Of a stretch of 64,000 nt of DNA, positions 1 to 64,000 are shown in pieces. How positions within the stretch are numbered: the first letter of the stretch is position 1; each line of letters opens with the position of its first letter. The notes under the pieces were generated by a model. The model made no database searches. It was given only the letters and a program-made list of their open reading frames with translations, and was not told the origin of the DNA. Origin of the DNA: Sneathiella marina (lineage in GTDB: Bacteria > Pseudomonadota > Alphaproteobacteria > Sneathiellales > Sneathiellaceae); the NCBI RefSeq assembly GCF_023746535.1, contig NZ_CP098747.1, positions 1,804,364-1,868,363 on the forward strand, read 5' to 3'. Position numbers and translations under genes: made by a program.

Positions 1-2
1 AT

Positions 3-518
3 GTTCTGTGCACAGACGGGGGCTTTGATCGATCTTCCATTGTCTCCGCAGAATCCCAGACGCGGCTTCTGGAGATACTCCGAAGTCAGTATGAGTTTAT
101 CGTTCAGGACCTTCAACGATCTCCGTTTGAGGGGGCAATCGGCATGCTGGACGCAGCTGATGTTCGGATACTTGTTATAAATAAGACGCTGGCCGCCCTT
201 AGAGATTGTGGGCGTATATTGAGCAAACTTACCCCAGGACAGAGTAATCAGAATCTGGTCGTTCTAAATAATACCACGCGATCAACTCGAAACGAAGTGC
301 CGGTTGAGAAAATCCGATCCTTTATCAAGCAGCCAGTTGATCTGATTATACCCTATGAAAAATACGTTATGGCAACAGCACATCTGCAAGGAGAGATTGC
401 TGCGAAGAATAGGGGTCCCGTGCAAGATGCCTATAAGGAGCTTGCGGGAAAGATAGTTGGATCTTCTGCAGTTCCACCAAAAACCAAAAATTGGCTGACA
501 GCCGTAACCGGGTGGTAA
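3..518 (+). CDS. cpaE: Tad pilus assembly ATPase CpaE/TadZ, C-terminal fragment
   Basis: The reading frame is open from the left edge of the window to a TAA at 516-518, so this is the C-terminal ~171 residues of a longer protein. The fragment has the pattern of the ParA/MinD-like fold of CpaE/TadZ: a segment reading EFIVQDLQ, then ADVRILVINKTLAALRDCGRIL, a hydrophobic strand followed by the helix typical of the end of the ATPase core. CpaE/TadZ places the Tad (Flp) pilus machine at its site in the cell. It ends two bases before the ATG of cpaF, as expected for an operon. The Walker A region and true start lie outside the window. The family call rests on this pattern and on the unambiguous tad genes that follow. 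Confidence 0.8.
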   Translation, partial: VLCTDGGFDRSSIVSAESQTRLLEILRSQYEFIVQDLQRSPFEGAIGMLDAADVRILVINKTLAALRDCGRILSKLTPGQSNQNLVVLNNTTRSTRNEVPVEKIRSFIKQPVDLIIPYEKYVMATAHLQGEIAAKNRGPVQDAYKELAGKIVGSSAVPPKTKNWLTAVTGW

Positions 519-520
519 TC

Positions 521-1894
521 ATGTTTGGAAAGAGAGCAGATTATTCCGGCCAAAGGGGGTTGAAAGAAGAACCAGTTGAATGGACTGGCAAATCTACCGT
601 TCAACAAATAAAGAATAAAAAGGCACTTGATGGACCGCTATTAGATACGTTTGATAGAGTACGCCGTCGTTTCTTCGATCGTGTTGACCCAAATGTCGCC
701 ATGACGCTGGCCCCGGATCTATTGTCCCAACGTATTCGGGATGCCGTTGTCAAAATAGTTGATGAGGAAAATCTATCGTTGAACGGTACCGAGCAAGCGC
801 TAATCGCTCGCGAACTATTTGATGATATAGCTGGAATAGGGCCAATCGAAGGATTGCTGTCAGATCCGCATATTAGCGATATTTTGGTCAATGGGCCAAA
901 TGCGATTTATGTTGAACGCAATGGCAAGTTAGAGCGAACGGATCTGAAATTTCGGGATGATGCACATGTATTGGAAACCGCGCGGCGGATAGCGGCATCT
1001 GTGGGACGGCGAATAGATGAGTCAAACCCGATGGTTGACGCCCGGCTGGTTGATGGCAGCCGCGTAAATGTCATTGCGCCTCCCTTATCGGTATATGGCA
1101 CCATCATCTCCATTCGCAAATTTTCAAAAGAAATAATGAATCTTGACGAGATGTGCGCTCGAAGGTCTTTTTCGCCGCAAATACATGCCCTTCTGAAACT
1201 CTCCGTTAGATGCCGGCTGAATATTTTGATCGCCGGAGGAACCGGAACAGGAAAGACCACACTTCTTAACGCCCTTTCCGGATTGATCGATGAGCATGAA
1301 CGCATCGTCACAATTGAAGATTCTGCCGAGATGTGCTTGCAGCGATCTCATGTGGTGAGTTTGGAAACCCGTCAAAAAAATACGGAAGGGCAGGGAGAGG
1401 TGTCGCAACGGGACTTATTGAGAAATTCCCTGCGTATGCGGCCAGATAGAATTATTGTCGGAGAGGTCAGGGGCGCGGAAGTGCACGACATGCTTCAGGC
1501 CATGAATACTGGTCATGACGGCTCGATGTCGACAATTCATGCAAATACATCGCGGGATGCGTTGTTGCGCCTTGAAAATTTGATTCTATCAAGCCAGGCG
1601 AATTATCACAGCAAGGGGTCCAGACGGCAAATTGCCAGCGCAATCGACATGGTTATCCATGTCGACAGGCAGCAGGACGGGCGCCGGTTTATCAGAAATA
1701 TTACGGAAATTGTTGGCCTGGAGGGGGATGTCATTACCAGCCAGGATATATTTACCTACGATAAAACAAGGGATCTGTCAGACGATTTCTCGCAGAATTC
1801 ACGGTATATTTGCAGCGGGATCCGGCCTGTGTTTCACGGAAAAATAGATAAATACAAACAATATAATAATCTGTCCGAAGTATTTTCCTCATGA
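521..1894 (+). CDS. cpaF: Tad pilus motor ATPase CpaF/TadA
   Basis: Secretion ATPase of the type II/IV family that drives Flp pilus assembly at the inner membrane. The ATG at 521 gives 457 residues; a TTG at 491 would add ten residues but overlaps the upstream gene. Walker A (GGTGTGKTT) lies near residues 239-247 and Walker B near 310-317 in a segment containing IIVGEVRG. The downstream segment with TGHDGSMSTIHAN matches the conserved His-box region of this family. The N-terminal ~130 residues form the usual three-helix and linker domain. Its stop overlaps the tadB start by ATGA, implying translational coupling. Length and motifs are complete. Confidence 0.95.
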   Translation: MFGKRADYSGQRGLKEEPVEWTGKSTVQQIKNKKALDGPLLDTFDRVRRRFFDRVDPNVAMTLAPDLLSQRIRDAVVKIVDEENLSLNGTEQALIARELFDDIAGIGPIEGLLSDPHISDILVNGPNAIYVERNGKLERTDLKFRDDAHVLETARRIAASVGRRIDESNPMVDARLVDGSRVNVIAPPLSVYGTIISIRKFSKEIMNLDEMCARRSFSPQIHALLKLSVRCRLNILIAGGTGTGKTTLLNALSGLIDEHERIVTIEDSAEMCLQRSHVVSLETRQKNTEGQGEVSQRDLLRNSLRMRPDRIIVGEVRGAEVHDMLQAMNTGHDGSMSTIHANTSRDALLRLENLILSSQANYHSKGSRRQIASAIDMVIHVDRQQDGRRFIRNITEIVGLEGDVITSQDIFTYDKTRDLSDDFSQNSRYICSGIRPVFHGKIDKYKQYNNLSEVFSS

Positions 1895-2847
1895 GCTTGC
1901 CAGATTATACGGATTTATCGGCTTTCAACCTACAGCTAGGCATTTGCGCCGGTTTCCTCTTCTCCGGCTGCTATATTGGATTTACCCTTTATCGGGCCTG
2001 GCGGAAAAAACTGCGTCAATGGTCAGTAAGACTATCAGATATACCCGAATTTGATGCCCTGGATTCCGATGAAAAACAAATGGATTTGCCAGAGCTCATC
2101 TTAAGCCCGGAACAGAGTAAAAGGAACATTTGGCGGTATATTTTTGAGAGTGAGTGGCCCAAACGCCTTCATTTGATTTGTGCATGTTCTGTTGCACTCG
2201 TCGGCTTCCTGTTCCCTGAATTCCTATCATTCGTCTTTGTTCTTCTGGTCGTGTTGAGCATGAGCTGGACCTTGCTTTGGGGGGTGAACAAACTAAGCAA
2301 ACGTCGTACAAATCTGTTTTTGAACCAGCTGCCGGAAGCAATAGATATCATTGTTCGAGGCGCCCAGCTCGGGAAATCAATTTCACAAAATCTGTCGATT
2401 GTCGGTGAGGAAATGCCTGCACCAGCCGGCCCTATATTTCGGCAACTTTCACATCAACTCAGTCTTGGGGTGGATCTGGAGACGGCCCTTTTATCCATGC
2501 GAGAAATCTCGAATATCAAAGAGATACAATTTTTAGCAACGACGTTGGCGCTTCAACGGGAGTTTGGCGGGGAGTATGCCAAGATATTGGAAGACTTAAG
2601 CCGTCTGCTCAGGGATCGCCAGGCTCATATTCTAAAATCAAAGGCGCTGACGTCGGAAGCGAGGCTTTCTGCAAAAGTTATCTCTGCAATGACAATAGCC
2701 GTATTGGGTTTTTTGGCGATTACAAACGAAACACAGTTTGAATTTCTTCTCCATGACCCGTCTGGACGTCTTCTGCTGCTTTATTGCCTTATCAGCAACG
2801 TCGTCGGATTGTTCTCCGTTTCCTTTTTTATAAAGGGCGTAAAATGA
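1891..2847 (+). CDS. tadB: Tad pilus inner-membrane platform protein TadB
   Basis: A 318-residue inner-membrane protein of the T2SF (GspF) family. A hydrophobic segment lies near residues 15-33, two more near 93-131, and a C-terminal pair near 258-280 and 293-315. Between them is the cytoplasmic T2SF domain, starting around LPEAIDIIVRGAQLG (147-161). With TadC it forms the platform on which CpaF acts. The start overlaps the cpaF stop (ATGA at 1891), and the stop overlaps the tadC start at 2844 in the same way. TadB and TadC are easily confused; the order after cpaF and the length support TadB. Confidence 0.92.
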   Translation: MSLPDYTDLSAFNLQLGICAGFLFSGCYIGFTLYRAWRKKLRQWSVRLSDIPEFDALDSDEKQMDLPELILSPEQSKRNIWRYIFESEWPKRLHLICACSVALVGFLFPEFLSFVFVLLVVLSMSWTLLWGVNKLSKRRTNLFLNQLPEAIDIIVRGAQLGKSISQNLSIVGEEMPAPAGPIFRQLSHQLSLGVDLETALLSMREISNIKEIQFLATTLALQREFGGEYAKILEDLSRLLRDRQAHILKSKALTSEARLSAKVISAMTIAVLGFLAITNETQFEFLLHDPSGRLLLLYCLISNVVGLFSVSFFIKGVK

Positions 2848-3812
2848 CCTGGGCTCCGGATTTTCCAGCATATGTTTTCCCAATTTTCAGCTGTTTTCTG
2901 TTTATTTTCGGCATTATTCTTCTCTGGGCGGATCATCGTCAAAGGAAGTATTTATACCTCGATACCCGGCTGGCCTATTACATACAGACAGAGGGCCAGT
3001 TCAATGCAGCGGGAAAATCCCATATGCCCGACCTGCTCTCGGCAAATCAGGCTCAATTTCCGACGAGTGTCAGCCAGCAGGGGCGTTTTTTCAGGAGATT
3101 TTACTCAGGCCGGGAATATTTGGAGCGGCAAATGGCGCAAGCAGGATTTACCGGATCCTCCGCTATATCATTGTTTTATACCTGCATGATACTGACTGGT
3201 ATGGCAGGAGGAATTCTCGCCCTAAATCTTAAAATTGGCCTTCGTCTCCTGAATACCGGTACAGGGGCGATTTTTTTCGATGTTGTTTTCTACGCAAGTA
3301 CTTTCAGTATAATCCCCGTGTTAATTCTCAGGCTTCTTGTTCGAAAAAGGCGGGAAGAACTGGAAATGCATGTTCCTGATTTGATTGATCTTCTGGTTCT
3401 TTGCGTTGGCACAGGCTTAACGCTGGAGGCGAGCTTGCGGAAAGTGGCGGAAGTTATGGGTACGTTGTCTCCGGTCCTGTCCAAAGAAATGAAAACAATG
3501 CTGAACGAGCTTAAGGTTTTACCGGATAAATCCTCGGCGTTTATAAATCTTCAGAACCGGACATCATCCGACGGGCTGAAGTATCTTTTTATGGCATTGT
3601 ATCAATCAGAAATTTATGGAACTTCTGTTGCTATCGCTCTTCGTTCGGTCGCTGCCGACAATCGAAAGAGAAGAATGATCTCTGTCGAGACCACTGCCGC
3701 TCGTCTTCCGGTTCTTTTAAGCTTGCCTCTCATGATTTTTATTCTGCCGCCTGTTATTGCGTTGTCAGCAGGGCCGGGTTTCATTTTAATGCTTCGTGTA
3801 ATTGGCAATTAG
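2844..3812 (+). CDS. tadC: Tad pilus inner-membrane platform protein TadC
   Basis: Second T2SF-family platform protein, 322 residues from the ATG at 2844. A TTG at 2784 would lengthen it into tadB and is unlikely. It has an N-terminal membrane helix (about residues 9-29), two central helices, the T2SF domain beginning at HVPDLIDLLVLCVGTGLTLE, and a C-terminal hydrophobic helix ending near the stop. The domain recurs in TadB, which fits the TadB/TadC pair. ATGA overlap with tadB and a two-base gap to tadD show one transcript. Confidence 0.92.
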   Translation: MTWAPDFPAYVFPIFSCFLFIFGIILLWADHRQRKYLYLDTRLAYYIQTEGQFNAAGKSHMPDLLSANQAQFPTSVSQQGRFFRRFYSGREYLERQMAQAGFTGSSAISLFYTCMILTGMAGGILALNLKIGLRLLNTGTGAIFFDVVFYASTFSIIPVLILRLLVRKRREELEMHVPDLIDLLVLCVGTGLTLEASLRKVAEVMGTLSPVLSKEMKTMLNELKVLPDKSSAFINLQNRTSSDGLKYLFMALYQSEIYGTSVAIALRSVAADNRKRRMISVETTAARLPVLLSLPLMIFILPPVIALSAGPGFILMLRVIGN

Positions 3813-3814
3813 GA

Positions 3815-4651
3815 ATGTATTTTTTTGGAAAACTGCATGCATTTCTATTGCTGGGATATTTATGTGGCTGCATGCCCATTGCCGAAATATTGAGAATACC
3901 TGACGTTGAGACAGAAGAGGCGAGTAGAAAACAGTCCTTAAAAATTGCCTCGATCTCAGAAGCTGTCGGGAATTATGCAGCGGCAATTGACATTTATTTG
4001 AAACTGCTTTCGACAGATCCCACCAATGAGGAATTGTTGTTCAGGCTCGCCAGTAGTTACTTGAAAGCAGGGGTCATAACAGAGGCGGCGGATGTATTTG
4101 AACGGCTTGATAAACTGGACCCGGATAACAAAGAAACACAGTTGGCATTGGGCCGGATAAATCTCAGCTTGTTTCGTCCTGAAATTGCAAAAATATATTT
4201 CGAGAAGGCAAACCGGCTTGACCCAACAGATTATAAGGCCCTGTCCGGCCTTGGCATTACTGAAGACATGGCGGGAAATCATGAAATCGCCAGATCGTTT
4301 TTTAACGAAGCACTGGTAACGAGTCCGGACAAGAGGGTTATCAAGAACAATATGGCTCTATCATACCTGATGGAAGGGAAATTTAACACGTCAATTCAGT
4401 TGTTTAACGAGATTGCCTTTGATGGCAGATCCAGTCAGATTATGAGACAAAACCTTGCGCTGGCCTATGGTCTTGCAGGCGACCGGGAAGCGGCGAGGCG
4501 TATTAGCGCTCTCGATCTGGACCCGGAGTCAACTGAGGCAAATCTCAGATATTATGAGCTACTACGACAATTAAAGAACGACGTAACAATTCGCCGGTTG
4601 TTGTTAGGAACATCGGGACCGGAAACTTCTCTAAGTGAAGGGTCACCCTAG
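3815..4651 (+). CDS. tadD: Tad pilus lipoprotein TadD with TPR repeats
   Basis: A 278-residue TPR protein. The first 19 residues form a lipoprotein signal with an LCGC lipobox, so lipidation at Cys19 is expected. From about residue 45 to 210 there are successive TPR helices (segments such as AAIDIYLKLLSTDPTNEEL and AADVFERLDKLDPDNKETQ). TadD is thought to act as a pilotin-like factor for the secretin or to help machine assembly. It sits between tadC and tadE with no gap to the next gene, so it belongs to the same operon. Confidence 0.9.
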   Translation: MYFFGKLHAFLLLGYLCGCMPIAEILRIPDVETEEASRKQSLKIASISEAVGNYAAAIDIYLKLLSTDPTNEELLFRLASSYLKAGVITEAADVFERLDKLDPDNKETQLALGRINLSLFRPEIAKIYFEKANRLDPTDYKALSGLGITEDMAGNHEIARSFFNEALVTSPDKRVIKNNMALSYLMEGKFNTSIQLFNEIAFDGRSSQIMRQNLALAYGLAGDREAARRISALDLDPESTEANLRYYELLRQLKNDVTIRRLLLGTSGPETSLSEGSP

Positions 4652-5140
4652 ATGCGCACCCTCCAACAATTTGGAAGCGGCGAAGGATCGGTGATTGTGG
4701 AATATGCGATTATTGCTCCGATCCTCTTTGCCCTTGTTTTTGCAGTTGTTGACTTCAGCCGTATCTTTTTAGCCAAAAGCTATGCCACCGATACCCTGGT
4801 AGAGCTTTCCAATTATTATCGATATGAGATGTCACCGGATGCCCTGAAATCCGTTTCGCTCTCTCATTTGCAAGCCAAGGCTCAATCCCTGTCAGGCGCC
4901 AAGCTGGGAGGACTTGCGAATATGGGTGACGTTTCCGTTTCACTGAGCACGTATCGTAATATTTCAGACCTGGTGAACGGGATGGAAGGAAAAAACACCG
5001 ATTTGTTTGGAGGTGCAGGTGACCTCGTAAAATACAACTTACACTATACCGTGTCGCCCCTAACACCATTTGCCGATTATTTGTATCCGTCCGCAGCCCT
5101 TCTAAATACGGTAACTTTGGTTTTAAAAAATGGAACATAG
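4652..5140 (+). CDS. tadE: TadE-like minor pseudopilin
   Basis: A 162-residue TadE-family protein. The N-terminal GEGSVIVEYAIIAPILFALV contains the Gly-x(4)-Glu prepilin-like motif followed by one membrane helix, as in TadE/TadF substrates of the prepilin peptidase TadV/CpaA. The rest is predicted extracytoplasmic. It begins directly at the tadD stop and overlaps the next TadE-like gene by 11 bases. TadE and TadF are needed for Flp pilus biogenesis in characterised systems. Confidence 0.88.
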   Translation: MRTLQQFGSGEGSVIVEYAIIAPILFALVFAVVDFSRIFLAKSYATDTLVELSNYYRYEMSPDALKSVSLSHLQAKAQSLSGAKLGGLANMGDVSVSLSTYRNISDLVNGMEGKNTDLFGGAGDLVKYNLHYTVSPLTPFADYLYPSAALLNTVTLVLKNGT

Positions 5141-5699
5141 GCGGCTTCGAAATTTGGAAAAAATTAGTCTCTGCGATCGGGGAAGTGTCGTGGTGGAAGC
5201 GGCGCTCATATTCCCCATATTTTTCCTGCTGATTTTTGCCGCTACAGACATGGTTAGACTTATTGATTTGACGGGCCGGGTGAACCAATCCTCCGCGCTG
5301 ATTGCCGATACAGTTAGTCGCGAAGTGAAAATCGATGAAGCTGAACTCTCCGACAGTTTGAAACTGATTTCTCAAATAACAAGCACGGAAAGCGTCGAAA
5401 ATTCCTTGTCTCTAAAGATATCGGCAATTTCCAGCCAACCGACTATTGGAACGAATATCCTTTGGACGAGATTATTCTCAAATGCGGCGGCATCTTGCGA
5501 GACTGCAACACCCACATTGGATAAGTATTCCACAGAAACACAAGGGCGTAAAAATACCGGATATTACGTTGTCGTTGATTTATGCGTGCAACCCACAGGG
5601 GCCTTTTTTCTGTCACGGCTTTTTCTGGCAAAGAAAATGCGCCTTCGTAGTCAGTCAATTTCCGTCGCAACACATCCTGCTATCAGAAGCCTGGAGTGA
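5130..5699 (+). CDS. tadF: TadE/TadF-like minor pseudopilin
   Basis: Second TadE-family protein, 189 residues. The N-terminal motif DRGSVVVEAALIFPIFFLLIF has the conserved Glu at the start of the membrane helix, like the preceding gene. The ATG at 5130 lies inside the end of the previous gene and has no clear Shine-Dalgarno sequence, so re-initiation after the upstream gene is likely. The position second in a TadE pair suggests TadF, but the split between the two is not sharp by eye. The stop overlaps a possible GTG start of tadG. Confidence 0.82.
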   Translation: MEHRRLRNLEKISLCDRGSVVVEAALIFPIFFLLIFAATDMVRLIDLTGRVNQSSALIADTVSREVKIDEAELSDSLKLISQITSTESVENSLSLKISAISSQPTIGTNILWTRLFSNAAASCETATPTLDKYSTETQGRKNTGYYVVVDLCVQPTGAFFLSRLFLAKKMRLRSQSISVATHPAIRSLE

Positions 5700-5704
5700 C
5701 GGAA

Positions 5705-7045
5705 ATGCAGCTTTCCCAAAATCGCCAAATAAAAAAGCATATCTCGCTAACGCAAACATTAGGGACTTCGGAAACTGGCGCCATATCAGTTATCTTCGGA
5801 TTAAGTTTGGCTATCCTCATAGGAACCATGGCATTGATGATCGATGTTGCGCGGGTGTTTACAGTTAAATCTCATTTGGTAAATTTTAGCGAATCCACCG
5901 CTTTGGCTGTCGCGCGGAATTTGAACTTCTTGGCCGATGGGGAGATCGATGATTTTGCTACAGATATTGCCAGCAGCATGGCCAGAAATACCAGTGTTTT
6001 TACTTTTGGCGGCGGGCCTTTTGCAACGACGACGACGGTCGTCACCGCCTCTGGAAAGGCAAGTGTAACGATCAAGACAGCGGTGCCTACAACCCTCTTG
6101 CGGTTTTTCAGTCTTTCTGATGACATCAATGTTTCGCAAACAGTTACAGCGTATCAATATGCACCAGATGCCGAAATTGCCATTGTTCTGGAAAGCTCTC
6201 AAGAGATGCAGCAAAGCGGGAAAATGAATACGGCCCGCGCCGCTGTAAAGGAGTTTATCGGTATTTTTGCCGGCCACAGTAAATTGAAGAGTGGCGCCAC
6301 ATTCGGATTTATTCCCTTTGGCAGCAAACTGATGAATGTTGCTCCTCATACAGAATGGCTTGAGGCGGGGTCTTGGCCGACGGAAATTCCGCCCAATGTG
6401 CCCGGGACAACGGGCTGGAACGGTGACTTGGCTGATGATAGATGGTGTATTTTACGGCGGTCCGGCGTGGCTGGACAATCAGATTTGACACCAGCACAAT
6501 CCCCGTTTCAGTTGGAGCTTGATATTCAAAAACAAGAGGAGGGCGGAGGCATTCCGCATTACGCTAACATCACATCATCTGATTGTCGTCACGAACCGAT
6601 TTTCCCGATTGCGGATAACACAAATATTTTAATTCAATCTGTTTCATCGTTATCGGGAAATGGGGGTGTTTATGCCGGGTGGGCGATGGTATGGGCGGAA
6701 CGGTTGCTATCGCCGTTATGGCAATCTTTTTGGCAAACAAGGACAGGAACCCCGGCAAGTTATGAGAATGAGGCTATTCAAAAGGTTGTAATCCTTATTG
6801 TCGGATCATCCAATACGGAGCCTGGAACGGAAGATATCTTGTTCCAAAATGTTTGTGATCGGCTGAAATCAAAAGGTGTCACTATTTATGTGGTCGACTA
6901 TTTGGCTCCGGAATCTATTTCGGGTTTGCTCACCGGGTGCGCGACCACAACAGGACATTATTTCCGTGCGGATAATGACAAAAATGTTTCGGAAGCACTG
7001 TATGCAATTGCGAAATTTTTAACAGTTGTGAGATTCAGCGGCTAG
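5705..7045 (+). CDS. tadG: Tad pilus-associated TadG protein with VWA-type domain
   Basis: About 446 residues from the ATG at 5705, which has GGAG eight bases upstream; a GTG at 5696 overlapping the previous stop is the alternative. A Flp pilus-associated N-terminal region (ETGAISVIFGLSLAIL) includes one membrane helix. The protein then resembles a von Willebrand factor A domain: EIAIVLESSQEMQQ sits where a MIDAS DxSxS would be but has Glu-Ser-Ser instead, so metal binding is doubtful. TadG is thought to anchor or stabilise the pilus in the envelope. The 3' end overlaps the convergent DUF1853 gene by 27 bases. It is the last tad gene here. Confidence 0.88.
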   Translation: MQLSQNRQIKKHISLTQTLGTSETGAISVIFGLSLAILIGTMALMIDVARVFTVKSHLVNFSESTALAVARNLNFLADGEIDDFATDIASSMARNTSVFTFGGGPFATTTTVVTASGKASVTIKTAVPTTLLRFFSLSDDINVSQTVTAYQYAPDAEIAIVLESSQEMQQSGKMNTARAAVKEFIGIFAGHSKLKSGATFGFIPFGSKLMNVAPHTEWLEAGSWPTEIPPNVPGTTGWNGDLADDRWCILRRSGVAGQSDLTPAQSPFQLELDIQKQEEGGGIPHYANITSSDCRHEPIFPIADNTNILIQSVSSLSGNGGVYAGWAMVWAERLLSPLWQSFWQTRTGTPASYENEAIQKVVILIVGSSNTEPGTEDILFQNVCDRLKSKGVTIYVVDYLAPESISGLLTGCATTTGHYFRADNDKNVSEALYAIAKFLTVVRFSG

Positions 7046-7948
7046 TCTGGGCCAATCATCCGGAACAATGAAAAGTCTGTCGTCCGACTTCAAAATATCA
7101 GAATTTTTTGAACGAAAAAGGCAAACCATAATTGGCATGTTGCGGTCTTTTATCTGTTCCTTTGCACGCTTTTTTAGCGCAACGATATTTCCAGAAGTCA
7201 CTTCTTCCGGATAATAATAATCCGTGAACCATTGAATCTTATCCATTACCAGAAAGTGAGTGAAGCTAAGGTCTTCCAGATTTTCCAGCATTTTCACTGT
7301 GATCCACGATCCATGTCGGTAATTCCTGGAAATTATTGTCGGCAGCCGGTTGGCCGGCGGGAATTGGGGGGCGCAGGGCTGAAATAAAATACCCTTGATC
7401 ACGGCGGAAGAAACAACTTCATCTATGTTTAGTTTAGCCAGTTTACTTTTGCCTTCAGGTGTTTTTACAAGCGGGATCTGATGATCAAATATACGGCTGA
7501 GTTTCGCGCCCAGGGTATCTTTTAATCTTGGGCCAACAAATTGATCAGCTTTTAGCCCGCTGCCGATATTCAAGTAGAATTTAACCGCAAGTTCCCAGTG
7601 AAATATTTTCTGGCCATGTTCGAAGATGACATCAATTTCACCGATAGTACGTTTATCCTGAAAAACCTGGATGTTGGATCCGATAAGGGAGATCGATGGC
7701 AGGTTGTCGAGCCAAAACAGGATCAGCTGCTCAAAATAGATGCCAAGGGCTTTTGTTTCCTTGCCAGCTAGATACTCCAGCAGCGGCGCCGGATCAGATT
7801 GCAGGTTTTTGAGAAAGGTTGTCGTTTCGGGATCCGCAAATAAATTGGGATGAGGGAGCTGGTCAAGGAGGAGGGGGGACGAAATGACCCACTGCAAATC
7901 GCGTACAGCCACCGGTATATTTGCCTTATATGTGTGCGGATTGCGCAT
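7019..7948 (-). CDS. DUF1853 family protein, possible PD-(D/E)XK nuclease-like fold
   Basis: A 309-residue soluble protein that I place in DUF1853 from segments ALGIYFEQLILFWL (about 67-80), GEIDVIFE (103-110) and HWELAVKFYL (117-126). The order GEID, then a strand, then WELAVK resembles the acidic and Lys residues of PD-(D/E)XK enzymes. That is an inference from the pattern; no function is established. No signal peptide or membrane segment is seen. Its ATG shares one base with the TGA of the TauE-like gene (TGATG at 7946-7950), so the two are probably translationally coupled. Its 3' end overlaps tadG. Confidence 0.75.
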   Translation of the reverse strand: MRNPHTYKANIPVAVRDLQWVISSPLLLDQLPHPNLFADPETTTFLKNLQSDPAPLLEYLAGKETKALGIYFEQLILFWLDNLPSISLIGSNIQVFQDKRTIGEIDVIFEHGQKIFHWELAVKFYLNIGSGLKADQFVGPRLKDTLGAKLSRIFDHQIPLVKTPEGKSKLAKLNIDEVVSSAVIKGILFQPCAPQFPPANRLPTIISRNYRHGSWITVKMLENLEDLSFTHFLVMDKIQWFTDYYYPEEVTSGNIVALKKRAKEQIKDRNMPIMVCLFRSKNSDILKSDDRLFIVPDDWPRLAAESHNC

Positions 7949-8775
7949 CAGGAAATACTGTAAAACATGCGTAAGGACGTGACAAAAAGGAAGAAAGCAA
8001 ATGTCTTTTTGAGCATGTTCGTATTAATTCGATGGGCAATTCTGGCACCAAGAGGCGCAAATAAAACGGTCATCGGTACAATCATTATAAAGCCCAGAAA
8101 ATTGACATATCCGTAATTGCCAAAGGGCAGACCCTTTGCATCCAGTCCGGATAACAAAAATCCTGTTGTCCCTGGAATAGCAATTATCAACCCGATTGCG
8201 GCAGACGTTCCGACCGCCTTGCGAATGGGAACATTATACAGGGTCAGGATGGGTACAGCCAATGTACCACCCCCGATCCCCATCATTGCCGAGAACCAGC
8301 CGATTAACAGAGCCAACGACTCTTTGAAAGGAGATTTGGGCAGGCTATCTGAGAATTTCAGAGTGTCGGGGCGAAATGCCATGTTAGCGGCGACAATCAA
8401 GGCCAAGACCGCGAAAACAAGTGTAAGAATAAATGCGTTGGCAAATCCGGCAAGAACGGTACCGCCAATAACACCAACAAAAATCATCGGACCCCAGCTT
8501 TTCAACAAGGCTGTATCAATTGCGCCTTTTTTATAATGGGATCGGGCGGAGGCAATAGAGGTTGGAATAATGATCGCAAGGGAGGTTCCAACGGCGACAT
8601 GCATTCGAATGTCATCATTCACACCGAAAATGGACAAGACGTTATAGAGTACGGGAACGATGACAATACCGCCGCCAACCCCCAAAAGACCGGCAAGTAA
8701 TCCCCCAACCATTCCCGTGGCGAGCAAGGAAGCAATCAAGCCAATTAAAAGAGGGGTGCTCATATCCGCGAACAT
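7948..8775 (-). CDS. TauE/SafE family sulfite/anion exporter-like permease
   Basis: A TauE/SafE (DUF81) integral membrane protein of about 275 residues. The repeat glycine-rich motif GLLGVGGGIVIVPVLYN near the N-terminus returns in the second half as AMMGIGGGTLAVPILTLYN, the hallmark internal duplication of the family. About eight membrane helices are expected. The frame is open up to 8862, but the ATG at 8775 has GGAAGG nine bases upstream and places the first helix at the N-terminus; 8763, 8844 and 8862 are other possible starts. Members move sulfite, sulfoacetate or related anions; the substrate here is unknown. It is coupled to the DUF1853 gene downstream. Confidence 0.85.
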   Translation of the reverse strand: MFADMSTPLLIGLIASLLATGMVGGLLAGLLGVGGGIVIVPVLYNVLSIFGVNDDIRMHVAVGTSLAIIIPTSIASARSHYKKGAIDTALLKSWGPMIFVGVIGGTVLAGFANAFILTLVFAVLALIVAANMAFRPDTLKFSDSLPKSPFKESLALLIGWFSAMMGIGGGTLAVPILTLYNVPIRKAVGTSAAIGLIIAIPGTTGFLLSGLDAKGLPFGNYGYVNFLGFIMIVPMTVLFAPLGARIAHRINTNMLKKTFAFFLFVTSLRMFYSIS

Positions 8776-8947
8776 TGACCAAGACCTTCCGACAAATTGC
8801 GTTATAGCAACTACTGGCACAAGTTCGTTTAAATTGGCAACCATCTTTATCCGGATGAGCAAATTGATTTCAGGGCCAAATAGGGCTTGTCATGTCGGGT
8901 TTCACAACAGCAAAAGGCTCTGGCATCGCAAAAGAACTCTGCGAATT

Positions 8948-10189
8948 CTAAAAATTGTAATTTAGCCCAAATGAAAATTTTTGTCTGTCAGCTGCGAAAT
9001 TGGCACCATCATAATCGGCGTACATGGTTACAATTTTAAAGCCGTGATCAAGCGGAAAAATAGCCAATATGTCAACTTCAGACCCCATATCAGTTGACCC
9101 ATTTTCAGCGCTAAAATCATGATAGGCTGCCTGGACATTGATCCCTTTTGGAAAGTAGAAAAAAGACGGCGTCTGATATGCGAGCGAAACGTGAAAATCT
9201 TCCAGCCCGTCGCCCGGTGTCGTGAGAAACACGTCTGCCAATCCCTGGAACTTATGCCCCGTCGCAAGCGGCGTCTGAAAGGCAACGGTGCCGTTGCCGG
9301 TAAAGACGTCATATCCGAGCCGGGCTGTCATGTTCTTCCACAAAACGGAACCGGAAACAGCGTAATAGTCTTCGCTTACGTCGGCATTATTATCAGCATA
9401 GTTTTCCTGATGGGCAATCGTGGCGCCATAGCCGAATTTTATGGTCTTCGGCCCTTTTATGTTGCCTTTCAGCCTGACACCATAGGTTGCCAGGGAAGAA
9501 GACTTCTTTGCTTCTTCAAAATCAAGCCAGTGACCAAAGCCCGTGATGTTTAAATAGGGTAGCTCTGAATATTGAATGTCAATCAAATGGCTGTTGGAAC
9601 TGAAATCGCCTAACGCGGCTTCGCTTCCAAATATGCTGTTCACCTGCCAAATGTAAGAATAATCGATCTTTACATTTGATATGGCCGTGTTTGTAACGCG
9701 CAAAGAGTCAAAAGTTTGCTCATTTTGGCGCCACCCCACATTCCCGACAAATCGTGCGTCACCCAGAATTATCCGTTGCCTGCCGATTTTCGCGGTCGTG
9801 TCCTGAAGGCCCGTATATTTCAGGTTGGCCCGGTTTAATCGAAAAGAATCCGGATCGGCGACGATGGGATAGGTGGTCTTTCCGTTGACGGTGCTATTAA
9901 ACTCCTCCGATCCAAAATGTGTGGTGCCGTCGATTTCACCGAGCAAACTAAAGTCTTTCCAGGAACCTGTTTCATACCCCAAACGAACCCTGGCTGTCTT
10001 GGCCTGGGCGTCATTTGCGATGCCGTCCTGATCCACATATTCGTACCGGATACGTATATTGGTAAGGAATTTTCCGTTTTCCAACGCTTGAGCGAGTGAT
10101 TCTTCTGCTTTTGATGACATTGGTGAGGCGAGCATGGATATAGAGGCAACAAAAAAGGTGAGCATATTCGCTGCGATCGAGGCCTTCAT
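8948..10189 (-). CDS. Outer-membrane porin-like beta-barrel protein (alginate-export type)
   Basis: A 413-residue secreted protein with a Sec signal peptide (residues 1-28, cleaved after SKA). The mature part consists of alternating polar/hydrophobic strands typical of a large beta-barrel and ends in Phe (LNYNF), the usual outer-membrane insertion signal. Segments such as KIGRQRIILGDARFVGNVGWRQNEQTFD resemble the alginate-export/OprB-like porin group. The cargo is unknown. A perfect FNR/FixK-type box lies 65 bases upstream of the ATG (10248-10261) with a suitably placed -10, so expression is probably linked to low oxygen. It is separated from the upstream VWA gene by 91 bases and probably has its own promoter. 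Confidence 0.82.
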   Translation of the reverse strand: MKASIAANMLTFFVASISMLASPMSSKAEESLAQALENGKFLTNIRIRYEYVDQDGIANDAQAKTARVRLGYETGSWKDFSLLGEIDGTTHFGSEEFNSTVNGKTTYPIVADPDSFRLNRANLKYTGLQDTTAKIGRQRIILGDARFVGNVGWRQNEQTFDSLRVTNTAISNVKIDYSYIWQVNSIFGSEAALGDFSSNSHLIDIQYSELPYLNITGFGHWLDFEEAKKSSSLATYGVRLKGNIKGPKTIKFGYGATIAHQENYADNNADVSEDYYAVSGSVLWKNMTARLGYDVFTGNGTVAFQTPLATGHKFQGLADVFLTTPGDGLEDFHVSLAYQTPSFFYFPKGINVQAAYHDFSAENGSTDMGSEVDILAIFPLDHGFKIVTMYADYDGANFAADRQKFSFGLNYNF

Positions 10190-10247
10190 GGTAATTCTCC
10201 GGGCGTTTAATTTCCCGAAAATCCTACAGTGAAAGCCGTCTGGTCAC

Positions 10248-10261
10248 TTGATCCTGATCAA
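10248..10261 (-). promoter_or_regulatory. FNR/FixK-type box upstream of the porin gene
   Basis: TTGAT-CCTG-ATCAA (plus strand) is a perfect match to the FNR/FixK consensus TTGAT-N4-ATCAA. Read in the direction of the porin gene, 21 bases separate it from TAGGAT (10221-10226), a plausible -10. That spacing puts the box close to -41.5, as in class II activated promoters. The box lies in the 91-base gap between the porin and the VWA gene. Binding is inferred. Confidence 0.7.
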
Positions 10262-10280
10262 GCAATTGCCGTTATTTTTT

Positions 10281-11714
10281 CTAGTTGGATTTAAGCAGAT
10301 CGCGAATGATTAACTCGAGTTTGTTGAGTGAGTTACATGTTTCCGCGGTTGTACAATAAGGCGCAATCCGCAGCATTTCTGAATCGCCCGACCCCCATAT
10401 GGACTTACGTTCAGGATTGAGCCAGATAACCCGTTTTGCCCGTGATTTGATTTCCTTCAGGATATCGACACGAGGATCTGCACCGTTGGATCGGCCATCT
10501 CCCAGAAAAATAACAGTCGTTCTGTTATCAATCTCGTCGAATATCAAATCCTTGAAATCTTCCATGGCACGGCCATAGTCCGTGGACCGTCCGCCAAATT
10601 GATCAATGGCCAGGGGGACTGCCTCTTCAGCGCCAAGGCGGTCGAAAAGATCGGTCACTTCTCCCAAGGTGCCTGAAAAGGCGAATGACCTGACTTTTGG
10701 CAAAACTTCATTCAGCGAATAAAGAAAGAGCAGGAGAAATCTGGCTACCGAGGCGACAGAGCCCGAAACATCGCAAACCGCCAGCACTTTCGGGCGGTCC
10801 TTGTGTTTTTGTTTCCAGTGGGTTTCAAACATGATCCCGTCATAGGCAATATTGCGGCGCATGGTCTTGCGGATATCGAGATGTCCGCGATTCTTGACCT
10901 TGCGAATGCGAGAATTCATATCCGTAAGGCGCTTGGCCATTCTGCGAACGATCTCGCGCATATGCTTGAAATCGCGATGTTCTATATTGGACAGCCGGAC
11001 CTTTTTAAGGACATCCTGACGAAACTGCTTCCCTTTTCCACTACTGGTGAGGGCCAGTTGTCGTTCCACCATGTCCCGGACGGCATCGAAGAGTGTTTCG
11101 AGGCGGCCGGCAAGATCTACTGCACCGTCATCATCCCCTTGTTCCTCCCTGGCCGCAATTTCCTGGTTAACCTGATCGAGCCCCATTTGCTCCATAATAC
11201 GGCGCGTAAATAATCCGCGTTGTGTCATGAGGACAATGCCCCCGAGATTAACGTCTCCGGCGGCTTGGGTCATGGCTAATGCCAGCGCTGTTCTGTCATT
11301 TTGTTCCAGCATTTCAAGGAGAGGGGCAGTAGGGTCACCCGATGGCTCCACCGATTCCAGTCCGTCACCTGCACCATTTTCGTTTTCTGATGAGGAGCCG
11401 TCCTCATTTTCATTGGCCGGCTCGGGCGGGGCAGATTGATCTTCAATACTGTCTGCACCTTCATCGGTTTCATCATTTCGTTCTTTAAAATCAAGCTCGA
11501 TATTATAGCTGAAAAATTCGTCGAAACAGCGGTTGAAACTGTCATGTTCTTCAACGGTTTTTGCCATGACCTGCGACAATGCAGCCTTCAGCAACCCGCG
11601 ATCATCATAACCGATGAGCTGCACGGTTTCCGCCGCGTCCAGGCTTTCGCCGATGGACACGGGAATATCTGCATATCGCAGCATTTCAATAAATTCCGCG
11701 AGAGGCTTATCCAT
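10281..11714 (-). CDS. VWA domain-containing CoxE-like protein
   Basis: A 477-residue soluble protein of the CoxE/VWA group. The N-terminal helical domain is followed by a strongly acidic, low-complexity linker (about 78-125), a long helical basic region (225-305), and a C-terminal VWA domain. That domain begins KVLAVCDVSGSV with an intact MIDAS DxSxS (Asp315, Ser317, Ser319) and has a later DGRSNG loop. Such proteins work with a MoxR AAA+ ATPase as a metal-centre insertion or remodelling pair. Its ATG overlaps the stop of the MoxR gene (TAATG), so the two form an operon. No CO-dehydrogenase genes are adjacent, so the client is unknown. Confidence 0.85.
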   Translation of the reverse strand: MDKPLAEFIEMLRYADIPVSIGESLDAAETVQLIGYDDRGLLKAALSQVMAKTVEEHDSFNRCFDEFFSYNIELDFKERNDETDEGADSIEDQSAPPEPANENEDGSSSENENGAGDGLESVEPSGDPTAPLLEMLEQNDRTALALAMTQAAGDVNLGGIVLMTQRGLFTRRIMEQMGLDQVNQEIAAREEQGDDDGAVDLAGRLETLFDAVRDMVERQLALTSSGKGKQFRQDVLKKVRLSNIEHRDFKHMREIVRRMAKRLTDMNSRIRKVKNRGHLDIRKTMRRNIAYDGIMFETHWKQKHKDRPKVLAVCDVSGSVASVARFLLLFLYSLNEVLPKVRSFAFSGTLGEVTDLFDRLGAEEAVPLAIDQFGGRSTDYGRAMEDFKDLIFDEIDNRTTVIFLGDGRSNGADPRVDILKEIKSRAKRVIWLNPERKSIWGSGDSEMLRIAPYCTTAETCNSLNKLELIIRDLLKSN

Positions 11715-12661
11715 TACCGGGTTTCTTTATGGGCAATGGCCACCAGTTTAGGGACATCGGAATTGGTGTTTTCAATATCTTCTTCAAACTTCAGAAGCAT
11801 ATTCAACGTATTACGCACCATATCTGCATCGAGCTTCTCGGCATGTAACAAAAGCAGCGTTCGGGCCCAATCGATGGTTTCACTCACTGCGGGAAGTTTT
11901 TTAAGATCCTGGGTTCTCAATTGCTGGACAAAGGATACAATCTGGTTGCGCAGGTTCTCATCCAGTTCCGGAACACGGGTCTTGATAATTCTCCGTTCCA
12001 GCTCGGCGTCGGGAAAGGGAATATACAGATGCAGGCAGCGCCGCTTGAGAGCGTCACTCATTTCCCGCGTATTATTGCTTGTCAGGAACACGAGTGGTTT
12101 GGTTTTTGCCTTGATTGTACCGATCTCAGGCACTGAAATCTGATAATCCGACAGGATTTCCAGCAAATAGGCTTCAAATTCATGATCAGATTTGTCTATT
12201 TCATCAATCAACAATACAGTTTTTACGTCAGATTTCAGGGCTTGCAGCAGAGGCCGGGCTTCCAGAAATTTTTCTGAATAGAAGCTGTCTCCAAATTGGT
12301 GCAATTTGTCCATGGATTGATCCAACCCTACGGCATCTTCAAGCAAGTCCCCCAATTTTTCCTTCAGGATTTGAGTGTAGAGAAGTTGCTTGCCATATTT
12401 CCATTCATATAAAGCCTTGGATTCGTCCAGCCCCTCATAACATTGAAGACGGATCATGGGGGCACCAAGCAATTCCGATGCTGCTTTGGCAAGTTCCGTT
12501 TTTCCAACACCGGGAGGGCCCTCGACGAGGATCGGCTTATCCAGTTTTTGCGATAAATAGATTGAAGTCGCAATATGTCGGTCGCAAATGTAACCAGCGG
12601 TTTCAAATCCGGCTTTAATGAGGTCAATGGCTTCCGCCGGGTCTTTATCGATAATACTCAC
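11714..12661 (-). CDS. MoxR family AAA+ ATPase (CoxD-like)
   Basis: A 315-residue AAA+ ATPase. Walker A is GPPGVGKT (48-55), Walker B is VLLIDEIDKSD (149-159), and sensor 1 is FLTSNNTREMSDALKRRC. The arrangement and the paired VWA gene are those of MoxR/CoxD chaperones, which use ATP to remodel or activate metalloenzymes. It is the first gene of a two-gene operon, divergent from alaS with a 215-base shared intergenic region. A link to the molybdenum enzymes elsewhere in the window is possible but not shown. Confidence 0.88.
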   Translation of the reverse strand: MSIIDKDPAEAIDLIKAGFETAGYICDRHIATSIYLSQKLDKPILVEGPPGVGKTELAKAASELLGAPMIRLQCYEGLDESKALYEWKYGKQLLYTQILKEKLGDLLEDAVGLDQSMDKLHQFGDSFYSEKFLEARPLLQALKSDVKTVLLIDEIDKSDHEFEAYLLEILSDYQISVPEIGTIKAKTKPLVFLTSNNTREMSDALKRRCLHLYIPFPDAELERRIIKTRVPELDENLRNQIVSFVQQLRTQDLKKLPAVSETIDWARTLLLLHAEKLDADMVRNTLNMLLKFEEDIENTNSDVPKLVAIAHKETR

Positions 12662-12876
12662 GTGATTATTCCGTTCTCTATCGGACAGGGAAAATTGTTT
12701 TCCGTGTTATTATTAGTTCTTGAATTCAAATCCGAACTCTTTCCATAACAGGCTTGAGCCACCATTTCCAGTGCTAACCCGCTGGACAGGGCTGGCCTGT
12801 CACGGTAAAAGTCTGATCTGGTCTTGATGGATGATATATATACCTTATTTGCGGCGAAGGTGACGGAGTTTTTAAC

Positions 12877-15534
12877 ATGAGTACAACAAATGAAATTCGA
12901 AGCTCTTTTTTGGAGTATTTCTCCAAGAATGAGCATGAGAAAGTTGATAGCTCACCTTTGATCCCGCGCAACGACCCAACGCTGCTATTTACCAATGCGG
13001 GCATGGTTCAGTTCAAGAATGTTTTTACGGGTCAGGAAAAACGACCCTATAGCCGTGCGGTGACCACTCAAAAATGTGTTCGCGCGGGCGGCAAGCATAA
13101 TGACCTGGAAAATGTCGGAAGGACGGCCCGTCATCATACTTTTTTTGAAATGCTGGGTAATTTCTCTTTTGGTGACTATTTCAAAGAGCAGGCCATCGAG
13201 CATGCCTGGACGCTGCTGACCAAGGAATTTGGCTTGCCGAAGGATAAGCTTTTGGTGACCGTTTTTCATGACGACGACGAGGCAGTCGGGCATTGGAAGA
13301 AAATCTCTGGGCTGACGGATGACAGAATAATACGGATTGCTACATCGGATAATTTTTGGTCCATGGGCGATACTGGCCCTTGCGGCCCTTGCTCGGAAAT
13401 TTTTTATGATCATGGCGATCATATACCTGGCGGCCCTCCCGGTAGTCCTGACGAAGACGGGGACAGGTTTATCGAGATTTGGAATCTCGTTTTCATGCAG
13501 TTCGAGCAACTGAACAAAGAAACGAGGGAAAACCTGCCACGCCCGTCCATTGATACGGGAATGGGACTTGAACGACTTACAGCTGTTTTGCAGGGAAAAC
13601 ACGATAACTATGATATCGATTTGATGCGGACCATCATTGAAGCATCTGCTGATATCTCCAATAAGGATGCAGATGGCGAATTTAAAATTTCCCATCGGGT
13701 GATTGCAGATCACCTTCGATCTTCAGCCTTTCTCGTCGCTGATGGTGTATTGCCGTCAAACGAGGGGCGCGGTTACGTTCTACGCCGGATTATGCGCCGG
13801 GCGATGCGTCATGCTCATATGCTGGGTGCAAAAGATCCAATGATCTGGAAGCTGGTCACAACACTTGTTCATGAAATGGGGGAGGCTTTTCCAGAATTGT
13901 CTCGCGCTCAGTCCCTGATTACGGAGACATTGAAAGTTGAAGAAACCAAATTCAAGGAAACCCTGGATCGCGGATTGAAGCTATTGGGCGATGCGACCGA
14001 TAAACTCGGGGATCAGGAAGCTCTGCCGGGGGATGTCGCTTTCAAACTTTATGATACATTCGGGTTCCCCCTCGATCTGACCAAAGATATTTTAAAAGGG
14101 CAGAAGCGGGATCTGGACGAAGACGGTTTCGATATTGCCATGGCCAAACAGAAAGCTGCCGCCCGTGCTGCCTGGTCAGGATCAGGGGAAGCAGCCACTG
14201 ATCAGCTTTGGTTCGATATGCATGAACGCATCGGGGCGTCGGAATTTCTAGGATATCAGACAGACTCGGCGGAAGGTCAGGTTCAGGCCATTGTTGTAAA
14301 TGGCGCCGAACGGGAAACTGCAACCGAAGGCGATGATATATTGGTCGTTTTGAACCAGACGCCGTTTTATGGTGAATCGGGCGGTCAGGAAGGCGATCAT
14401 GGTATTTTGAAATCGATAGACGGTTTTGAAATGGAGGTAAAAGATACCCAGAAGAAACAGGATGTCTACATCCATATCGGTCGTGTCCTCACGGGATCCT
14501 TGAAAGTCGGCGATGTTGTTGAAACCCATATTGATGTTGTTCGCAGGACCCGATTGCGGGCCCATCATTCGGCGACCCATTTATTGCACGAAGCGCTGCG
14601 GCAGCGCCTTGGCGAGCATGTGACACAAAAAGGGTCATTGGTGGCAGAAGATCGGCTCCGGTTTGATTTTGCCCATCAAAAACCGATGTCCGAGGAAGAA
14701 ATGCGTCAGGTCGAAATTGATGTGAACGATCGTATTCGCCTGAATGCTCCAGTTGCGGTTCATTTGACAACGCCTGAAGATGCAATCAAGGCCGGTGCCA
14801 TGGCCCTGTTTGGGGAAAAATATGGCGATGAAGTGCGGGTTGTCAGTATGGGCGGCCTGGATATGGATAAAGGCGAGGACCGGGATTATTCGACGGAGTT
14901 ATGTGGCGGGACACATGTGTCCCGTACCGGTGATATCGGCTTTTTAAAAATTACCGGTGAGGCCGGTCTTGCGGCAGGTGTTCGCCGGATTGAGGCTGTC
15001 GTCGGACAGGCGGCGCTGGATTATGTGAATGATCGCGAACAAATGCTGTTCAAGGCATCGGCTTCCTTAAAAACCTCTCCCGCAGAGTTATCAACTCGGA
15101 TAACCGGATTACTGGATGAAAGAAAGCGTCTTGACCGTGAACTTACGGAAACAAGGAAGAAACTGGCAACCGGCGGTGGCGGTAAAACTGCCGAAATCGA
15201 AAAAATCGGTGACGTCGGTTTTATCGCTCATTTGCTTGGAGATGTCCCGCCGCGGGATCTGAAACCCATGGCTGACGAAATCAAGAAAAAGCTTGATAGC
15301 GGCGTCATTGTTCTTATTGCGGCCAATGATGGTAAGGCGTCAATTGTTATTAGTGTCACTGACGATCTGACATCGAAATTCAGTGCGGTTGACCTGGTTC
15401 GAGCTGGATCTGAGGCTTTAGGGGGTAAAGGCGGAGGTGGCCGCCCTGACATGGCGCAGGCCGGAGGTCCGAATGCAGAGAAGGGGGCTGACGCTATTGC
15501 CGCTATTCGCGCGGCTATAAGCGAGGCGGCATAA
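12877..15534 (+). CDS. alaS: Alanyl-tRNA synthetase
   Basis: Complete 885-residue alanine-tRNA ligase, class II, cytoplasmic. The N-terminal catalytic core has the conserved [18 protein letters not shown] segment. The editing domain carries the zinc ligands HHSATH (His564, His568) and CGGTH (Cys676, His680). The C-terminal DHHA1 domain ends with the glycine-rich [16 protein letters not shown] that contacts tRNA. The ATG at 12877 gives the normal [15 protein letters not shown] start. It is transcribed alone, divergent from the MoxR gene. Confidence 0.97.
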
Positions 15535-15864
15535 GTCATCGGGAGGAGCCAAAAATCGGCAGGCCTGCCCCCCGCCGATTTCCGTACTCTACTGGATACG
15601 CTACTAAATTCATGTCTTCATACGTAATACTTAATCTTGAAGACATGACGGTCCTCCCTTAGACTTGCCCGGCTAACATCTATCTATGTTGCTAACCGGT
15701 ATTACTGCATTTGATGGTTAGAAGAGGCAAAACCTTGTCAGGAATAAGGCGTTTTCAAGGTTATCCGGCACCGCCTTGATGCATTGAAAAATCCTGATTG
15801 CTGAATATCTGATAAGAAGAAGCGGAGAATGGGTTTCCGCGATTACTATTATTGAGGCATTGTG
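15535..15864. other. Hairpin-rich spacer between alaS and htpX
   Basis: A 330-base gap with no convincing ORF but with several perfect inverted repeats: AAATCGGC/GCCGATTT (15553-15560, 15574-15581), CATGTCTTCA/TGAAGACATG (15611-15620, 15638-15647), AACCTTG/CAAGGTT around 15732-15763, and GCGGA/TCCGC just before htpX. The first may be a weak alaS terminator, since it lacks a T-tract. The others are unexplained and could be an htpX leader, a small RNA or operators. Confidence 0.45.
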
Positions 15865-16848
15865 ATGAACTTCATAAAAACAGGGATGCTGATAGCAGCA
15901 ATAACAGCCCTTTTTTTAGGAGTTGGGTTTTTAATTGGCGGAACAACAGGAATGCTTGTTGCATTTGTTATCGCCATTGGCATGAACGGCTTCGCCTACT
16001 GGAACTCCGATAAAATGGTGCTCAAGATGCACGGCGCTCGTTTGGTGACGGAAAGCGAGGCGCCGATACTTGTGCGCGTTGTCAAGGATCTCTCCGAGCG
16101 TGCCGGCCTGCCGATGCCGAAAGTATATATTATGGAGAACGCCCAGCCTAATGCCTTCGCAACCGGCCGCAATCCGGAAAATGCAGCCGTTGCCGCCACG
16201 ACAGGTCTTTTGGATTTACTAACCCCAGAGGAGCTTGCAGGTGTCATGGCCCATGAGCTGGCTCATGTGAAGAACCGGGACACTCTGACCATGACAGTCA
16301 CGGCAACCCTTGCCGGTGCTATTAGTATGCTCGCAAATTTTGCCCTGTTTTTTGGTGGAAACAGGAACAATAGCGGTGGCCTTATCGGTGCATTGGCGAT
16401 AATGATCCTTGCACCGCTGGCCGCCATGCTCGTTCAAATGGCCATTAGCCGGACACGGGAATATTCTGCCGATCACACGGGAAGTGAAATTTGCGGTAAT
16501 CCTGACTGGCTTGCCAGTGCCCTGCAAAAGCTGGAGCGTGGCGTGCAGGCCCATGAAAATATACCGGCAGAAAAAAATCCGGCCTCAGCCAGTCTCTTCA
16601 TTATCAATCCTCTCCATGGAAAACGGGCGGATAGCTTGTTTTCGACACATCCGGCAACCAAGAACAGGGTCGCTAAACTGAAAGAAATGACGTTAGGCAT
16701 GGTTCGGGGTGGGGCTAATACATACCGGGCTCCGAATTCACGTTACGTGAAAAATACCACGGTCGAAAAGCCGTCTGGTCGAGGATCAACACCCTATACA
16801 GATCAAAAATCGAGAGAATCCGACCAAAAGCCGGGGCCGTGGGGATAA
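15865..16848 (+). CDS. htpX: Membrane zinc metalloprotease HtpX
   Basis: M48-family inner-membrane protease, 327 residues from the ATG at 15865 (GAGG seven bases upstream; a GTG at 15862 is the alternative). Two N-terminal hydrophobic helices (about 6-27 and 29-46) precede the zinc site HELAH (130-134). Two further helices follow, and the third zinc ligand is expected in the segment [14 protein letters not shown]. HtpX degrades misfolded membrane proteins and is often heat- or envelope-stress induced. The last ~45 residues are a polar, Ser/Pro/Lys-rich tail. It converges on the TetR gene with a ten-base gap. Confidence 0.93.
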
Positions 16849-16858
16849 AAGCGGCGGG

Positions 16859-17491
16859 TTAGCTCATGTTTTCCGGATTTTTTACAAGAGCGCGTGTCAA
16901 AAACCGTGTCATATGATCAACAAATTCCTGGCGGCTCTGGCCTTTGCGATAGGCATGTGGTGCGGAAAACTGAATTAATCCTACCATGGCATGACCAATC
17001 AGATCCGGGTCTACATCATCATAGAGCTCTCCGGTATCGCAGGCATTCTTCAATCTAATAATAAACCCAGAGGCAAACTTGCTTCGAACTTCTTTTGAGG
17101 TGGAATCCGTAGGGTCAAATACTTTCGTATCAACCATCGCAGATCTGAGGAGCCCCGGATTTTGCTCGGCAAATTCCTGAATGGCAGTAAGACTGTATCG
17201 AATATATTCCTCAAAACTTTTCACATCTGGAATTTTTGACTGAACAAACGCATGAAGATCTTCTTGCGCGGAACTGGCAAAAGCCAAAAATATTTCCCGC
17301 TTGTCCGTGTAGTGAGAATAAAAGGTTCCGTGGGCAACGTCAGCTTCGCGGGCAATATCCTGAGGGCGTGTTTCGTGGTAGCCTTTGCTGACAAAAAGTT
17401 TGCGGGCAGCCTCAAGAAGTCTGTTCCGTTTTTCTTCTTTTCGTTTGCTGGCACGATCTGTAGCCAGGACAACTCCTGCCGGTCCACTCAT
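16859..17491 (-). CDS. TetR/AcrR family transcriptional regulator
   Basis: A 210-residue regulator. The N-terminal helix-turn-helix is clear: KRNRLLEAARKLFVSKGYHETRPQDIAREADVAHGTFYSHYTDKREIF, about residues 21-70, with the conserved FYxHFxxK-like end. The C-terminal ligand domain (about 75-200) is typical in length. It is divergent from the acyl-CoA ligase at 17631, and a 13-base dyad TGACA-TTT-TGTCA (17551-17563) lies in the shared 139-base region. It probably controls the CoA-ester catabolic genes, in response to an acyl-CoA or aromatic acid. Ligand and targets are inferred. Confidence 0.88.
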   Translation of the reverse strand: MSGPAGVVLATDRASKRKEEKRNRLLEAARKLFVSKGYHETRPQDIAREADVAHGTFYSHYTDKREIFLAFASSAQEDLHAFVQSKIPDVKSFEEYIRYSLTAIQEFAEQNPGLLRSAMVDTKVFDPTDSTSKEVRSKFASGFIIRLKNACDTGELYDDVDPDLIGHAMVGLIQFSAPHAYRKGQSRQEFVDHMTRFLTRALVKNPENMS

Positions 17492-17550
17492 GGGTACTCT
17501 ACCTCAGATATTTTTTTGTTCTTTTTTTTGGCTGCCGCTGGCAATTGTTG

Positions 17551-17563
17551 TGACATTTTGTCA
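17551..17563. promoter_or_regulatory. Candidate TetR operator in divergent promoter region
   Basis: TGACA-TTT-TGTCA is a 13-base perfect dyad between the TetR-type regulator and the acyl-CoA ligase gene. A second, outer near-perfect inverted repeat (17509-17522 and 17598-17612, T-rich ending GTTCT on one side and AGAAC plus an A-run on the other) frames the same region. Operator function is inferred from position and symmetry only. Confidence 0.4.
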
Positions 17564-17630
17564 GTATGCTGCACAATAACAGTCAGCCGACAAAAATAGA
17601 ACAAAAAAAATAGAGGAGCTCGTTGCCGGC

Positions 17631-19481
17631 ATGTCGTCTAGCGTACCATTCAGGGAACTCAATCGTCCTTCACCTGATATTTCAGTGGCAGAAAACAAGG
17701 ATGGTTCATTTCTTCTTACGAGCAATGTCGAGATCGGGAAAGTTGAAGAAAACGTAGCGTTTTATTGGCGTCGTTCGGCGGAGGAATTTCCTGAAAAAGC
17801 CTTCCTGATCAAATGCGGCCCGCAAGATGACTGGCCGAAACTGTCTTATGCGCAAGCTAAAAGGCAAGCCGACGAAGTCAGCACCTGGTTGTTGCAACGC
17901 GGATTTGGTCCGGAAAAATCCGTGATGATTCTGTCGGGCAATAGTTTTGCGCATGCGATTCTTACCATGGGAGCCATTCAGGTAGGCGTGCCCGTCACGC
18001 CGGTCTCTCCTTCTTATTCGTTGTTGGGAGGAGATTTTGAAAAACTGAGTTATGCAGTTGAGTTGACTGAGCCGGGTCTCATTTTTGCTGAAGATGGTGA
18101 TGTTTTTGGCAAGGCAATCGCAGCTGTTAATACCGAAAATGTGGAAATTCTGACGGTCCAGGGAGCGGAGCATGGAGGTCTTCGGTTTACCGATTTGTTG
18201 GGCGAAGTAGACGAGACCGCGGTGGATGCTGCATATGCATCTGTGAACGCCAATACGCTCGCCAAAATTCTTTTTACTTCTGGCTCAACCGGGATGCCCA
18301 AAGCCGTCCCAAATACACAAGGAATGTTATGCGCGGCGCAAAAAACGCTGGAACTGGTTTCCGAACCCAGAGATCCGGTAAACACGCCGATATTTATTTT
18401 GGATTGGCTTCCGTGGCATCATACTTATGGTGGGAACGTAAATTTCTTTGCCATTGCCCGCGTATCCGGAACCATTTACATGGATGATGGAAAGCCAGCT
18501 CCCGGCTTTTTTCAGCGGACATTGGAGAATATAAAACGTGTATCGCCGACACGCTTCAGCAGCGTTCCGGCGGCCTATGGGTTTTTGGCAGACCAGCTCG
18601 AAAAAGATGAAGAACTCGCAACGGCCTTTTTCAAAAATGTAACGATTTGCCAATATGGCGGTGCAGCACTTTCACAGGAAATGTTCGAGCGAATGCAGGT
18701 ACTGGCCATAAAATATACGGGCATGAGAATGCCGTTTGGCACGGGATGGGGGGCAACGGAGACCACGGGAACCGGCACTGCTGTTTATTGGGAAACCGAG
18801 AAAGTGGGCCTCATCGGCGTGCCGACGCCCGGTGTGGATTTAAAGGTCGTTCCGGTAGGAGATAAGCTTGAAATTCGTATTAAAGGTGCCAATGTGCATA
18901 CTGGTTACTACAAGCGACCGGATCTAACAGCTAAATATTTCGATGAAGATGGGTTCTATTGCATCGGCGATGCGGTGAAATGGGAAGATTCTTCTAAAAA
19001 AGAAATAGGGTTGGTTTTTAACGGTCGTGTCGCGGAGGATTTTAAACTGGCAAATGGCACTTGGGTGAGCACGGGATCGCTCCGTCTATCCCTAATTGAT
19101 GCCTTGGACCCAATTGTAAGGGATATTGTTATCACAGGGCATGACAAGGATGACGTGGGTTTGCTGATACTCCCAACTGAAGCCGTGTTGCGGCAACTCG
19201 GGGAAAGCGATGAAGCTATATCCGCGGACGGTGAAGCTATCGTCGATGGAGATTTTCTTGCTCAAATAGGCCAGAAACTTGAGAAATATAATTTGGACAA
19301 CAAAGCACCAAGCCGACGTGCAGGGCGTGCGCTGGTGATGGCGAAGCCCTTGTCGATTGATAAAAATGAAATCACTGATAAGCAATATATCAATCAATCA
19401 GCCGTGTTATCGAACCGATCAGATCTGGTTCAAAGACTCTATGCCAGATCCCTTGACAAATCAGTAATGAAATTTAATTAA
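17631..19481 (+). CDS. Feruloyl-CoA synthase-like acyl-CoA ligase
   Basis: A 616-residue ANL-superfamily ligase. The AMP-binding motif LFTSGSTGMPKAVPNTQGML (about 213-232) has the NTQ variant seen in feruloyl-CoA synthases. The A5-type core FGTGWGATETTGTGTAV and the A8 hinge around KEIGLVFNGRVAEDFKLANGTWVS are present. It would activate a carboxylic acid, perhaps a phenylpropanoid, to its CoA thioester with ATP. It leads a row with a reductase and a beta-oxidation enzyme and is divergent from a TetR regulator. The conserved C-terminal Lys is plausibly in PLSIDKNEITDK. The exact substrate cannot be read from sequence. Confidence 0.8.
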   Translation: MSSSVPFRELNRPSPDISVAENKDGSFLLTSNVEIGKVEENVAFYWRRSAEEFPEKAFLIKCGPQDDWPKLSYAQAKRQADEVSTWLLQRGFGPEKSVMILSGNSFAHAILTMGAIQVGVPVTPVSPSYSLLGGDFEKLSYAVELTEPGLIFAEDGDVFGKAIAAVNTENVEILTVQGAEHGGLRFTDLLGEVDETAVDAAYASVNANTLAKILFTSGSTGMPKAVPNTQGMLCAAQKTLELVSEPRDPVNTPIFILDWLPWHHTYGGNVNFFAIARVSGTIYMDDGKPAPGFFQRTLENIKRVSPTRFSSVPAAYGFLADQLEKDEELATAFFKNVTICQYGGAALSQEMFERMQVLAIKYTGMRMPFGTGWGATETTGTGTAVYWETEKVGLIGVPTPGVDLKVVPVGDKLEIRIKGANVHTGYYKRPDLTAKYFDEDGFYCIGDAVKWEDSSKKEIGLVFNGRVAEDFKLANGTWVSTGSLRLSLIDALDPIVRDIVITGHDKDDVGLLILPTEAVLRQLGESDEAISADGEAIVDGDFLAQIGQKLEKYNLDNKAPSRRAGRALVMAKPLSIDKNEITDKQYINQSAVLSNRSDLVQRLYARSLDKSVMKFN

Positions 19482-19506
19482 ATCAAATAAATGAAAGGCG
19501 TTTCTA

Positions 19507-20541
19507 ATGTCAAATATGAATAAGCAGATACTGCTTAAATCTTATCCTGAAGGCGAACCGACGGCGGCGGATTTTGAAATAGTCGAAACGGCGGTCCCAA
19601 CTCCGGGTGACGGAGAAATCCTGGTAAAAACCATTTATATGTCCCTGGACCCCTATATGCGTGGCCGTATGAGCCAGGCGAAGAGCTATTCTGCAAGCGC
19701 CCAAATTGGCGACCCTATGATGGGTGGCGGTGTTGGTGTCGTCGAGCAGTCGAATAACCCGAAATTTGGTGTCGGTAATTATGTCATGAGCTATCCGGGC
19801 TGGCAGCAATACAGCCTCACGGACGGGACGGGTGTGATGAAGCTGGACCCAGGGTTGGCACCAATTTCCACAGCTGTTGGTGTTCTGGGTATGCCGGGTT
19901 TGACCGCCTATTTTGGTCTGTTGAAAATTGGTCAGCCAAAAGAAGGCGAAACGGTTGTTGTTGCCGCTGCCTCTGGTGCGGTAGGAAGTGTTGTCGGCCA
20001 GGTTGCACGGATTAAGGGCGCCCGGGCTGTGGGTATCGCGGGCTCCGCTGATAAATGCGCCTTTGTGGTTGAAGAACTCGGGTTTGATGCCTGTATCAAC
20101 TATAAAGATGCTGACTTTGCCGAACAACTGGCTGCGGCTTGTCCTGATGGAATTGATGTTTATTTCGAAAATGTCGGGGGCAAGGTGTTTGATACAGTCA
20201 TGCCGCTGCTAAATGATTTCGCGCGTATCCCACTTTGCGGATTAATCTCCCAGTATAATGCGACATCTTTGCCAACCGGGACGAACTTTTTACCAGCTCT
20301 AATGCGAGATATGCTGACTAAACGTATGACATTGAGAGGATTTATCATCTCCGATCATTATGAGCATCTGGCGGATTTCCTTCGGGATATGGGAGGCTGG
20401 ATTGCCAGTGGGCAGTTGAAATATCGTGAAGATATTGTTGAGGGAATTGAAAATGCGCCTGAAGCATTCATTGGTCTGCTTAAGGGTGCGAATTTTGGAA
20501 AATTGCTGGTCCGCGTTTCCGATGATCCAACTAGAAACTAA
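19507..20541 (+). CDS. NADP-dependent MDR oxidoreductase (PGR/LTB4DH type)
   Basis: A 344-residue zinc-independent medium-chain dehydrogenase. The N-terminal segment VKTIYMSLDPYMRGRMSQ and the cofactor loop VVVAAASGAVGSVVGQVARIKGARAVGIAGS are typical of prostaglandin/leukotriene reductase-like enzymes such as CurA, which reduce activated double bonds with NADPH. No structural zinc cysteines are seen. It lies 25 bases after the acyl-CoA ligase and 36 before the bifunctional enzyme, so one operon is likely. It may reduce an enoyl intermediate of the pathway. Confidence 0.88.
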   Translation: MSNMNKQILLKSYPEGEPTAADFEIVETAVPTPGDGEILVKTIYMSLDPYMRGRMSQAKSYSASAQIGDPMMGGGVGVVEQSNNPKFGVGNYVMSYPGWQQYSLTDGTGVMKLDPGLAPISTAVGVLGMPGLTAYFGLLKIGQPKEGETVVVAAASGAVGSVVGQVARIKGARAVGIAGSADKCAFVVEELGFDACINYKDADFAEQLAAACPDGIDVYFENVGGKVFDTVMPLLNDFARIPLCGLISQYNATSLPTGTNFLPALMRDMLTKRMTLRGFIISDHYEHLADFLRDMGGWIASGQLKYREDIVEGIENAPEAFIGLLKGANFGKLLVRVSDDPTRN

Positions 20542-20577
20542 TCAGTCACAAAATACCTTATGAGAGGAACAAGAAAA

Positions 20578-22662
20578 ATGACTGCTATAACTGAATTTGT
20601 CAGATATGAAGCACAAGGAACTGTCGGGGTTGTAACCGTAAACAATCCACCTGTTAACGCGTTGAGCCAAGGTGTGCGCGAAGGCATCAAAGGCGGTATT
20701 GAAGCCGGGATGGCAGATGCTTCCGTCACATCGATCGTTCTTGCCTGTGATGGCCGAACCTTTATTGCGGGCGCTGACATTACTGAATTCGGCAAACCGC
20801 CAACAGAGCCGGGATTGCACGAAGTAATTGGGACAATTGAATCTTCCAATAAACCTGTCGTGGCTGCAATTCATGGAACGGCCCTTGGCGGCGGTCTGGA
20901 AACAGCACTTGGATGTCATTACCGTGTCGCGGTCGCCAGCGCTAAAGTAGGCCTGCCAGAAGTAAAACTGGGACTTTTGCCCGGAGCAGGTGGAACACAG
21001 CGGCTTCCACGTGTTGTCGGTGTGCCAATGGCTTTGACAATGATAGCCGGCGGTGCACCAATTGGGGCAAAGAAAGCCCTTGAAGTCGGACTTGTCGATG
21101 AAATTGTCGATGGAGACCTGACCGAAGGCGCAATTGAGTTTGCCAAGAAAGTCGTCGCAGAGGGACGTCCGCTGGTCAAGATCAGTGATCAGAATGAAAA
21201 ACTTGAAGACGCCAGGAAAAATCCCTCCCTGTTTGCCGATTTCCGTAAATCCATTGCTCGTAAATCTCGTAATTTCGAAGCACCGGAGAATTGTATCAAA
21301 GCAGTTGAGGGGGCTGTAAATCTTCCCTTCGATGAAGGTCTTAAAAGAGAACGCGAGCTCTTTATGGAATTGATGCAGGGTGAGCAATCGGGCGCACAGC
21401 AATATTTCTTCTTTGCAGAGCGTTTGGCCAATAAAATCCCCGATGTTCCAAAAGATACGCCGTTATTGGATATTAATACGGCGGGGATTATTGGCGCCGG
21501 AACCATGGGTGGCGGTATCGCCATGAATTTCCTGCAAGCAGGCATACCTGTGACTATCGTGGAAACGAAACAGGAGTTTCTCGATAAGGGCATGGATATC
21601 ATTAAATCAAACTACGCCGCGACTGTCTCAAAAGGTCGGATGTCTCAAGATGCGATGGATAAATGTATGTCATTGCTGACGGGCAGTATCAACCTCGAAG
21701 ATCTGAGTGATGTTGATATCGTTATCGAAGCCATATTCGAAAATATGGACGTGAAAAAGGATATTTTTGGCAAGCTTGATAAAATTTGCAAGCAAGGAGC
21801 AATTCTTGCGACAAATACCTCCACATTGGACATCGACGAGATCGGTGAAGCAACAACCAGACCTGAATATGTCATTGGTCTGCATTTCTTCAGCCCTGCC
21901 AATGTCATGAAATTGTTGGAAGAAGTCCGAACCAAGAAAACCAGTGCAACCGTCATGGCGACATGTATGGCTCTTGCCAAACGGATTGGTAAAATTCCGG
22001 CGATGGTTGGTGTCTGTGAAGGTTTTGTTGGTAACCGCATCCTTGCTCAACGGGGTGAGCAGGCGAATAAACTGATCTTGGAAGGCGCGAAACTTGAGGA
22101 CGTCGACCGTGTTCTATTTGACTTCGGTTTACCGATGGGACCTTTTGCCATGTCTGATCTGGCTGGTAACGACGTAGGCTGGCGCATTCGTCAGGGTAAA
22201 GGTGTTACAAGCCCGGTTGCAGATGCCATCTGTGAGCTTGGCCGGTTTGGCCAGAAAACGGGTGATGGTTATTATCATTACGAAAAAGGAAACCGGACAC
22301 CGCAACCTGATCCCATTGTTGAAGATATCATCATCAATGCCGCAAGGGATGCCGGGATCAACCGTCGCCAGGTTTCGGATGAGGAAATTCTTAAGCGTTG
22401 CGTCTATCCCATGATCAATGAAGCTGCGAAAATCCTGGAAGAGGGCATTGCATCTAGGGCAAGCGATATTGATGTTATCTGGGTTTATGGATATGGCTGG
22501 CCTGTATATCGTGGCGGACCAATGCGCTATGCCGATCACATCGGCCTGGACAATATCTACAACGACATGTTGAAATTCAAAGAAGAGTTTGGTGACGAAT
22601 GGACACCAGCTCCGCTACTTGAAAAGCTGGCGAAGGAAGGTAAAGGGTTTAAAGATCTGTAG
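20578..22662 (+). CDS. Bifunctional enoyl-CoA hydratase / 3-hydroxyacyl-CoA dehydrogenase
   Basis: A 694-residue two-domain beta-oxidation enzyme; the ATG at 20578 is preferred to the one at 20560 because AGAGGA lies ten bases upstream. The N-terminal crotonase domain has IAGADI and GGGLETALGC for the oxyanion hole, and LPEVKLGLLPGAGGTQRLPR with the catalytic Glu. The dehydrogenase domain starts at GIIGAGTMGGGIAMNFL (about 303), with the catalytic His in GLHFFSPANVMKLLEEV. The C-terminal repeat includes YGYGWPVYRGGPM. The layout is that of the peroxisomal-type/FadJ-like proteins. A strong terminator follows. Confidence 0.93.
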   Translation: MTAITEFVRYEAQGTVGVVTVNNPPVNALSQGVREGIKGGIEAGMADASVTSIVLACDGRTFIAGADITEFGKPPTEPGLHEVIGTIESSNKPVVAAIHGTALGGGLETALGCHYRVAVASAKVGLPEVKLGLLPGAGGTQRLPRVVGVPMALTMIAGGAPIGAKKALEVGLVDEIVDGDLTEGAIEFAKKVVAEGRPLVKISDQNEKLEDARKNPSLFADFRKSIARKSRNFEAPENCIKAVEGAVNLPFDEGLKRERELFMELMQGEQSGAQQYFFFAERLANKIPDVPKDTPLLDINTAGIIGAGTMGGGIAMNFLQAGIPVTIVETKQEFLDKGMDIIKSNYAATVSKGRMSQDAMDKCMSLLTGSINLEDLSDVDIVIEAIFENMDVKKDIFGKLDKICKQGAILATNTSTLDIDEIGEATTRPEYVIGLHFFSPANVMKLLEEVRTKKTSATVMATCMALAKRIGKIPAMVGVCEGFVGNRILAQRGEQANKLILEGAKLEDVDRVLFDFGLPMGPFAMSDLAGNDVGWRIRQGKGVTSPVADAICELGRFGQKTGDGYYHYEKGNRTPQPDPIVEDIIINAARDAGINRRQVSDEEILKRCVYPMINEAAKILEEGIASRASDIDVIWVYGYGWPVYRGGPMRYADHIGLDNIYNDMLKFKEEFGDEWTPAPLLEKLAKEGKGFKDL

Positions 22663-22680
22663 ATCCTGCTTTTAAGAATA

Positions 22681-22711
22681 AAGGCCTCGTCATTGGACGG
22701 GGCCTTTTTTT
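22681..22711. terminator. Bidirectional rho-independent terminator
   Basis: Stem AAGGCCTCGTC (22681-22691) pairs with GACGGGGCCTT (22696-22706) through 11 pairs with one G-T wobble, a 4-base loop, then a T-run. It terminates the bifunctional enzyme gene. It also overlaps the last codons and stop of the convergent MFS gene, so it may serve both strands. Confidence 0.85.
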
Positions 22712-24162
22712 ATGCTTGATTGCCAGGAAATATAACAAGCCGGTATAAGCGCCAGCGCAAAGAAAATTCCCGCAATAAGAAAGCAATCCTGAAATGTACT
22801 GCTGGTTGCCGTAAGATATTCGTCATAGGTAATTACATCTGCGGCGCCAATTTCCATTAGATCGGTTTCGTAGTGGTTGGATCGGGCCGTAATGAGAACG
22901 GCGATTACATTTACCCCGGCGGTGCCGCCCAGCATCCTGCAAAAATTCAAGGCGCCGGAGGCTTGCGGGACATGTTCCGGGGGCATGCTGGACAGTGACA
23001 GGGTGCTATTGGATGGCAGGATAAAACCGAGCGCCGTCCTGCTTAGAATGATCCAGCCAGCGACCAGCCAAAAGCCACTAAACTGATCAGAAAAACTGAT
23101 GCCTATTGATGAAATGAAGAATAAAACAATTCCTGTAAACAATAAGCGGTGCGGCGGCATTCTGTCGACCATCCGACCCACTAAAGGAGATACCGCGGCA
23201 AGCGCAAGACCGCCCGGAAGGAGCATTAACCCGGCATCGGTTGCACTCGCATTGAGGACCGTCCGGGCAAATAGGGGCACCATGTAAATACTGGAGAACA
23301 TACCGGCACTTGTTATGGCGCCAATTAGAACAGTTGATGTAAAATAGAGATTTCGAAACATCTGCAACCGAAGCAACGGTGCCTGGCTCCGCGCATCCCG
23401 TAAAATAAAGATGGTGAGTGCAATGAGGGAAATTGCAAGAAATGGAGCCACGAGAGTGTCACCAATATCGTAAAACTGACTGTTGGATAAGCCAATGAGG
23501 AAACAGGATACGGCAACGGAAACAAACCCGAAACTGATAAAATTGAAGCGAGATCTTGCCCCGATTTCGGTTCGGTCTGGCAGGAAAATCCAGCCCAGAA
23601 TTCCGGCGAATATGGTTAAAGGAAGCCCGGCCGTAAATGTGTAATGCCAATCCAGGCTATCGGTTATCACTCCTCCGATTGTTGGACCAACAGCCGGACC
23701 GAGAACGACGACCATACTAAAAATACCAATCGCGGTGCCTCGCCGGTTTGCGGGAAACAAAAGAAAAACCAATGCCATTGACAGGGGTTGTAAAATTCCT
23801 GCACCGGCACCCTGTAATAAGCGCGAGAAAATCAGCAAGTTGAAATTCGGCGCAAACTGACCGAGCATACAACCACTGAAAAACAAAGCCGTTGCCAACA
23901 TAAAAGCGGCGCGAGCACCGTAATTTTTCAGCAACCATGCCGTCGACAACATGCAGATGGTTGTTGCACTCAAAAAACCGGTGGACATCCATTGGGCGGA
24001 CGCCTGCGTAATTCGATATTCGGCCATGATGTTTGTTAGGGCAACATTGATCATCGTTGAGGATAAAATTGATGCCATTAAGCCGATAATAACCGCAAGT
24101 ACTGCGAACCATTTAAATTTGGCGCCGTATTTTTCTTCCAGCAATTGATTGCGGCTGATCAT
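22690..24162 (-). CDS. MFS transporter, DHA2 (EmrB/QacA) family
   Basis: A 490-residue drug:H+ antiporter-type permease. The N-terminal helix is followed by the DHA signature region LSSTMINVALTNIMAEYRI, and motif C-like GPAVGPTIGGVITD sits in helix 5. The number of hydrophobic segments fits 14 helices. The family usually exports hydrophobic compounds, often with a membrane-fusion partner; none is adjacent. Its 3' end is embedded in the terminator of the convergent gene. Export of pathway intermediates or toxic aromatic acids is a guess from the neighbours. Confidence 0.87.
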   Translation of the reverse strand: MISRNQLLEEKYGAKFKWFAVLAVIIGLMASILSSTMINVALTNIMAEYRITQASAQWMSTGFLSATTICMLSTAWLLKNYGARAAFMLATALFFSGCMLGQFAPNFNLLIFSRLLQGAGAGILQPLSMALVFLLFPANRRGTAIGIFSMVVVLGPAVGPTIGGVITDSLDWHYTFTAGLPLTIFAGILGWIFLPDRTEIGARSRFNFISFGFVSVAVSCFLIGLSNSQFYDIGDTLVAPFLAISLIALTIFILRDARSQAPLLRLQMFRNLYFTSTVLIGAITSAGMFSSIYMVPLFARTVLNASATDAGLMLLPGGLALAAVSPLVGRMVDRMPPHRLLFTGIVLFFISSIGISFSDQFSGFWLVAGWIILSRTALGFILPSNSTLSLSSMPPEHVPQASGALNFCRMLGGTAGVNVIAVLITARSNHYETDLMEIGAADVITYDEYLTATSSTFQDCFLIAGIFFALALIPACYISWQSSIKKGPVQ

Positions 24163-24206
24163 CGAAAAATAACCTGAAACATTAAGGATGTGTCGAGGGA
24201 AACGTT

Positions 24207-25331
24207 TTAATTAGAGAACTCTTCACGAATTTTATTTGAGTGCTCTCCCAATTCGGGGATAGGCCCATATGTTGGTGAAACACCGGCGAATTGAACAGGA
24301 GATGCAACAAGATTTACAGGACCAGTGGGACTATCCACAGACATTCTTTCGATTTGCGGGTGTGACGTCAAGTCGGCGACGCTATTCAAGGAACCGAAGG
24401 CGATCCGGGCTTCGGAAAGACGCGTGGTCATCTCATTTCTTGTATGGGCTCCAAACACATTCCCGACTTCTTGATTGAGCTCTGCCCTGTTTAGTACCCT
24501 GTTTTCATTGGTATCAAACCTTGGATCATCAAAAAGTTCGGGTTTTTTAAGAGCCTGACAGCATAGATTTTTCCATTCGGTCTGGTTTTGGATGGAAATG
24601 ACAATCGGCCCGCCTTCTTTTGTCTCAAAGGCTTCGTAGGGTGCTATCGACGGGTGACTGAGGCCACCACGGCCTGGTGCCTTGCCGCCATATTCCTGAT
24701 GCAGGAGAGGGACCGTCATCCAGTCCGCCATGCCGCCAAACAAGGTGGATTTAATTGATTTTCCCTGTCCCGTCTTTTCACGTTCGTAAAGCGCTTCTAA
24801 AACACCAATCAGACCATGCATGCCCGCTGCGATATCACAAACAGATACACCAACACGGCCCGGCTCGCTGGGAGAACCGGTAACGGAAGCGAGCCCGGTT
24901 TCAGACTGAACCAGCATGTCGTAGGCCTTCATCTTGGCATAGGGACCCTCTTCTCCGTATCCGGAAATATCAACGGTGATGAGGCGCGGGTGATCCAAAC
25001 GCAGCTGCTCGCTGCCAATACCCAGACGTGTTGAAGCGCCCGGAGCCAGATTTTGAATAAAAATATCTGCTTTGGAAATAATGCGTTTTAAAAGAGCAAG
25101 GTCTTCCTCATTTTTCGCATCAAGTTTAATGGATTCCTTGCCGCGGTTAAGCCAAACGAAATAGGCACTTTGTCCATTGACCACTGTATCGTATTTACGA
25201 GCAAAATCACCCTCCGGTCGTTCAACCTTAATCACTCGCGCTCCTGCGTCAGCGAGTTGACATGAGAGATAAGGGGCGGCTACTGCCTGCTCCAATGAAA
25301 CGACAAGAATACCATCGAGGGGGCCAGTCAT
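24207..25331 (-). CDS. CaiB/BaiF family (class III) CoA-transferase
   Basis: A 374-residue class III CoA-transferase. The N-terminal part has LEQAVAAPYLSCQLADAGARVIKVERPEGD, the usual nucleotide-fold opening. The catalytic Asp is expected at Asp166 in GVSVCDIAAGMHG, followed by a C-terminal swivel region. These enzymes move CoA between carboxylic acids such as carnitine, oxalate/formate or succinate/mesaconate. It is transcribed from the same strand as the MFS gene, 44 bases upstream of it. The substrate is unknown, but it fits the CoA-ester theme of this block. Confidence 0.9.
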   Translation of the reverse strand: MTGPLDGILVVSLEQAVAAPYLSCQLADAGARVIKVERPEGDFARKYDTVVNGQSAYFVWLNRGKESIKLDAKNEEDLALLKRIISKADIFIQNLAPGASTRLGIGSEQLRLDHPRLITVDISGYGEEGPYAKMKAYDMLVQSETGLASVTGSPSEPGRVGVSVCDIAAGMHGLIGVLEALYEREKTGQGKSIKSTLFGGMADWMTVPLLHQEYGGKAPGRGGLSHPSIAPYEAFETKEGGPIVISIQNQTEWKNLCCQALKKPELFDDPRFDTNENRVLNRAELNQEVGNVFGAHTRNEMTTRLSEARIAFGSLNSVADLTSHPQIERMSVDSPTGPVNLVASPVQFAGVSPTYGPIPELGEHSNKIREEFSN

Positions 25332-25407
25332 AGGAACCTTCTATTTTTTTAAATTGTTATTATTCTATCTATGAACTCATTTTCATGGCTATTCAAGGGG
25401 AATGATT

Positions 25408-26076
25408 TCACCCATTCCAGATCGCTAAAGTTCTACTAAGCTGCGCGTAACTTTTCCCGGTCTCTTCATGCCATGTGTTGAATGCTGCTTGTACTTTGGC
25501 ACGGTCCCGTTTCGCCGTTATCTTGCCCGCGGCAATATCAAGTTTGTTCAAAGCTTGAATAACATCAGGTGTCAGCATAAAACTGTCCTTACCCATCATT
25601 CTCAAGAAATATGGTCCAGAGTTGCCCCCCAATTGCGTAAATCTTTTCTTGAGATCCTCCCATAAGCCGACGCAATCCGCTTCCGGCCAATCTGCCAGAT
25701 AATTTCCAAAGGATCCGTACTCTTTTTCCAACTCCAGCATTGCCAAAGCATTGTGATGCGTTGCCCGGATTTTACCCAAATGGCGGATAATACGTGTATC
25801 CGTCATTAAACGACCAATATCGTCTTCCGAAAAAAAAGCGATCTTGCTGGGTTCAAAGCCAAGAAAAACCTCTTCGAAGGCAGGCCATTTGTTGCGGACC
25901 ATTTTTTGGTTTAGACCAGCAGAAAATACGCGGAACGTCATGGTTGAGAAAAAATCGACGGTGTCGATTTGGCGAATTTTCTCATTGGGTAATATTTCCG
26001 GCATTCTGACCGCCAGATCCTTTGCGCTACCGCTGTTTAATTCAGCTTGCTTTTGTATTTCCGCGAATGAAATCAT
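25408..26076 (-). CDS. DNA-3-methyladenine glycosylase I (Tag)-like protein
   Basis: A 222-residue HhH glycosylase-like protein. The central segment FRVFSAGLNQKMVRNKWPAFEEVFLGFEPSKIAFF followed by IGRLMTDTRIIRHLGKIRATHHNA matches the Tag core order. The E. coli-type Tag zinc snap, which uses Cys/His at both ends, is absent: no Cys or His is found at either terminus. Tag enzymes remove 3-methyladenine from alkylated DNA. The divergent core suggests a different lesion or a non-glycosylase role. It lies between the CoA-transferase and the molybdenum hydroxylase genes with gaps of 76 and 48 bases. Confidence 0.72.
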   Translation of the reverse strand: MISFAEIQKQAELNSGSAKDLAVRMPEILPNEKIRQIDTVDFFSTMTFRVFSAGLNQKMVRNKWPAFEEVFLGFEPSKIAFFSEDDIGRLMTDTRIIRHLGKIRATHHNALAMLELEKEYGSFGNYLADWPEADCVGLWEDLKKRFTQLGGNSGPYFLRMMGKDSFMLTPDVIQALNKLDIAAGKITAKRDRAKVQAAFNTWHEETGKSYAQLSRTLAIWNG

Positions 26077-26124
26077 AAGGCCTCACGTTATTTCAATTGG
26101 CATGCGGATCTATCGTAATTTCCT

Positions 26125-28389
26125 TTACGCGGAATAGCCAGATTTGGTTATAGGCAATTCACGGATCCGATCGCCGGTCGCCGCAAAAATAGCGTTTGTC
26201 ACAGCCGGTGCTATAGGAGGTGTTCCCGGTTCCCCGACGCCGCCAAGCCGTCGTCCGCTTGGGGCGAGAACAGTTTCAATAACGGGTGAGTTTGCAAGCC
26301 TGACCATATCGTAGTCAGGGAAATTCTCGTTCACAACCTGGCCATTTTCGATCGTAATTTCGCCAAATAACGTGGCAGAAAGGCCGAAAATAATCCCGCC
26401 TTCCATTTGAGCAATGACCGTATCGGGGTTAACAACTGTCCCGCAATCAATCACGCAAAACACCTTGTCTACAGTCACAGTTTTATCCTCACTTACTGAT
26501 ACTTCAGCCACTTGAGCAACAATGGAGCCGAAACTTTCATGAAGTGCGATCCCGCGACCTTTGCCGGCGGGCAGAGGGGAGGACCAGTTACTGATTTCCT
26601 TGGCTTTTTGCAATATAGTTGCAAAATCCCGGTGCTCTCCTAAATGAGCCAACCGAAACTCAACCGGGTCTTGATTTGCGGCAAACGCAGCCTCATCCAT
26701 AAAGCTTTCCGTAAAGAAGCCATTATAAGAATGACCGACACTTCGCCAAAATCCAACAGGAATTGGAAACTTCACCGGCACATGATCAACAAGCCGGTTT
26801 GAAAATTCATAAGGGATATCCGCAGCACCTTCAGATGTCGTATTATCCGGGGCATCCATTGTAGCCCATGGGATAAGTCTCGCAGTAAAGGAACCCGAAA
26901 CGGATTGGCTTACAATTCTGTTCTTCCAGGCTTCAATTTTGCCATCCGCACCCAAAGACGCTTGAAATTCTGACACGGCAGCTGGTCGGTACATATCGTG
27001 CTGCATATCGTTTTCGCGTGTCCAAACGAGCTTTATCGGCCGGTTTTTCAGCGACTTCGCAATTGTAACAGCCATCAAGACAAGATCGATCTCCGCGCGC
27101 CGTCCGAAACCACCTCCGAGCAGGGTGGTATGAACTTTGACATTTTCTGCGGGCACATCGGCAATTTTTTCTGCAAACCATTTAATCAGAGTAGGGGCCT
27201 GATTAGGCATCCAGACTTCTACACCTGTCTCTGTCACTTTCGCTGTACAATTCATTGGTTCCAGACAAGCATGAGCAAGATACGGTACCGTATAACTGGC
27301 TGTCACCTTGTTGGGTGCTGATGAAAGTACTGAAGGCGCATCCCCAACTTCGGCGTATATGCGCGCATCGTCACTGCTCAAATTATCTGTCAGTGTCTTG
27401 ATAACCTGATCAGAGGACGTTGAGGCGGCTTCGCCGCTGTCAAAAGTGGCAGATATTTTTTCAACTGCTGTTTTAGCGCGCCAGAAACTATCCGCGACAA
27501 CAGCAACGCCGGTTTCAAAAGGGACCACTTTCAACACCCCTGGCATTTCCAGGACCGTCTTTTCGTCGTGAGAGGATAGTTTTCCGCCAAAAACAGGGCT
27601 CAGCTTTACAGCGGCAAAGGCCATATCTGGCAGGGCGATATCAATACCGAAAACAGCTTTACCGGTCACTTTTTCCGGAATATCCAGTCGATTTTTGGAT
27701 TTTCCGATGATTTCAAAATCATCTGGTTTTTTAAGGGTATCTGACAGGGGAACTGTTTCTGATGCAGCTTTGACAACAAAGTCACCAAAATTGCCGCTCT
27801 GATTAGTTTTTAAGTGACTAATAACACCCTTTTCAACAGTGCATTCATCCGGGGAAACGTTCCATGTCCTGGCTGCCGCCATAACCAGCATGCTCCGGGC
27901 GGTTGCGCCGGCTTGCCGCATAGGACCCCAGGCATCGCGCACACTTGTGCTGCCACCAGTTACTTGGACACCAAGCAGTCCAGCTACTTTTGCCATGCCA
28001 GTGGCGCCGATTGTATCTTCGCCGTCGTGAAATTTATCGGAAAATGGCAAGGCATCCTGCAGAATGCTGACATTGGCATAAACGTCATCAATGGGAGCTT
28101 GCTCAACTTTTATGGTCTCGAAGTCGGCGTCGAGCTCCTCGGCAACAAGCATTGCAAGAGCCGTGTAAATCCCTTGACCCATTTCAGATCGAGGAATTGC
28201 AACTGTCACAACACCTTTGCTGTCAATCTTGATCCAGGCATTTAAGGCGATTTCACCTTCTGATGTTGAGGCAGAAAGGGCCGCATTGTCTGGTTTATCT
28301 GATTTAAATCCGTACCCGATAGCGAGGCCGCCGCCAACTAATGCTCCCGCAACGAGGAATTTACGGCGTGTTAGACCAAATTTCGCCAT
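26125..28389 (-). CDS. Molybdenum hydroxylase large subunit (IorB-like, TAT-exported)
   Basis: A 754-residue xanthine dehydrogenase-family molybdopterin-binding subunit. The ATG at 28389 has AGGGGGAC upstream and gives a twin-arginine signal [21 protein letters not shown] (Arg8-Arg9), so the enzyme should be exported folded to the periplasm. The Mo-binding parts include [19 protein letters not shown] and the C-terminal [20 protein letters not shown] with the catalytic Glu. The arrangement is that of isoquinoline 1-oxidoreductase or periplasmic aldehyde dehydrogenase beta subunits. It follows the 2Fe-2S subunit by one base. Substrate is not predictable. No cytochrome c subunit is adjacent. Confidence 0.9.
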
Positions 28390-28390
28390 T

Positions 28391-28849
28391 TTACTGTCCC
28401 CCTTGCTTTTTGGCTGCATTATGGATTGCTTTTCTAATCCTTGGGTATGTTCCGCAACGACAAATATTATCTATTGCATTATCTATTTCATCATCTGAAG
28501 GAGCAGGGTTCTCCTTTAGAAAAGCCGAAACCGCCATAATCATCCCAGATTGACAATAACCACATTGCGGGACCTGCTCGTCAATCCATGCTTGCTGGAC
28601 GGCCGTTAAATTTTCTTCGGCCAACCCTTCAATGGTCGTAATATTTGATCCCGCAACATCTTCAATCGTAATTGAGCAGGATCGAACCGGTTCGTCATCA
28701 ATATGGACGGTGCAAGCGCCGCAAGCCGAAACACCGCATCCAAATTTTGTGCCGGTTAATTGGAGGGTGTCTCGCAAAACCCATAGCAAGGGAGTATCTG
28801 GTTCCACATCCACGTTAATTGCTTTGCTGTTTACAGATATTTCAAACAT
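28391..28849 (-). CDS. (2Fe-2S) subunit of molybdenum hydroxylase (IorA-like)
   Basis: A 152-residue small subunit with two [2Fe-2S] sites. The plant-type cluster is Cys38, Cys43, Cys46 and Cys58 ([13 protein letters not shown]); the second is Cys96, Cys99, Cys130 and Cys132 (CGYCQSG and ICRCG). The start at 28849 is preferred to an ATG at 28876, because the protein then begins [11 protein letters not shown] as in the family. It passes electrons from the molybdenum subunit encoded immediately downstream. A perfect dyad lies 43-61 bases upstream of the ATG. Confidence 0.93.
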
Positions 28850-28891
28850 ATAAAGAGAGCCTTTCAATTGGGTCAAAGCATTCTACGCAAA

Positions 28892-28910
28892 ACATGCATC
28901 TTGTGCATGT
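28892..28910. promoter_or_regulatory. Candidate operator dyad upstream of iorAB-like genes
   Basis: ACATGCA-TCTTG-TGCATGT is a 7-base perfect inverted repeat with a 5-base spacer, in the 104-base gap between recQ and the 2Fe-2S subunit gene. Its place 43-61 bases before the ATG fits an operator overlapping the promoter. The cognate regulator is unknown. Confidence 0.45.
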
Positions 28911-28953
28911 GACGATTTACTATTGTTCTAGATAATACGACTAAAGAGCAATA

Positions 28954-30759
28954 TTAAGGGGAAGTTTCGCCAATCGCCTGTAAAAATTGATTTCCGTATT
29001 TGTTTTTCTTACTGGCGCCGACGCCTGATAGTTCCCCAAAAGCAGACAATGTTCTGGGTTTGAACTGGGCCATTTCAAGTAATGTTTTATCGTGAAATAT
29101 AACATATGGCGGCACATTTTGCTCTTTCGCCAATGTAAGGCGGACGGTTTTAAGAAGTGTGAAAAGAGCTTCTTCTTCCTTTGATGCAAAAACCCGTCGA
29201 GATTTGGCAGTCCGTGCTTTTCCTTTTTTAGGAATAGTCAACTTCTTGAGCTGAAGAGGTTTCTCGCCTTTTAAAATGGGCCTGCAGGATTCGTGAAGGG
29301 ATAAACCTCCATATCCTTCCATATCAATATTTAACATTCCCAGGGCGAGCAATTGCCTGAAAATAGATTGCCAGTCAGCGCGGCTCCAGGCCTTGCCGAG
29401 ACCATATGTTTTTAGGGTGTCGTGGCCAAATTTCGCAATTTTATCGGTTTCGGATCCCAACAAAATATCCGTGACATGGCCGGCACCAAACATTTCACCT
29501 GTGCGGTATATACAGGAAAAAGCCATTTGCGCTGCTTCAGTTGCATCGAATTGGGACGGAGGTGTCAGGCAGTTATCGCAATTCCCGCAGCTGGAAGGCG
29601 CATCTTCACCAAAATACTTCAAAAGCAAATGGCGCCGACAAAGTGCGCTTTCACAAAATTGTAAAAGTGAATCCAATTTTCGATGATCTAGGTTCTGCTG
29701 CTGTTGGCTTTTATCAGGATTTTGCATAAGAGCTTTTAATTTTGCGACATCTTGCAATCCATAGGCGAGCCAAGCGTCCGCGGGAAGCCCATCCCGGCCG
29801 GCCCGACCGGTTTCCTGATAATAAGATTCCATGTTTTTGGGAAGATCCAGATGCGCCACGAAGCGGACGTCCGGTTTATCAATCCCCATTCCGAAAGCGA
29901 TTGTCGCAACAATAATAACGGCGTCTTCTTTCAAAAACCGCGATTGCGTTTCTTTACGAATATCGGCGGAAAGGCCAGCATGATACGGTAAAGCAATACG
30001 GCCCGATTGAGCTATCTTAGTTGCAACTTGTTCGACTTTTTTGCGGGACATACAATAAACAATACCGGCATTTTCCGAATGCTCGCTGTCGATAAATGAT
30101 TGCAGCTGTGCCGTTCCCCCTGATTTACTTGTAAGACGGTAACAGATATTTGGGCGATCGAATCCGGCCCGAAAAATCTTCCCATATTGTAATCCCAGCC
30201 GCTCAATAATATCCTTTTCTGTAGGAGTATCCGCCGTTGCGGTTAGCGCCAATCTTGGTACATTTCCAAATTTTTCCGCTAAAATACTCAGCTTCAAATA
30301 TTCAGGGCGAAAATCATGGCCCCATTGCGAGACGCAGTGCGCTTCATCAATGGCAAAAAGAGAAACGTTGCATTTAGCCAGCAGGTTTATAAATCCCACA
30401 GCGAATAATCTCTCCGGAGCAATATATAAGAGTTTTAGCTCACCCTTTAGTAACGCCGTCTTGACGGTGTCCTGGTCCTCACGTGGATGGGATGAATTCA
30501 GGGCCGCCGCTGCGATGCCCAGCTGTTGAAGTGCCTCAACCTGATTTTGCATTAAAGCGATAAGAGGAGAGATGACAACCGCGACGCCATCCATACAAAG
30601 GGCCGGAATTTGGTAACAAAGTGATTTGCCACCTCCAGTAGGCATCAAAACCAATGCGTCTCGCTTAGCCAGGACATGATCAATTACCTTGTCTTGCTGG
30701 CCTCGAAATGCGGGGTACCCAAATGTATTTGTAAGAGCGTCTAACGGTTTAAGCGACAT
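28954..30759 (-). CDS. recQ: ATP-dependent DNA helicase RecQ
   Basis: A 601-residue superfamily 2 helicase of normal RecQ length. Walker A is PTGGGKS (40-46), motif II is DEAH (138-141) in AIDEAHCVSQWGHDFRPEY, and motif VI lies in YYQETGRAGRDGLPA. The RQC zinc site is ALCRRHLLLKYFGE followed by CGNCDNC. The HRDC domain fills the last ~75 residues (EEALFTLLKTVRLTLAKEQNVPPYVIFHD). It unwinds recombination and replication intermediates. It lies downstream of the reb cluster on the same strand with a 208-base gap, so linkage is probably incidental. Confidence 0.96.
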   Translation of the reverse strand: MSLKPLDALTNTFGYPAFRGQQDKVIDHVLAKRDALVLMPTGGGKSLCYQIPALCMDGVAVVISPLIALMQNQVEALQQLGIAAAALNSSHPREDQDTVKTALLKGELKLLYIAPERLFAVGFINLLAKCNVSLFAIDEAHCVSQWGHDFRPEYLKLSILAEKFGNVPRLALTATADTPTEKDIIERLGLQYGKIFRAGFDRPNICYRLTSKSGGTAQLQSFIDSEHSENAGIVYCMSRKKVEQVATKIAQSGRIALPYHAGLSADIRKETQSRFLKEDAVIIVATIAFGMGIDKPDVRFVAHLDLPKNMESYYQETGRAGRDGLPADAWLAYGLQDVAKLKALMQNPDKSQQQQNLDHRKLDSLLQFCESALCRRHLLLKYFGEDAPSSCGNCDNCLTPPSQFDATEAAQMAFSCIYRTGEMFGAGHVTDILLGSETDKIAKFGHDTLKTYGLGKAWSRADWQSIFRQLLALGMLNIDMEGYGGLSLHESCRPILKGEKPLQLKKLTIPKKGKARTAKSRRVFASKEEEALFTLLKTVRLTLAKEQNVPPYVIFHDKTLLEMAQFKPRTLSAFGELSGVGASKKNKYGNQFLQAIGETSP

Positions 30760-30809
30760 GAAACAAGTTATAAAGATATACCTATTTCAAGCAACAGGAG
30801 AAATAGATA

Positions 30810-30887
30810 TCAGTTCAGTTTATTGCCTCTAAAAGAATAAGGTACATGGTTCTTGTTGTTTAGAGACTGAATCTCATTAAGCAGCAT
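30810..30887 (-). CDS. Possible 25-residue small ORF after the reb cluster
   Basis: Between the last reb gene and recQ an ATG at 30887 opens a 25-codon frame (MLLNEIQSLNNKNHVPYSF and six more residues, then TGA). AAGGAG lies nine bases before the ATG, as strong as the ribosome sites of the reb genes. No domain is recognised. It could be a real small gene of the R-body operon or a chance combination. Conservation of frame in related genomes would decide. Confidence 0.3.
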   Translation of the reverse strand: MLLNEIQSLNNKNHVPYSFRGNKLN

Positions 30888-30967
30888 CAACGTAATCTCC
30901 TTCTGAATTCAATTTTATGTTTCGTGATATTGAACGCCCTCGATGGGAGATGGTAATCCAGAAATAT

Positions 30968-31297
30968 CTATTTTTTTCCGATTTCGTTTACGACGGCTTG
31001 CAATGCAGCGAGGTTTTCTGGAATGGCACTTCCTGAGATAAGGTCTTGTGAAGCCTGAGCTGCAGCAGCAGGATCAGTTAAAAGCAGTTGTTTTGACGCG
31101 GCAATTGTTATTGCGTTGTGAATGGAGAAACTATGTTGCTGCTGAGCAATCACATTTTGCAATGCAAGTCCAATACTATGGGCCATTTGCTGGTATAAAA
31201 TTCCCATGGCCTCGGCTGGTGCATCTCCAAGAACGCTCAAGTTTACTTGAGCAATCGAGCCGGTAATCTGGCTGTTCACATATGACTCCGATGTCAT
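30968..31297 (-). CDS. RebB family R-body protein (Reb7)
   Basis: A 109-residue RebB-domain protein. The core VNSQITGSIAQVNLSVLGDAPAEAMGILYQQMAHSIGLALQNVIAQQQHS has the family layout: a start helix, the APAxxMG turn, YQxMA, and the QN..xxQQ helix. RebB-type proteins polymerise into R-bodies, insoluble ribbons rolled into a cylinder in the cytoplasm. AAAGGAG seven bases before the ATG suggests strong translation. It is the last of seven paralogues; a TTGAT/ATCAA inverted repeat lies 17-32 bases upstream of its start. Confidence 0.88.
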   Translation of the reverse strand: MTSESYVNSQITGSIAQVNLSVLGDAPAEAMGILYQQMAHSIGLALQNVIAQQQHSFSIHNAITIAASKQLLLTDPAAAAQASQDLISGSAIPENLAALQAVVNEIGKK

Positions 31298-31364
31298 TCT
31301 CTGTCTCCTTTACTTGATCTGCAAATCAACTATCTGATTGAGGGAAATCTTTTGTAAGAAAGTA

Positions 31365-31733
31365 CTAATTGTCCATATGTTTATTCATGTGATTGGGCGA
31401 CTGGACCGGCTGCTGAAAATCATATTGACCGTATGTCCTTTGATCATAGAAAGCAGGAGATTCTAGTCGGCGAGAGGAGAGATTGGCAGTTTGAGACAAT
31501 ATGGATTGTAGATTCTGTGTTAGAGAAGCTAATCCGAGGCTGTACATATGCTGTTGATTAGAAACAGAGTTTTGCATCGAAGTCCCGATTGACTGCGCAG
31601 TGGTTTGATACAGTGTCCCGATTGCCTGGGCAGGTGCGAGCCCAAGGTTTATGGTATTTGCCTGCGTAATGGCGTCAGTAACTTGACTATTGACCGACTT
31701 TATTGATGCAGGTCCCTTTTGTTTTTCTGTCAT
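31365..31733 (-). CDS. RebB family R-body protein with Gln/Tyr/Asn-rich tail (Reb6)
   Basis: A 122-residue paralogue. The N-terminal ~70 residues hold the RebB core (VNSQVTDAITQANTINLGLAPAQAIGTLYQTTAQSIGTSMQN). After it the sequence leaves the family: an Arg-Arg segment is followed by an aromatic and amide-rich tail (FYDQRTYGQYDFQQPVQ), unlike the Ala-rich ends of its neighbours. Such a tail could mediate lateral contacts in the polymer or terminate assembly; that is inference. A 12-base perfect inverted repeat lies just upstream, between this gene and the preceding paralogue. Confidence 0.83.
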   Translation of the reverse strand: MTEKQKGPASIKSVNSQVTDAITQANTINLGLAPAQAIGTLYQTTAQSIGTSMQNSVSNQQHMYSLGLASLTQNLQSILSQTANLSSRRLESPAFYDQRTYGQYDFQQPVQSPNHMNKHMDN

Positions 31734-31767
31734 GTATATTTCCTGTGAATTGCTGGAGCCGGAATTC

Positions 31768-31808
31768 TGAACATTACGTACCCTGTTAAAAGGAGGACGT
31801 AATGTTCA
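31768..31808. repeat. 12-base inverted repeat between Reb5 and Reb6 genes
   Basis: TGAACATTACGT (31768-31779) and ACGTAATGTTCA (31797-31808) are perfectly complementary with a 17-base loop. No T-tract follows on the minus strand, so it is not a standard terminator. The loop contains CCTCCTTTT on the transcribed strand, complementary to a ribosome-binding sequence. It may be an mRNA processing or stability hairpin in the reb transcript, or an operator. Confidence 0.6.
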
Positions 31809-31844
31809 AAACTGTGTCGGAAATATTATTCCTCCGATGTCAAT

Positions 31845-32201
31845 CTACGCTGTGTTATATCTTGGGGTAGTGTCGGGCTTTTCGAATCCCGACAAGACAC
31901 CCTTCAACGCCGTAATTGTTTCAGCAACCGGATTTCCACTTAAAATCTCTTGAGTAGCCTTGCCTTCTGCCGCTACATCCAGTGTATACAGGAGTGTCAC
32001 TGCCCCTGTAACAACCGCAGAATCTATTGTATTCTTATGTTGTTGATTGGAGACCATATTCTGCATGGACATACCAGTGGACTGCGCCATCATTTGATAG
32101 AGCATGCCCATAGATTCCGCCGGTGCATCACCTAGAACCTTTACGTTAGTTTGCGAAATTGCGTCCGTGATTTGATCATTTACCCAGGTCTTGTCTGCCA
32201 T
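31845..32201 (-). CDS. RebB family R-body protein (Reb5)
   Basis: A 118-residue RebB-domain protein with the consensus core VNDQITDAISQTNVKVLGDAPAESMGMLYQMMAQSTGMSMQNMVSNQQH. Its central region (DSAVVTGAVTLLYTLDVAAEGKATQEILSGNPVAETITALKGVL) matches Reb3, Reb4 and Reb7 in order, so the four form the main structural subgroup. Its AAAGGAG ribosome site lies seven bases before the ATG. A proline/threonine tail of about ten residues ends the protein. It is probably a major ribbon component, by family only. Confidence 0.9.
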   Translation of the reverse strand: MADKTWVNDQITDAISQTNVKVLGDAPAESMGMLYQMMAQSTGMSMQNMVSNQQHKNTIDSAVVTGAVTLLYTLDVAAEGKATQEILSGNPVAETITALKGVLSGFEKPDTTPRYNTA

Positions 32202-32239
32202 TATTAGGCTCCTTTATCTGTAAAGTGATGGGGTTTAGA

Positions 32240-32560
32240 TTAGAATGATTTAGCGGCACCTTTTAGGGCGACTAATGCTTCAGCAACCGGATTGCCACCT
32301 AGCATTTCCGACGTAGATTTTGAATCTGCCGCCATGGACATGGCGTACAATACATTTGTTCCCTGCGTGGTGACTGCCAGATCAATACTATTTGCACCTT
32401 GTTGGTTGGAAACAGCGTTCTGCATACCAGCTCCAACAACTTGAGCTAACACTTGATATGAATTTGCCATTGCGATTGACGGGGCGTCACCAATCAAGCT
32501 GACATTTGTTTGAGTAATTGCATCGGTGATCATTGCATTCATTGGTGTGGGTTCTGCCAT
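32240..32560 (-). CDS. RebB family R-body protein (Reb4)
   Basis: A 106-residue RebB-domain protein, the shortest of the main subgroup. The core MNAMITDAITQTNVSLIGDAPSIAMANSYQVLAQVVGAGMQNAVSNQQGAN has Ser-Ile for the usual Ala-Gln/Glu after the proline and lacks the charged tail of its neighbours. GAGGAG stands eight bases upstream of the ATG. It is separated from Reb5 and Reb3 by 38 and 37 bases, so it is co-transcribed with them. Confidence 0.9.
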   Translation of the reverse strand: MAEPTPMNAMITDAITQTNVSLIGDAPSIAMANSYQVLAQVVGAGMQNAVSNQQGANSIDLAVTTQGTNVLYAMSMAADSKSTSEMLGGNPVAEALVALKGAAKSF

Positions 32561-32597
32561 GATATTATCTCCTCGTATAATAATTTATGTCTATGGA

Positions 32598-32954
32598 TTA
32601 ATCGGTATCTGACTTCTGTGATGATTGCGCTTTTTTCAATTCAAGAATGATAGCCCTGAGCGCGGAGACTATTTCTGCATTTGCATTTCCGGATAAGATT
32701 TCCTGGGATGCTTTTACTTCCGATACTGAATCAATGCTGTACAGCATTGCGATGCCCTGACTGACAATCGCATTATCTATCGTATTCATGCTGTGTTGAT
32801 TTGCGACAGCGTTCTGCATGGAAACACCAACTGCTTGGGCCATCATCTGATAGGCTGTCGCCATCGACTGTGCCGGTGCCCCGCCTAATACGGTCAGGTT
32901 CGATTGAGTTACGGCGTCGGTAATCTTGTTATTGACTGGCGTGTCATTTGCCAT
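32598..32954 (-). CDS. RebB family R-body protein (Reb3)
   Basis: A 118-residue RebB-domain protein. The core VNNKITDAVTQSNLTVLGGAPAQSMATAYQMMAQAVGVSMQNAVANQH fits the family, and the end is a Lys/Ser-rich stretch (LKKAQSSQKSDTD). AAAGGGA precedes the ATG by seven bases. A 203-base gap with a terminator-like hairpin separates it from Reb2, so it may open the second transcription unit Reb3-Reb7 with a promoter in 32955-33075. Confidence 0.9.
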   Translation of the reverse strand: MANDTPVNNKITDAVTQSNLTVLGGAPAQSMATAYQMMAQAVGVSMQNAVANQHSMNTIDNAIVSQGIAMLYSIDSVSEVKASQEILSGNANAEIVSALRAIILELKKAQSSQKSDTD

Positions 32955-33075
32955 CGTCAGGTCCCTTTTCTCAATTACTATTCCAGCTAAAAAGCTTTAT
33001 CCTCTTTCAATGAGGACAAGACGACTGATTTTGAGAAACTGTGACGTGAAAGTAAGAATTTCTTGCCAGGCATGC

Positions 33076-33102
33076 AAAAACTCTCGGCAATTTCTGGCCG
33101 AG
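33076..33102 (-). terminator. Terminator-like hairpin after Reb2
   Basis: On the minus strand CTCGGC pairs with GCCGAG across an 8-base loop (33083-33102), followed by AG and five T residues. The stem is short, so termination may be partial. It lies 56 bases past the Reb2 stop and splits the seven reb genes into Reb1-Reb2 and Reb3-Reb7. Confidence 0.55.
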
Positions 33103-33157
33103 GACTGAATGTTTTGAATTAGGGGTGGGTGTATTTCTAGCACATAAAAGGCATTCC

Positions 33158-33616
33158 TTATCCACCCATTTGCTTGACGATCTTATCCATTGCTACTGCA
33201 GTTGCCGCCACGGCATCTGCCGTAATGCCGGCAATTTCCTGGCTGGTTTGTGCGGCCAATGCTGTGCCGCCGGCACTTGTGACGGCGTTAAGGCTGGTAA
33301 CGGCAGCCTGAGTTTGCGCGTTTAATGCCTGAGTTATTGCCGCTGTTTGAGCATTGTAGGACTCACCTATCGTCGCCTTTTGAGCACTGATCGCTACAGC
33401 CTCAGCATTCTTTAGTGCAACCAGAGCGGCCGCGCCGGAACTATTGACACTGTTTAATAAATTTGAATTGATTGTCGCATTTTCCAGTGATAATCCCGAA
33501 GAATGTGCGGCAAACTGGTAAAGCAAATTCATTGCGAAAGAAGCGGAATCCCGTATCTCTGCATTTGGTGAAGTGCTGTCGGTCGAAGTTTCAGCTGAAT
33601 CTGGGGTAGGGGTCAT
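33158..33616 (-). CDS. Divergent RebB-like protein with Ala/Gln-rich helical extension (Reb2)
   Basis: A 152-residue protein, the longest of the cluster. A Ser/Thr/Pro-rich N-terminus replaces the usual start helix. The middle ASFAMNLLYQFAAHSSGLSLENATINSNLLNSVNS keeps the YQ..A..SG..xxN pattern of RebB proteins. The C-terminal half is an Ala/Gln/Thr-rich helix (AAITQALNAQTQAAVTSLNA and onward) with a possible coiled-coil repeat. It is separated from Reb1 by 46 bases. A minor, capping or assembly role is a guess; membership of the family is less certain than for the others. Confidence 0.7.
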   Translation of the reverse strand: MTPTPDSAETSTDSTSPNAEIRDSASFAMNLLYQFAAHSSGLSLENATINSNLLNSVNSSGAAALVALKNAEAVAISAQKATIGESYNAQTAAITQALNAQTQAAVTSLNAVTSAGGTALAAQTSQEIAGITADAVAATAVAMDKIVKQMGG

Positions 33617-33662
33617 TAGGTGTCCTGGAGAATAGAGTGTTGCAGATTACAGGTTTCAAAAT

Positions 33663-34079
33663 TTATCTCGTCGCGCCTTTAGTTTCGGTCGCTGGCGAGG
33701 ACTTTGTTTCCCTGTCTTTATCCGGCAGATTTGTTGATTGCTTTGCCACCTCTTCTGTCGATGGCTTTTCGCTAGATTCCGGAGTGTTTCCTGCCAGTGA
33801 CAAAAGGCTTTTGAGATAGCTAACTCTCTCTTCAAGCGTAAGCTTTTCAACTTGATCTGCTGAGTTAGTGCGTAAAATCCCGCTCACACTTGCCGCTGCT
33901 GCCGCCATGCCAATAATGTTTAAGTGCTGTTGATTAGATACAGCATTCTGTGTCGCCATTCCTGCAGATTGAGCCAAATTTAGATACATTGTCGACATGG
34001 ATTTGGAAGCAGAGCTTCCAAGCACTATTTCATTAATAGATAATATTGATTCAATAATTTGATCATCTTTTTGCGTCAT
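33663..34079 (-). CDS. RebB family R-body protein with charged C-terminal tail (Reb1)
   Basis: A 138-residue paralogue and the first gene of the cluster. The RebB core runs IIESILSINEIVLGSSASKSMSTMYLNLAQSAGMATQNAVSNQQHLN, in which the usual APA is replaced by SAS. After residue ~95 comes a polar, Ser/Thr/Lys/Glu-rich tail of about 40 residues (SEKPSTEEVAKQSTNLPDKD) that is probably disordered. A near-FNR box lies about 62 bases upstream of the ATG in a very AT-rich region shared with the divergent sigma factor gene. Confidence 0.82.
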   Translation of the reverse strand: MTQKDDQIIESILSINEIVLGSSASKSMSTMYLNLAQSAGMATQNAVSNQQHLNIIGMAAAAASVSGILRTNSADQVEKLTLEERVSYLKSLLSLAGNTPESSEKPSTEEVAKQSTNLPDKDRETKSSPATETKGATR

Positions 34080-34358
34080 TTCAAATATTCCTAAGCATTA
34101 AAAATTTTAATTATTTTATTTAAATGGGATTGTGTTAATAAAAATCAATATATTATTAATCTATTATTCTTTTTTATTTTTATTATTTTCTTCTATGTAA
34201 TTTTTCATGCTACCGAGCAGTGAATACACACGTATTAGATTTATAAAAATAATTATATCCTCTTTAAAATAGAAATTTCAAAACCAAATACTGTCTAGGC
34301 GGCGGGCAAATTTAAGGCCACGCGTCTATCTCTTGGTCCAAATTTAAAGGGGGGAAAT
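34080..34358. promoter_or_regulatory. AT-rich divergent promoter region between reb genes and sigma factor
   Basis: A 279-base region with no ORF, extremely AT-rich from about 34085 to 34265. It contains TTAAT-AAAA-ATCAA at 34135-34148, one base from the FNR/FixK consensus. Two direct copies of CAAATTTAA(A)GG start at 34307 and 34339, 32 bases (about three helical turns) apart; the second abuts the sigma-factor ribosome site. Promoters in both directions are expected; exact ones are not assigned. Confidence 0.55.
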
Positions 34359-35063
34359 GTGGAACTAAACGGCCGATTACTGCAAGTAGATGAGAGTGCT
34401 ACAAAAGCTATCCTGGCAGGAAAATCGAAAAACTCTCTGCTAATTAAAGAATGTGATGCACAGCCGGCATCTAATGGTGTGGAAAATGCACCTGTAAAAG
34501 TTGATCCGGTTCTTTCAGAAAGCTCCCGTTGTAAACAGGAAGATTTTTGGCGAGCCTGGAATAGCCATAGAGAATACCTAAAACGGCTAAGCATGATCTG
34601 GATGAATGTGAGTGCGGCGGACGCAGAAGACGCGTTTAGCGAGGCAACTATTCGAGCGTACGAAAAATACGAGTTTCATGCCAGCCAAATTAGCAATGAA
34701 CGAGCATGGTTTGCGAGATTACTGCACAATATTTGTATTGATAAGCATCGCTCAAACAAGCGGCTCAAAACATTATGTGAACGCGTCAGGGAAATAAATA
34801 CGGTTGATTTTTCCATTTTTGAATCAACGAATTTATCCCCGGAAGGATCGTTACTCAACGAAGAATTGAGTGGATTGCTTCTCACAGCAATTAGGGAATT
34901 ACCAGACCGTTTACAAAAACCGGTAATTTTGCGGTTGGTGCAAGGTGAGGATTACGATGACATCGCAAAAGTTTTGGAGATTACGAATGACAACGCACGG
35001 AAAAGAGTACAGCAAGGTCGAAGCGCTTTACGCAGAAAACTCCTTCATATTTGGTCCGGGTAA
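34359..35063 (+). CDS. ECF-type RNA polymerase sigma factor linked to reb genes
   Basis: A 234-residue sigma-70 family protein. The GTG at 34359 has a G-rich ribosome site five bases upstream; an ATG two bases earlier is out of frame and stops at once. Region 2 spans about 66-130 (AEDAFSEATIRAYEKYEFH to ARLLHNICIDKHRSNKR) and region 4 spans 175-230 (IRELPDRLQKPVILRLVQGEDYDDIAKVLEITNDNARKRVQQGRSALRRKL). A ~60-residue N-terminal extension has no recognised domain. No anti-sigma gene is adjacent. Divergent placement next to the reb genes suggests it switches on R-body production. Confidence 0.87.
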   Translation: MELNGRLLQVDESATKAILAGKSKNSLLIKECDAQPASNGVENAPVKVDPVLSESSRCKQEDFWRAWNSHREYLKRLSMIWMNVSAADAEDAFSEATIRAYEKYEFHASQISNERAWFARLLHNICIDKHRSNKRLKTLCERVREINTVDFSIFESTNLSPEGSLLNEELSGLLLTAIRELPDRLQKPVILRLVQGEDYDDIAKVLEITNDNARKRVQQGRSALRRKLLHIWSG

Positions 35064-35229
35064 CTCGATTCTCGTCTACAGCTTAAATATAGCGTGAGTT
35101 TTTCGTTGAAGGGACTAAAAGGGAGGGCGAAATATTTTCTGCAAGCTTAGGCTATTAGTCTGGAGCGGATAACGCTAAGCTTTAAAGCTAGTTTAGCGAT
35201 CTTGTTACTTCTTGGGAATATTTAGGCAA

Positions 35230-36180
35230 ATGCATCCGGCAAAATCTGTAATATTTTTTACGACTTCCTCTGGCGCCGGTTATGGGCTGCTATTTGCGCT
35301 CATTCTGGGGAATATACTAAGTGCTCTGCCAACATATCCATATTTTCTTTTGTCAGCTTATGCTGTCTCGTTTGTCCTGATTGGATGTGGTCTGTTGTCA
35401 TCTACATTCCATCTCGGACATCCTGAAAGAGCCTGGAGGGCGTTAAGTCAATGGCGGTCTTCGTGGTTAAGCCGAGAAGGTGTCCTTGCGGTGCTGACCT
35501 TTGTGCCAGCAGGTATTTATGCTTCATACCTTATTTTCTTTTCGGAGGAATATTTTCTTTCCATTGAAATTATTGGGGTTATCGCCGTAGTTTGCTGTGT
35601 TTCTACTGTTTATTGTACCGCTATGATATATGCGAGCCTAAAAACGGTCCATGCTTGGTCGAATTGGCGGGTGCCCGCCGGATATTTATTGTTGTCCTTA
35701 ACGACCGGATGCGTGATTTTGAGCGCTTTAATGTTTTTTTGGGGCTATCAGGCTAGTTTCATAAGCGTTTTCGCCGTTGCCTTATTGCTTATTTCAGCGG
35801 CCTGGAAGCACTCTTATTGGCAATTTTTAGATAGATCTAAAAGTGCGTCTTCTCCTGAATCAGCAACAGGACTTGGCGAATTCGGTAAAGTTCGGCAGTT
35901 CGAAGTGCCTCACACGGAAGCAAATTATCTAAATAAGGAAATGGGATTTGTCGTCGCTCGAAAACATTCCGTTCGGCTTCGGCAAATAGTATTTGTCTGT
36001 GCTTTTTTTGTTCCGGCCATATTGTTGATGTTAACTTTAATGCTGGGAGCAATTGGCGCCGGATTTGCTGCCGGCATATCGATAGTTTCGCTGGCCATGG
36101 GAATATTGGTCGAACGATGGTTGTTTTTTGCAGAAGCAAAACATACGGTCAATTTGTACTACGGAGCGCATGAAGCATAG
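35230..36180 (+). CDS. DmsC-like quinol-oxidising membrane anchor, orphan
   Basis: A 316-residue integral membrane protein from the ATG at 35230 (a TTG at 35212 is possible). Eight or so hydrophobic helices, the motif STFHLGHPERAWRALSQWRSSWLSREG, and near the C-terminus NYLNKEMGFVVARKHSVRLRQ are characteristic of DmsC anchors of DMSO-reductase-type complexes, which pass quinol electrons to an Fe-S subunit. No DmsA or DmsB gene adjoins; a molybdopterin oxidoreductase lies 6.7 kb away and no four-cluster ferredoxin subunit is in the window. It follows the sigma factor by 166 bases on the same strand and ends at a terminator. Confidence 0.82.
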   Translation: MHPAKSVIFFTTSSGAGYGLLFALILGNILSALPTYPYFLLSAYAVSFVLIGCGLLSSTFHLGHPERAWRALSQWRSSWLSREGVLAVLTFVPAGIYASYLIFFSEEYFLSIEIIGVIAVVCCVSTVYCTAMIYASLKTVHAWSNWRVPAGYLLLSLTTGCVILSALMFFWGYQASFISVFAVALLLISAAWKHSYWQFLDRSKSASSPESATGLGEFGKVRQFEVPHTEANYLNKEMGFVVARKHSVRLRQIVFVCAFFVPAILLMLTLMLGAIGAGFAAGISIVSLAMGILVERWLFFAEAKHTVNLYYGAHEA

Positions 36181-36207
36181 AAAAGGCCAGCTAGAGGCTG
36201 GCCTTTT
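36181..36207. terminator. Bidirectional rho-independent terminator
   Basis: AAAAGGCCAGC (36181-36191) pairs perfectly with GCTGGCCTTTT (36197-36207) over a 5-base loop. It starts at the base after the DmsC-like stop codon and precedes the end of the convergent helicase gene. The A/T arms make it usable on both strands. Confidence 0.9.
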
Positions 36208-36227
36208 CCTGTTATTGTCGAATTTTA

Positions 36228-37607
36228 CTAGCTGGCGCGCTTAAATTTCTGCCGTTTAGCATTTGAACGTTTAAAATTCGGATTTGCATTCTTGTTTTCG
36301 GACTTATCAGACTTAAATCCCGGCTTGCCTTTATTTTTACTGACGGTTTTCTTTGGGCGTTTGCGGAATGGTTTGACTTCTGCTGAAGTTTTCTTTTCAC
36401 CCGGCTTGCGGGATGGGCGTCCTGACCGTCCTGGACGATGCTTTTTCTTTTCCTGAACTGACGCCGGCGCGGGGAAGGGATGGTCGTCATCTACGCGTAC
36501 CTTTTGCTTGATAATTTGTTCAACATTGCGAAGAAGATTGCGTTCACGAGGTTCGCAAATTGAAATCGCAGTACCTGTCGCGCCAGCACGACCGGTTCGG
36601 CCAACACGATGGATATAATTCTCCGGTTCCATGGGTAAATCGTAATTGATGACATGGGTGATCCCGTTGACATCAATACCGCGTGCCGCGACATCCGTCG
36701 CGACCAGCACGGAAAATTTTCCATTTTTGAAGGAGCGGAGCGTTCTCTCACGGGCTCTTTGGTGAAGGTCTCCATGGATCGCAGCGGTTTTTATGTCCTC
36801 GACTTCATTCTCGATTTCTTCCGCCAGAATGTCAGCTGTCGCTTTTGTTCTAACAAACACAAGGACGCGTTCTTTGTCGCCTTTTGCGAGAAGATGCATC
36901 AAGAGGTCTTTTTTGTCTGGCTGCCGTACCATGAGAACCGAATGATCGATTGTAGAGGCGACAGCAGTCTGGCGCTTGGCTTCGACATATTTTGGGTTCT
37001 TCAGGAGTTTCTGTGACAGTTTCTTGATAGCAGGGCTCATTGTTGCGGAGAACATAACTGTCTGATGTTCTTCGGGAAGTTTATCGACAATCAAATTAAC
37101 ATCATCGATAAAACCCATATCAAGCATGCGATCGGCTTCATCCAAAATCAAAGTCTGAACCATATCGAGCTGAACAGTGCCGCGTTTCATATGGTCCATA
37201 AGACGGCCGGGTGTGGCCACTAGGACATCAACGCCACGAGATAGTTGCTGCAGCTGCGGACCATATGGTGCGCCACCATAAACAACCGTATGAAACAATT
37301 TCATGCCTCGGGTGAAAACGCGAATACATAAGCCGATTTGACTGGCAAGTTCACGCGTTGGAGCGAGAATGATCGCTGTTGGCTTGCCCGATTTTGGGCG
37401 AACCCGCTCATGTTGTAAGCGTTGCAATAGGGGAAGTACAAATGCGGCTGTTTTACCGCCACCAGTTTCCGCAACACCCATCAGGTCACCGCCTTCAAGC
37501 AGTTCTGGTATGGCGGCGGACTGAATAGCCGTCGGGGCGTCAAAGCCCTGTTTTTCGATCGCACGCAAAAGCGGCCCAACAAGGTTGAGCTCTGTAAATT
37601 CGGTCAT
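36228..37607 (-). CDS. rhlE: DEAD-box RNA helicase RhlE
   Basis: A 459-residue RNA helicase. The start at 37607 gives MTEFTELNLVGPLLRAIEKQGFDAPTAIQ with the Q-motif; the frame extends upstream to 37772 but without helicase sequence. Walker A is AETGGGKT (46-53), motif II is DEAD (156-159), motif III is SAT, and motif VI is HRVGRTGRAG. The last ~75 residues are Lys/Arg-rich low-complexity sequence expected to bind RNA. RhlE-type enzymes help ribosome maturation and RNA turnover, often in the cold. A ~450-base region without genes lies upstream. Confidence 0.92.
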   Translation of the reverse strand: MTEFTELNLVGPLLRAIEKQGFDAPTAIQSAAIPELLEGGDLMGVAETGGGKTAAFVLPLLQRLQHERVRPKSGKPTAIILAPTRELASQIGLCIRVFTRGMKLFHTVVYGGAPYGPQLQQLSRGVDVLVATPGRLMDHMKRGTVQLDMVQTLILDEADRMLDMGFIDDVNLIVDKLPEEHQTVMFSATMSPAIKKLSQKLLKNPKYVEAKRQTAVASTIDHSVLMVRQPDKKDLLMHLLAKGDKERVLVFVRTKATADILAEEIENEVEDIKTAAIHGDLHQRARERTLRSFKNGKFSVLVATDVAARGIDVNGITHVINYDLPMEPENYIHRVGRTGRAGATGTAISICEPRERNLLRNVEQIIKQKVRVDDDHPFPAPASVQEKKKHRPGRSGRPSRKPGEKKTSAEVKPFRKRPKKTVSKNKGKPGFKSDKSENKNANPNFKRSNAKRQKFKRAS

Positions 37608-38057
37608 AAATACTGTGTCCTCAGGTAGCCACATCAAAGGGATTGCTCTATGGTGCAAAGCAATCGTAAAGTCCAAGAAAGGTGAGGAACCGTCTCTCCT
37701 CGACCTGGCTCGGATTATCCTTTGGAAAATCTGACCGTCACCAGCAACAATTGCTGGGGAAATACCGTTCAAAACCTGACAATTGGTTGCAACAAAAAAG
37801 TATATTTGTTGGCACCAAATACAGCGGATTAGCGCTGTTACCCGCCATATGATCTGTTCGTGTCAGAATGTCAAGCAGTAATGCGGTGCAGAACACTGCG
37901 TTTGATGATTTACTACTTTTTAAATTTTGACTATTTGCGTATGTTGTGGCCAAGTAATTGTTGGCGATGAGTAAAGTATATTTCATCGGTTATCGTATTT
38001 TATAACTAATTGAGTGTAAGTTACCAATATAACATTGGAATGACTTAGGGGGTGCAA
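37608..38057. promoter_or_regulatory. Long divergent region between rhlE and mscS-like gene
   Basis: A 450-base gap without a convincing gene. It holds a perfect hairpin CCAGCAA-CAA-TTGCTGG at 37741-37757 and the short stems GAGGA/TCCTC and CAGCG/CGCTG nearby. Part may be a long rhlE leader, since cold-induced helicase mRNAs often have structured 5' leaders. The AT-rich half next to the channel gene probably holds its promoter. No clear -35/-10 pair is assigned. Confidence 0.4.
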
Positions 38058-38867
38058 ATGGAAGAAGTAATAGACGAAGTCGTATTGATCATAACCCAGT
38101 ATGGATTGGACGTGATAGGTGCGATCATCATCCTGCTGGTTGGCTATATATTGTCAAAAAGGATACCCTTGTCGCTCATCAAAATGATGAACAAAAAAGG
38201 ATTTGATCCAACCGTAAGCAATTTCCTGGGAAGCTTGACACGGTTCACGGTCCTTGCGATGACCATTATCTTTGTCTTGTCTCAGTTTGGTGTTCAGACA
38301 GCCAGTCTTGTTGCCATTTTTGGTGCGGCTGGTCTGGCGATTGGCTTGGCATTACAGGGTACCCTCAGCAATGTGGCGGGTGGCGTTATGTTATTGATCT
38401 TCCGGCCGATGAAAGTTGGAGATTTTGTCGAAACGGCAGGATATGCCGGAACGATTAAGACCATTGGTTTATTCACGACGGAAATGGCGACGCCGGACAA
38501 TATTCAGATTATTATTCCGAATGGATCCGTGTGGGGGAGTGCGGTCAGCAACTACAGTTTTCATTCAACAAGACGCATGGATCTGGTTATTGGCATTGCT
38601 TATGAAGATGATATTGACAAGGCGCAAGCTGTCATCGAGAAAGTCATTCTTGCAGACGAAAAGTCCCATAAAGACCCTGCACCCGTCATAGAAGTTGCTG
38701 AGCTTGCGGATAGTTCTGTTAATTTCACTGTACGTGTCTGGTGCAACAATGGGGACTATTTCCCACTTAAATTTGCGCTGACAAAAGCCATTAAACAGAC
38801 CTTTGACAAAGAAGGCATTAGCATTCCGTATCCACAATCAGTCGTACATCGCGTTACGGGCGACTAA
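38058..38867 (+). CDS. Small-conductance mechanosensitive channel (MscS family)
   Basis: A 269-residue inner-membrane channel from the ATG at 38058, which has a G-rich ribosome site close by (a GTG at 38052 is possible). Helices lie near residues 15-35 and 55-78. The pore helix AIFGAAGLAIGLALQGTLSNVAGGVMLLIFRPMKVGDFVE carries the Gly/Ala pattern of MscS TM3 and leads into the beta-domain. The C-terminal domain ends ISIPYPQSVVHR, as in E. coli-like MscS. It releases solutes on hypo-osmotic shock, which fits the betaine genes in the same region. A terminator hairpin follows. Confidence 0.94.
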   Translation: MEEVIDEVVLIITQYGLDVIGAIIILLVGYILSKRIPLSLIKMMNKKGFDPTVSNFLGSLTRFTVLAMTIIFVLSQFGVQTASLVAIFGAAGLAIGLALQGTLSNVAGGVMLLIFRPMKVGDFVETAGYAGTIKTIGLFTTEMATPDNIQIIIPNGSVWGSAVSNYSFHSTRRMDLVIGIAYEDDIDKAQAVIEKVILADEKSHKDPAPVIEVAELADSSVNFTVRVWCNNGDYFPLKFALTKAIKQTFDKEGISIPYPQSVVHRVTGD

Positions 38868-38876
38868 GCAGACCAA

Positions 38877-38908
38877 AACCGTTCCAAACATACAGGTTTG
38901 GAACGGTT
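38877..38908. terminator. Hairpin between convergent channel genes
   Basis: AACCGTTCCAAAC (38877-38889) pairs perfectly with GTTTGGAACGGTT (38896-38908) across a 6-base loop. On the minus strand the stem is followed by TTGG only, so it lacks a long T-run; strong stem stability and position between two convergent genes support termination in both directions. Confidence 0.75.
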
Positions 38909-38913
38909 CAAGA

Positions 38914-39354
38914 CTAGTTCTTATACTGGTCAATTCCCCATTTCTTCCAGAAAAATGTCCGGACATTGACCAGAAAAGCTGTACTCCAACCAAAGAGAAT
39001 GATGCCGCTTACAGCTTGCAATGAAGACGTTATTTGCCAATCTGGACTGAGGGTTATGTCACCATATCCAAGGGTCGTATATGTAACAGTGGAAAAATAT
39101 ATTCCATTGGCGAAATTTGAAACATCGCCTGTTACCCAATAGAATATTGCCCATACCCAGGCTTCAATGGTATGAGCACCAAACAAGCCCAATACGACGA
39201 TAATCATAATAATTATATGGCCATAAGTTGGTAATCTACGGTCCCACTTCGGTCCGACAATTTTAAGTCGTCGCATCAGTAGCTCAAGACAAACAGCGTG
39301 AATGACAACACATGCGATAATTAAGCCGGTACCGACCGTCAGCTGCAGAAACAT
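38914..39354 (-). CDS. Two-helix ion channel protein with K+ selectivity filter
   Basis: A 146-residue membrane protein from the ATG at 39354, which has AGAGGA nine bases upstream; a GTG at 39363 is less likely. Several hydrophobic helices precede the pore segment GIYFSTVTYTTLGYGDITLSP, with the TLGYGD potassium selectivity filter, and a final helix follows (ITSSLQAVSGIILFGWSTAFLVNV). No cytoplasmic regulatory domain is present. It probably conducts K+ as a tetramer. It converges with the MscS gene, giving a small osmotic/ion cluster. Confidence 0.88.
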   Translation of the reverse strand: MFLQLTVGTGLIIACVVIHAVCLELLMRRLKIVGPKWDRRLPTYGHIIIMIIVVLGLFGAHTIEAWVWAIFYWVTGDVSNFANGIYFSTVTYTTLGYGDITLSPDWQITSSLQAVSGIILFGWSTAFLVNVRTFFWKKWGIDQYKN

Positions 39355-39392
39355 AAGATTCACTCCTCTGATATCCGCGTCGCCAGTTTTAT

Positions 39393-40979
39393 TTACGCGG
39401 TATCAGCTTTTATCATGTCCGCGCCTTTTTCAGCTATCATTATTGTCGGGGCATTTGTGTTCCCGCCGATAAGTGTCGGCATGACTGAAGCGTCGGCAAT
39501 GCGGAGCCCGTCCATACCATGCACTTTAAGTTCGGGGTTAACGACCGCTAGTGGATCAGATCCCATTTTACAGGTGCCAACCGGGTGATAGACGGTATCG
39601 GCCCTGCTGCGAATGGCATTTTGAATTTCCGTATCGGAGTTCATATCAACCGCGTAGAGGGGCTTGCCGCGATAATTGTCAAAAGCCGGAGCTTCAAGAA
39701 TTTTTTGCATCATTTTTACGCCTTTTACCAACGTATCCATGTCATCAGGTTCGGAAAGAAAATTAGGATCGATGAGCGGATCAGCTAATGGATCTTTACT
39801 TTCCAAGCCAACATACCCGCGGCTTTTAGGTCGAAGGACACAAACGTGACAGCTAAAGCCGTGGCCCAGATGCGTTTTTCTCGCATGATCATCAAGAGGG
39901 CCGACGACAAAATGAAGCTGAATATCAGGGCGGGTAAGATCCGGTTCGGTTCGTAAAAATGCACCGCGCTCCGCCATGGGTGTGCTGATAATACCTGACC
40001 TGTCGCGGCGCCATTGAAAAATACCTTTGATCAGGTCAATGCCACCACCGAGTGAGATGCCCATTGTGTCACGAGAGGATGATTTATAAGCAGATACATA
40101 GTCAATATGATCCTGAAGGTTCTGTCCAACACCAGGAAGGTCATGCACAATTTCGATACCCTGTTTGGCCAATTCCGCTGCGGGGCCTACACCAGATAGC
40201 AGGAGCAGCTGTGGAGTAGCGAACGCTCCGCCGCATAGTATGATCTCACGTCTTGTTGAAATTTCATGAGCTTTACCGTCTTTCATATAAGTCAGGCCGG
40301 TCGCTTTTTTACCTTCAAACAGTAATTTGGTTGCTTGAGCGCCCGTGATAACATGCAAATTAGGACGGGATAAGTTGGGAGTTAAATACCCCTTTGCTGC
40401 ACTCCATCGTTCGCCATTTTTCTGGGTAACCTGATAACTCCCGACACCTTCTTGATTGAGGCCATTGAAATCATTGTTTGAGGGATATTGTACCTGCATA
40501 GCGGCATCGAGGAAGACATCACTGATCGGCATGGCAGAGCGGATATCAGCGACATTCAATGGCCCGCCTGTTCCATGCAGGTCGTCGGATCCCCGTTCAT
40601 TATTTTCTGCTTTTTTGAAATAGGGGAGGACATCTTCAAATGACCATCCTGTATTGCCGAGTGCAGCCCAGTCATCATAATCGGATTTATGTCCGCGAAC
40701 ATATAACATGGCATTTATGGAGCTGGATCCGCCTATCGTTTTTCCGCGCGGTTGGTATCCTTTGCGATTATTTAAATGGGGTTGTGGGGCTGTTTGAAAC
40801 CCCCAATTATAGAATTTTCGAGGGAGAATGGCAGCGACACCTATTGGTGCATGTATGAGGATACTATTGTCCGGTTTACCGGCCTCTAGTAAACAAACAT
40901 TTATGTTTGGGTCTTCGGTGAGCCTGCTTGCAATGACAGATCCGCCTGAACCACTCCCGACCACAATATAATCGTACAT
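39393..40979 (-). CDS. GMC family FAD-dependent oxidoreductase (choline dehydrogenase-like)
   Basis: A 528-residue flavoprotein. The N-terminal dinucleotide motif is YIVVGSGSGGSVIASRLTE, followed by the GMC signature GKTIGGSSSINAMLYVRGH. The C-terminal active-site region has VYHPVGTCKMGSD, with the base His, and GGNTNAPTIMIAEKGADMI. Such enzymes oxidise primary or secondary alcohols to aldehydes or ketones. It is related to but distinct from the betA-like protein at 49763 and lacks a neighbouring aldehyde dehydrogenase. Substrate is therefore open; it may act on another alcohol. Confidence 0.9.
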   Translation of the reverse strand: MYDYIVVGSGSGGSVIASRLTEDPNINVCLLEAGKPDNSILIHAPIGVAAILPRKFYNWGFQTAPQPHLNNRKGYQPRGKTIGGSSSINAMLYVRGHKSDYDDWAALGNTGWSFEDVLPYFKKAENNERGSDDLHGTGGPLNVADIRSAMPISDVFLDAAMQVQYPSNNDFNGLNQEGVGSYQVTQKNGERWSAAKGYLTPNLSRPNLHVITGAQATKLLFEGKKATGLTYMKDGKAHEISTRREIILCGGAFATPQLLLLSGVGPAAELAKQGIEIVHDLPGVGQNLQDHIDYVSAYKSSSRDTMGISLGGGIDLIKGIFQWRRDRSGIISTPMAERGAFLRTEPDLTRPDIQLHFVVGPLDDHARKTHLGHGFSCHVCVLRPKSRGYVGLESKDPLADPLIDPNFLSEPDDMDTLVKGVKMMQKILEAPAFDNYRGKPLYAVDMNSDTEIQNAIRSRADTVYHPVGTCKMGSDPLAVVNPELKVHGMDGLRIADASVMPTLIGGNTNAPTIMIAEKGADMIKADTA

Positions 40980-41062
40980 CCACCTTCCCCAACTTGGCTA
41001 TTCTACCTGTGTATATTGTTGAAAATTATGGACTAAAAGCGCCAAAGTGAGGAGAACTTTTT

Positions 41063-41896
41063 TTACCTTTCCTCAATCGGAGGCAATAATCTGAGCTCTT
41101 CAATAACATTGCGTGCAAAGGAATTTATTCTAAGCTCAGGATGACCCTGCGTCGCATCAAGGAGCGACTTCACATCTTTCTCTAAAATCCCGATTGTATT
41201 GTCCGGTGTGTATCCTTCATTGGCCCAGGAGATTTTCTCTATATTGTCCCCAAACCATGTGCTTCCGGAACTGGTTTTAGCAACATTGAGGAGAGTTTGC
41301 GTTGAAAAATCGAGGCTTTTTGCAGCTTCCATCACTTCCCGGACTGTAACAACAGAAACGGCAGCCAACATATTGTTTAAGACTTTACAAGTCGTTCCTG
41401 CGCCAACTGGTCCAAGATGATTTATTTCGGATCCCATGGCTTTCAGGACAGGCATTAGGCCCGGTATGATGTTTTCATCTCCGCCCACCATGAACGTCAG
41501 AGATCCCTCTATTGCCCTATAAGGCGCGCCTGACATTGGGGCGTCAATGAGATGCGTCGTCGCGGGAATCCTATTCTTTAGATCAATCACCATATTTGGG
41601 GAAATGGTGGAGCTGATAACAAGAATATCCGGACCTTCATTATCGCTAAACAGACCATCTGTGCCGAAACAGAGATCTTGCGTCTGTTGCCAGTCTCGAA
41701 CTACGGAGATGATAATGGAGCAATGCGACGCAAGTTCATTAGCGGATTTACACATTCGATTTTCGATGCCTGGAAACTCGTGCTTGGGTCTAATATCATA
41801 ACCTCGGACATCAAATCCATTTTTTACGAGGTTTATTGCCATGGGAAATCCCATTTCACCGCAGCCAGCGACACCAATTTTTAAAGGTTCAGGCAT
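41063..41896 (-). CDS. NAD(P)-dependent beta-hydroxyacid dehydrogenase (HIBADH/GarR family)
   Basis: A 277-residue Rossmann enzyme. The motif GVAGCGEMGFPMAINLVKNG binds the cofactor. The substrate loop DAPMSGAPYRAIEGSLTFMVGG contains Ser122, and the catalytic Lys171 is in GAGTTCKVLNNML. Members reduce or oxidise 3-hydroxyisobutyrate, tartronate semialdehyde or similar acids. The later glycerate 2-kinase suggests tartronate semialdehyde reductase as one option; this is inference. It is on the same strand as the upstream AraC gene with a 16-base gap. Confidence 0.88.
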   Translation of the reverse strand: MPEPLKIGVAGCGEMGFPMAINLVKNGFDVRGYDIRPKHEFPGIENRMCKSANELASHCSIIISVVRDWQQTQDLCFGTDGLFSDNEGPDILVISSTISPNMVIDLKNRIPATTHLIDAPMSGAPYRAIEGSLTFMVGGDENIIPGLMPVLKAMGSEINHLGPVGAGTTCKVLNNMLAAVSVVTVREVMEAAKSLDFSTQTLLNVAKTSSGSTWFGDNIEKISWANEGYTPDNTIGILEKDVKSLLDATQGHPELRINSFARNVIEELRLLPPIEER

Positions 41897-41912
41897 GCAC
41901 TATTTACTCCTA

Positions 41913-42701
41913 TCAGGAATTATTTTGAGAGAAATATCGAGAAGGGGTCGTTCCCAGCGCTGTTTTAAACATAGCGATAAATGCACTGACACTGTCATAC
42001 CCTAAATCAAGCGCGACATTTGTTACCGGCTGACCTTCGGTTAAGAGACTTATTGCAGCAAGCAATCGTCTTTGTTGACGCCATTTTCCGAATGTCAAAC
42101 CAGTTTCTTTTTTGAACAATCTGGCCAATGTGCGTTCGCTGGCACCACTGAATTTTGCAAATTCTTCCAAAGAATTAGTGTTTGCTGGATTTGACAGGAG
42201 GATTTCCGCTATCCGGAGCAATCGGGTATCTGTCGGCATGGGGAGATGTAACGGGGCATCTTCGGCTTCTTCGATCTGGTCAAGTATGACAGCCATTATC
42301 CGGCTGTCTGCCGTATTGGAATTGTAATTTTTGGGGATATCGACGGCCCTGAATATTAGGGCTTTTAACAGGGGACTCACTTTTATGACTCTGCATTGGC
42401 TTGTTAATCTTTTTGAATATGCTGCGGCAATGTGAATACTTCTAAATTTGAGCAGGGCGTTGGTCTGGACGCTGTGGGATATATCTGGTGGAATCCAGAC
42501 AGCCCGCTCTTGAGGGACCATCCAACGGCCATCTTCGGTTGAAACGGTCATGACGCCCACTGATGCATAGGCAAGTTGACCCCATTTATGGCGGTGCGGT
42601 GCGACGTTATCTCCAGCTTCCATATCAAAAGCCCGCAAAGTTATGGGGCGCTCAAGAAAGTCGTCAGCCTTATATTCTGCCGGTGCGATTGTTTTTGCCA
42701 T
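41913..42701 (-). CDS. AraC family transcriptional regulator with N-terminal cupin
   Basis: 262 residues from the ATG at 42701. The frame is open for another 366 bases, but that part overlaps the divergent oxidoreductase gene and resembles no domain. The N-terminal AraC-type cupin includes VAPHRHKWGQLAYASVGVMTV. The C-terminal double helix-turn-helix includes LEEFAKFSGASERTLARLFKKETG and TNVALDLGYDSVSAFIAMFKTALGTTPSRYF, the AraC signature. It faces the molybdopterin oxidoreductase gene across a 195-base region and lies 16 bases from the dehydrogenase gene it may also control. Confidence 0.9.
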   Translation of the reverse strand: MAKTIAPAEYKADDFLERPITLRAFDMEAGDNVAPHRHKWGQLAYASVGVMTVSTEDGRWMVPQERAVWIPPDISHSVQTNALLKFRSIHIAAAYSKRLTSQCRVIKVSPLLKALIFRAVDIPKNYNSNTADSRIMAVILDQIEEAEDAPLHLPMPTDTRLLRIAEILLSNPANTNSLEEFAKFSGASERTLARLFKKETGLTFGKWRQQRRLLAAISLLTEGQPVTNVALDLGYDSVSAFIAMFKTALGTTPSRYFSQNNS

Positions 42702-42896
42702 AAAAACCAATATTTTCCCTAATTCTGGTCTTGCAATATAGCTCAAAAATCTTACAGACGTCATCAATCGAATTTTGGAGTTTTGAAATGGAGATTGGTA
42801 CCTTCTTTTATAGTGAATTGGTTCTTTTTTATCGACCAATGTAAGGACATAATAAAATCGAAGAATTTTGTTTTGAAGAGTGACGAGGAACTTATT

Positions 42897-44924
42897 ATGT
42901 CTCTTGAACTTCCAAGTGTATGTCCGCTGGATTGTCCCGATACTTGTAGTCTCACCGTAACGGTGGATGAAGGTAAAGTTGAGAAAGTCCGTGGGTCGAC
43001 AGCAAACCCGATAACAGGTGGTGTCGTGTGTAACAAGGTCGCGCGATATTATCCCGAATTTGTTCATGGTGAAAATCGTCTGACTACACCGTTAAAAAGG
43101 GTTGGAAAAAAGGGCGCCGGCGAGTTTGTGGCAATTTCCTGGGACGAAGCACTTGATACTGTGCATGAAAATTTCTCTAGAATAATTGAAGAGCATGGTC
43201 CTCAAGCAATTATGCCGTTCAATTATTCCGGTCCGCATGGGTTGTTGGCCGGCGGCTCAATGGACCTTCGGTTTTTTTACAGACTTGGTGCGTCCCTATT
43301 GCATCGGAGGTCGTTATGCGGCGGTATTAAATCGGAAGCCTATAAGGGAACTTTCGGCGACAGCGCCTCCATGCAGCCGGAGCAGGCTGCAAAAGCAAAA
43401 TTGATTGTGGTTTGGGGAAACAATGTCACCTATTCCAATCTCCATTTGGCGCCAATTATAAAAGTTGCAAAGGCAAATGGTGCGAAATTGGTGGTTATTG
43501 ATCCAAAGCGTATCAAGATTGCAGAGCAGGCTGACATGCATCTTGCGGTGCGACCTGGCATGGATCTGATCCTCGCCTGGGCTATAGCGATGGAATTGGA
43601 GCGCATTGGCGGCTTCGATCAGAGTTTTATTGACCAGCATGTGCAAGGCGCCAGCGAGTTTATGCAAGAAGCACGCGCATACAGTATTGAGGAATCCTCA
43701 GACCTCTGTGGAATTTCCGTTGAGGATATACGTGCTTTTGCAAAACTCTACAAAGACAGTAATCCTGCGGCACTTTCCGTTGGAAACGGCCTTGAACGGA
43801 ACAAGAATGGCGGAAACGGTATTCGGGCCATTTTTGCGTTGCCGTCCCTATGCGGCAAATTCGGGGTTGCTGGCGGGGGATTAATTGGCGGTTCCGGTAA
43901 CCTGTTTCCGAAAACCCTTGGAAAATTACAGAGACCTGACCTGGTGCCAGAGGGTACAAGAACGTTGAATATTCTGGATATCGGACAGCATTTAGTCGAA
44001 GAGGATCTCGATATTCCTTTGAAGGGATTGTTTATCTACAACCATAACCCTGTCATTGTGTGCCCAGATCAAAATCTCCTGAAGAAGGGTCTTGAACGCG
44101 AGGATGTATTTATCGTCGGCTGCGAAGTTGCGATGACGGATAGTATGAAATATGCGGATATCGTGCTTCCTGCTTGTACCCATTTTGAACATGAGGATAT
44201 TTTCTGTGCTTATGGACAGCCTTATGTTCAACGGGCGGAGGCGGTAATCGATCCAGTAGGGCAAGCACTTCCTAATACGGAGATTTTTCGTCGGCTCGCT
44301 GCAAAATTCGGTTTTAACGAAGAAATTTTCAAAGCTACGGATAAAGAATTGATCGACGATGCACTGGATTCATCTGATCCGCGATTAATGGGATATAAAC
44401 CGAGTGAAATTCCACTCGGAACAGCACTTTCCATGGAATCCATGCAGGGTGAAACAGTTATGTTTGACAATGTAATCCCGTCAACGCCGAGCGGAAAAAT
44501 TGAGTTGAAATCAACCTATCTCGCAGAAACCTTCAACCAGGATATTCCGACTTATACTAAGTTGGAAGATAGTTTCCCTTTGTATTTGGTCACACCTTCG
44601 TCAAGTAAGATGATCACCTCAACATTTGGGGGTGTGAAAGCCAATGACGACACGCCTTTATTGGAAATGCATCCGGAAGATGCGCGGTCCCGTGGATTGG
44701 CGGACGGCGCTCAGGTTCGGGTTTATAATGATCTTGGAACGGTTTTTCTACCGTTGAAAGTCACTGAAAATGTCCGTCCGGGTGTGTTATACTCGCCGAA
44801 AGGGTCGTGGTTCAGGACGACACCAAATGATCAAACCGTATCTGCATTGGCGCCGACAACCAAAGCGGATTTGTCAGAAGGGGCTTGCTTCAATGACTGT
44901 AAAGTTGAGGTAGTGGCTGTTTAA
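42897..44924 (+). CDS. Molybdopterin oxidoreductase (DMSO reductase superfamily), cytoplasmic
   Basis: A 675-residue molybdoenzyme. The ATG at 42897 has GAGGA upstream; the longer frame from 42783 covers the promoter region. A [4Fe-4S] site is formed by Cys9, Cys13, Cys17 and Cys45 (C-x3-C-x3-C-x27-C). The likely Mo ligand is Cys141 in RRSLCGGIKSEAYKG. The cofactor domains end with the C-terminal molybdopterin dinucleotide-binding barrel (YLVTPSSSKMITSTFGG). No twin-arginine signal is present, so the enzyme stays in the cytoplasm. The substrate is unknown. It is divergent from the AraC regulator and 19 bases ahead of the GFA gene. Confidence 0.9.
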   Translation: MSLELPSVCPLDCPDTCSLTVTVDEGKVEKVRGSTANPITGGVVCNKVARYYPEFVHGENRLTTPLKRVGKKGAGEFVAISWDEALDTVHENFSRIIEEHGPQAIMPFNYSGPHGLLAGGSMDLRFFYRLGASLLHRRSLCGGIKSEAYKGTFGDSASMQPEQAAKAKLIVVWGNNVTYSNLHLAPIIKVAKANGAKLVVIDPKRIKIAEQADMHLAVRPGMDLILAWAIAMELERIGGFDQSFIDQHVQGASEFMQEARAYSIEESSDLCGISVEDIRAFAKLYKDSNPAALSVGNGLERNKNGGNGIRAIFALPSLCGKFGVAGGGLIGGSGNLFPKTLGKLQRPDLVPEGTRTLNILDIGQHLVEEDLDIPLKGLFIYNHNPVIVCPDQNLLKKGLEREDVFIVGCEVAMTDSMKYADIVLPACTHFEHEDIFCAYGQPYVQRAEAVIDPVGQALPNTEIFRRLAAKFGFNEEIFKATDKELIDDALDSSDPRLMGYKPSEIPLGTALSMESMQGETVMFDNVIPSTPSGKIELKSTYLAETFNQDIPTYTKLEDSFPLYLVTPSSSKMITSTFGGVKANDDTPLLEMHPEDARSRGLADGAQVRVYNDLGTVFLPLKVTENVRPGVLYSPKGSWFRTTPNDQTVSALAPTTKADLSEGACFNDCKVEVVAV

Positions 44925-44943
44925 CAAGCAGAAGGGAATATAT

Positions 44944-45381
44944 ATGGAAGACGAGAAAAAATCTTTGCGCGCCACAGGCGGTTGTTTATGCGCAAAGATA
45001 CGCTTCGAGATATATCAACCTCTGCGGCAAATCTCGATATGTCATTGCAAACAATGCCGACAATCCGCTGGATATTTAGCGGGCTTTACGGTTTGTGACC
45101 CTGAAAACCTCGTTTTTTTACAAGACGAAGGTTTGAAATGGTACGAATCTTCTGAACACGCCAAGCGTGGCTTCTGCGATAACTGCGGTTCCAGTATATT
45201 CTGGACAGAGATAAAAGGTGGAAATATGGGTATTGCCGCCGGTTCGCTTGACGAGCCCACAGGGCTTACTTCGGGCATTCATATTTTCACCGAATTCGCA
45301 GGTGATTATTATGAAATCAAGGATGGCTTGCCACAACGCAAAGCCGATCGACATGCGGACGATTTATTGAGCAGTTCCTAA
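44944..45381 (+). CDS. GFA (glutathione-dependent formaldehyde-activating) family protein
   Basis: A 145-residue zinc protein. The GFA/CENP-V fold is marked by GGCLCAKIRFEI (Cys14, Cys16), CHCKQCRQSAG (Cys33, Cys35, Cys38) and FCDNCGSSIFWTE (Cys78, Cys81), giving the two expected zinc sites. Members include glutathione-binding proteins; many have no proven role. It follows the molybdopterin enzyme closely and may be co-transcribed. A role in formaldehyde or other one-carbon handling is suggested by the family name only. Confidence 0.92.
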   Translation: MEDEKKSLRATGGCLCAKIRFEIYQPLRQISICHCKQCRQSAGYLAGFTVCDPENLVFLQDEGLKWYESSEHAKRGFCDNCGSSIFWTEIKGGNMGIAAGSLDEPTGLTSGIHIFTEFAGDYYEIKDGLPQRKADRHADDLLSSS

Positions 45382-45444
45382 ATAATTGCTGGTCAATTCG
45401 TATAAGCATAGGATAAAAATCTCTAAATCTAGAAAGAGGCAGAG

Positions 45445-46716
45445 ATGCAACAACCCGAAGAATTTCTCAAATCTCTATTCGACGTTGCAGTAGCTGCCGC
45501 TGATCCAATGGCCTGCCTGCCCGCACATTTACCAAATCCGCCAAAGGGACGAACGATTGTCATTGGGGCCGGGAAGGCGGCTGCCTCCATGGCGAAAGCC
45601 GTTGAGGATAATTGGCAGGGACCACTGACAGGTCTTGTGGTTACAAGATATGCTCATGGATTGCCTCTAAAAAACATTAAGGTCGTCGAGGCCGGGCACC
45701 CGATGCCAGATATTGAAGGCGCCAAGGCTGCGGATGAAATTTTGGAATTACTGACGGACCTTAGCGAGGATGACCTTGTTTTGTGCCTTGTTTCCGGTGG
45801 CGGGTCTTCTTTGTTGGCGAAACCTGGTGGCACCATATCATTGGCTGAAAAGAAACAGGTGACCCGTGAGCTGTTGGCTTGCGGTGCAAATATCACTGAA
45901 ATGAATATTCTTCGTAAACATCTTTCTGCAATCAAGGGAGGGCGACTTGCCCTCGCCACGGCTCCTGCACAACTCATGACATATATGATTTCAGATGTTC
46001 CAGGGGATGATCCGGCAATTATCGCGTCCGGACCGACTGTTCCGGATGTTTCGACATCTGCGGATGCATTGGCTGTTTTGTCCAAATACAAGATTTCGGC
46101 TCCGCAATCCGTATTATCGTTTTTGGGTTCTGCTAACTCATCCACACCAGGACCAGGTCATCCAGCCTTTAAGAACAGCAAAACCATAATGATCACCACG
46201 CCTCAGGTGTCACTCCAAGCTGCTGCAGAGGCAGCAAAAGCGCATGGAATTACACCGGTTATTCTAGGCGATAGTATTGAAGGAGAGGCCCGGGATGTCG
46301 CGCAGGTATTTGCTTCTATTGTCAGGCAAACAGCAGACCATGATCAACCAGCAGCAAAACCCTGTGTATTGCTGTCGGGCGGCGAAACGACGGTAACGGT
46401 ACGGGAAAGCGATGGAAAACCCGGCCGGGGCGGGCGCAATTGCGAGTTTCTTTTAAGTTTGCTTGTCTCTCTCGATCCCATGCCGGATGCATATGCATTA
46501 GCGTGCGATACCGACGGTATCGATGGCACGGAAGATAATGCCGGTGCTATGGTGACCCCGACCTCTTTGGAGAGAGCCGCGTCGAATTCACTGGATGCTA
46601 GGGAGTATTTGGCACGGCATGACTCATATACATTTTTTGAGACACTTGGTGATTTAATAAAGACAGGTCCGACCCGAACCAATGTGAATGACTTTCGCGC
46701 AATACTTATTATCTAA
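45445..46716 (+). CDS. Glycerate 2-kinase (DUF4147/MOFRL family)
   Basis: A 423-residue glycerate kinase type 2 (TtuD/GckA-like). The N-terminal DUF4147 domain has VIGAGKAAASMAKAVEDNW and LVSGGGSSLLAKP, and a conserved Lys in MNILRKHLSAIKGGRLA. The C-terminal MOFRL domain has LSGGETTVTVRE, GRGGRNCEFLL and DTDGIDGTEDNAGAMV. It phosphorylates glycerate to 2-phosphoglycerate with ATP, feeding glyoxylate- or serine-derived carbon to glycolysis. Older annotation calls this family hydroxypyruvate reductase. It converges with the XRE regulator with only 15 bases between. Confidence 0.92.
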   Translation: MQQPEEFLKSLFDVAVAAADPMACLPAHLPNPPKGRTIVIGAGKAAASMAKAVEDNWQGPLTGLVVTRYAHGLPLKNIKVVEAGHPMPDIEGAKAADEILELLTDLSEDDLVLCLVSGGGSSLLAKPGGTISLAEKKQVTRELLACGANITEMNILRKHLSAIKGGRLALATAPAQLMTYMISDVPGDDPAIIASGPTVPDVSTSADALAVLSKYKISAPQSVLSFLGSANSSTPGPGHPAFKNSKTIMITTPQVSLQAAAEAAKAHGITPVILGDSIEGEARDVAQVFASIVRQTADHDQPAAKPCVLLSGGETTVTVRESDGKPGRGGRNCEFLLSLLVSLDPMPDAYALACDTDGIDGTEDNAGAMVTPTSLERAASNSLDAREYLARHDSYTFFETLGDLIKTGPTRTNVNDFRAILII

Positions 46717-46731
46717 TTGGATCTTCTTTAA

Positions 46732-47307
46732 TTAGATCTGCTTTCCCATAAGCACGACAAGTAAAGCCCGGGCGGTTTGATCTGTCGGATTGCGGATGGC
46801 GTGAGGTTGATCCGCTGCATATCGCGCGGTTTCTCCCTCCAGGACACGATCTTTTTCGCCGCCCGCAGTAATCTCAAGCTCTCCGCCTAGCACTGTCAGA
46901 TGTTCCGTAGTTCTTGCCGTATGGGCACCTGACGTCAATTGTCCGCCGGGTTTAAGGGTGATTTCATACCATTCCATATCATTGACCAAGCTTGCCGGGC
47001 CCAGAACTCTCAGGCTGTACTGTTCATTGGCATCATTCAGAACAGGGACGGAGGAATTATTGATGACAGTGAGACTATGTTGATCCTCGGATCCTTTGAT
47101 GAGGTCATCAATGGATTCCCCAAGCGCCTCAGCCAAACGCCAGACAATTGCCAGTGTCGGATTTGTTTCGTTTCTTTCTATTTGCGACAGCATCGACTTT
47201 GAAACACCACAAACAGCGGCGAGCTGATCGAGCGTGAGCTGTTTTTCCTTACGCAGGCGATTAATATTCTGCCCGACGGCCGGGGGAGTATTTTTTTGAT
47301 CTGACAT
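46732..47307 (-). CDS. XRE family regulator with C-terminal cupin domain
   Basis: 191 residues from the ATG at 47307 (AGGAA close upstream; a TTG at 47349 is less likely). The helix-turn-helix is at about 14-68 (LTLDQLAAVCGVSKSMLSQIERNETNPTLAIVWRLAEALG). The C-terminal cupin (about 115-185) includes GAHTARTTEHLTVLGGELEI and probably senses a small metabolite. It is divergent from tdh-kbl across 89 bases, so it most likely controls threonine/glycine catabolism. A 9-base palindrome ATAC-A-GTAT (47350-47358) lies between them. Confidence 0.92.
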   Translation of the reverse strand: MSDQKNTPPAVGQNINRLRKEKQLTLDQLAAVCGVSKSMLSQIERNETNPTLAIVWRLAEALGESIDDLIKGSEDQHSLTVINNSSVPVLNDANEQYSLRVLGPASLVNDMEWYEITLKPGGQLTSGAHTARTTEHLTVLGGELEITAGGEKDRVLEGETARYAADQPHAIRNPTDQTARALLVVLMGKQI

Positions 47308-47317
47308 TGTTTTCCTA

Positions 47318-47358
47318 TTGACAGGAATTAAATCCAATATAATGTACAAATACAGTAT
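47318..47358 (+). promoter_or_regulatory. Candidate tdh promoter and operator
   Basis: TTGACA (47318-47323) and TATAAT (47338-47343) are both perfect hexamers but only 14 bases apart, shorter than the usual 16-18. The palindrome ATACAGTAT (47350-47358) follows at about the expected start site. The short spacer could mean that the promoter needs help or is weak. The regulator encoded next door is the obvious candidate. Confidence 0.4.
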
Positions 47359-47396
47359 AACGGATTTTTTTCCAACGTCTAGAAAATAGGTGCGCT

Positions 47397-48455
47397 ATGT
47401 TTACAATTGCTAAAACCGAAGCCACGCGCGGTATCTGGTCTGCAAACCGGAATTTCCCTGAAGGTCCGGGCCGTGGCATGGTTATGGTGGATGTGATTGC
47501 AGCGGGAATATGCGGTACGGATTACCACATATATAACTGGGATAGCTGGTCATCTGGCCGGATAAAAACACCGATGACAATTGGCCACGAATTTGTTGGT
47601 GTCATTAGTGCCCTGGGTGAAGGTGTGTCGGGTTACCGTTTGGGGGAGCGCGTGTCTGCTGAATGCCATATCGCCTGCGGTGAATGTCATTTTTGCCGGA
47701 CAGGGAACGCGCATATATGTGAAAATACCTGTATTATTGGCGTTGATCGACCCGGGGCTTTTGCCCAACAAGTAGAAATTCCCGCTTCTAACCTTTGGCG
47801 TGTTCCAGATGCAATACCGGATCGCCATGCCGCGGTATATGATCCTGTCGGAAATGCAATGCACATGGTTGTGACAGCAAAAGTCACAGCCCGGGATGTC
47901 TTGATTGTCGGTGGCGGCCCAATTGGATTATTTGCGGCGGCAATTGCAAAGGCTCATGGCGCGCGAACCGTCATCGTACAGGAACCGAACCAATCGCGTG
48001 CTGCTATTGCCCAAAGCCTGGATATAGATCTTGTTGTCAATCCCCGAGCGCCCGAATGTGATGCTCAAATTCTGGAAGTTACCAACGGGCATGGTCCTGA
48101 CGTTGTTCTTGAAGTCAGCGGTAACGGCGCGGCATTAAACGCTGCCCTCAACCTTGCGGCTCCGGGAGCCATAGTCGCGCTCCTAGGTATTCCCGGAGGG
48201 CCGGTCGAGCTTGATCTTGGAGGAAAAGTGGTCATGAAAGGTATTAGTCTTCTGGGTGTAACCGGCCGGCGTATGTATGAAACATGGTATCAGGTGGAAG
48301 CCTTTATGCTTAAAAATCCTGATTTGTTGGACAAGGTGATTACGCATATAATTCCGGCCACAGATTTTCAATACGGATTTGACCTGATGGATGAGGGAGC
48401 TTGCGGTAAAGTTGTCCTGGATTTTCAGCAGGTTGAAAAAAGGTTATCGGCATGA
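47397..48455 (+). CDS. tdh: L-threonine 3-dehydrogenase
   Basis: A 352-residue zinc-dependent medium-chain dehydrogenase that oxidises L-threonine to 2-amino-3-ketobutyrate with NAD+. The catalytic zinc ligands Cys39 (AGICGTDYHIYNWDSW), His64 and Glu65 (GHE) match Tdh numbering closely, and the structural zinc lobe has CGECHFCRTGNAHIC. The HIYNWD segment is typical of Tdh rather than other alcohol dehydrogenases. The next gene, kbl, overlaps its end by four bases (ATGA), the classic pair. Confidence 0.93.
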   Translation: MFTIAKTEATRGIWSANRNFPEGPGRGMVMVDVIAAGICGTDYHIYNWDSWSSGRIKTPMTIGHEFVGVISALGEGVSGYRLGERVSAECHIACGECHFCRTGNAHICENTCIIGVDRPGAFAQQVEIPASNLWRVPDAIPDRHAAVYDPVGNAMHMVVTAKVTARDVLIVGGGPIGLFAAAIAKAHGARTVIVQEPNQSRAAIAQSLDIDLVVNPRAPECDAQILEVTNGHGPDVVLEVSGNGAALNAALNLAAPGAIVALLGIPGGPVELDLGGKVVMKGISLLGVTGRRMYETWYQVEAFMLKNPDLLDKVITHIIPATDFQYGFDLMDEGACGKVVLDFQQVEKRLSA

Positions 48456-49630
48456 ATTCGACATTAATTGATCGGCTGGGTTTAGAGCTGGCCGCTGCAG
48501 ATGAGGCAGGTACTTACAAAAAGCTGAAATCAATTGAAAGCCCGATCGGAGCGCGCATAAAACTTCATGATAAGGGGGAGGTAACTCTCCTTTCGTCAAA
48601 CGACTATTTGGGATTTGCCAATCACCCAGAGATTATTGAAGCTGCGAAAGAAGCGCTGGATGCCTACGGTGCCAGTACAGCCTCAGTTCGCTTCATATGC
48701 GGGACACAGGATATTCATCAAAAGCTTGAACATGAACTTGCCCTGTTTCATGGAACGGAAGCGGCATTGACTTACTCTTCGTGCTGGGCGGCAAACACCG
48801 GCCTGTTTTCTGCCATAACCGGACCGGGCGATGTTATTTTGTCTGATGAGTTGAACCATGCAAGCCTTATTGATGGCATTCGAATGACCGGCAAAGGTGT
48901 CATACGCACCGTATACAAGCACAGCGATATGGATGACCTGGAAAAGAAACTGCTAGATCATAAAGATGCCCCTTCAAGAATGATTGTAACAGATGGGGTG
49001 TTTTCGATGGAGGGAGACATTGCATCACTCGATCAAATCGTTGCCCTTGCAAAGAAATATGACGCCCTCATTGTGCTGGATGATTCACATGGCCTTGGTG
49101 TTATGGGTAAAACAGGATTGGGCACGGCGGAACATTTCGGCGTGATGGATCAGATTGACATATTTACCGGTACACTTGGCAAGGCACTCGCTGCAGGTAC
49201 GGGTGGATTCGTGGCTGGCCCGAAAGTCGTGACCGAAACTCTTATCCAAAAATCCCGGCCACATTTATTTTCCAATGCGTTGCCTGCAAGTGTTGCGGCA
49301 GGGGGGCGAAAATCTTTGCAGTTGCTGAAGCAGAACCCGGAACGCGTCGCCGGATTGCAAATGAAAGCAGCCGCATTTCGGAGGCGACTTAATGAGCTCG
49401 GTCTTAATCCGCTTTCAGGAGATAGCGCTGTTGTGCCAGTCATTGTTGGCGAGACGGCAACGGCAATCCATCTGGCGTCGAAACTTCTAGAGCAGGGCAT
49501 TTTCGTTACTGGTTTTGGTTTTCCTGTCGTACCCGAAGGCGAAGCGCGGCTGAGGTTCCAGATTTCAGCAGCACATACAGAGGCGCAATTGGAAGAAGCT
49601 GCATCACTGTTGAAAGAACTCCTGAATTAA
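48452..49630 (+). CDS. kbl: Glycine C-acetyltransferase (2-amino-3-ketobutyrate CoA ligase)
   Basis: A 392-residue PLP enzyme of the alpha-oxoamine synthase family. It cleaves 2-amino-3-ketobutyrate with CoA into glycine and acetyl-CoA. The PLP Lys is Lys244 in GTLGKALAAGTGG. The cofactor loops SSNDYLGFANHP and DDSHGLGVMGKTGLGTAEH and the C-terminal arginine region RLRFQISAAHTEAQLEEA are present. The start overlaps the tdh stop, so the two are translated together. Confidence 0.95.
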   Translation: MNSTLIDRLGLELAAADEAGTYKKLKSIESPIGARIKLHDKGEVTLLSSNDYLGFANHPEIIEAAKEALDAYGASTASVRFICGTQDIHQKLEHELALFHGTEAALTYSSCWAANTGLFSAITGPGDVILSDELNHASLIDGIRMTGKGVIRTVYKHSDMDDLEKKLLDHKDAPSRMIVTDGVFSMEGDIASLDQIVALAKKYDALIVLDDSHGLGVMGKTGLGTAEHFGVMDQIDIFTGTLGKALAAGTGGFVAGPKVVTETLIQKSRPHLFSNALPASVAAGGRKSLQLLKQNPERVAGLQMKAAAFRRRLNELGLNPLSGDSAVVPVIVGETATAIHLASKLLEQGIFVTGFGFPVVPEGEARLRFQISAAHTEAQLEEAASLLKELLN

Positions 49631-49762
49631 CAGGGCTCAATCGCATAATTATGTAAATATCTTGATGACGAGCTTGTTTTATTCAATGTCGCCCCTTAAA
49701 CAGGCTCAAGATTTCTGGCAGGCTATAGTCTCCCATATTCATTATTTAAATTGATTGAGACG

Positions 49763-51430
49763 ATGGCAAAAACCGACGCGTTTGATTATGTGATTATAGG
49801 AGCCGGATCGGCCGGATCCGTGCTGGCGAACCGGCTTTCTGAAGATGCGGACGTTACGGTATTGCTTTTAGAGGCCGGCGGCAGAGCCCCTTGGTGGGAT
49901 TGGCGTATACATATGCCATCTGCCTTGAGTTATCCTATGCATACGGCGTCTCTTGCCTGGCAATATTATACGGAACCGCAAAAATATCTGAACAATCGGA
50001 AATTATACTGGCCGCGCGGCAAAACGCTCGGCGGTTCCTCTTCAATTAACGGTATGTGTTATGTCAGAGGACATGCGCTGGATTATGACGGCTGGGCAAA
50101 ACTTCCGGGCCTGGAGGATTGGTCCTATGCAAATTGTTTGCCTTATTTCAGGAAAGCGGAAACATATGATCGCGGGGCTGACGAATATCGGGGAGGGGAT
50201 GGTCCGCTTAACGTGTCAGTTGGACCTTGCGAAAATCCATTATACAATGCCTGGATAGAAGCTGGGCAGCAGGCAGGGTATCCGTTTTCAGAAGATATGA
50301 ACGGGTATCAGCAAGAAGGCGTTGCCCGGATGGATATGACAGTCCACAACGGACGTCGCTGGAGTACGTCACTCGCTTATCTTGAGCCAGCGAAAAAGCG
50401 ACCCAATCTGACCATTCGGACAGGCGCGTCCACGCGGCAGATTTTATTTGAAGGCGTCAGAGCAATTGGTGTTGAATATGGTACGGGCCGGGAGAAATCT
50501 ACCGTAAAAGCCACAAGGGAAGTTATTTGCGCCGCCGGGTCAATTAATTCGCCACAATTGTTGATGATCTCCGGTATCGGTCCGGGGGAGCAGCTTCGCC
50601 AATTGGGGATAACGCCGAAAATCGATCTAGCTGGCGTTGGACAGAACCTTCAGGATCATCTTGAGCTATATGTCCAGCAGGAATGTACGCAGCCAATTAC
50701 CCTATATAAAGTAATGTCACCGCTGGCAAAGATGAAAGTCGGAATGGAGTGGATGTTCCTTAAAAAGGGATTGGGAGCAACCAATCACTTTGAATCCGGC
50801 GGTTTTATTCGAAGTGAGCCTGGAATTGAGCATCCGAATTTACAGTATCATTTTCTGCCAATGGCGGTTCGATATGATGGCGGAAATCCGACAGATAGGC
50901 ATGGATATCAGGCACATGTCGGGCCGATGCGATCCAATAGTGTTGGATATATGACCCTTCGCAGCGGAAATATAGATGATGCTCCAATATTGGAGCCAAA
51001 TTACAATTCCACCGAAGAAGACAGGCGTGAACTAAGAGATGGGGTTAAGCTGACACGGGAAATTTTTGCGCAGGCCGGGTTTGATCCCTATCGTGGGAAA
51101 GAACTGGCGCCTGGCGCAGACGTCAAAACCGATGACGAAATTGACGCCTTTGTGCGTGAGACGGTGGAAACAGCATACCACCCAAGTTGTACCTGCAAGA
51201 TGGGGACTGACGAATTGTCTGTAGTTGATCATGCCGGCAAGGTACATGGAGCTGAGAATCTAAGAGTTGTCGATAGCTCGATCATGCCAAATATTGTGAG
51301 CGGCAATCTAAATGCACCAACTATTATGATGGCGGAAAAGATTGCGGACCTGATCAGGAATGTGGAGCCGTTACCGGCAAGTAATGCCGCTGTCTACAAA
51401 TCCCGCAACTGGCAAGATGCACAAAGATAG
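49763..51430 (+). CDS. betA: Choline dehydrogenase
   Basis: A 555-residue GMC flavoprotein; the ATG at 49763 is preferred to a TTG at 49751. The FAD motif is VIIGAGSAGSVLANRLSED, the GMC signature is GKTLGGSSSINGMCYVRGHALDYDGWA, and the active-site His473 sits in AYHPSCTCKMG, followed by SGNLNAPTIMMAEKIADLIR. The YYTEPQKYLNNRKLYWPRGK segment is typical of BetA. It converts choline to betaine aldehyde. The betaine aldehyde dehydrogenase gene follows after 34 bases. Confidence 0.94.
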   Translation: MAKTDAFDYVIIGAGSAGSVLANRLSEDADVTVLLLEAGGRAPWWDWRIHMPSALSYPMHTASLAWQYYTEPQKYLNNRKLYWPRGKTLGGSSSINGMCYVRGHALDYDGWAKLPGLEDWSYANCLPYFRKAETYDRGADEYRGGDGPLNVSVGPCENPLYNAWIEAGQQAGYPFSEDMNGYQQEGVARMDMTVHNGRRWSTSLAYLEPAKKRPNLTIRTGASTRQILFEGVRAIGVEYGTGREKSTVKATREVICAAGSINSPQLLMISGIGPGEQLRQLGITPKIDLAGVGQNLQDHLELYVQQECTQPITLYKVMSPLAKMKVGMEWMFLKKGLGATNHFESGGFIRSEPGIEHPNLQYHFLPMAVRYDGGNPTDRHGYQAHVGPMRSNSVGYMTLRSGNIDDAPILEPNYNSTEEDRRELRDGVKLTREIFAQAGFDPYRGKELAPGADVKTDDEIDAFVRETVETAYHPSCTCKMGTDELSVVDHAGKVHGAENLRVVDSSIMPNIVSGNLNAPTIMMAEKIADLIRNVEPLPASNAAVYKSRNWQDAQR

Positions 51431-51464
51431 TTTTCTATTTAACCAACATTACTAAGGAATTGAG

Positions 51465-52931
51465 ATGGCTAGCACAACGAACTTACCACTATTCATTGGC
51501 GGCAAAGCTTGTAAGGCAATTTCTAGAAAAAAATTCGAAAATATAAATCCGGCATCCGGGAAGAAAATTTGCGACGTTGAACAAGCCGGCAGACGTGACA
51601 TCGAAAAGGCTGTTGTCGCAGCGAGGAAGGGATTTGCTGTCTGGTCGGCCATGAGTGGTACGGAACGCGGGCGTATCTTGATAAAAGCTGCTCAAATCCT
51701 TCGTGAGCGCCGTAAAGAGCTGGCAGAAATTGAAGTCAGGGACACAGGTAAGCCTATTTCTGAAGCTTTGGTTGTCGATATCGATAGCGGGGCAGATGCT
51801 TTGGAATTTTTCGGTGGTCTGGCGGCGGATATCAAGGGCGATCACCATGATTTGGGCGAGAGTGCCTTCGCCTATACCCGTCGGGAACCTTTGGGGATAT
51901 GTGCAGGTATCGGTGCGTGGAATTATCCTATGCAAATTGCCTGCTGGAAGACCGCACCTGCCTTGGCCTGTGGCAATTCAATGATATTTAAGCCTTCTGA
52001 AATGACTCCCACAAATGCGTTTATGCTTGCAGGCATATTGAAACAAGCGGGGTTGCCGGATGGTGTTTACAATGTTGTTCATGGCATGGGCGAAACGGGT
52101 CATTTTCTCGCCAGCCACCCGGACATAGATAAAATCTCGTTCACTGGATCCGTGCCGACAGGCAAGCTGGTTTTGAAGGATGCAGCTGAAACGGTCAAAT
52201 ATGTGACCATGGAATTAGGCGGAAAATCACCTCTTATTATATTTGATGACAGCCAACTTGATAATGCAGTTTCGGCAGCAATGAATGCCAATTTTTATAC
52301 TCAGGGTGAGGTCTGTTCTAATGGAACGAGAGTGTATGTCCATGAAGACATCCATGACGATTTTATAGAAGCGTTGAAAGAACGAACTGAGGCCATGGTA
52401 ATCGGCGATCCTATGAGTGCGAAGACGCATATAGGGTCGCTTATTAATAAATCCCACCTGGAGAAAGTTCTGGAATATGTTCGATTGGGCATCGAAGAGG
52501 GTGCGTATCTAGTATCAGGTGGAGAGGAAGTTGCCGTAAAAAAACTTTCCGGCGGTAGCTTTATGTCTCCCGCAATTTTTACCGCTTGCCAGGATGATAT
52601 GCGGATTTGCCGGGAAGAAATATTTGGTCCGGTCATGTCGGTGATGAGTTTTCGGGAAGAGGAAGAAGTTATTAACCGCGCAAATGATACCGAATTAGGT
52701 TTGTCCGCAGGTGTTTTTACTCAGAATTTGGCGCGGGCACATCGCGTCGTCGCGAAGTTAAGGGCAGGGACATGCTGGATCAATAACTATAATTTGACAC
52801 CCATCGGTGTTCCATTTGGTGGCTATAAGCAGTCCGGTATTGGCCGTGAAAACGCCGCAGGAGCTATCGAGCATTTTACCCAGGTAAAAAGTGTCTATGT
52901 AGAACTTGGCGATGTGGAGTGCGATTACTGA
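51465..52931 (+). CDS. betB: Betaine aldehyde dehydrogenase
   Basis: A 488-residue NAD(P)+-dependent aldehyde dehydrogenase that makes the compatible solute glycine betaine. The catalytic Cys284 lies in TQGEVCSNGTRVYV, the general base Glu250 is in MELGGKSPL, and the cofactor loop FTGSVPTGKLVLKDAA is present. The SNGTRV context after the Cys is characteristic of BetB. It pairs with betA just upstream. No betI regulator or BetT-type choline transporter is seen in the window. Confidence 0.95.
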   Translation: MASTTNLPLFIGGKACKAISRKKFENINPASGKKICDVEQAGRRDIEKAVVAARKGFAVWSAMSGTERGRILIKAAQILRERRKELAEIEVRDTGKPISEALVVDIDSGADALEFFGGLAADIKGDHHDLGESAFAYTRREPLGICAGIGAWNYPMQIACWKTAPALACGNSMIFKPSEMTPTNAFMLAGILKQAGLPDGVYNVVHGMGETGHFLASHPDIDKISFTGSVPTGKLVLKDAAETVKYVTMELGGKSPLIIFDDSQLDNAVSAAMNANFYTQGEVCSNGTRVYVHEDIHDDFIEALKERTEAMVIGDPMSAKTHIGSLINKSHLEKVLEYVRLGIEEGAYLVSGGEEVAVKKLSGGSFMSPAIFTACQDDMRICREEIFGPVMSVMSFREEEEVINRANDTELGLSAGVFTQNLARAHRVVAKLRAGTCWINNYNLTPIGVPFGGYKQSGIGRENAAGAIEHFTQVKSVYVELGDVECDY

Positions 52932-53060
52932 TCTAAATTCACGTTAAAAATGCAGATTGTTTCCAACTGGTCGGGCCGGACATTATTTTGAGATGTTGAC
53001 ATCCATGGATATTCTGCGCCAATAGGGGAAACCAAGAACCAATCTGAGACATTCTCCCCG

Positions 53061-53963
53061 ATGGAAGCCTGGATACCAATTACAATTTTTGCTGCGTTCT
53101 TTCAAAATGTCAGAACAGCAATGCAAAAGTATCTTAAGGATCGTTTGAGTACGGGCGGGGCGACTTATGTCCGGTTTATATTCGGCGCACCATTTGCCCT
53201 CCTTTACATCCTCGGTCTTGACCATTTTACAGACTTATCCATTCCGTCACCGAATATTGAATTTGGCATGTTTGCTGTCGTCGGTGGATTGGCTCAGATT
53301 CTGGCTACAGCTCTTCTGGTTTCGTTGTTTAGCTTGAAGAATTTTGCGGTCGGAACGACCTATTCAAAGACAGAAACCGTGCAAGCAGCAATTTTCGGCA
53401 TCGTAATCCTGGGGGAAAGTTTGGGATATGGCGCTAGCTTGGCAATTGTAATCAGCTTCGTTGGTATCCTTCTCATTTCAATGTCGAGCAGTTCATTCGG
53501 GTTTCGTGAATTTTTGACAGGCTGGACCAGTAAGGCGGCAGCTTATGGCTTGTTGTCTGGCGCTTTTTTCGGTATTTCGGCAGTATCATATCGCGCCGCC
53601 GCACTTGCGCTTGGTGGCGAGGGCGCCATTGTACAAGCCGCCTTTACGCTCGTATGTGTTCTTTTCTTTCAAACGGCTGTTATGACCGTTTATCTACCAA
53701 TTCGAGAGCCCGGACAAATCGTCAAAGTGATGAAAGCTTGGCGTGTCGCCATATTTGTCGGTTTAACCGGTATGCTTGGGTCGGTCGGTTGGTTTACTGC
53801 GATGACATTACAAAATGCCGCGTATGTTCGCGCTTTGGGCCAAATTGAACTGGTTTTCACTTTTTTGGTTTCATATTTCTATTTCAAGGAAAAAACAAAC
53901 AAGATCGAAGCGACCGGTATTTCGCTGATTATATTGGGTATTCTTGTCCTGCTGCTTGATTAA
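53061..53963 (+). CDS. DMT/EamA family transporter
   Basis: A 300-residue permease with about ten hydrophobic helices in two EamA halves. The second half begins near residue 150, and the C-terminal GQIELVFTFLVSYFYFKEKTNKIEATGISLIILGILVLLL is the typical DMT ending. Members export metabolites or amino acids; cargo is unknown here. The ATG at 53061 has no strong ribosome site. It stands alone between betB and the ArgE-like gene, on the same strand. Confidence 0.87.
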   Translation: MEAWIPITIFAAFFQNVRTAMQKYLKDRLSTGGATYVRFIFGAPFALLYILGLDHFTDLSIPSPNIEFGMFAVVGGLAQILATALLVSLFSLKNFAVGTTYSKTETVQAAIFGIVILGESLGYGASLAIVISFVGILLISMSSSSFGFREFLTGWTSKAAAYGLLSGAFFGISAVSYRAAALALGGEGAIVQAAFTLVCVLFFQTAVMTVYLPIREPGQIVKVMKAWRVAIFVGLTGMLGSVGWFTAMTLQNAAYVRALGQIELVFTFLVSYFYFKEKTNKIEATGISLIILGILVLLLD

Positions 53964-54079
53964 CTCCGGTCTCACAATAACCTCCTATGCGAAGTTAAAA
54001 TCAGGGCTATCTCTTTGTGAAAAGCTGGTATATGGTTCCGAATATAAGTGGACGTCAAACAATATTGGGGGAGTAATAC

Positions 54080-55240
54080 GTGACGCCAACCTATTCTGCG
54101 ATTGAGATGATTGAAAAGCTTGTATCCTTCGATACAGTTTCGCGAAACTCCAACCTGGGTCTGATCGATTTTGTCGCGGATTACCTCGCAGAGCATGGTG
54201 TTGAATCTGAAAAGGTATTTGACGAGACGGGGCAAAAGGCCAATCTATATGCGACTGTAGGGCCGAATATTGAAGGTGGCGTAGTCCTGTCCGGGCATAC
54301 AGATGTCGTTCCGGTCGATGGCCAGCCCTGGGATACCGACCCCTTTACCATTGTTGAAAAAGACGGAAAGCTTTACGGGCGCGGGACGTCTGACATGAAA
54401 AGCTTTTCTGCGATCGCATTGTCACTTGTACCCAAAATGCTTGAAAAGCCGTTAACGTCCCCAATCCATTTTGCCTTATCTTATGATGAGGAAGTAGGCT
54501 GCATTGGGGCGCCGTTGATGATTGAACGCATCGCCGAAAATATTCCTGCACCCAGAGCCGTCATTGTCGGGGAACCAACGATGATGAATATCGTCTCGGC
54601 CCATAAGGGAATTATTACATTAAAGACAACTATTACGGGGCGTGAAGCCCATAGTAGCCTGGTTGAAGATGGTGTCAGTGCCGTGATGACTGGCGCAAAA
54701 TTGGTAAGCTTTATTGCTGACATGATGGCCGAAAACAAACAACGTTCCGATCCATCTAGCCCGTTTTCACCAGCTTATACGACAATACATTGTGGGGTAA
54801 TGAACGGCGGCACGGCAGCAAACATTATTTCGCGGCAATGTACTTTCCTCTGGGATATCCGGCACATACCAGAAGATGATCCCATGAGTTTTGTGGACAG
54901 GTTCAACCATTACTGTGAAACAGAGCTATTGCCGGAAATGAGAAAAATTGCCCCCGAAGCAAGCATCGTCACTGAGCTTACATCGACTGTTCCCGCCTTG
55001 CGGCCGGAGGATAATGGTGAAGCGGAAATGCTGTGCAAAGCTATTACGGGGCAAAATGAAGTAAGCGCTGTATCATATGCAGCAGAAGCAGGGCAGTTCC
55101 AGGAAGCGGGTTTCTCTACAGTAATATGTGGACCCGGTTCCATAGGCGTTGCCCATCAACCCAACGAGTATATTGAAATTAGCCAGGTGAAGGCGTCCGA
55201 GCAGTTTATTACCAAGTTAATCGACAGATTAGGCAAGTAA
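54080..55240 (+). CDS. argE: Acetylornithine deacetylase-like M20 peptidase
   Basis: A 386-residue M20 zinc amidohydrolase starting at GTG 54080, with GGGGGAG nine bases upstream. Metal ligands and catalytic residues are visible: SGHTDVVPVDG (His73, Asp75), GRGTSDMKSF (Asp105) and SYDEEVGCIGA (Glu137, Glu138). The dimer domain follows around 180-290 and the C-terminal His region has GPGSIGVAHQPNEYI. The closest match by motif is ArgE of the alphaproteobacterial type, which makes ornithine from N-acetylornithine. Because it precedes a peptide transporter, a dipeptidase or deacylase role on imported substrates is possible. Confidence 0.85.
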   Translation: MTPTYSAIEMIEKLVSFDTVSRNSNLGLIDFVADYLAEHGVESEKVFDETGQKANLYATVGPNIEGGVVLSGHTDVVPVDGQPWDTDPFTIVEKDGKLYGRGTSDMKSFSAIALSLVPKMLEKPLTSPIHFALSYDEEVGCIGAPLMIERIAENIPAPRAVIVGEPTMMNIVSAHKGIITLKTTITGREAHSSLVEDGVSAVMTGAKLVSFIADMMAENKQRSDPSSPFSPAYTTIHCGVMNGGTAANIISRQCTFLWDIRHIPEDDPMSFVDRFNHYCETELLPEMRKIAPEASIVTELTSTVPALRPEDNGEAEMLCKAITGQNEVSAVSYAAEAGQFQEAGFSTVICGPGSIGVAHQPNEYIEISQVKASEQFITKLIDRLGK

Positions 55241-55390
55241 TGAATATGCTTGTAAGCCCATAGACATAGAAAAAACTATTGGTTAGTCTCAATTCCAACG
55301 GCTGCACATGTTTTTAAATGATGTAGCTAAAAACAGCCCTTCTTTGGGCTAGCACACTAACAGGTACTAATTAACTTACAGGGAGTTAAC

Positions 55391-56983
55391 ATGAAATTAC
55401 GTACAGGACTATTGGCCGCGGTGGCTGCTGCCGCAATTGCAGTTGCAGCACCGGTTCAGGCTAAAGAGTTTAAATTTGCATTCCAGGGAGACTTGAGTTC
55501 CTTGGATCCGCATTCACTCAATGAATCATTCTTGCTCGGCACACTTGGCAATATTTATGAAGGATTGGTCCTTTATGATGAGAATATGCAGGTGATACCG
55601 GGATTGGCAGAATCCTGGAAAACGGTAAATCCAACGACATGGGAATTTAAACTCCGTAAGGGTGTCAAGTTTCACGGTGGACAGGATTTCACGGCGGATG
55701 ATGTGATTTTCACCTGGCAGCGGGCTGGAAGCAAAGGGTCTGACCAAAAAACCCGTGCTGGTAAAATTAAAAATATCACGAAAGTTGATGATTATACGAT
55801 ACTTGTAGAAACGCCAGCACCTAATCCGATTTTGGTGCGGGATTTGAATTTCCTTTACATCATGGATAAAGAATGGTCAGAGGCAAACGGTACGACGAAT
55901 GCGACATCTGCAACAGGGGATGACAAAGGAAACTTTGCTAACTTGAATGCAAATGGAACGGGCCCGTTCATGGTAAAAAGCAACCAGGCTGACGTTAAGA
56001 CAGTTATGGTTCGCAATGAGAACTACTGGAAGGATATTCCATCAAACGTAACTCAAATTGACTTTACACCAATTAAGGAAGCTGCAACACGTGTGGCGGC
56101 TTTGGTGTCGGGCGAGTTGGATCTGGTTTATCCGGTTCCCGTGCAGGATTGGCAGCGTTTGGAAGAATCTGATGGTGTAAAACCATTGGCAGGACCAGAA
56201 GCCCGGACGATTTTCTTTGGTATGGATCAATCGCGCGATGAGCTTCTTTATTCCAACATCAAGGGTAAAAATCCCTTTAAGGATATCAAGGTTCGTCAGG
56301 CAATGGCCCATGCGTTAAATCTTGATGCAATCAAGCAAAAAGTAATGCGCAATGCAGCTACACCAGCTGGCTTGATGGTTGCACCACAGATCAATGGATT
56401 TAATGAAGCGTTGAACCTTCCATATCCATATGATCCGGAAAAAGCGAAAGCGTTGCTTGCAGAAGCCGGTTATCCGGATGGATTTGAAGTGACAATTGAC
56501 TGCCCGAATAACCGGTATGTCAATGATGAGAAAATCTGTCAGGCCGCAGCGTCAATGTGGGCAAAAGTCGGTGTTAAAGTTAATGTTCTGGCGCAACCAA
56601 AATCCAAATATTTTGGTAAAGTTCTGGAAACCGGTGGATATGATACAAGCTTTTATCTGCTAGGTTGGACACCAGGCACGATGGATAGTGAAAATGTATT
56701 ATCCTCGCTGATCGCATGTCAGAATAAAGAAACCAAACGTGGTCTCTTTAATTTAGGCAACTATTGCAATCCAAAAATTGATGAGCTCTCCGCTGCAGTT
56801 GGCAGTGAGACCGATCAGGATAAGCGGAATGCAATGATTTCTGAGGCATTTGACATCCTCAAGAATGAATATGGTTATTTGCCAATTCATCAGCAGCCTT
56901 TGTCTTGGGGTGTAAGCGATCGCGTTACTGTGAACCAGCGTGCGGATAACGTACTGGATTACCGCTACGTCGTCGTAAAATAG
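55391..56983 (+). CDS. Peptide ABC transporter substrate-binding protein
   Basis: A 530-residue periplasmic binding protein of the SBP family 5 (DppA/OppA). A Sec signal covers residues 1-24 (cleaved after VQA, before KEF). The family segment WEFKLRKGVKFHGGQDFTADDVIFTWQR is clear, as is KVRQAMAHALNLDAIKQKV. It captures dipeptides or oligopeptides for the permease encoded downstream. A strong hairpin with a T-run lies between it and the permease gene, which would keep this gene more highly expressed than the rest. Related proteins can bind other substrates, such as nickel or opines. Confidence 0.92.
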   Translation: MKLRTGLLAAVAAAAIAVAAPVQAKEFKFAFQGDLSSLDPHSLNESFLLGTLGNIYEGLVLYDENMQVIPGLAESWKTVNPTTWEFKLRKGVKFHGGQDFTADDVIFTWQRAGSKGSDQKTRAGKIKNITKVDDYTILVETPAPNPILVRDLNFLYIMDKEWSEANGTTNATSATGDDKGNFANLNANGTGPFMVKSNQADVKTVMVRNENYWKDIPSNVTQIDFTPIKEAATRVAALVSGELDLVYPVPVQDWQRLEESDGVKPLAGPEARTIFFGMDQSRDELLYSNIKGKNPFKDIKVRQAMAHALNLDAIKQKVMRNAATPAGLMVAPQINGFNEALNLPYPYDPEKAKALLAEAGYPDGFEVTIDCPNNRYVNDEKICQAAASMWAKVGVKVNVLAQPKSKYFGKVLETGGYDTSFYLLGWTPGTMDSENVLSSLIACQNKETKRGLFNLGNYCNPKIDELSAAVGSETDQDKRNAMISEAFDILKNEYGYLPIHQQPLSWGVSDRVTVNQRADNVLDYRYVVVK

Positions 56984-56995
56984 ACCCGCTATATT

Positions 56996-57036
56996 CAAGG
57001 CCTGCTTTTTAAAGAAGCAGGCCTTGTTTCTTTTTT
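56996..57036 (+). terminator. Intra-operon terminator/attenuator
   Basis: CAAGGCCTGCTT (56996-57007) pairs perfectly with AAGCAGGCCTTG (57015-57026) across a 7-base loop, then TTTCTTTTTTG. It lies 13 bases after the binding-protein stop and ends 24 bases before the permease start. Partial read-through would set a high ratio of binding protein to permease, as in other ABC operons. Confidence 0.88.
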
Positions 57037-57059
57037 GTGTCTGTATTTGGTTTTAAAGA

Positions 57060-58037
57060 ATGATTTCATTTGTTTTCAAACGATTGCTGCAGTCAATTGT
57101 CGTAATGCTAACAGTTGCACTGATTGCTTTCTCCATGTTTCGCTATGTCGGTGACCCTGTAAATAACATGGTAGGCCAGGATACGACCGACGAAGAAAGG
57201 GCGGCATTGACAGAGCAGTTGGGATTGAACGATCCATTTATTGTTCAATATGGCCGCTTTGTTCTGAACGCAATTCAGGGTGATTTCGGAACGTCGTATA
57301 AATATCGTCGGCCGGTCAGCGAGCTAATACTTGAAAGATTATCTGCTACGCTGGAGTTATCATTTGTTTCGGCCATATTGGCTCTTGGTATTGGCATTCC
57401 TTGTGGCGTTTATACGGCGCTTCGAAGTAAGGGTGCATTGTCCAGATCTATCATGACGCTATCACTTGTTGGGGTTTCTTTACCAACATTTCTGATAGGC
57501 ATACTTCTTATCTTACTGTTCGGCGTTATCTTGAGATGGCTGCCGACATTTGGGCGGGGTGACGTTGTCGATGTGTTTGGCTGGTGGACAACAGGCTTTC
57601 TGACCATATCAGGCTTAAAATCACTCATTTTACCATCAATTACACTCGCCCTGTTTCAGATGACCTTGATTATGCGTCTTGTTCGGGCAGAAATGCTTGA
57701 AGTGCTGCGCACAGATTTTGTGAAATTCGCGAAAGCTCGCGGACTACCTGACCGGGCTGTCCATTTTAAGCATGCTTTGAAAAATACATTGGTGCCTGTT
57801 ATTACCATTACCGGATTGCAACTCGGCTCTTTGATTGCGTTTGCCATTATTACGGAAAGCGTCTTCCAGTGGCCCGGGATGGGTCTTTTGTTCGTGCAAG
57901 CTATTGCCGATGTGGACATACCGATTATGGCTGCTTACCTCGTCTTGATTGCCTTCTTCTTCGTGGTCATAAATATGGTCGTTGATATTCTTTATTATGC
58001 TGTTGATCCGCGCTTGCGTGCGGATAGCGACAGCTAG
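57060..58037 (+). CDS. Peptide ABC transporter permease (DppB-like)
   Basis: A 325-residue inner-membrane permease. The N-terminal helix FKRLLQSIVVMLTVALIAFSMF is followed by a periplasmic loop with GLNDPFIVQYGRFVLNAIQGDFGTSY, the classic DppB segment, and the coupling EAA motif EVLRTDFVKFAKARGLPDRAVHFKHALKNTLVPVI. Six helices fit the family. It forms a heterodimer channel with the next gene product. The frame begins 34 bases after the end of the internal hairpin stem and ends nine bases before the next start. Confidence 0.94.
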   Translation: MISFVFKRLLQSIVVMLTVALIAFSMFRYVGDPVNNMVGQDTTDEERAALTEQLGLNDPFIVQYGRFVLNAIQGDFGTSYKYRRPVSELILERLSATLELSFVSAILALGIGIPCGVYTALRSKGALSRSIMTLSLVGVSLPTFLIGILLILLFGVILRWLPTFGRGDVVDVFGWWTTGFLTISGLKSLILPSITLALFQMTLIMRLVRAEMLEVLRTDFVKFAKARGLPDRAVHFKHALKNTLVPVITITGLQLGSLIAFAIITESVFQWPGMGLLFVQAIADVDIPIMAAYLVLIAFFFVVINMVVDILYYAVDPRLRADSDS

Positions 58038-58046
58038 GAGAGCTGC

Positions 58047-58976
58047 ATGGAACAAACAATTGAAAAGACACGCCTGCAGCGCTTTTTCAGCAGCGATGTA
58101 TGGTTCAGTTTCAAATCCAATCCAGTTGCGATTACGTCGCTGGTTGTAACAATCTTGATGATACTCGGGGCTGTTTTTGCACCGGTATTATCTCCTCAAG
58201 ATCCCTTTAATCTGGCGGCCATCGACATTATGGATGCAAGCATGCCGCCGGCCTGGAATGAATATGGCGATGCGCGGTTCCTGCTTGGTACAGATGATCA
58301 GGGGCGAGGCATTCTCTCGACTATTCTGTATGGAGCCCGTATTTCATTAATTGTTGGATTCTCGTCTGTGATCTTTGCCATGATTGTGGGCATCGCCCTT
58401 GGATTGATCAGTGGATATGTAGGGGGACGAACGGATGCAATTATCATGCGTATCGCCGATATTCAGCTGTCCTTTCCCGCGATCTTGATTGCCCTGCTGA
58501 TTGATGGTGTTGCCCGGGGTGTGGTTCCAAAAGAGATGCATACCGATTTATCTATTTATGTATTGATCTTTGCGATCGGTATTTCGGGGTGGGTGCAATA
58601 TGCGCGGACGGTCCGCGGCTCCACGCTGGTTGAAAAAAACAAGGAATATGTACAAGCAGCTCGCGTGATCGGGATCCGCCCGCTAACGATTTTGCGGCGT
58701 CATGTTCTGCCAAATGTTATGGGGCCGGTGATGGTTATTGCGACAATCCATTTGGCACTTGCCATCATTACGGAGGCGACATTATCGTTTCTGGGGGTTG
58801 GTGTGCCGCCAACAACGCCTTCTCTGGGTACGCTTATTCGTATCGGGAACGAATATCTGTTTTCCGGTGACTGGTGGATCACTATTTTTCCAGGCGCTGC
58901 CCTGGTGATTTTGGTACTTGCTGTTAATCTTTTGGGCGACTGGTTACGTGACGCCCTTAATCCAAAGTTGAGGTAG
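58047..58976 (+). CDS. Peptide ABC transporter permease (DppC-like)
   Basis: A 309-residue permease. The N-terminus has FKSNPVAITSLVVTILMILGAVFAPVLSPQDPF, the loop FLLGTDDQGRGILSTILYGARISLIVGFSS is the DppC hallmark, and the EAA loop is YVQAARVIGIRPLTILRRHVLPNVMGPVMV. Six helices are expected. It pairs with the DppB-like protein and couples to the fused ATPase encoded nine bases downstream. Confidence 0.94.
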   Translation: MEQTIEKTRLQRFFSSDVWFSFKSNPVAITSLVVTILMILGAVFAPVLSPQDPFNLAAIDIMDASMPPAWNEYGDARFLLGTDDQGRGILSTILYGARISLIVGFSSVIFAMIVGIALGLISGYVGGRTDAIIMRIADIQLSFPAILIALLIDGVARGVVPKEMHTDLSIYVLIFAIGISGWVQYARTVRGSTLVEKNKEYVQAARVIGIRPLTILRRHVLPNVMGPVMVIATIHLALAIITEATLSFLGVGVPPTTPSLGTLIRIGNEYLFSGDWWITIFPGAALVILVLAVNLLGDWLRDALNPKLR

Positions 58977-58985
58977 GAGGCGAGT

Positions 58986-60713
58986 ATGGACCTACTTAAT
59001 ATCAATAACCTCCGGATCGAATTCCCCAGCCGACATGGAACGGTCGTTGCGGTGGATAATGTTTCATTGACGGTTCAGCCGGGTGAAGTATTGGGTGTGG
59101 TTGGTGAATCCGGTGCAGGTAAGTCAACGATCGGTAATGCCGTTATTGGTCTGTTGGAGCCACCGGGTGAAATGACCGAAGGTCATGTGCTTTTAAAAAC
59201 GGAGCAGATCGATACATTATCCCAGGAAGATAAACGAAAAATTCGTGGTCGCCGCATTGGGATGATATTTCAGGATCCGCTAACATCGCTTGATCCGCTG
59301 CAAACGGTTGAACAGCAACTGGTGGAAACCATTGAGTTGCATTTGAAGCTTGGTGAGAAGAAATCTCAGGAACGTGCCGTAGATTTACTGCGCCAGGTTG
59401 GTATTCCTGAACCAGAAATGCGGATTAAAAACTTTCCGCATCAGTTCTCCGGAGGCATGCGCCAACGCGTTGTTATTGCACTTGCATTATGCGCCGAGCC
59501 GGAAGTAATTATTGCGGACGAACCGACAACGGCGCTTGATGTTTCTATCCAGGCGCAAATCCTGGAGTTAATGCGCCGCTTATGTAAAGACAAACAAGTC
59601 GGCATGCTGATTATTACCCATGATATGGGGGTCATAGCGGATATCACGGATCGCGTGGCCGTCATGTATCACGGTAAATTGGTAGAAGAAGGGACGACGG
59701 CCAAAATTCTTGGAGATCCCGATCATCCTTATACCAGAAGCCTGATTAGTGCTGTACCACGCCCGGATATTCGCCTGAAAAGATTCCCGATGGTCAATTA
59801 TATTGAGGAAGAGGGGGAGCGAACCAAAGACCTTGATCTTTCAACACATTGGCTTGGGAAAGTAAGGGATTTTGACGATGTGGACGGTCCTCTGTTGAGC
59901 CTGAAAAATCTGGTTATGACATTTGTTACCAAACCTGCGTTGCTAAAGCGTAATCGCGTCATGTTTAATGCCGTGGATGACGTGTCCTTCGACATTGAAC
60001 AAGGTGAAGTTTTTGGGCTGGTCGGGGAAAGTGGAAGTGGAAAGTCCACGGTAGCGCGCATGGTGTGTAGTCTCTATACACCAGCGGCGGGCGAAGTGAA
60101 TTTTGCGGGAACGGATTTAACGAAAATTAGGTCAGCGGATCAGTTGGATTACTTCCGCAGACAAATGCAGATGATCTTTCAGGATCCTTTCTCATCCTTG
60201 AACGGCCGTATGCGCGTTATGGATATCGTCGCGGAGCCAATAAGATTCCATAAATTGGCGTCCAACAACCGGGAGGTCGAACAAATTGTAACCGATTTGC
60301 TCGACCATGTGGGTTTAGGGGCGCAAGCGGCAGTCCGATTCCCCCATGAATTTTCAGGTGGTCAAAGGCAACGAATTTCAATCGCCAGGGCACTCGCAAC
60401 ACGCCCCCGTTTTTTGGTATGTGACGAACCCACGTCAGCATTGGACGTATCTATTCAGGCGCAAATTTTGAATCTTCTCAAAGATTTGCAGGAAGAATTA
60501 GGCCTGACGATGCTGTTCATTAGTCATGATCTACCCGTAATTCGTCAGATGTGTGACCGCGTTGGCGTCATGAAAATGGGAAAGCTGGTTGAGGTCTCGG
60601 CGACGGAAACTCTGTTTGAGAACCCGAAGGCGAAATATACGCGCGAACTGCTCGACTTGATGCCGAGACTGGATAAATTGTCCCACAAGGGCCTCGAGCT
60701 TGAAGAAGCATAA
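58986..60713 (+). CDS. Fused peptide ABC transporter ATP-binding protein (DppD-DppF type)
   Basis: A 575-residue protein with two complete ABC domains in tandem, so one gene replaces dppD and dppF, as in GsiA and YejF. Domain 1: Walker A GESGAGKST (40-48) and signature QFSGGMRQRV near 155. Domain 2: Walker A GESGSGKST near 347-355 and signature EFSGGQRQRI near 458. The oligopeptide-type C-terminal extension of domain 1 (DHPYTRSLISAVPRPD) is present. It completes the transporter encoded from 55391. A convergent gene follows after 116 bases. Confidence 0.94.
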   Translation: MDLLNINNLRIEFPSRHGTVVAVDNVSLTVQPGEVLGVVGESGAGKSTIGNAVIGLLEPPGEMTEGHVLLKTEQIDTLSQEDKRKIRGRRIGMIFQDPLTSLDPLQTVEQQLVETIELHLKLGEKKSQERAVDLLRQVGIPEPEMRIKNFPHQFSGGMRQRVVIALALCAEPEVIIADEPTTALDVSIQAQILELMRRLCKDKQVGMLIITHDMGVIADITDRVAVMYHGKLVEEGTTAKILGDPDHPYTRSLISAVPRPDIRLKRFPMVNYIEEEGERTKDLDLSTHWLGKVRDFDDVDGPLLSLKNLVMTFVTKPALLKRNRVMFNAVDDVSFDIEQGEVFGLVGESGSGKSTVARMVCSLYTPAAGEVNFAGTDLTKIRSADQLDYFRRQMQMIFQDPFSSLNGRMRVMDIVAEPIRFHKLASNNREVEQIVTDLLDHVGLGAQAAVRFPHEFSGGQRQRISIARALATRPRFLVCDEPTSALDVSIQAQILNLLKDLQEELGLTMLFISHDLPVIRQMCDRVGVMKMGKLVEVSATETLFENPKAKYTRELLDLMPRLDKLSHKGLELEEA

Positions 60714-60829
60714 GGCACGCGTTTAAAAACATTTAAAAAAAGCACGGAAAAACTCAATTTCCGGAAGCGTTATAGGAGTAGTTGTTACAGTAATATTGGT
60801 AAGAACTACTCCTAGTATGATCTCGTCAG
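60714..60829. terminator. Hairpins between convergent genes
   Basis: Two hairpins occupy this gap. TAGGAGTAGTT (60773-60783) pairs with AACTACTCCTA (60804-60814), 11 perfect pairs with a 20-base loop and no T-run. Further left, CGGAAA/TTTCCG (60745-60763) is followed on the minus strand by TGC and seven T residues, a plausible rho-independent terminator for the peptidase gene. Confidence 0.6.
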
Positions 60830-61912
60830 TTATGCTTTGTCCAGTCCGGCCAACGCCATATGAATCATGGAAATGCCCCTATTCCAGATCATTTCCTTCC
60901 AGTCGTCTGCGTCGCAGTAAAAGGCATCACGGACTTGTTTTTTGATGGCTTTCCCCTGGTCACTGTTTATGTCCCCCTTAACATAAAGCCAATTGTCTGC
61001 CCGCAATGCATTTAACACCTCCATGACCGGAAGAGTGCCATATTCGATTGCAACGCAAGTATGTGATGCATTCGGCGCCATTTGGGTGACACCGTTGTCG
61101 ATTGTACCGCGTACCACAGCTGACGATGAAGTCCCTGCCTCTGGTGACGTAACATCATCCCCATACCATTCCATAGCACGAGGAAGTCCTGAGGGGTTGC
61201 CAACATAAATTGGTTCACCATGTCCATAAGGACCTAGGCCTGTATGAAAATCCAGCAAGGCCAGATGCTTGCTTTCTCCAGCATGTTTGGAGACGACGCT
61301 GCGCAGGGTCTTGTTCGTCCAGGAAGGCTCGAATCCACCAAAGAAAACCCCGTCCTTGTGAATATGCTGCCCTCCGGTAACCGCAGCTTGATACGTCGGA
61401 AGTCCTTTTTCAGCAATATAGTCTTGAATTTTTGCATCCGCCGCTGCATGTGCAGGTCCATCCCAGTCGTCTGGAATAATCAAGGGATGCACTTCCGCAT
61501 AGTCGGGGTTCGCCGGGAGGCCTTCTGAATAATCCAGGAAATTTCGATTGAGATCTATATTATTCTCGTTTACCCGCCGGACATGTGAAAACCCATAGGG
61601 ATTGATGGCATGAATAAGTAAAACAGCTGTATCGTCTGGCAAGCTGTCAAACATATTGTTTCGCAGCATTCCGACTTGCACACCGGAGCCGCAAAAACCT
61701 TCACCGCCATGTGTTGCGGAGGAGATAATCAGAACCTTACTGGCGTCACTAGGTCCAATTCTGGCGACGTCCATGTATAGCTCTTCACCTTCCGCGCCCT
61801 TTGCCTCATTATTCAAATGGCTCTCTACTGAAATTTCAAGAGTTTTGCAGGCATCCAGGAATTGATGCCGGGCTATGGCATAGGTCGGTGAGAAATAATC
61901 TGGGATATTCAT
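60830..61912 (-). CDS. M14-like zinc carboxypeptidase, DUF2817 family
   Basis: A 360-residue protein with an M14-type active site: His68 and Glu71 in SSATHGGEGFCGSG, His223 in LLDFHTGLGPYG, and the catalytic Glu290 in CVAIEYGTLPVMEVL. Arg112/Arg113 and NRNF in RRVNENNIDLNRNF would hold the substrate carboxylate. This is the DUF2817 branch, whose members are predicted amidases or carboxypeptidases. No signal peptide is seen, so it acts in the cytoplasm. Next to a peptide importer it could trim imported peptides. It is divergent from the GST gene. Confidence 0.85.
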   Translation of the reverse strand: MNIPDYFSPTYAIARHQFLDACKTLEISVESHLNNEAKGAEGEELYMDVARIGPSDASKVLIISSATHGGEGFCGSGVQVGMLRNNMFDSLPDDTAVLLIHAINPYGFSHVRRVNENNIDLNRNFLDYSEGLPANPDYAEVHPLIIPDDWDGPAHAAADAKIQDYIAEKGLPTYQAAVTGGQHIHKDGVFFGGFEPSWTNKTLRSVVSKHAGESKHLALLDFHTGLGPYGHGEPIYVGNPSGLPRAMEWYGDDVTSPEAGTSSSAVVRGTIDNGVTQMAPNASHTCVAIEYGTLPVMEVLNALRADNWLYVKGDINSDQGKAIKKQVRDAFYCDADDWKEMIWNRGISMIHMALAGLDKA

Positions 61913-62003
61913 AATCAGGCTTCTTTTCCTTTTATATTTTAAGCTCGAATTATAGCAGCCTCCTCTGATTTAACGAACTTTTTTGAGTTTTTCGGGAATT
62001 TTC

Positions 62004-62028
62004 TTTACTGTCATACTGCGTCAGTAAA
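62004..62028. promoter_or_regulatory. Candidate operator dyad between peptidase and GST genes
   Basis: TTTACTG-N11-CAGTAAA is a 7-base perfect inverted repeat with an 11-base spacer in the 156-base divergent region. It contains the T-N11-A pattern of LysR-type sites. No LysR gene is adjacent. It lies 41 bases before the GST start. Confidence 0.35.
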
Positions 62029-62068
62029 TTATAAAAACTATGAAGCCAAATTAAATGGATATGGGGAA

Positions 62069-63079
62069 ATGACTGAAGATAATTACATACTTTATGGCTC
62101 TGAGTACTCACCGTTTTCGGTTAAAGTCAGATCCTATTTTAGATATAAAAACATTCCGCATGAATGGCGCCCGCGAACGCATGATAATCTTGCAGAATTC
62201 CAGAAGCTCGCCAAATTGCCGCTTGTGCCTCTTGTCGCGGGGCCGGAAAACGAAGTTTTACAGGATTCAACACCTATCATGGAATTGATGGAAACGCGGT
62301 ATCCGGAAAAATCCATTTGTCCAGAAGATGCCGAATTGTCATTCTTATCCTTTTTGCTAGAAGATTACGGAGATGAATGGGTCAATAAACCTATGTTTCA
62401 TTATCGTTGGTGGAATGATGCTGATCAAATTGCTGTCGCTAACGGTTTGGCGCAATCTGCGTTGCCCAATGGTGATGCGAACGCAAGAGAGAAGCTAGCT
62501 GCTCAAATTCGCACTAGAATGGTGCCAAGATTGAGGTTCGTTGGCTCCCATGAGGGAACTAGGAATATCATTGAAAGTTCGTTTGATACGCTTTTGATGC
62601 GGCTGGAGGGTCATTTAAAGCGCAGGCCGTATATATTTGGTGGACGACCCAGCTTTGCGGATTTCGGAATTTGGGGGCAGGTATATAGCTGTATGCTACA
62701 GCCGACAACAAAGACCATCATTTTAGAGAATTTTCCTGAAATTGTTTCCTGGATTGATCGGATGCTGGATCCGAAAGAAATGGGGGAGTGGGAAGATTGG
62801 CAGCATATTGCACCGACATTGGAGCCGTTGATCAAGGGTGAGATTGGTGAGTTGTATTTGCCATGGAGTGTTGCCAATTCCAAAGCCGTGTTTGAAGACG
62901 CCAGTGACTTTTCAGTTGAACTGCCATTGGGCCTGTTTACCCAGCAAGTCGCGAAATACTCGGCACGCTCCCTGCAGGCACTGAAAGATAAATTGAGTAA
63001 AGTTGAAGATAGAACGAGACTTGAAGAAACGTTATTAAAAAACAATTGCTTATCAGCTCTTGTTGCTGAAAACTGGTAA
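62069..63079 (+). CDS. Glutathione S-transferase family protein, long form
   Basis: A 336-residue GST-like protein, about 100 residues longer than typical GSTs. The N-terminal thioredoxin fold reads YILYGSEYSPFSVKVRSYFRYKNIPHEWRPR, with the cis-Pro region LVPLVAGPENEVLQDSTPIMELME. The helical C-terminal domain includes FGGRPSFADFGIWGQVYSCM, which has the conserved N-capping Asp of GSTs. An extra C-terminal part (about 265-336) has no recognised domain. The substrate is unknown; detoxification or isomerisation is possible. Confidence 0.87.
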   Translation: MTEDNYILYGSEYSPFSVKVRSYFRYKNIPHEWRPRTHDNLAEFQKLAKLPLVPLVAGPENEVLQDSTPIMELMETRYPEKSICPEDAELSFLSFLLEDYGDEWVNKPMFHYRWWNDADQIAVANGLAQSALPNGDANAREKLAAQIRTRMVPRLRFVGSHEGTRNIIESSFDTLLMRLEGHLKRRPYIFGGRPSFADFGIWGQVYSCMLQPTTKTIILENFPEIVSWIDRMLDPKEMGEWEDWQHIAPTLEPLIKGEIGELYLPWSVANSKAVFEDASDFSVELPLGLFTQQVAKYSARSLQALKDKLSKVEDRTRLEETLLKNNCLSALVAENW

Positions 63080-63357
63080 TTGTCTCGTCATCAACCATAA
63101 TTTCGCCAGATTTCACGATTATGTCATTCTATTGGCAATATGCGACATCTTATAAAAGCAGATCAGCCCCCTGTCTAAAACACTAACCAGTGATGTTGAT
63201 CATATATGTATTACAAAACAATTGTTTAGCAGTCTGTCTTTATTTTTTAGATGTTGTAGTTTTCCAATAAATATGGTTAATATTTGGTATTTAAACTAGT
63301 ATAATCGTGTATATTGGTGTAGGATTTGGCATGTCGTCAAAGTGATGCATTTTTGGA
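63080..63357 (+). promoter_or_regulatory. AT-rich promoter region of the CGNR regulator gene
   Basis: Contains a good sigma-70 promoter: TTAATA (63277-63282), 17 bases, TATAAT (63300-63305). An imperfect dyad CCAA-TAAATAT-GGTTA-ATATTTGG (63264-63287) overlaps the -35, and a perfect palindrome AAACAATTGTTT lies at 63216-63227. Both are candidate operators, perhaps for autoregulation. No ORF is convincing here. Confidence 0.5.
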
Positions 63358-64000
63358 ATGGAAAATCGGAGTGGGCGTGTGGCGAAGTTAAGTGCTCTTG
63401 TGAAAGCCGGAGTTGTGAATACAGAAGGGTATTATACTTTGGGGGGGCGATTGGCAATTGATTTTGCCAATAGCCACGAACGCATTGGCCAGGAGGCTGA
63501 CGGTCTCAGTACGTTTGAAGATCTCCTAACTTTTTTGAAGTCCCACGGTCATCTTCATGAGGATGAAGCTTCCGATCTGCATATGTTTCTGTTTCAAAAT
63601 CCGGGCCGTTGCCAGGCTGTCGTGGACAGTTTGACTAAATTACGGACGACCTTTAAGTCCGTGCTTACGCAAATGGCGCAGGGTTGGCCTGCCGATCCCG
63701 GATTTTTCGAGGAAATAAACAGCCATCTCGCAGTATTTAAGAGTTTCCATAAAGTTGTACCGACGGAAGATGGAATGGAACTCAAATCTGTTATTGCGGA
63801 AGAGGGGCCAGAAAAACTTCTTTTTCCGATTATCCGTGACATTGCAGATTTCTTGGCTTCTGATCATCCAGAGAAAACAAAAATTTGCGCAAATGACGAT
63901 TGTGGTTTGTATTTCGTAAATTTATCTCGAAATGGCCGCCGGCGTTGGTGCTCTATGTCAACTTGCGGAAATCGGGCTAAGGTCAACGCGTATTTGAAGC
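63358..64000 (+). CDS. CGNR zinc-finger / ABATE domain regulator, partial at right edge
   Basis: A frame from ATG 63358 stays open to the window edge, giving 214 codons without a stop. The N-terminal ABATE-type start YYTLGGRLAIDFANSHE (about 27-43) and the C-terminal zinc finger KICANDDCGLYFVNLSRNGRRRWCSMSTCGNRAKV, with the CGNR signature and four Cys, identify the family of predicted stress-response transcription factors. Only the last few residues are probably missing. A GTG at 63379 is another possible start. A promoter with a TATAAT box lies just upstream. Confidence 0.88.
   Translation, partial: MENRSGRVAKLSALVKAGVVNTEGYYTLGGRLAIDFANSHERIGQEADGLSTFEDLLTFLKSHGHLHEDEASDLHMFLFQNPGRCQAVVDSLTKLRTTFKSVLTQMAQGWPADPGFFEEINSHLAVFKSFHKVVPTEDGMELKSVIAEEGPEKLLFPIIRDIADFLASDHPEKTKICANDDCGLYFVNLSRNGRRRWCSMSTCGNRAKVNAYLK

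Follow-up and report, generated by a model that had tools for sequence, protein, structure and literature searches.

A seven-gene reb locus conserved in Sneathiella, with a divergent ECF sigma factor gene, a predicted promoter and a covarying intergenic hairpin

The 64-kb stretch of DNA analysed here (the window), from a genome of the marine genus Sneathiella, carries seven minus-strand reb paralogues in tandem (30968-34079) that face a plus-strand ECF sigma factor gene (34359-35063). The ORF calls and the profile matches given below bear out the preliminary description in its assignment of the paralogues to the RebB family, in the extent of the locus and in the divergent ECF sigma factor. The paralogues, to which the present analysis gave the letters A to G, encode small proteins of 106-152 aa, and six of the seven exceed the 24-bit cut-off of the Pfam RebB profile (PF11747): A (30968-31297, 109 aa, 63.2 bits), B (31365-31733, 122 aa, 72.1 bits), C (31845-32201, 118 aa, 90.9 bits), D (32240-32560, 106 aa, 75.6 bits), E (32598-32954, 118 aa, 88.3 bits), which heads an E-D-C-B-A unit, and G (33663-34079, 138 aa, 47.3 bits). 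The RebB assignment falls short of the cut-off only for F (33158-33616, 152 aa, 19.4 bits), a divergent paralogue with a C-terminal half that is conserved in the alignment, though nine F orthologues in relatives pass (26.9-31.7 bits) and three others among those listed stay under the cut-off (21.6-21.8 bits). All six PF11747 matches in the genome itself lie inside this locus, and a profile search of 14 control genomes gave none. Ribosome-binding sites are clearly strong at four genes (A, C, D and E), rather than at the five counted originally, and are weaker at B, F and G. AlphaFold models of C and F, two of the seven paralogues, are all-helical and of low confidence (pTM 0.23 for C, and 0.36 for F, modelled as one 108-residue helix), and they are used here for the word "helical" only; among solved structures the Reb profile found a single match, which was taken as chance (E 0.086).

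A quick tree groups the sequences of each paralogue from across the genus into a clade of their own, including those of the fast-evolving B (48-68% identity to its orthologues) and of G, the fastest evolving of all (33-61%). This pattern supports the several subunit types raised in the preliminary description, which may be specialised. Gene order and the sigma gene are retained in the Sneathiella loci wherever the contigs extend far enough, with recQ on one flank and dms, a DEAD-helicase gene and mscS on the other, and the locus probably goes back to the common ancestor of Sneathiella and its sister genus. The sequenced species S. litorea and S. sedimenti carry this locus too. The preliminary description had stressed that seven exceeds the few genes of the classic Caedibacter locus, yet the number is not exceptional: the class sample shows from 1 to 11 reb genes, and six copies are reported for Rhodospirillum centenum and nine for Marinomonas mediterranea (PMC3583457). 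Of the 15 RebB-positive genomes in the class sample, G197 (a single 16-position match) was set aside, as was G469 (under the cut-off and with stops) among the 11 in the phylum sample.

R-bodies are pH-driven protein springs, of interest as actuators and for conflicts that set bacteria against protists. By analogy only, the Sneathiella Reb proteins may form such ribbons, and these may have a role against eukaryotic cells, e.g. grazing protists. The proteins could instead have been retained for some other purpose, as an inclusion or a scaffold, with no contractile R-body made in Sneathiella; the divergence of F and G would suit such a role, and among the matches listed for Sneathiella together with R-body no paper names the genus. 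We nevertheless regard this alternative as improbable, given that seven paralogues are maintained across the genus, that six of them match nearly the whole RebB profile, and that R. centenum, with its six copies, does produce R-bodies (PMC3583457).

The sigma factor gene has a GTG start and encodes 234 aa that match sigma-70 region 2 (PF04542) and region 4.2 (PF08281), both over the cut-off, with no Pfam match to region 3. Because the match to the NCBIfam ECF superfamily model TIGR02937, also over its cut-off, covers residues 68-228, the N-terminal extension of about 60 residues that had been described is real; it is present among the sigma orthologues, and its sequence is not conserved. An adjacent anti-sigma gene is usual for ECF sigma factors, though not universal. 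Inspection of the ORFs by eye recognised none beside the sigma gene in the window, where the neighbours are the reb genes and dmsC. A profile of the sigma subfamily gives 253-277 bits for five high hits against 71 or less for other ECFs; three of the five were included among the rows of the profile, and the hits in G725 and G728 were not. Sigma hits occur in 8 of 385 genomes, seven of which also have RebB, and five of these seven are Sneathiella.

An ECF-type promoter, GTCACA-N16-CGTCTT (33018-33045, minus strand), lies 91 nt upstream of E. The consensus [GT]TCACA-N16-CGTC[TA] stands upstream of rebE in all but one of the 22 Sneathiella loci (21/22); in the remaining one the motif is present and the contig stops before E, for a motif total of 22/22. 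Recognised reb genes carry the motif in 21 of 150 cases, compared with 0.06 expected from shuffles. An extended motif, with a pattern drawn from the same Sneathiella reb loci on which it was counted, occurs once per genome in 18 of the 24 genomes of the genus, every time at the reb locus (18/18), and its reversed control gives 0. The core motif by itself is non-specific, because the bare TCACA-N16-CGTCTT occurs twice in the genome, exactly as often as its reversed control. The Sneathiella loci have no such site upstream of the sigma gene, so autoregulation of the sigma factor is unsupported in this genus.

The promoter motif and the sigma subfamily co-occur. Beyond Sneathiella, three further lineages with the subfamily have similar sites ahead of reb or sigma genes; a fourth, G130, has the sigma gene without RebB and shows no motif upstream of that gene. 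A site was found in G001, where both the subfamily and reb genes are present. G288, G725 and G728 each have sites at the sigma gene and at two reb genes, the sigma-gene site of G728 sitting just within the called start, and 10 of their 28 genes were counted with the motif, from nine distinct sites at genes (the 350-nt windows of neighbouring genes overlap, and one site may count for two). Sneathiella loci served to define the motif; G725 and G728 were taken after it was fixed, yet they belong to the same genus as G288. The main cluster of G052 has 11 reb genes, one of them with a site; another site is at a lone reb-like gene elsewhere (L087), while its sigma-gene site fits a looser pattern only. 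Ten reb loci without the sigma subfamily, four of them single-gene loci (L078, L082, L083 and L084), had the motif upstream of 0 of 37 genes. The contig-end fragments L071, L072 and L086 were tallied apart, and the count omitted L056 and L074 (repeats of other loci), L058 and L076 (G130) and L087. In G135, the motif is found on a contig fragment next to a sigma-like gene that is split and weak, and a fragment of G269 has a looser form, TTCACG, preceding a reb gene, with no sigma gene found.

These data bear on whether another ECF sigma factor might read the rebE promoter, with the divergent gene merely its neighbour. The motif does resemble the published ECF41 consensus TGTCACA-N16-CGTC (PMC3426412), of which the window promoter, CGTCACA-N16-CGTCTT, is one base short, and both the G135 fragment, where the motif lacks a clear sigma gene of the subfamily beside it, and G130, whose sigma gene is accompanied by neither reb genes nor motif, would fit. 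ECF41 factors themselves carry a regulatory domain fused at the C-terminus and have COE genes as neighbours (PMC3426412), whereas the region 4 match of the Sneathiella factor stops at residue 224 of 234 and that domain is absent. Against another sigma factor at this promoter, motif and subfamily are found together in four reb-bearing lineages, the motif is absent upstream of the reb genes of the 10 subfamily-less loci, and in G288, G725 and G728 it is also present where the sigma gene begins. A different sigma factor at this promoter thus appears rather improbable, and we infer that the divergent sigma factor reads it.

Adjoining the -35 of the E promoter is a conserved upstream element, GAGAGTTTTCGCA-N8-AAGAAAAT (33057-33085, minus strand), with two mismatches in the window copy. 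At up to three mismatches in 24 genomes, 15 of its 18 matches lie at the reb locus and the reversed control gives 1, and the element is a possible activator site at which a second regulator would act. A terminator between F and E had been considered at 33102-33083, where the window has a hairpin and a T-run; because relatives keep TGAGA..TTTCGCA with no obvious matching hairpin by eye, this sequence was counted as part of the upstream element. The F-E gap of 10 of 20 loci also holds an opposite-strand ORF of 245-280 aa, missing from the window, which was rejected as an eighth gene and assigned as an M24 peptidase (ten sequences inspected side by side by eye, three of the ten scanned with Pfam). 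Upstream of G is another element (34260-34289, minus strand), degenerate here with three mismatches in a 13-mer; alignments of relatives give a consensus of about TTTRGG-N10/11-CACTTTTAAAGTG, and 12 of 18 matches to CACTTTTAAAGTG lie at the reb locus, with 10 for the reversed control. A promoter shared by G and E, as repeat D2 (32989-33010 and 34247-34268) might suggest, was rejected on alignments that give two different conserved elements. Because rebG-F carries a different conserved element, sigma control would be limited to E-D-C-B-A, and the sigma factor probably drives this unit alone. The dedicated sigma factor of the preliminary description would accordingly be retained for E-D-C-B-A, on the promoter upstream of E and comparative genomics, and dropped for G-F.

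Between C and B lies an inverted repeat with 15-nt arms and 17 nt between them (31765-31811, minus strand). A long stem is found in the same position in 19 of 20 Sneathiella loci, L035 being the one without it, with arms of 12-23 nt and mostly 14-28 nt between. The hairpin covaries: both sides change in 12 of its 15 pairs, and the covariation score is 0.513, as opposed to 0.252 when shuffled and at most 0.145 when slid. One switch between two clades accounts for much of this covariation, and the two outer pairs mostly fail. A search of the whole 64-kb window against Rfam at gathering thresholds gave no match. Instead of an RNA element, the repeat could also be an operator in the DNA or what is left of a terminator, in that an arm match this good also suits a dimeric DNA-binding protein and further pair types are at shuffle level only (24 vs 23.8). 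Against these identities stand an arm sequence that varies by clade with the pairing retained, some of it as G-U pairs, and the lack of a T-run after the hairpin in the window. We consider an operator or terminator somewhat unlikely and favor an RNA hairpin, which would control subunit stoichiometry.

The reading that we prefer, with a probability of roughly three in four for the full scheme of promoter, activator, hairpin and seven specialised ribbon subunits, is that of a functional locus for R-bodies with a sigma factor dedicated to it. The ECF sigma factor would join RNA polymerase and start transcription at 33018-33045, generating an E-D-C-B-A message, and a second regulator would probably bind the conserved element just upstream of this promoter. 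G and F would be transcribed separately, from the different element upstream of G. By protecting or cutting the message, the C-B hairpin would shape the ratio of E-D-C to B-A mRNA and thereby the subunit ratio, and the seven helical proteins would be specialised parts of a coiled ribbon able to spring open. A broader proposal, which is tentative and falls somewhat short of even odds, is that several alphaproteobacterial lineages share an ECF subfamily devoted to R-bodies, which has a promoter of its own, [GT]TCACA-N15/16-CGTC; one of the two reb units of Sneathiella would be under its control, and the covarying hairpin within that unit would set the ratio of the seven specialised subunits. If so, the R-body would be an ordered heteropolymer, not a ribbon for which one or two proteins serve interchangeably. 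Switch-on conditions are known for few reb clusters, and the predicted sigma-promoter pair offers a way to turn on a reb operon or to find reb-type regulation by sequence. The conserved promoter and the hairpin open the control of the locus to direct tests. With seven paralogues that each keep their own clade across the genus, specialisation of the subunits can be probed one gene at a time in a bacterium from the marine environment.

Loci of this kind were already known, reb clusters that include a sigma gene having been described in 2013 (PMC3583457; PMC3764935); the control circuit proposed here, with its conserved promoter and RNA hairpin, did not turn up in the literature searched. The plasmid-borne locus of Caedibacter taeniospiralis also encodes RebB-family proteins, with rebA, B, C and a putative D, and the account of it in PMC3764935 mentions no sigma factor. 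The Group 2 synteny of Raymann et al. 2013 resembles the present locus in its clustered RebB paralogues and sigma gene (HP2.3), a likeness of position beside the reb genes; HP2.1, HP2.2 and the cyclic-nucleotide-binding regulator HP2.4 were not recognised by eye in the window, and the Group 2 synteny account names neither a promoter nor a hairpin (PMC3583457). Labrenzia alexandrii DFL-11 is likewise a marine alphaproteobacterium with an ECF sigma gene flanking its reb genes; its R-bodies have been seen by microscopy, and its three RebB homologues are split by four other genes, in contrast to seven contiguous paralogues here (PMC3764935). In Pseudomonas aeruginosa PA14, reb expression requires the sigma factor FecI2 and the regulator RcgA, both of which are needed by PrebP1, and FecI2 is comparable to the Sneathiella sigma factor by its proposed role; the PA14 cluster consists of two RebP genes, RebD and RapA, as against seven Rebs in Sneathiella (PMC8322103).

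The locus has the layout claimed for it in the preliminary description, with seven small reb paralogues read as minus-strand open reading frames (A to G, 30968-34079) and a divergent plus-strand gene for an ECF sigma factor (34359-35063). Membership of all seven in the RebB family, whose proteins build the coiled ribbons called R-bodies, was borne out for six, which exceed the 24-bit cut-off of the Pfam profile (PF11747), but not directly for F, which scores 19.4 bits. Because F orthologues from nine relatives exceed the cut-off (26.9-31.7 bits), F is taken as a divergent member of the family. The same profile found no further match outside the locus in the 4.07-Mb single-contig genome. ECF regions 2 and 4 of the sigma protein begin at about residue 62, and the sequence of the N-terminal extension varies freely from species to species; no anti-sigma gene was recognised adjoining the sigma gene. 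The number of paralogues, earlier remarked on as exceeding the classic Caedibacter locus, proves to be ordinary: RebB matches occur in 15 of 385 genomes across the class (five of the 15 being Sneathiella) at 1 to 11 per genome, and the consulted sections of PMC3583457 report six copies in Rhodospirillum centenum and nine in Marinomonas mediterranea. A sample of the phylum gave matches above the RebB cut-off in 10 of 398 genomes.

Loci were compared from 21 more Sneathiella genomes and one genome of the sister genus (G001). Across the family, 23 of the 25 genomes searched have RebB, among them all 18 of good quality; the two genomes lacking it are 65-66% complete. The order A to G and the sigma gene are kept in the Sneathiella loci wherever the contig reaches, bounded on one flank by recQ and on the opposite flank by dms, DEAD-helicase or mscS genes. 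A quick tree of 150 Reb proteins resolves the seven Sneathiella paralogues into one clade each (SH-aLRT 88-100), and the paralogue labels require six changes in total, the minimum possible, against 96 when shuffled. The program warned of long branches and few alignment columns, and the deep branching order of the paralogues is therefore unsure. F is strongly conserved in alignment, its C-terminal half most of all, and B and G are the most variable. As judged from these comparisons, the reb array of Sneathiella is probably old and fixed.

Conservation extends to the DNA upstream of E, where the Sneathiella loci keep TGAGA..TTTCGCA-N8-AAGAAA followed by an ECF-type promoter motif, [GT]TCACA-N16-CGTC[TA] (33018-33045 on the minus strand of the window). 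The motif is present in 22 of 22 Sneathiella loci. It stands at a recognised reb gene in 21 of them (21 of 150 genes, versus 0.06 expected from shuffles), and in 18 of these it lies 76-96 nt ahead of the called start of E; in the other three (L041, L047 and L051) that start is called further upstream. The remaining locus (L054) holds the motif, but its contig stops before E. The bare core is not specific, with two matches in the S. marina genome and two for the reversed control. When extended by the conserved spacer TCTCA, a pattern derived from the Sneathiella loci themselves, it gave one match per genome in 18 of 24 genomes of the genus, all at the reb locus, and its reversal gave none in the 24. 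The six genomes missed comprise two lacking any reb match and four with a variant (G005, G006, G011 and G023). The element upstream of the -35 gave 18 matches in 17 of the 24 genomes (at most three mismatches), 15 of them at the reb locus. The ECF41 consensus in the section of PMC3426412 consulted, TGTCACA-N16-CGTC, equals the core found here except in the first base.

The motif also follows the sigma subfamily into other lineages. Among 18 genomes, a profile of this sigma factor scored 253-277 bits in G052, G288, G130, G725 and G728, the first three contributing rows to the profile and the last two none, and at most 71 bits elsewhere. G288, G725 and G728, of one genus, each carry the motif with an N15 spacer at the sigma gene and at two reb genes, the sigma-gene copy in G728 being located just within the gene as called. 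G052 has the motif upstream of one reb gene among the 11 of the main cluster and of a lone reb-like gene elsewhere, with looser forms ahead of a further reb gene and of the sigma gene, which lies 17 kb away. In the sister-genus locus (G001) the motif precedes G by 77 nt, and a single promoter may therefore serve the whole array there. Where the subfamily is lacking (ten loci from nine genomes, four of the loci with one reb gene only), the motif precedes none of 37 reb genes, with 0.1 expected by chance. Three short contigs vary: in G135 the motif adjoins a weak sigma-like gene split across two frames; in G269 a reb gene carries a looser form (TTCACG) and no sigma gene was found on the contig; and G122 lacks the motif upstream of its reb gene. 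A sigma-like gene adjoining reb genes in L072 (4689-5292) spans two overlapping reading frames, which may reflect a frameshift in a draft assembly. G130 encodes a member of the reb-linked sigma subfamily (L058 9212-10048, 272 bits) yet gave no RebB match, and the motif is missing upstream of that sigma gene; its reb genes may have been lost, or the factor may have another target. RebB is also present in seven of the eight genomes with a sigma match among the 385 of the class, five of these being Sneathiella. By all appearances, promoter motif and sigma subfamily go together.

G is preceded by a conserved element unlike that of E, about TTTRGG-N10/11-CACTTTTAAAGTG; the window copy (34260-34289) is degenerate. 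Its 13-mer has 18 exact matches in the 24 genomes, of which 12 are at the reb locus; the six others fall within the reversed-control level of 10. G006 has two exact copies 52 nt apart upstream of G (L039 5801-5865).

Between C and B, a long stem occupies the same position in 19 of 20 Sneathiella loci, L035 being the exception. In a MAFFT alignment 85% of stem cells pair; shuffling brings this to 70.6% and sliding to no more than 47.6%. For 12 of 15 pairs, at least one sequence is changed in both partners, against a shuffled mean of 8.1. Further pair types number 24, the shuffle level, and a large part of the covariation reflects a switch between two clades, the window carrying a third version. 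Since no T-run follows the hairpin in the window, a role in mRNA processing or protection seems likelier than termination.

Most likely, the sigma factor would make the E-D-C-B-A message on demand, G-F would be made separately, and the Reb proteins of both units would together form an R-body. Analogy with Caedibacter and, from the portions of the reports consulted, Azorhizobium caulinodans (PMC5527310) and P. aeruginosa PA14 (PMC8322103) would suggest that ribbons form and that eukaryotic cells are harmed. A. caulinodans needs its third and fourth reb genes plus one or other of the first two (same portion of PMC5527310), a pattern that would fit specialised, partly redundant subunits. Clusters of reb with a sigma gene are already published (PMC3583457; also sections of PMC3764935), as is control of PrebP1 by FecI2 and RcgA (in part of PMC8322103). 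A FecI2 binding motif derived de novo, given as a figure (PMC4362757, in part), may overlap the motif here. The analysis in PMC13430693, in the part consulted, omitted genes without Reb homology. Among the papers listed for reb with sigma or ECF factors, or for Sneathiella with R-bodies, titles and abstracts yielded neither the promoter nor the hairpin described here, nor did the text sections consulted, and none of those listed for the latter pairing named Sneathiella. That the locus is real is well supported, and what appears new is its putative control circuit.

The arrays differ in other gene content. An M24 peptidase gene (methionine-aminopeptidase-like) lies between F and E on the opposite strand in 10 of 20 loci (L035, L036, L038, L039, L042, L043, L047, L048, L049 and L052) and is absent from the array in the window; in the five such genomes searched it is extra to other M24 genes. 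Beyond the sigma gene, the window has an orphan dmsC-like membrane anchor gene (35212-36180). In L040 a molybdopterin-type catalytic subunit (997 aa) and a ferredoxin-like subunit (247 aa) are encoded between the sigma gene and dmsC (576-4309), these names, like that of the anchor, coming from reading of the translations. Several other relatives have a sigma-dmsC gap of similar size, and the window has lost the catalytic and ferredoxin-like subunit genes beside its dmsC-like gene.
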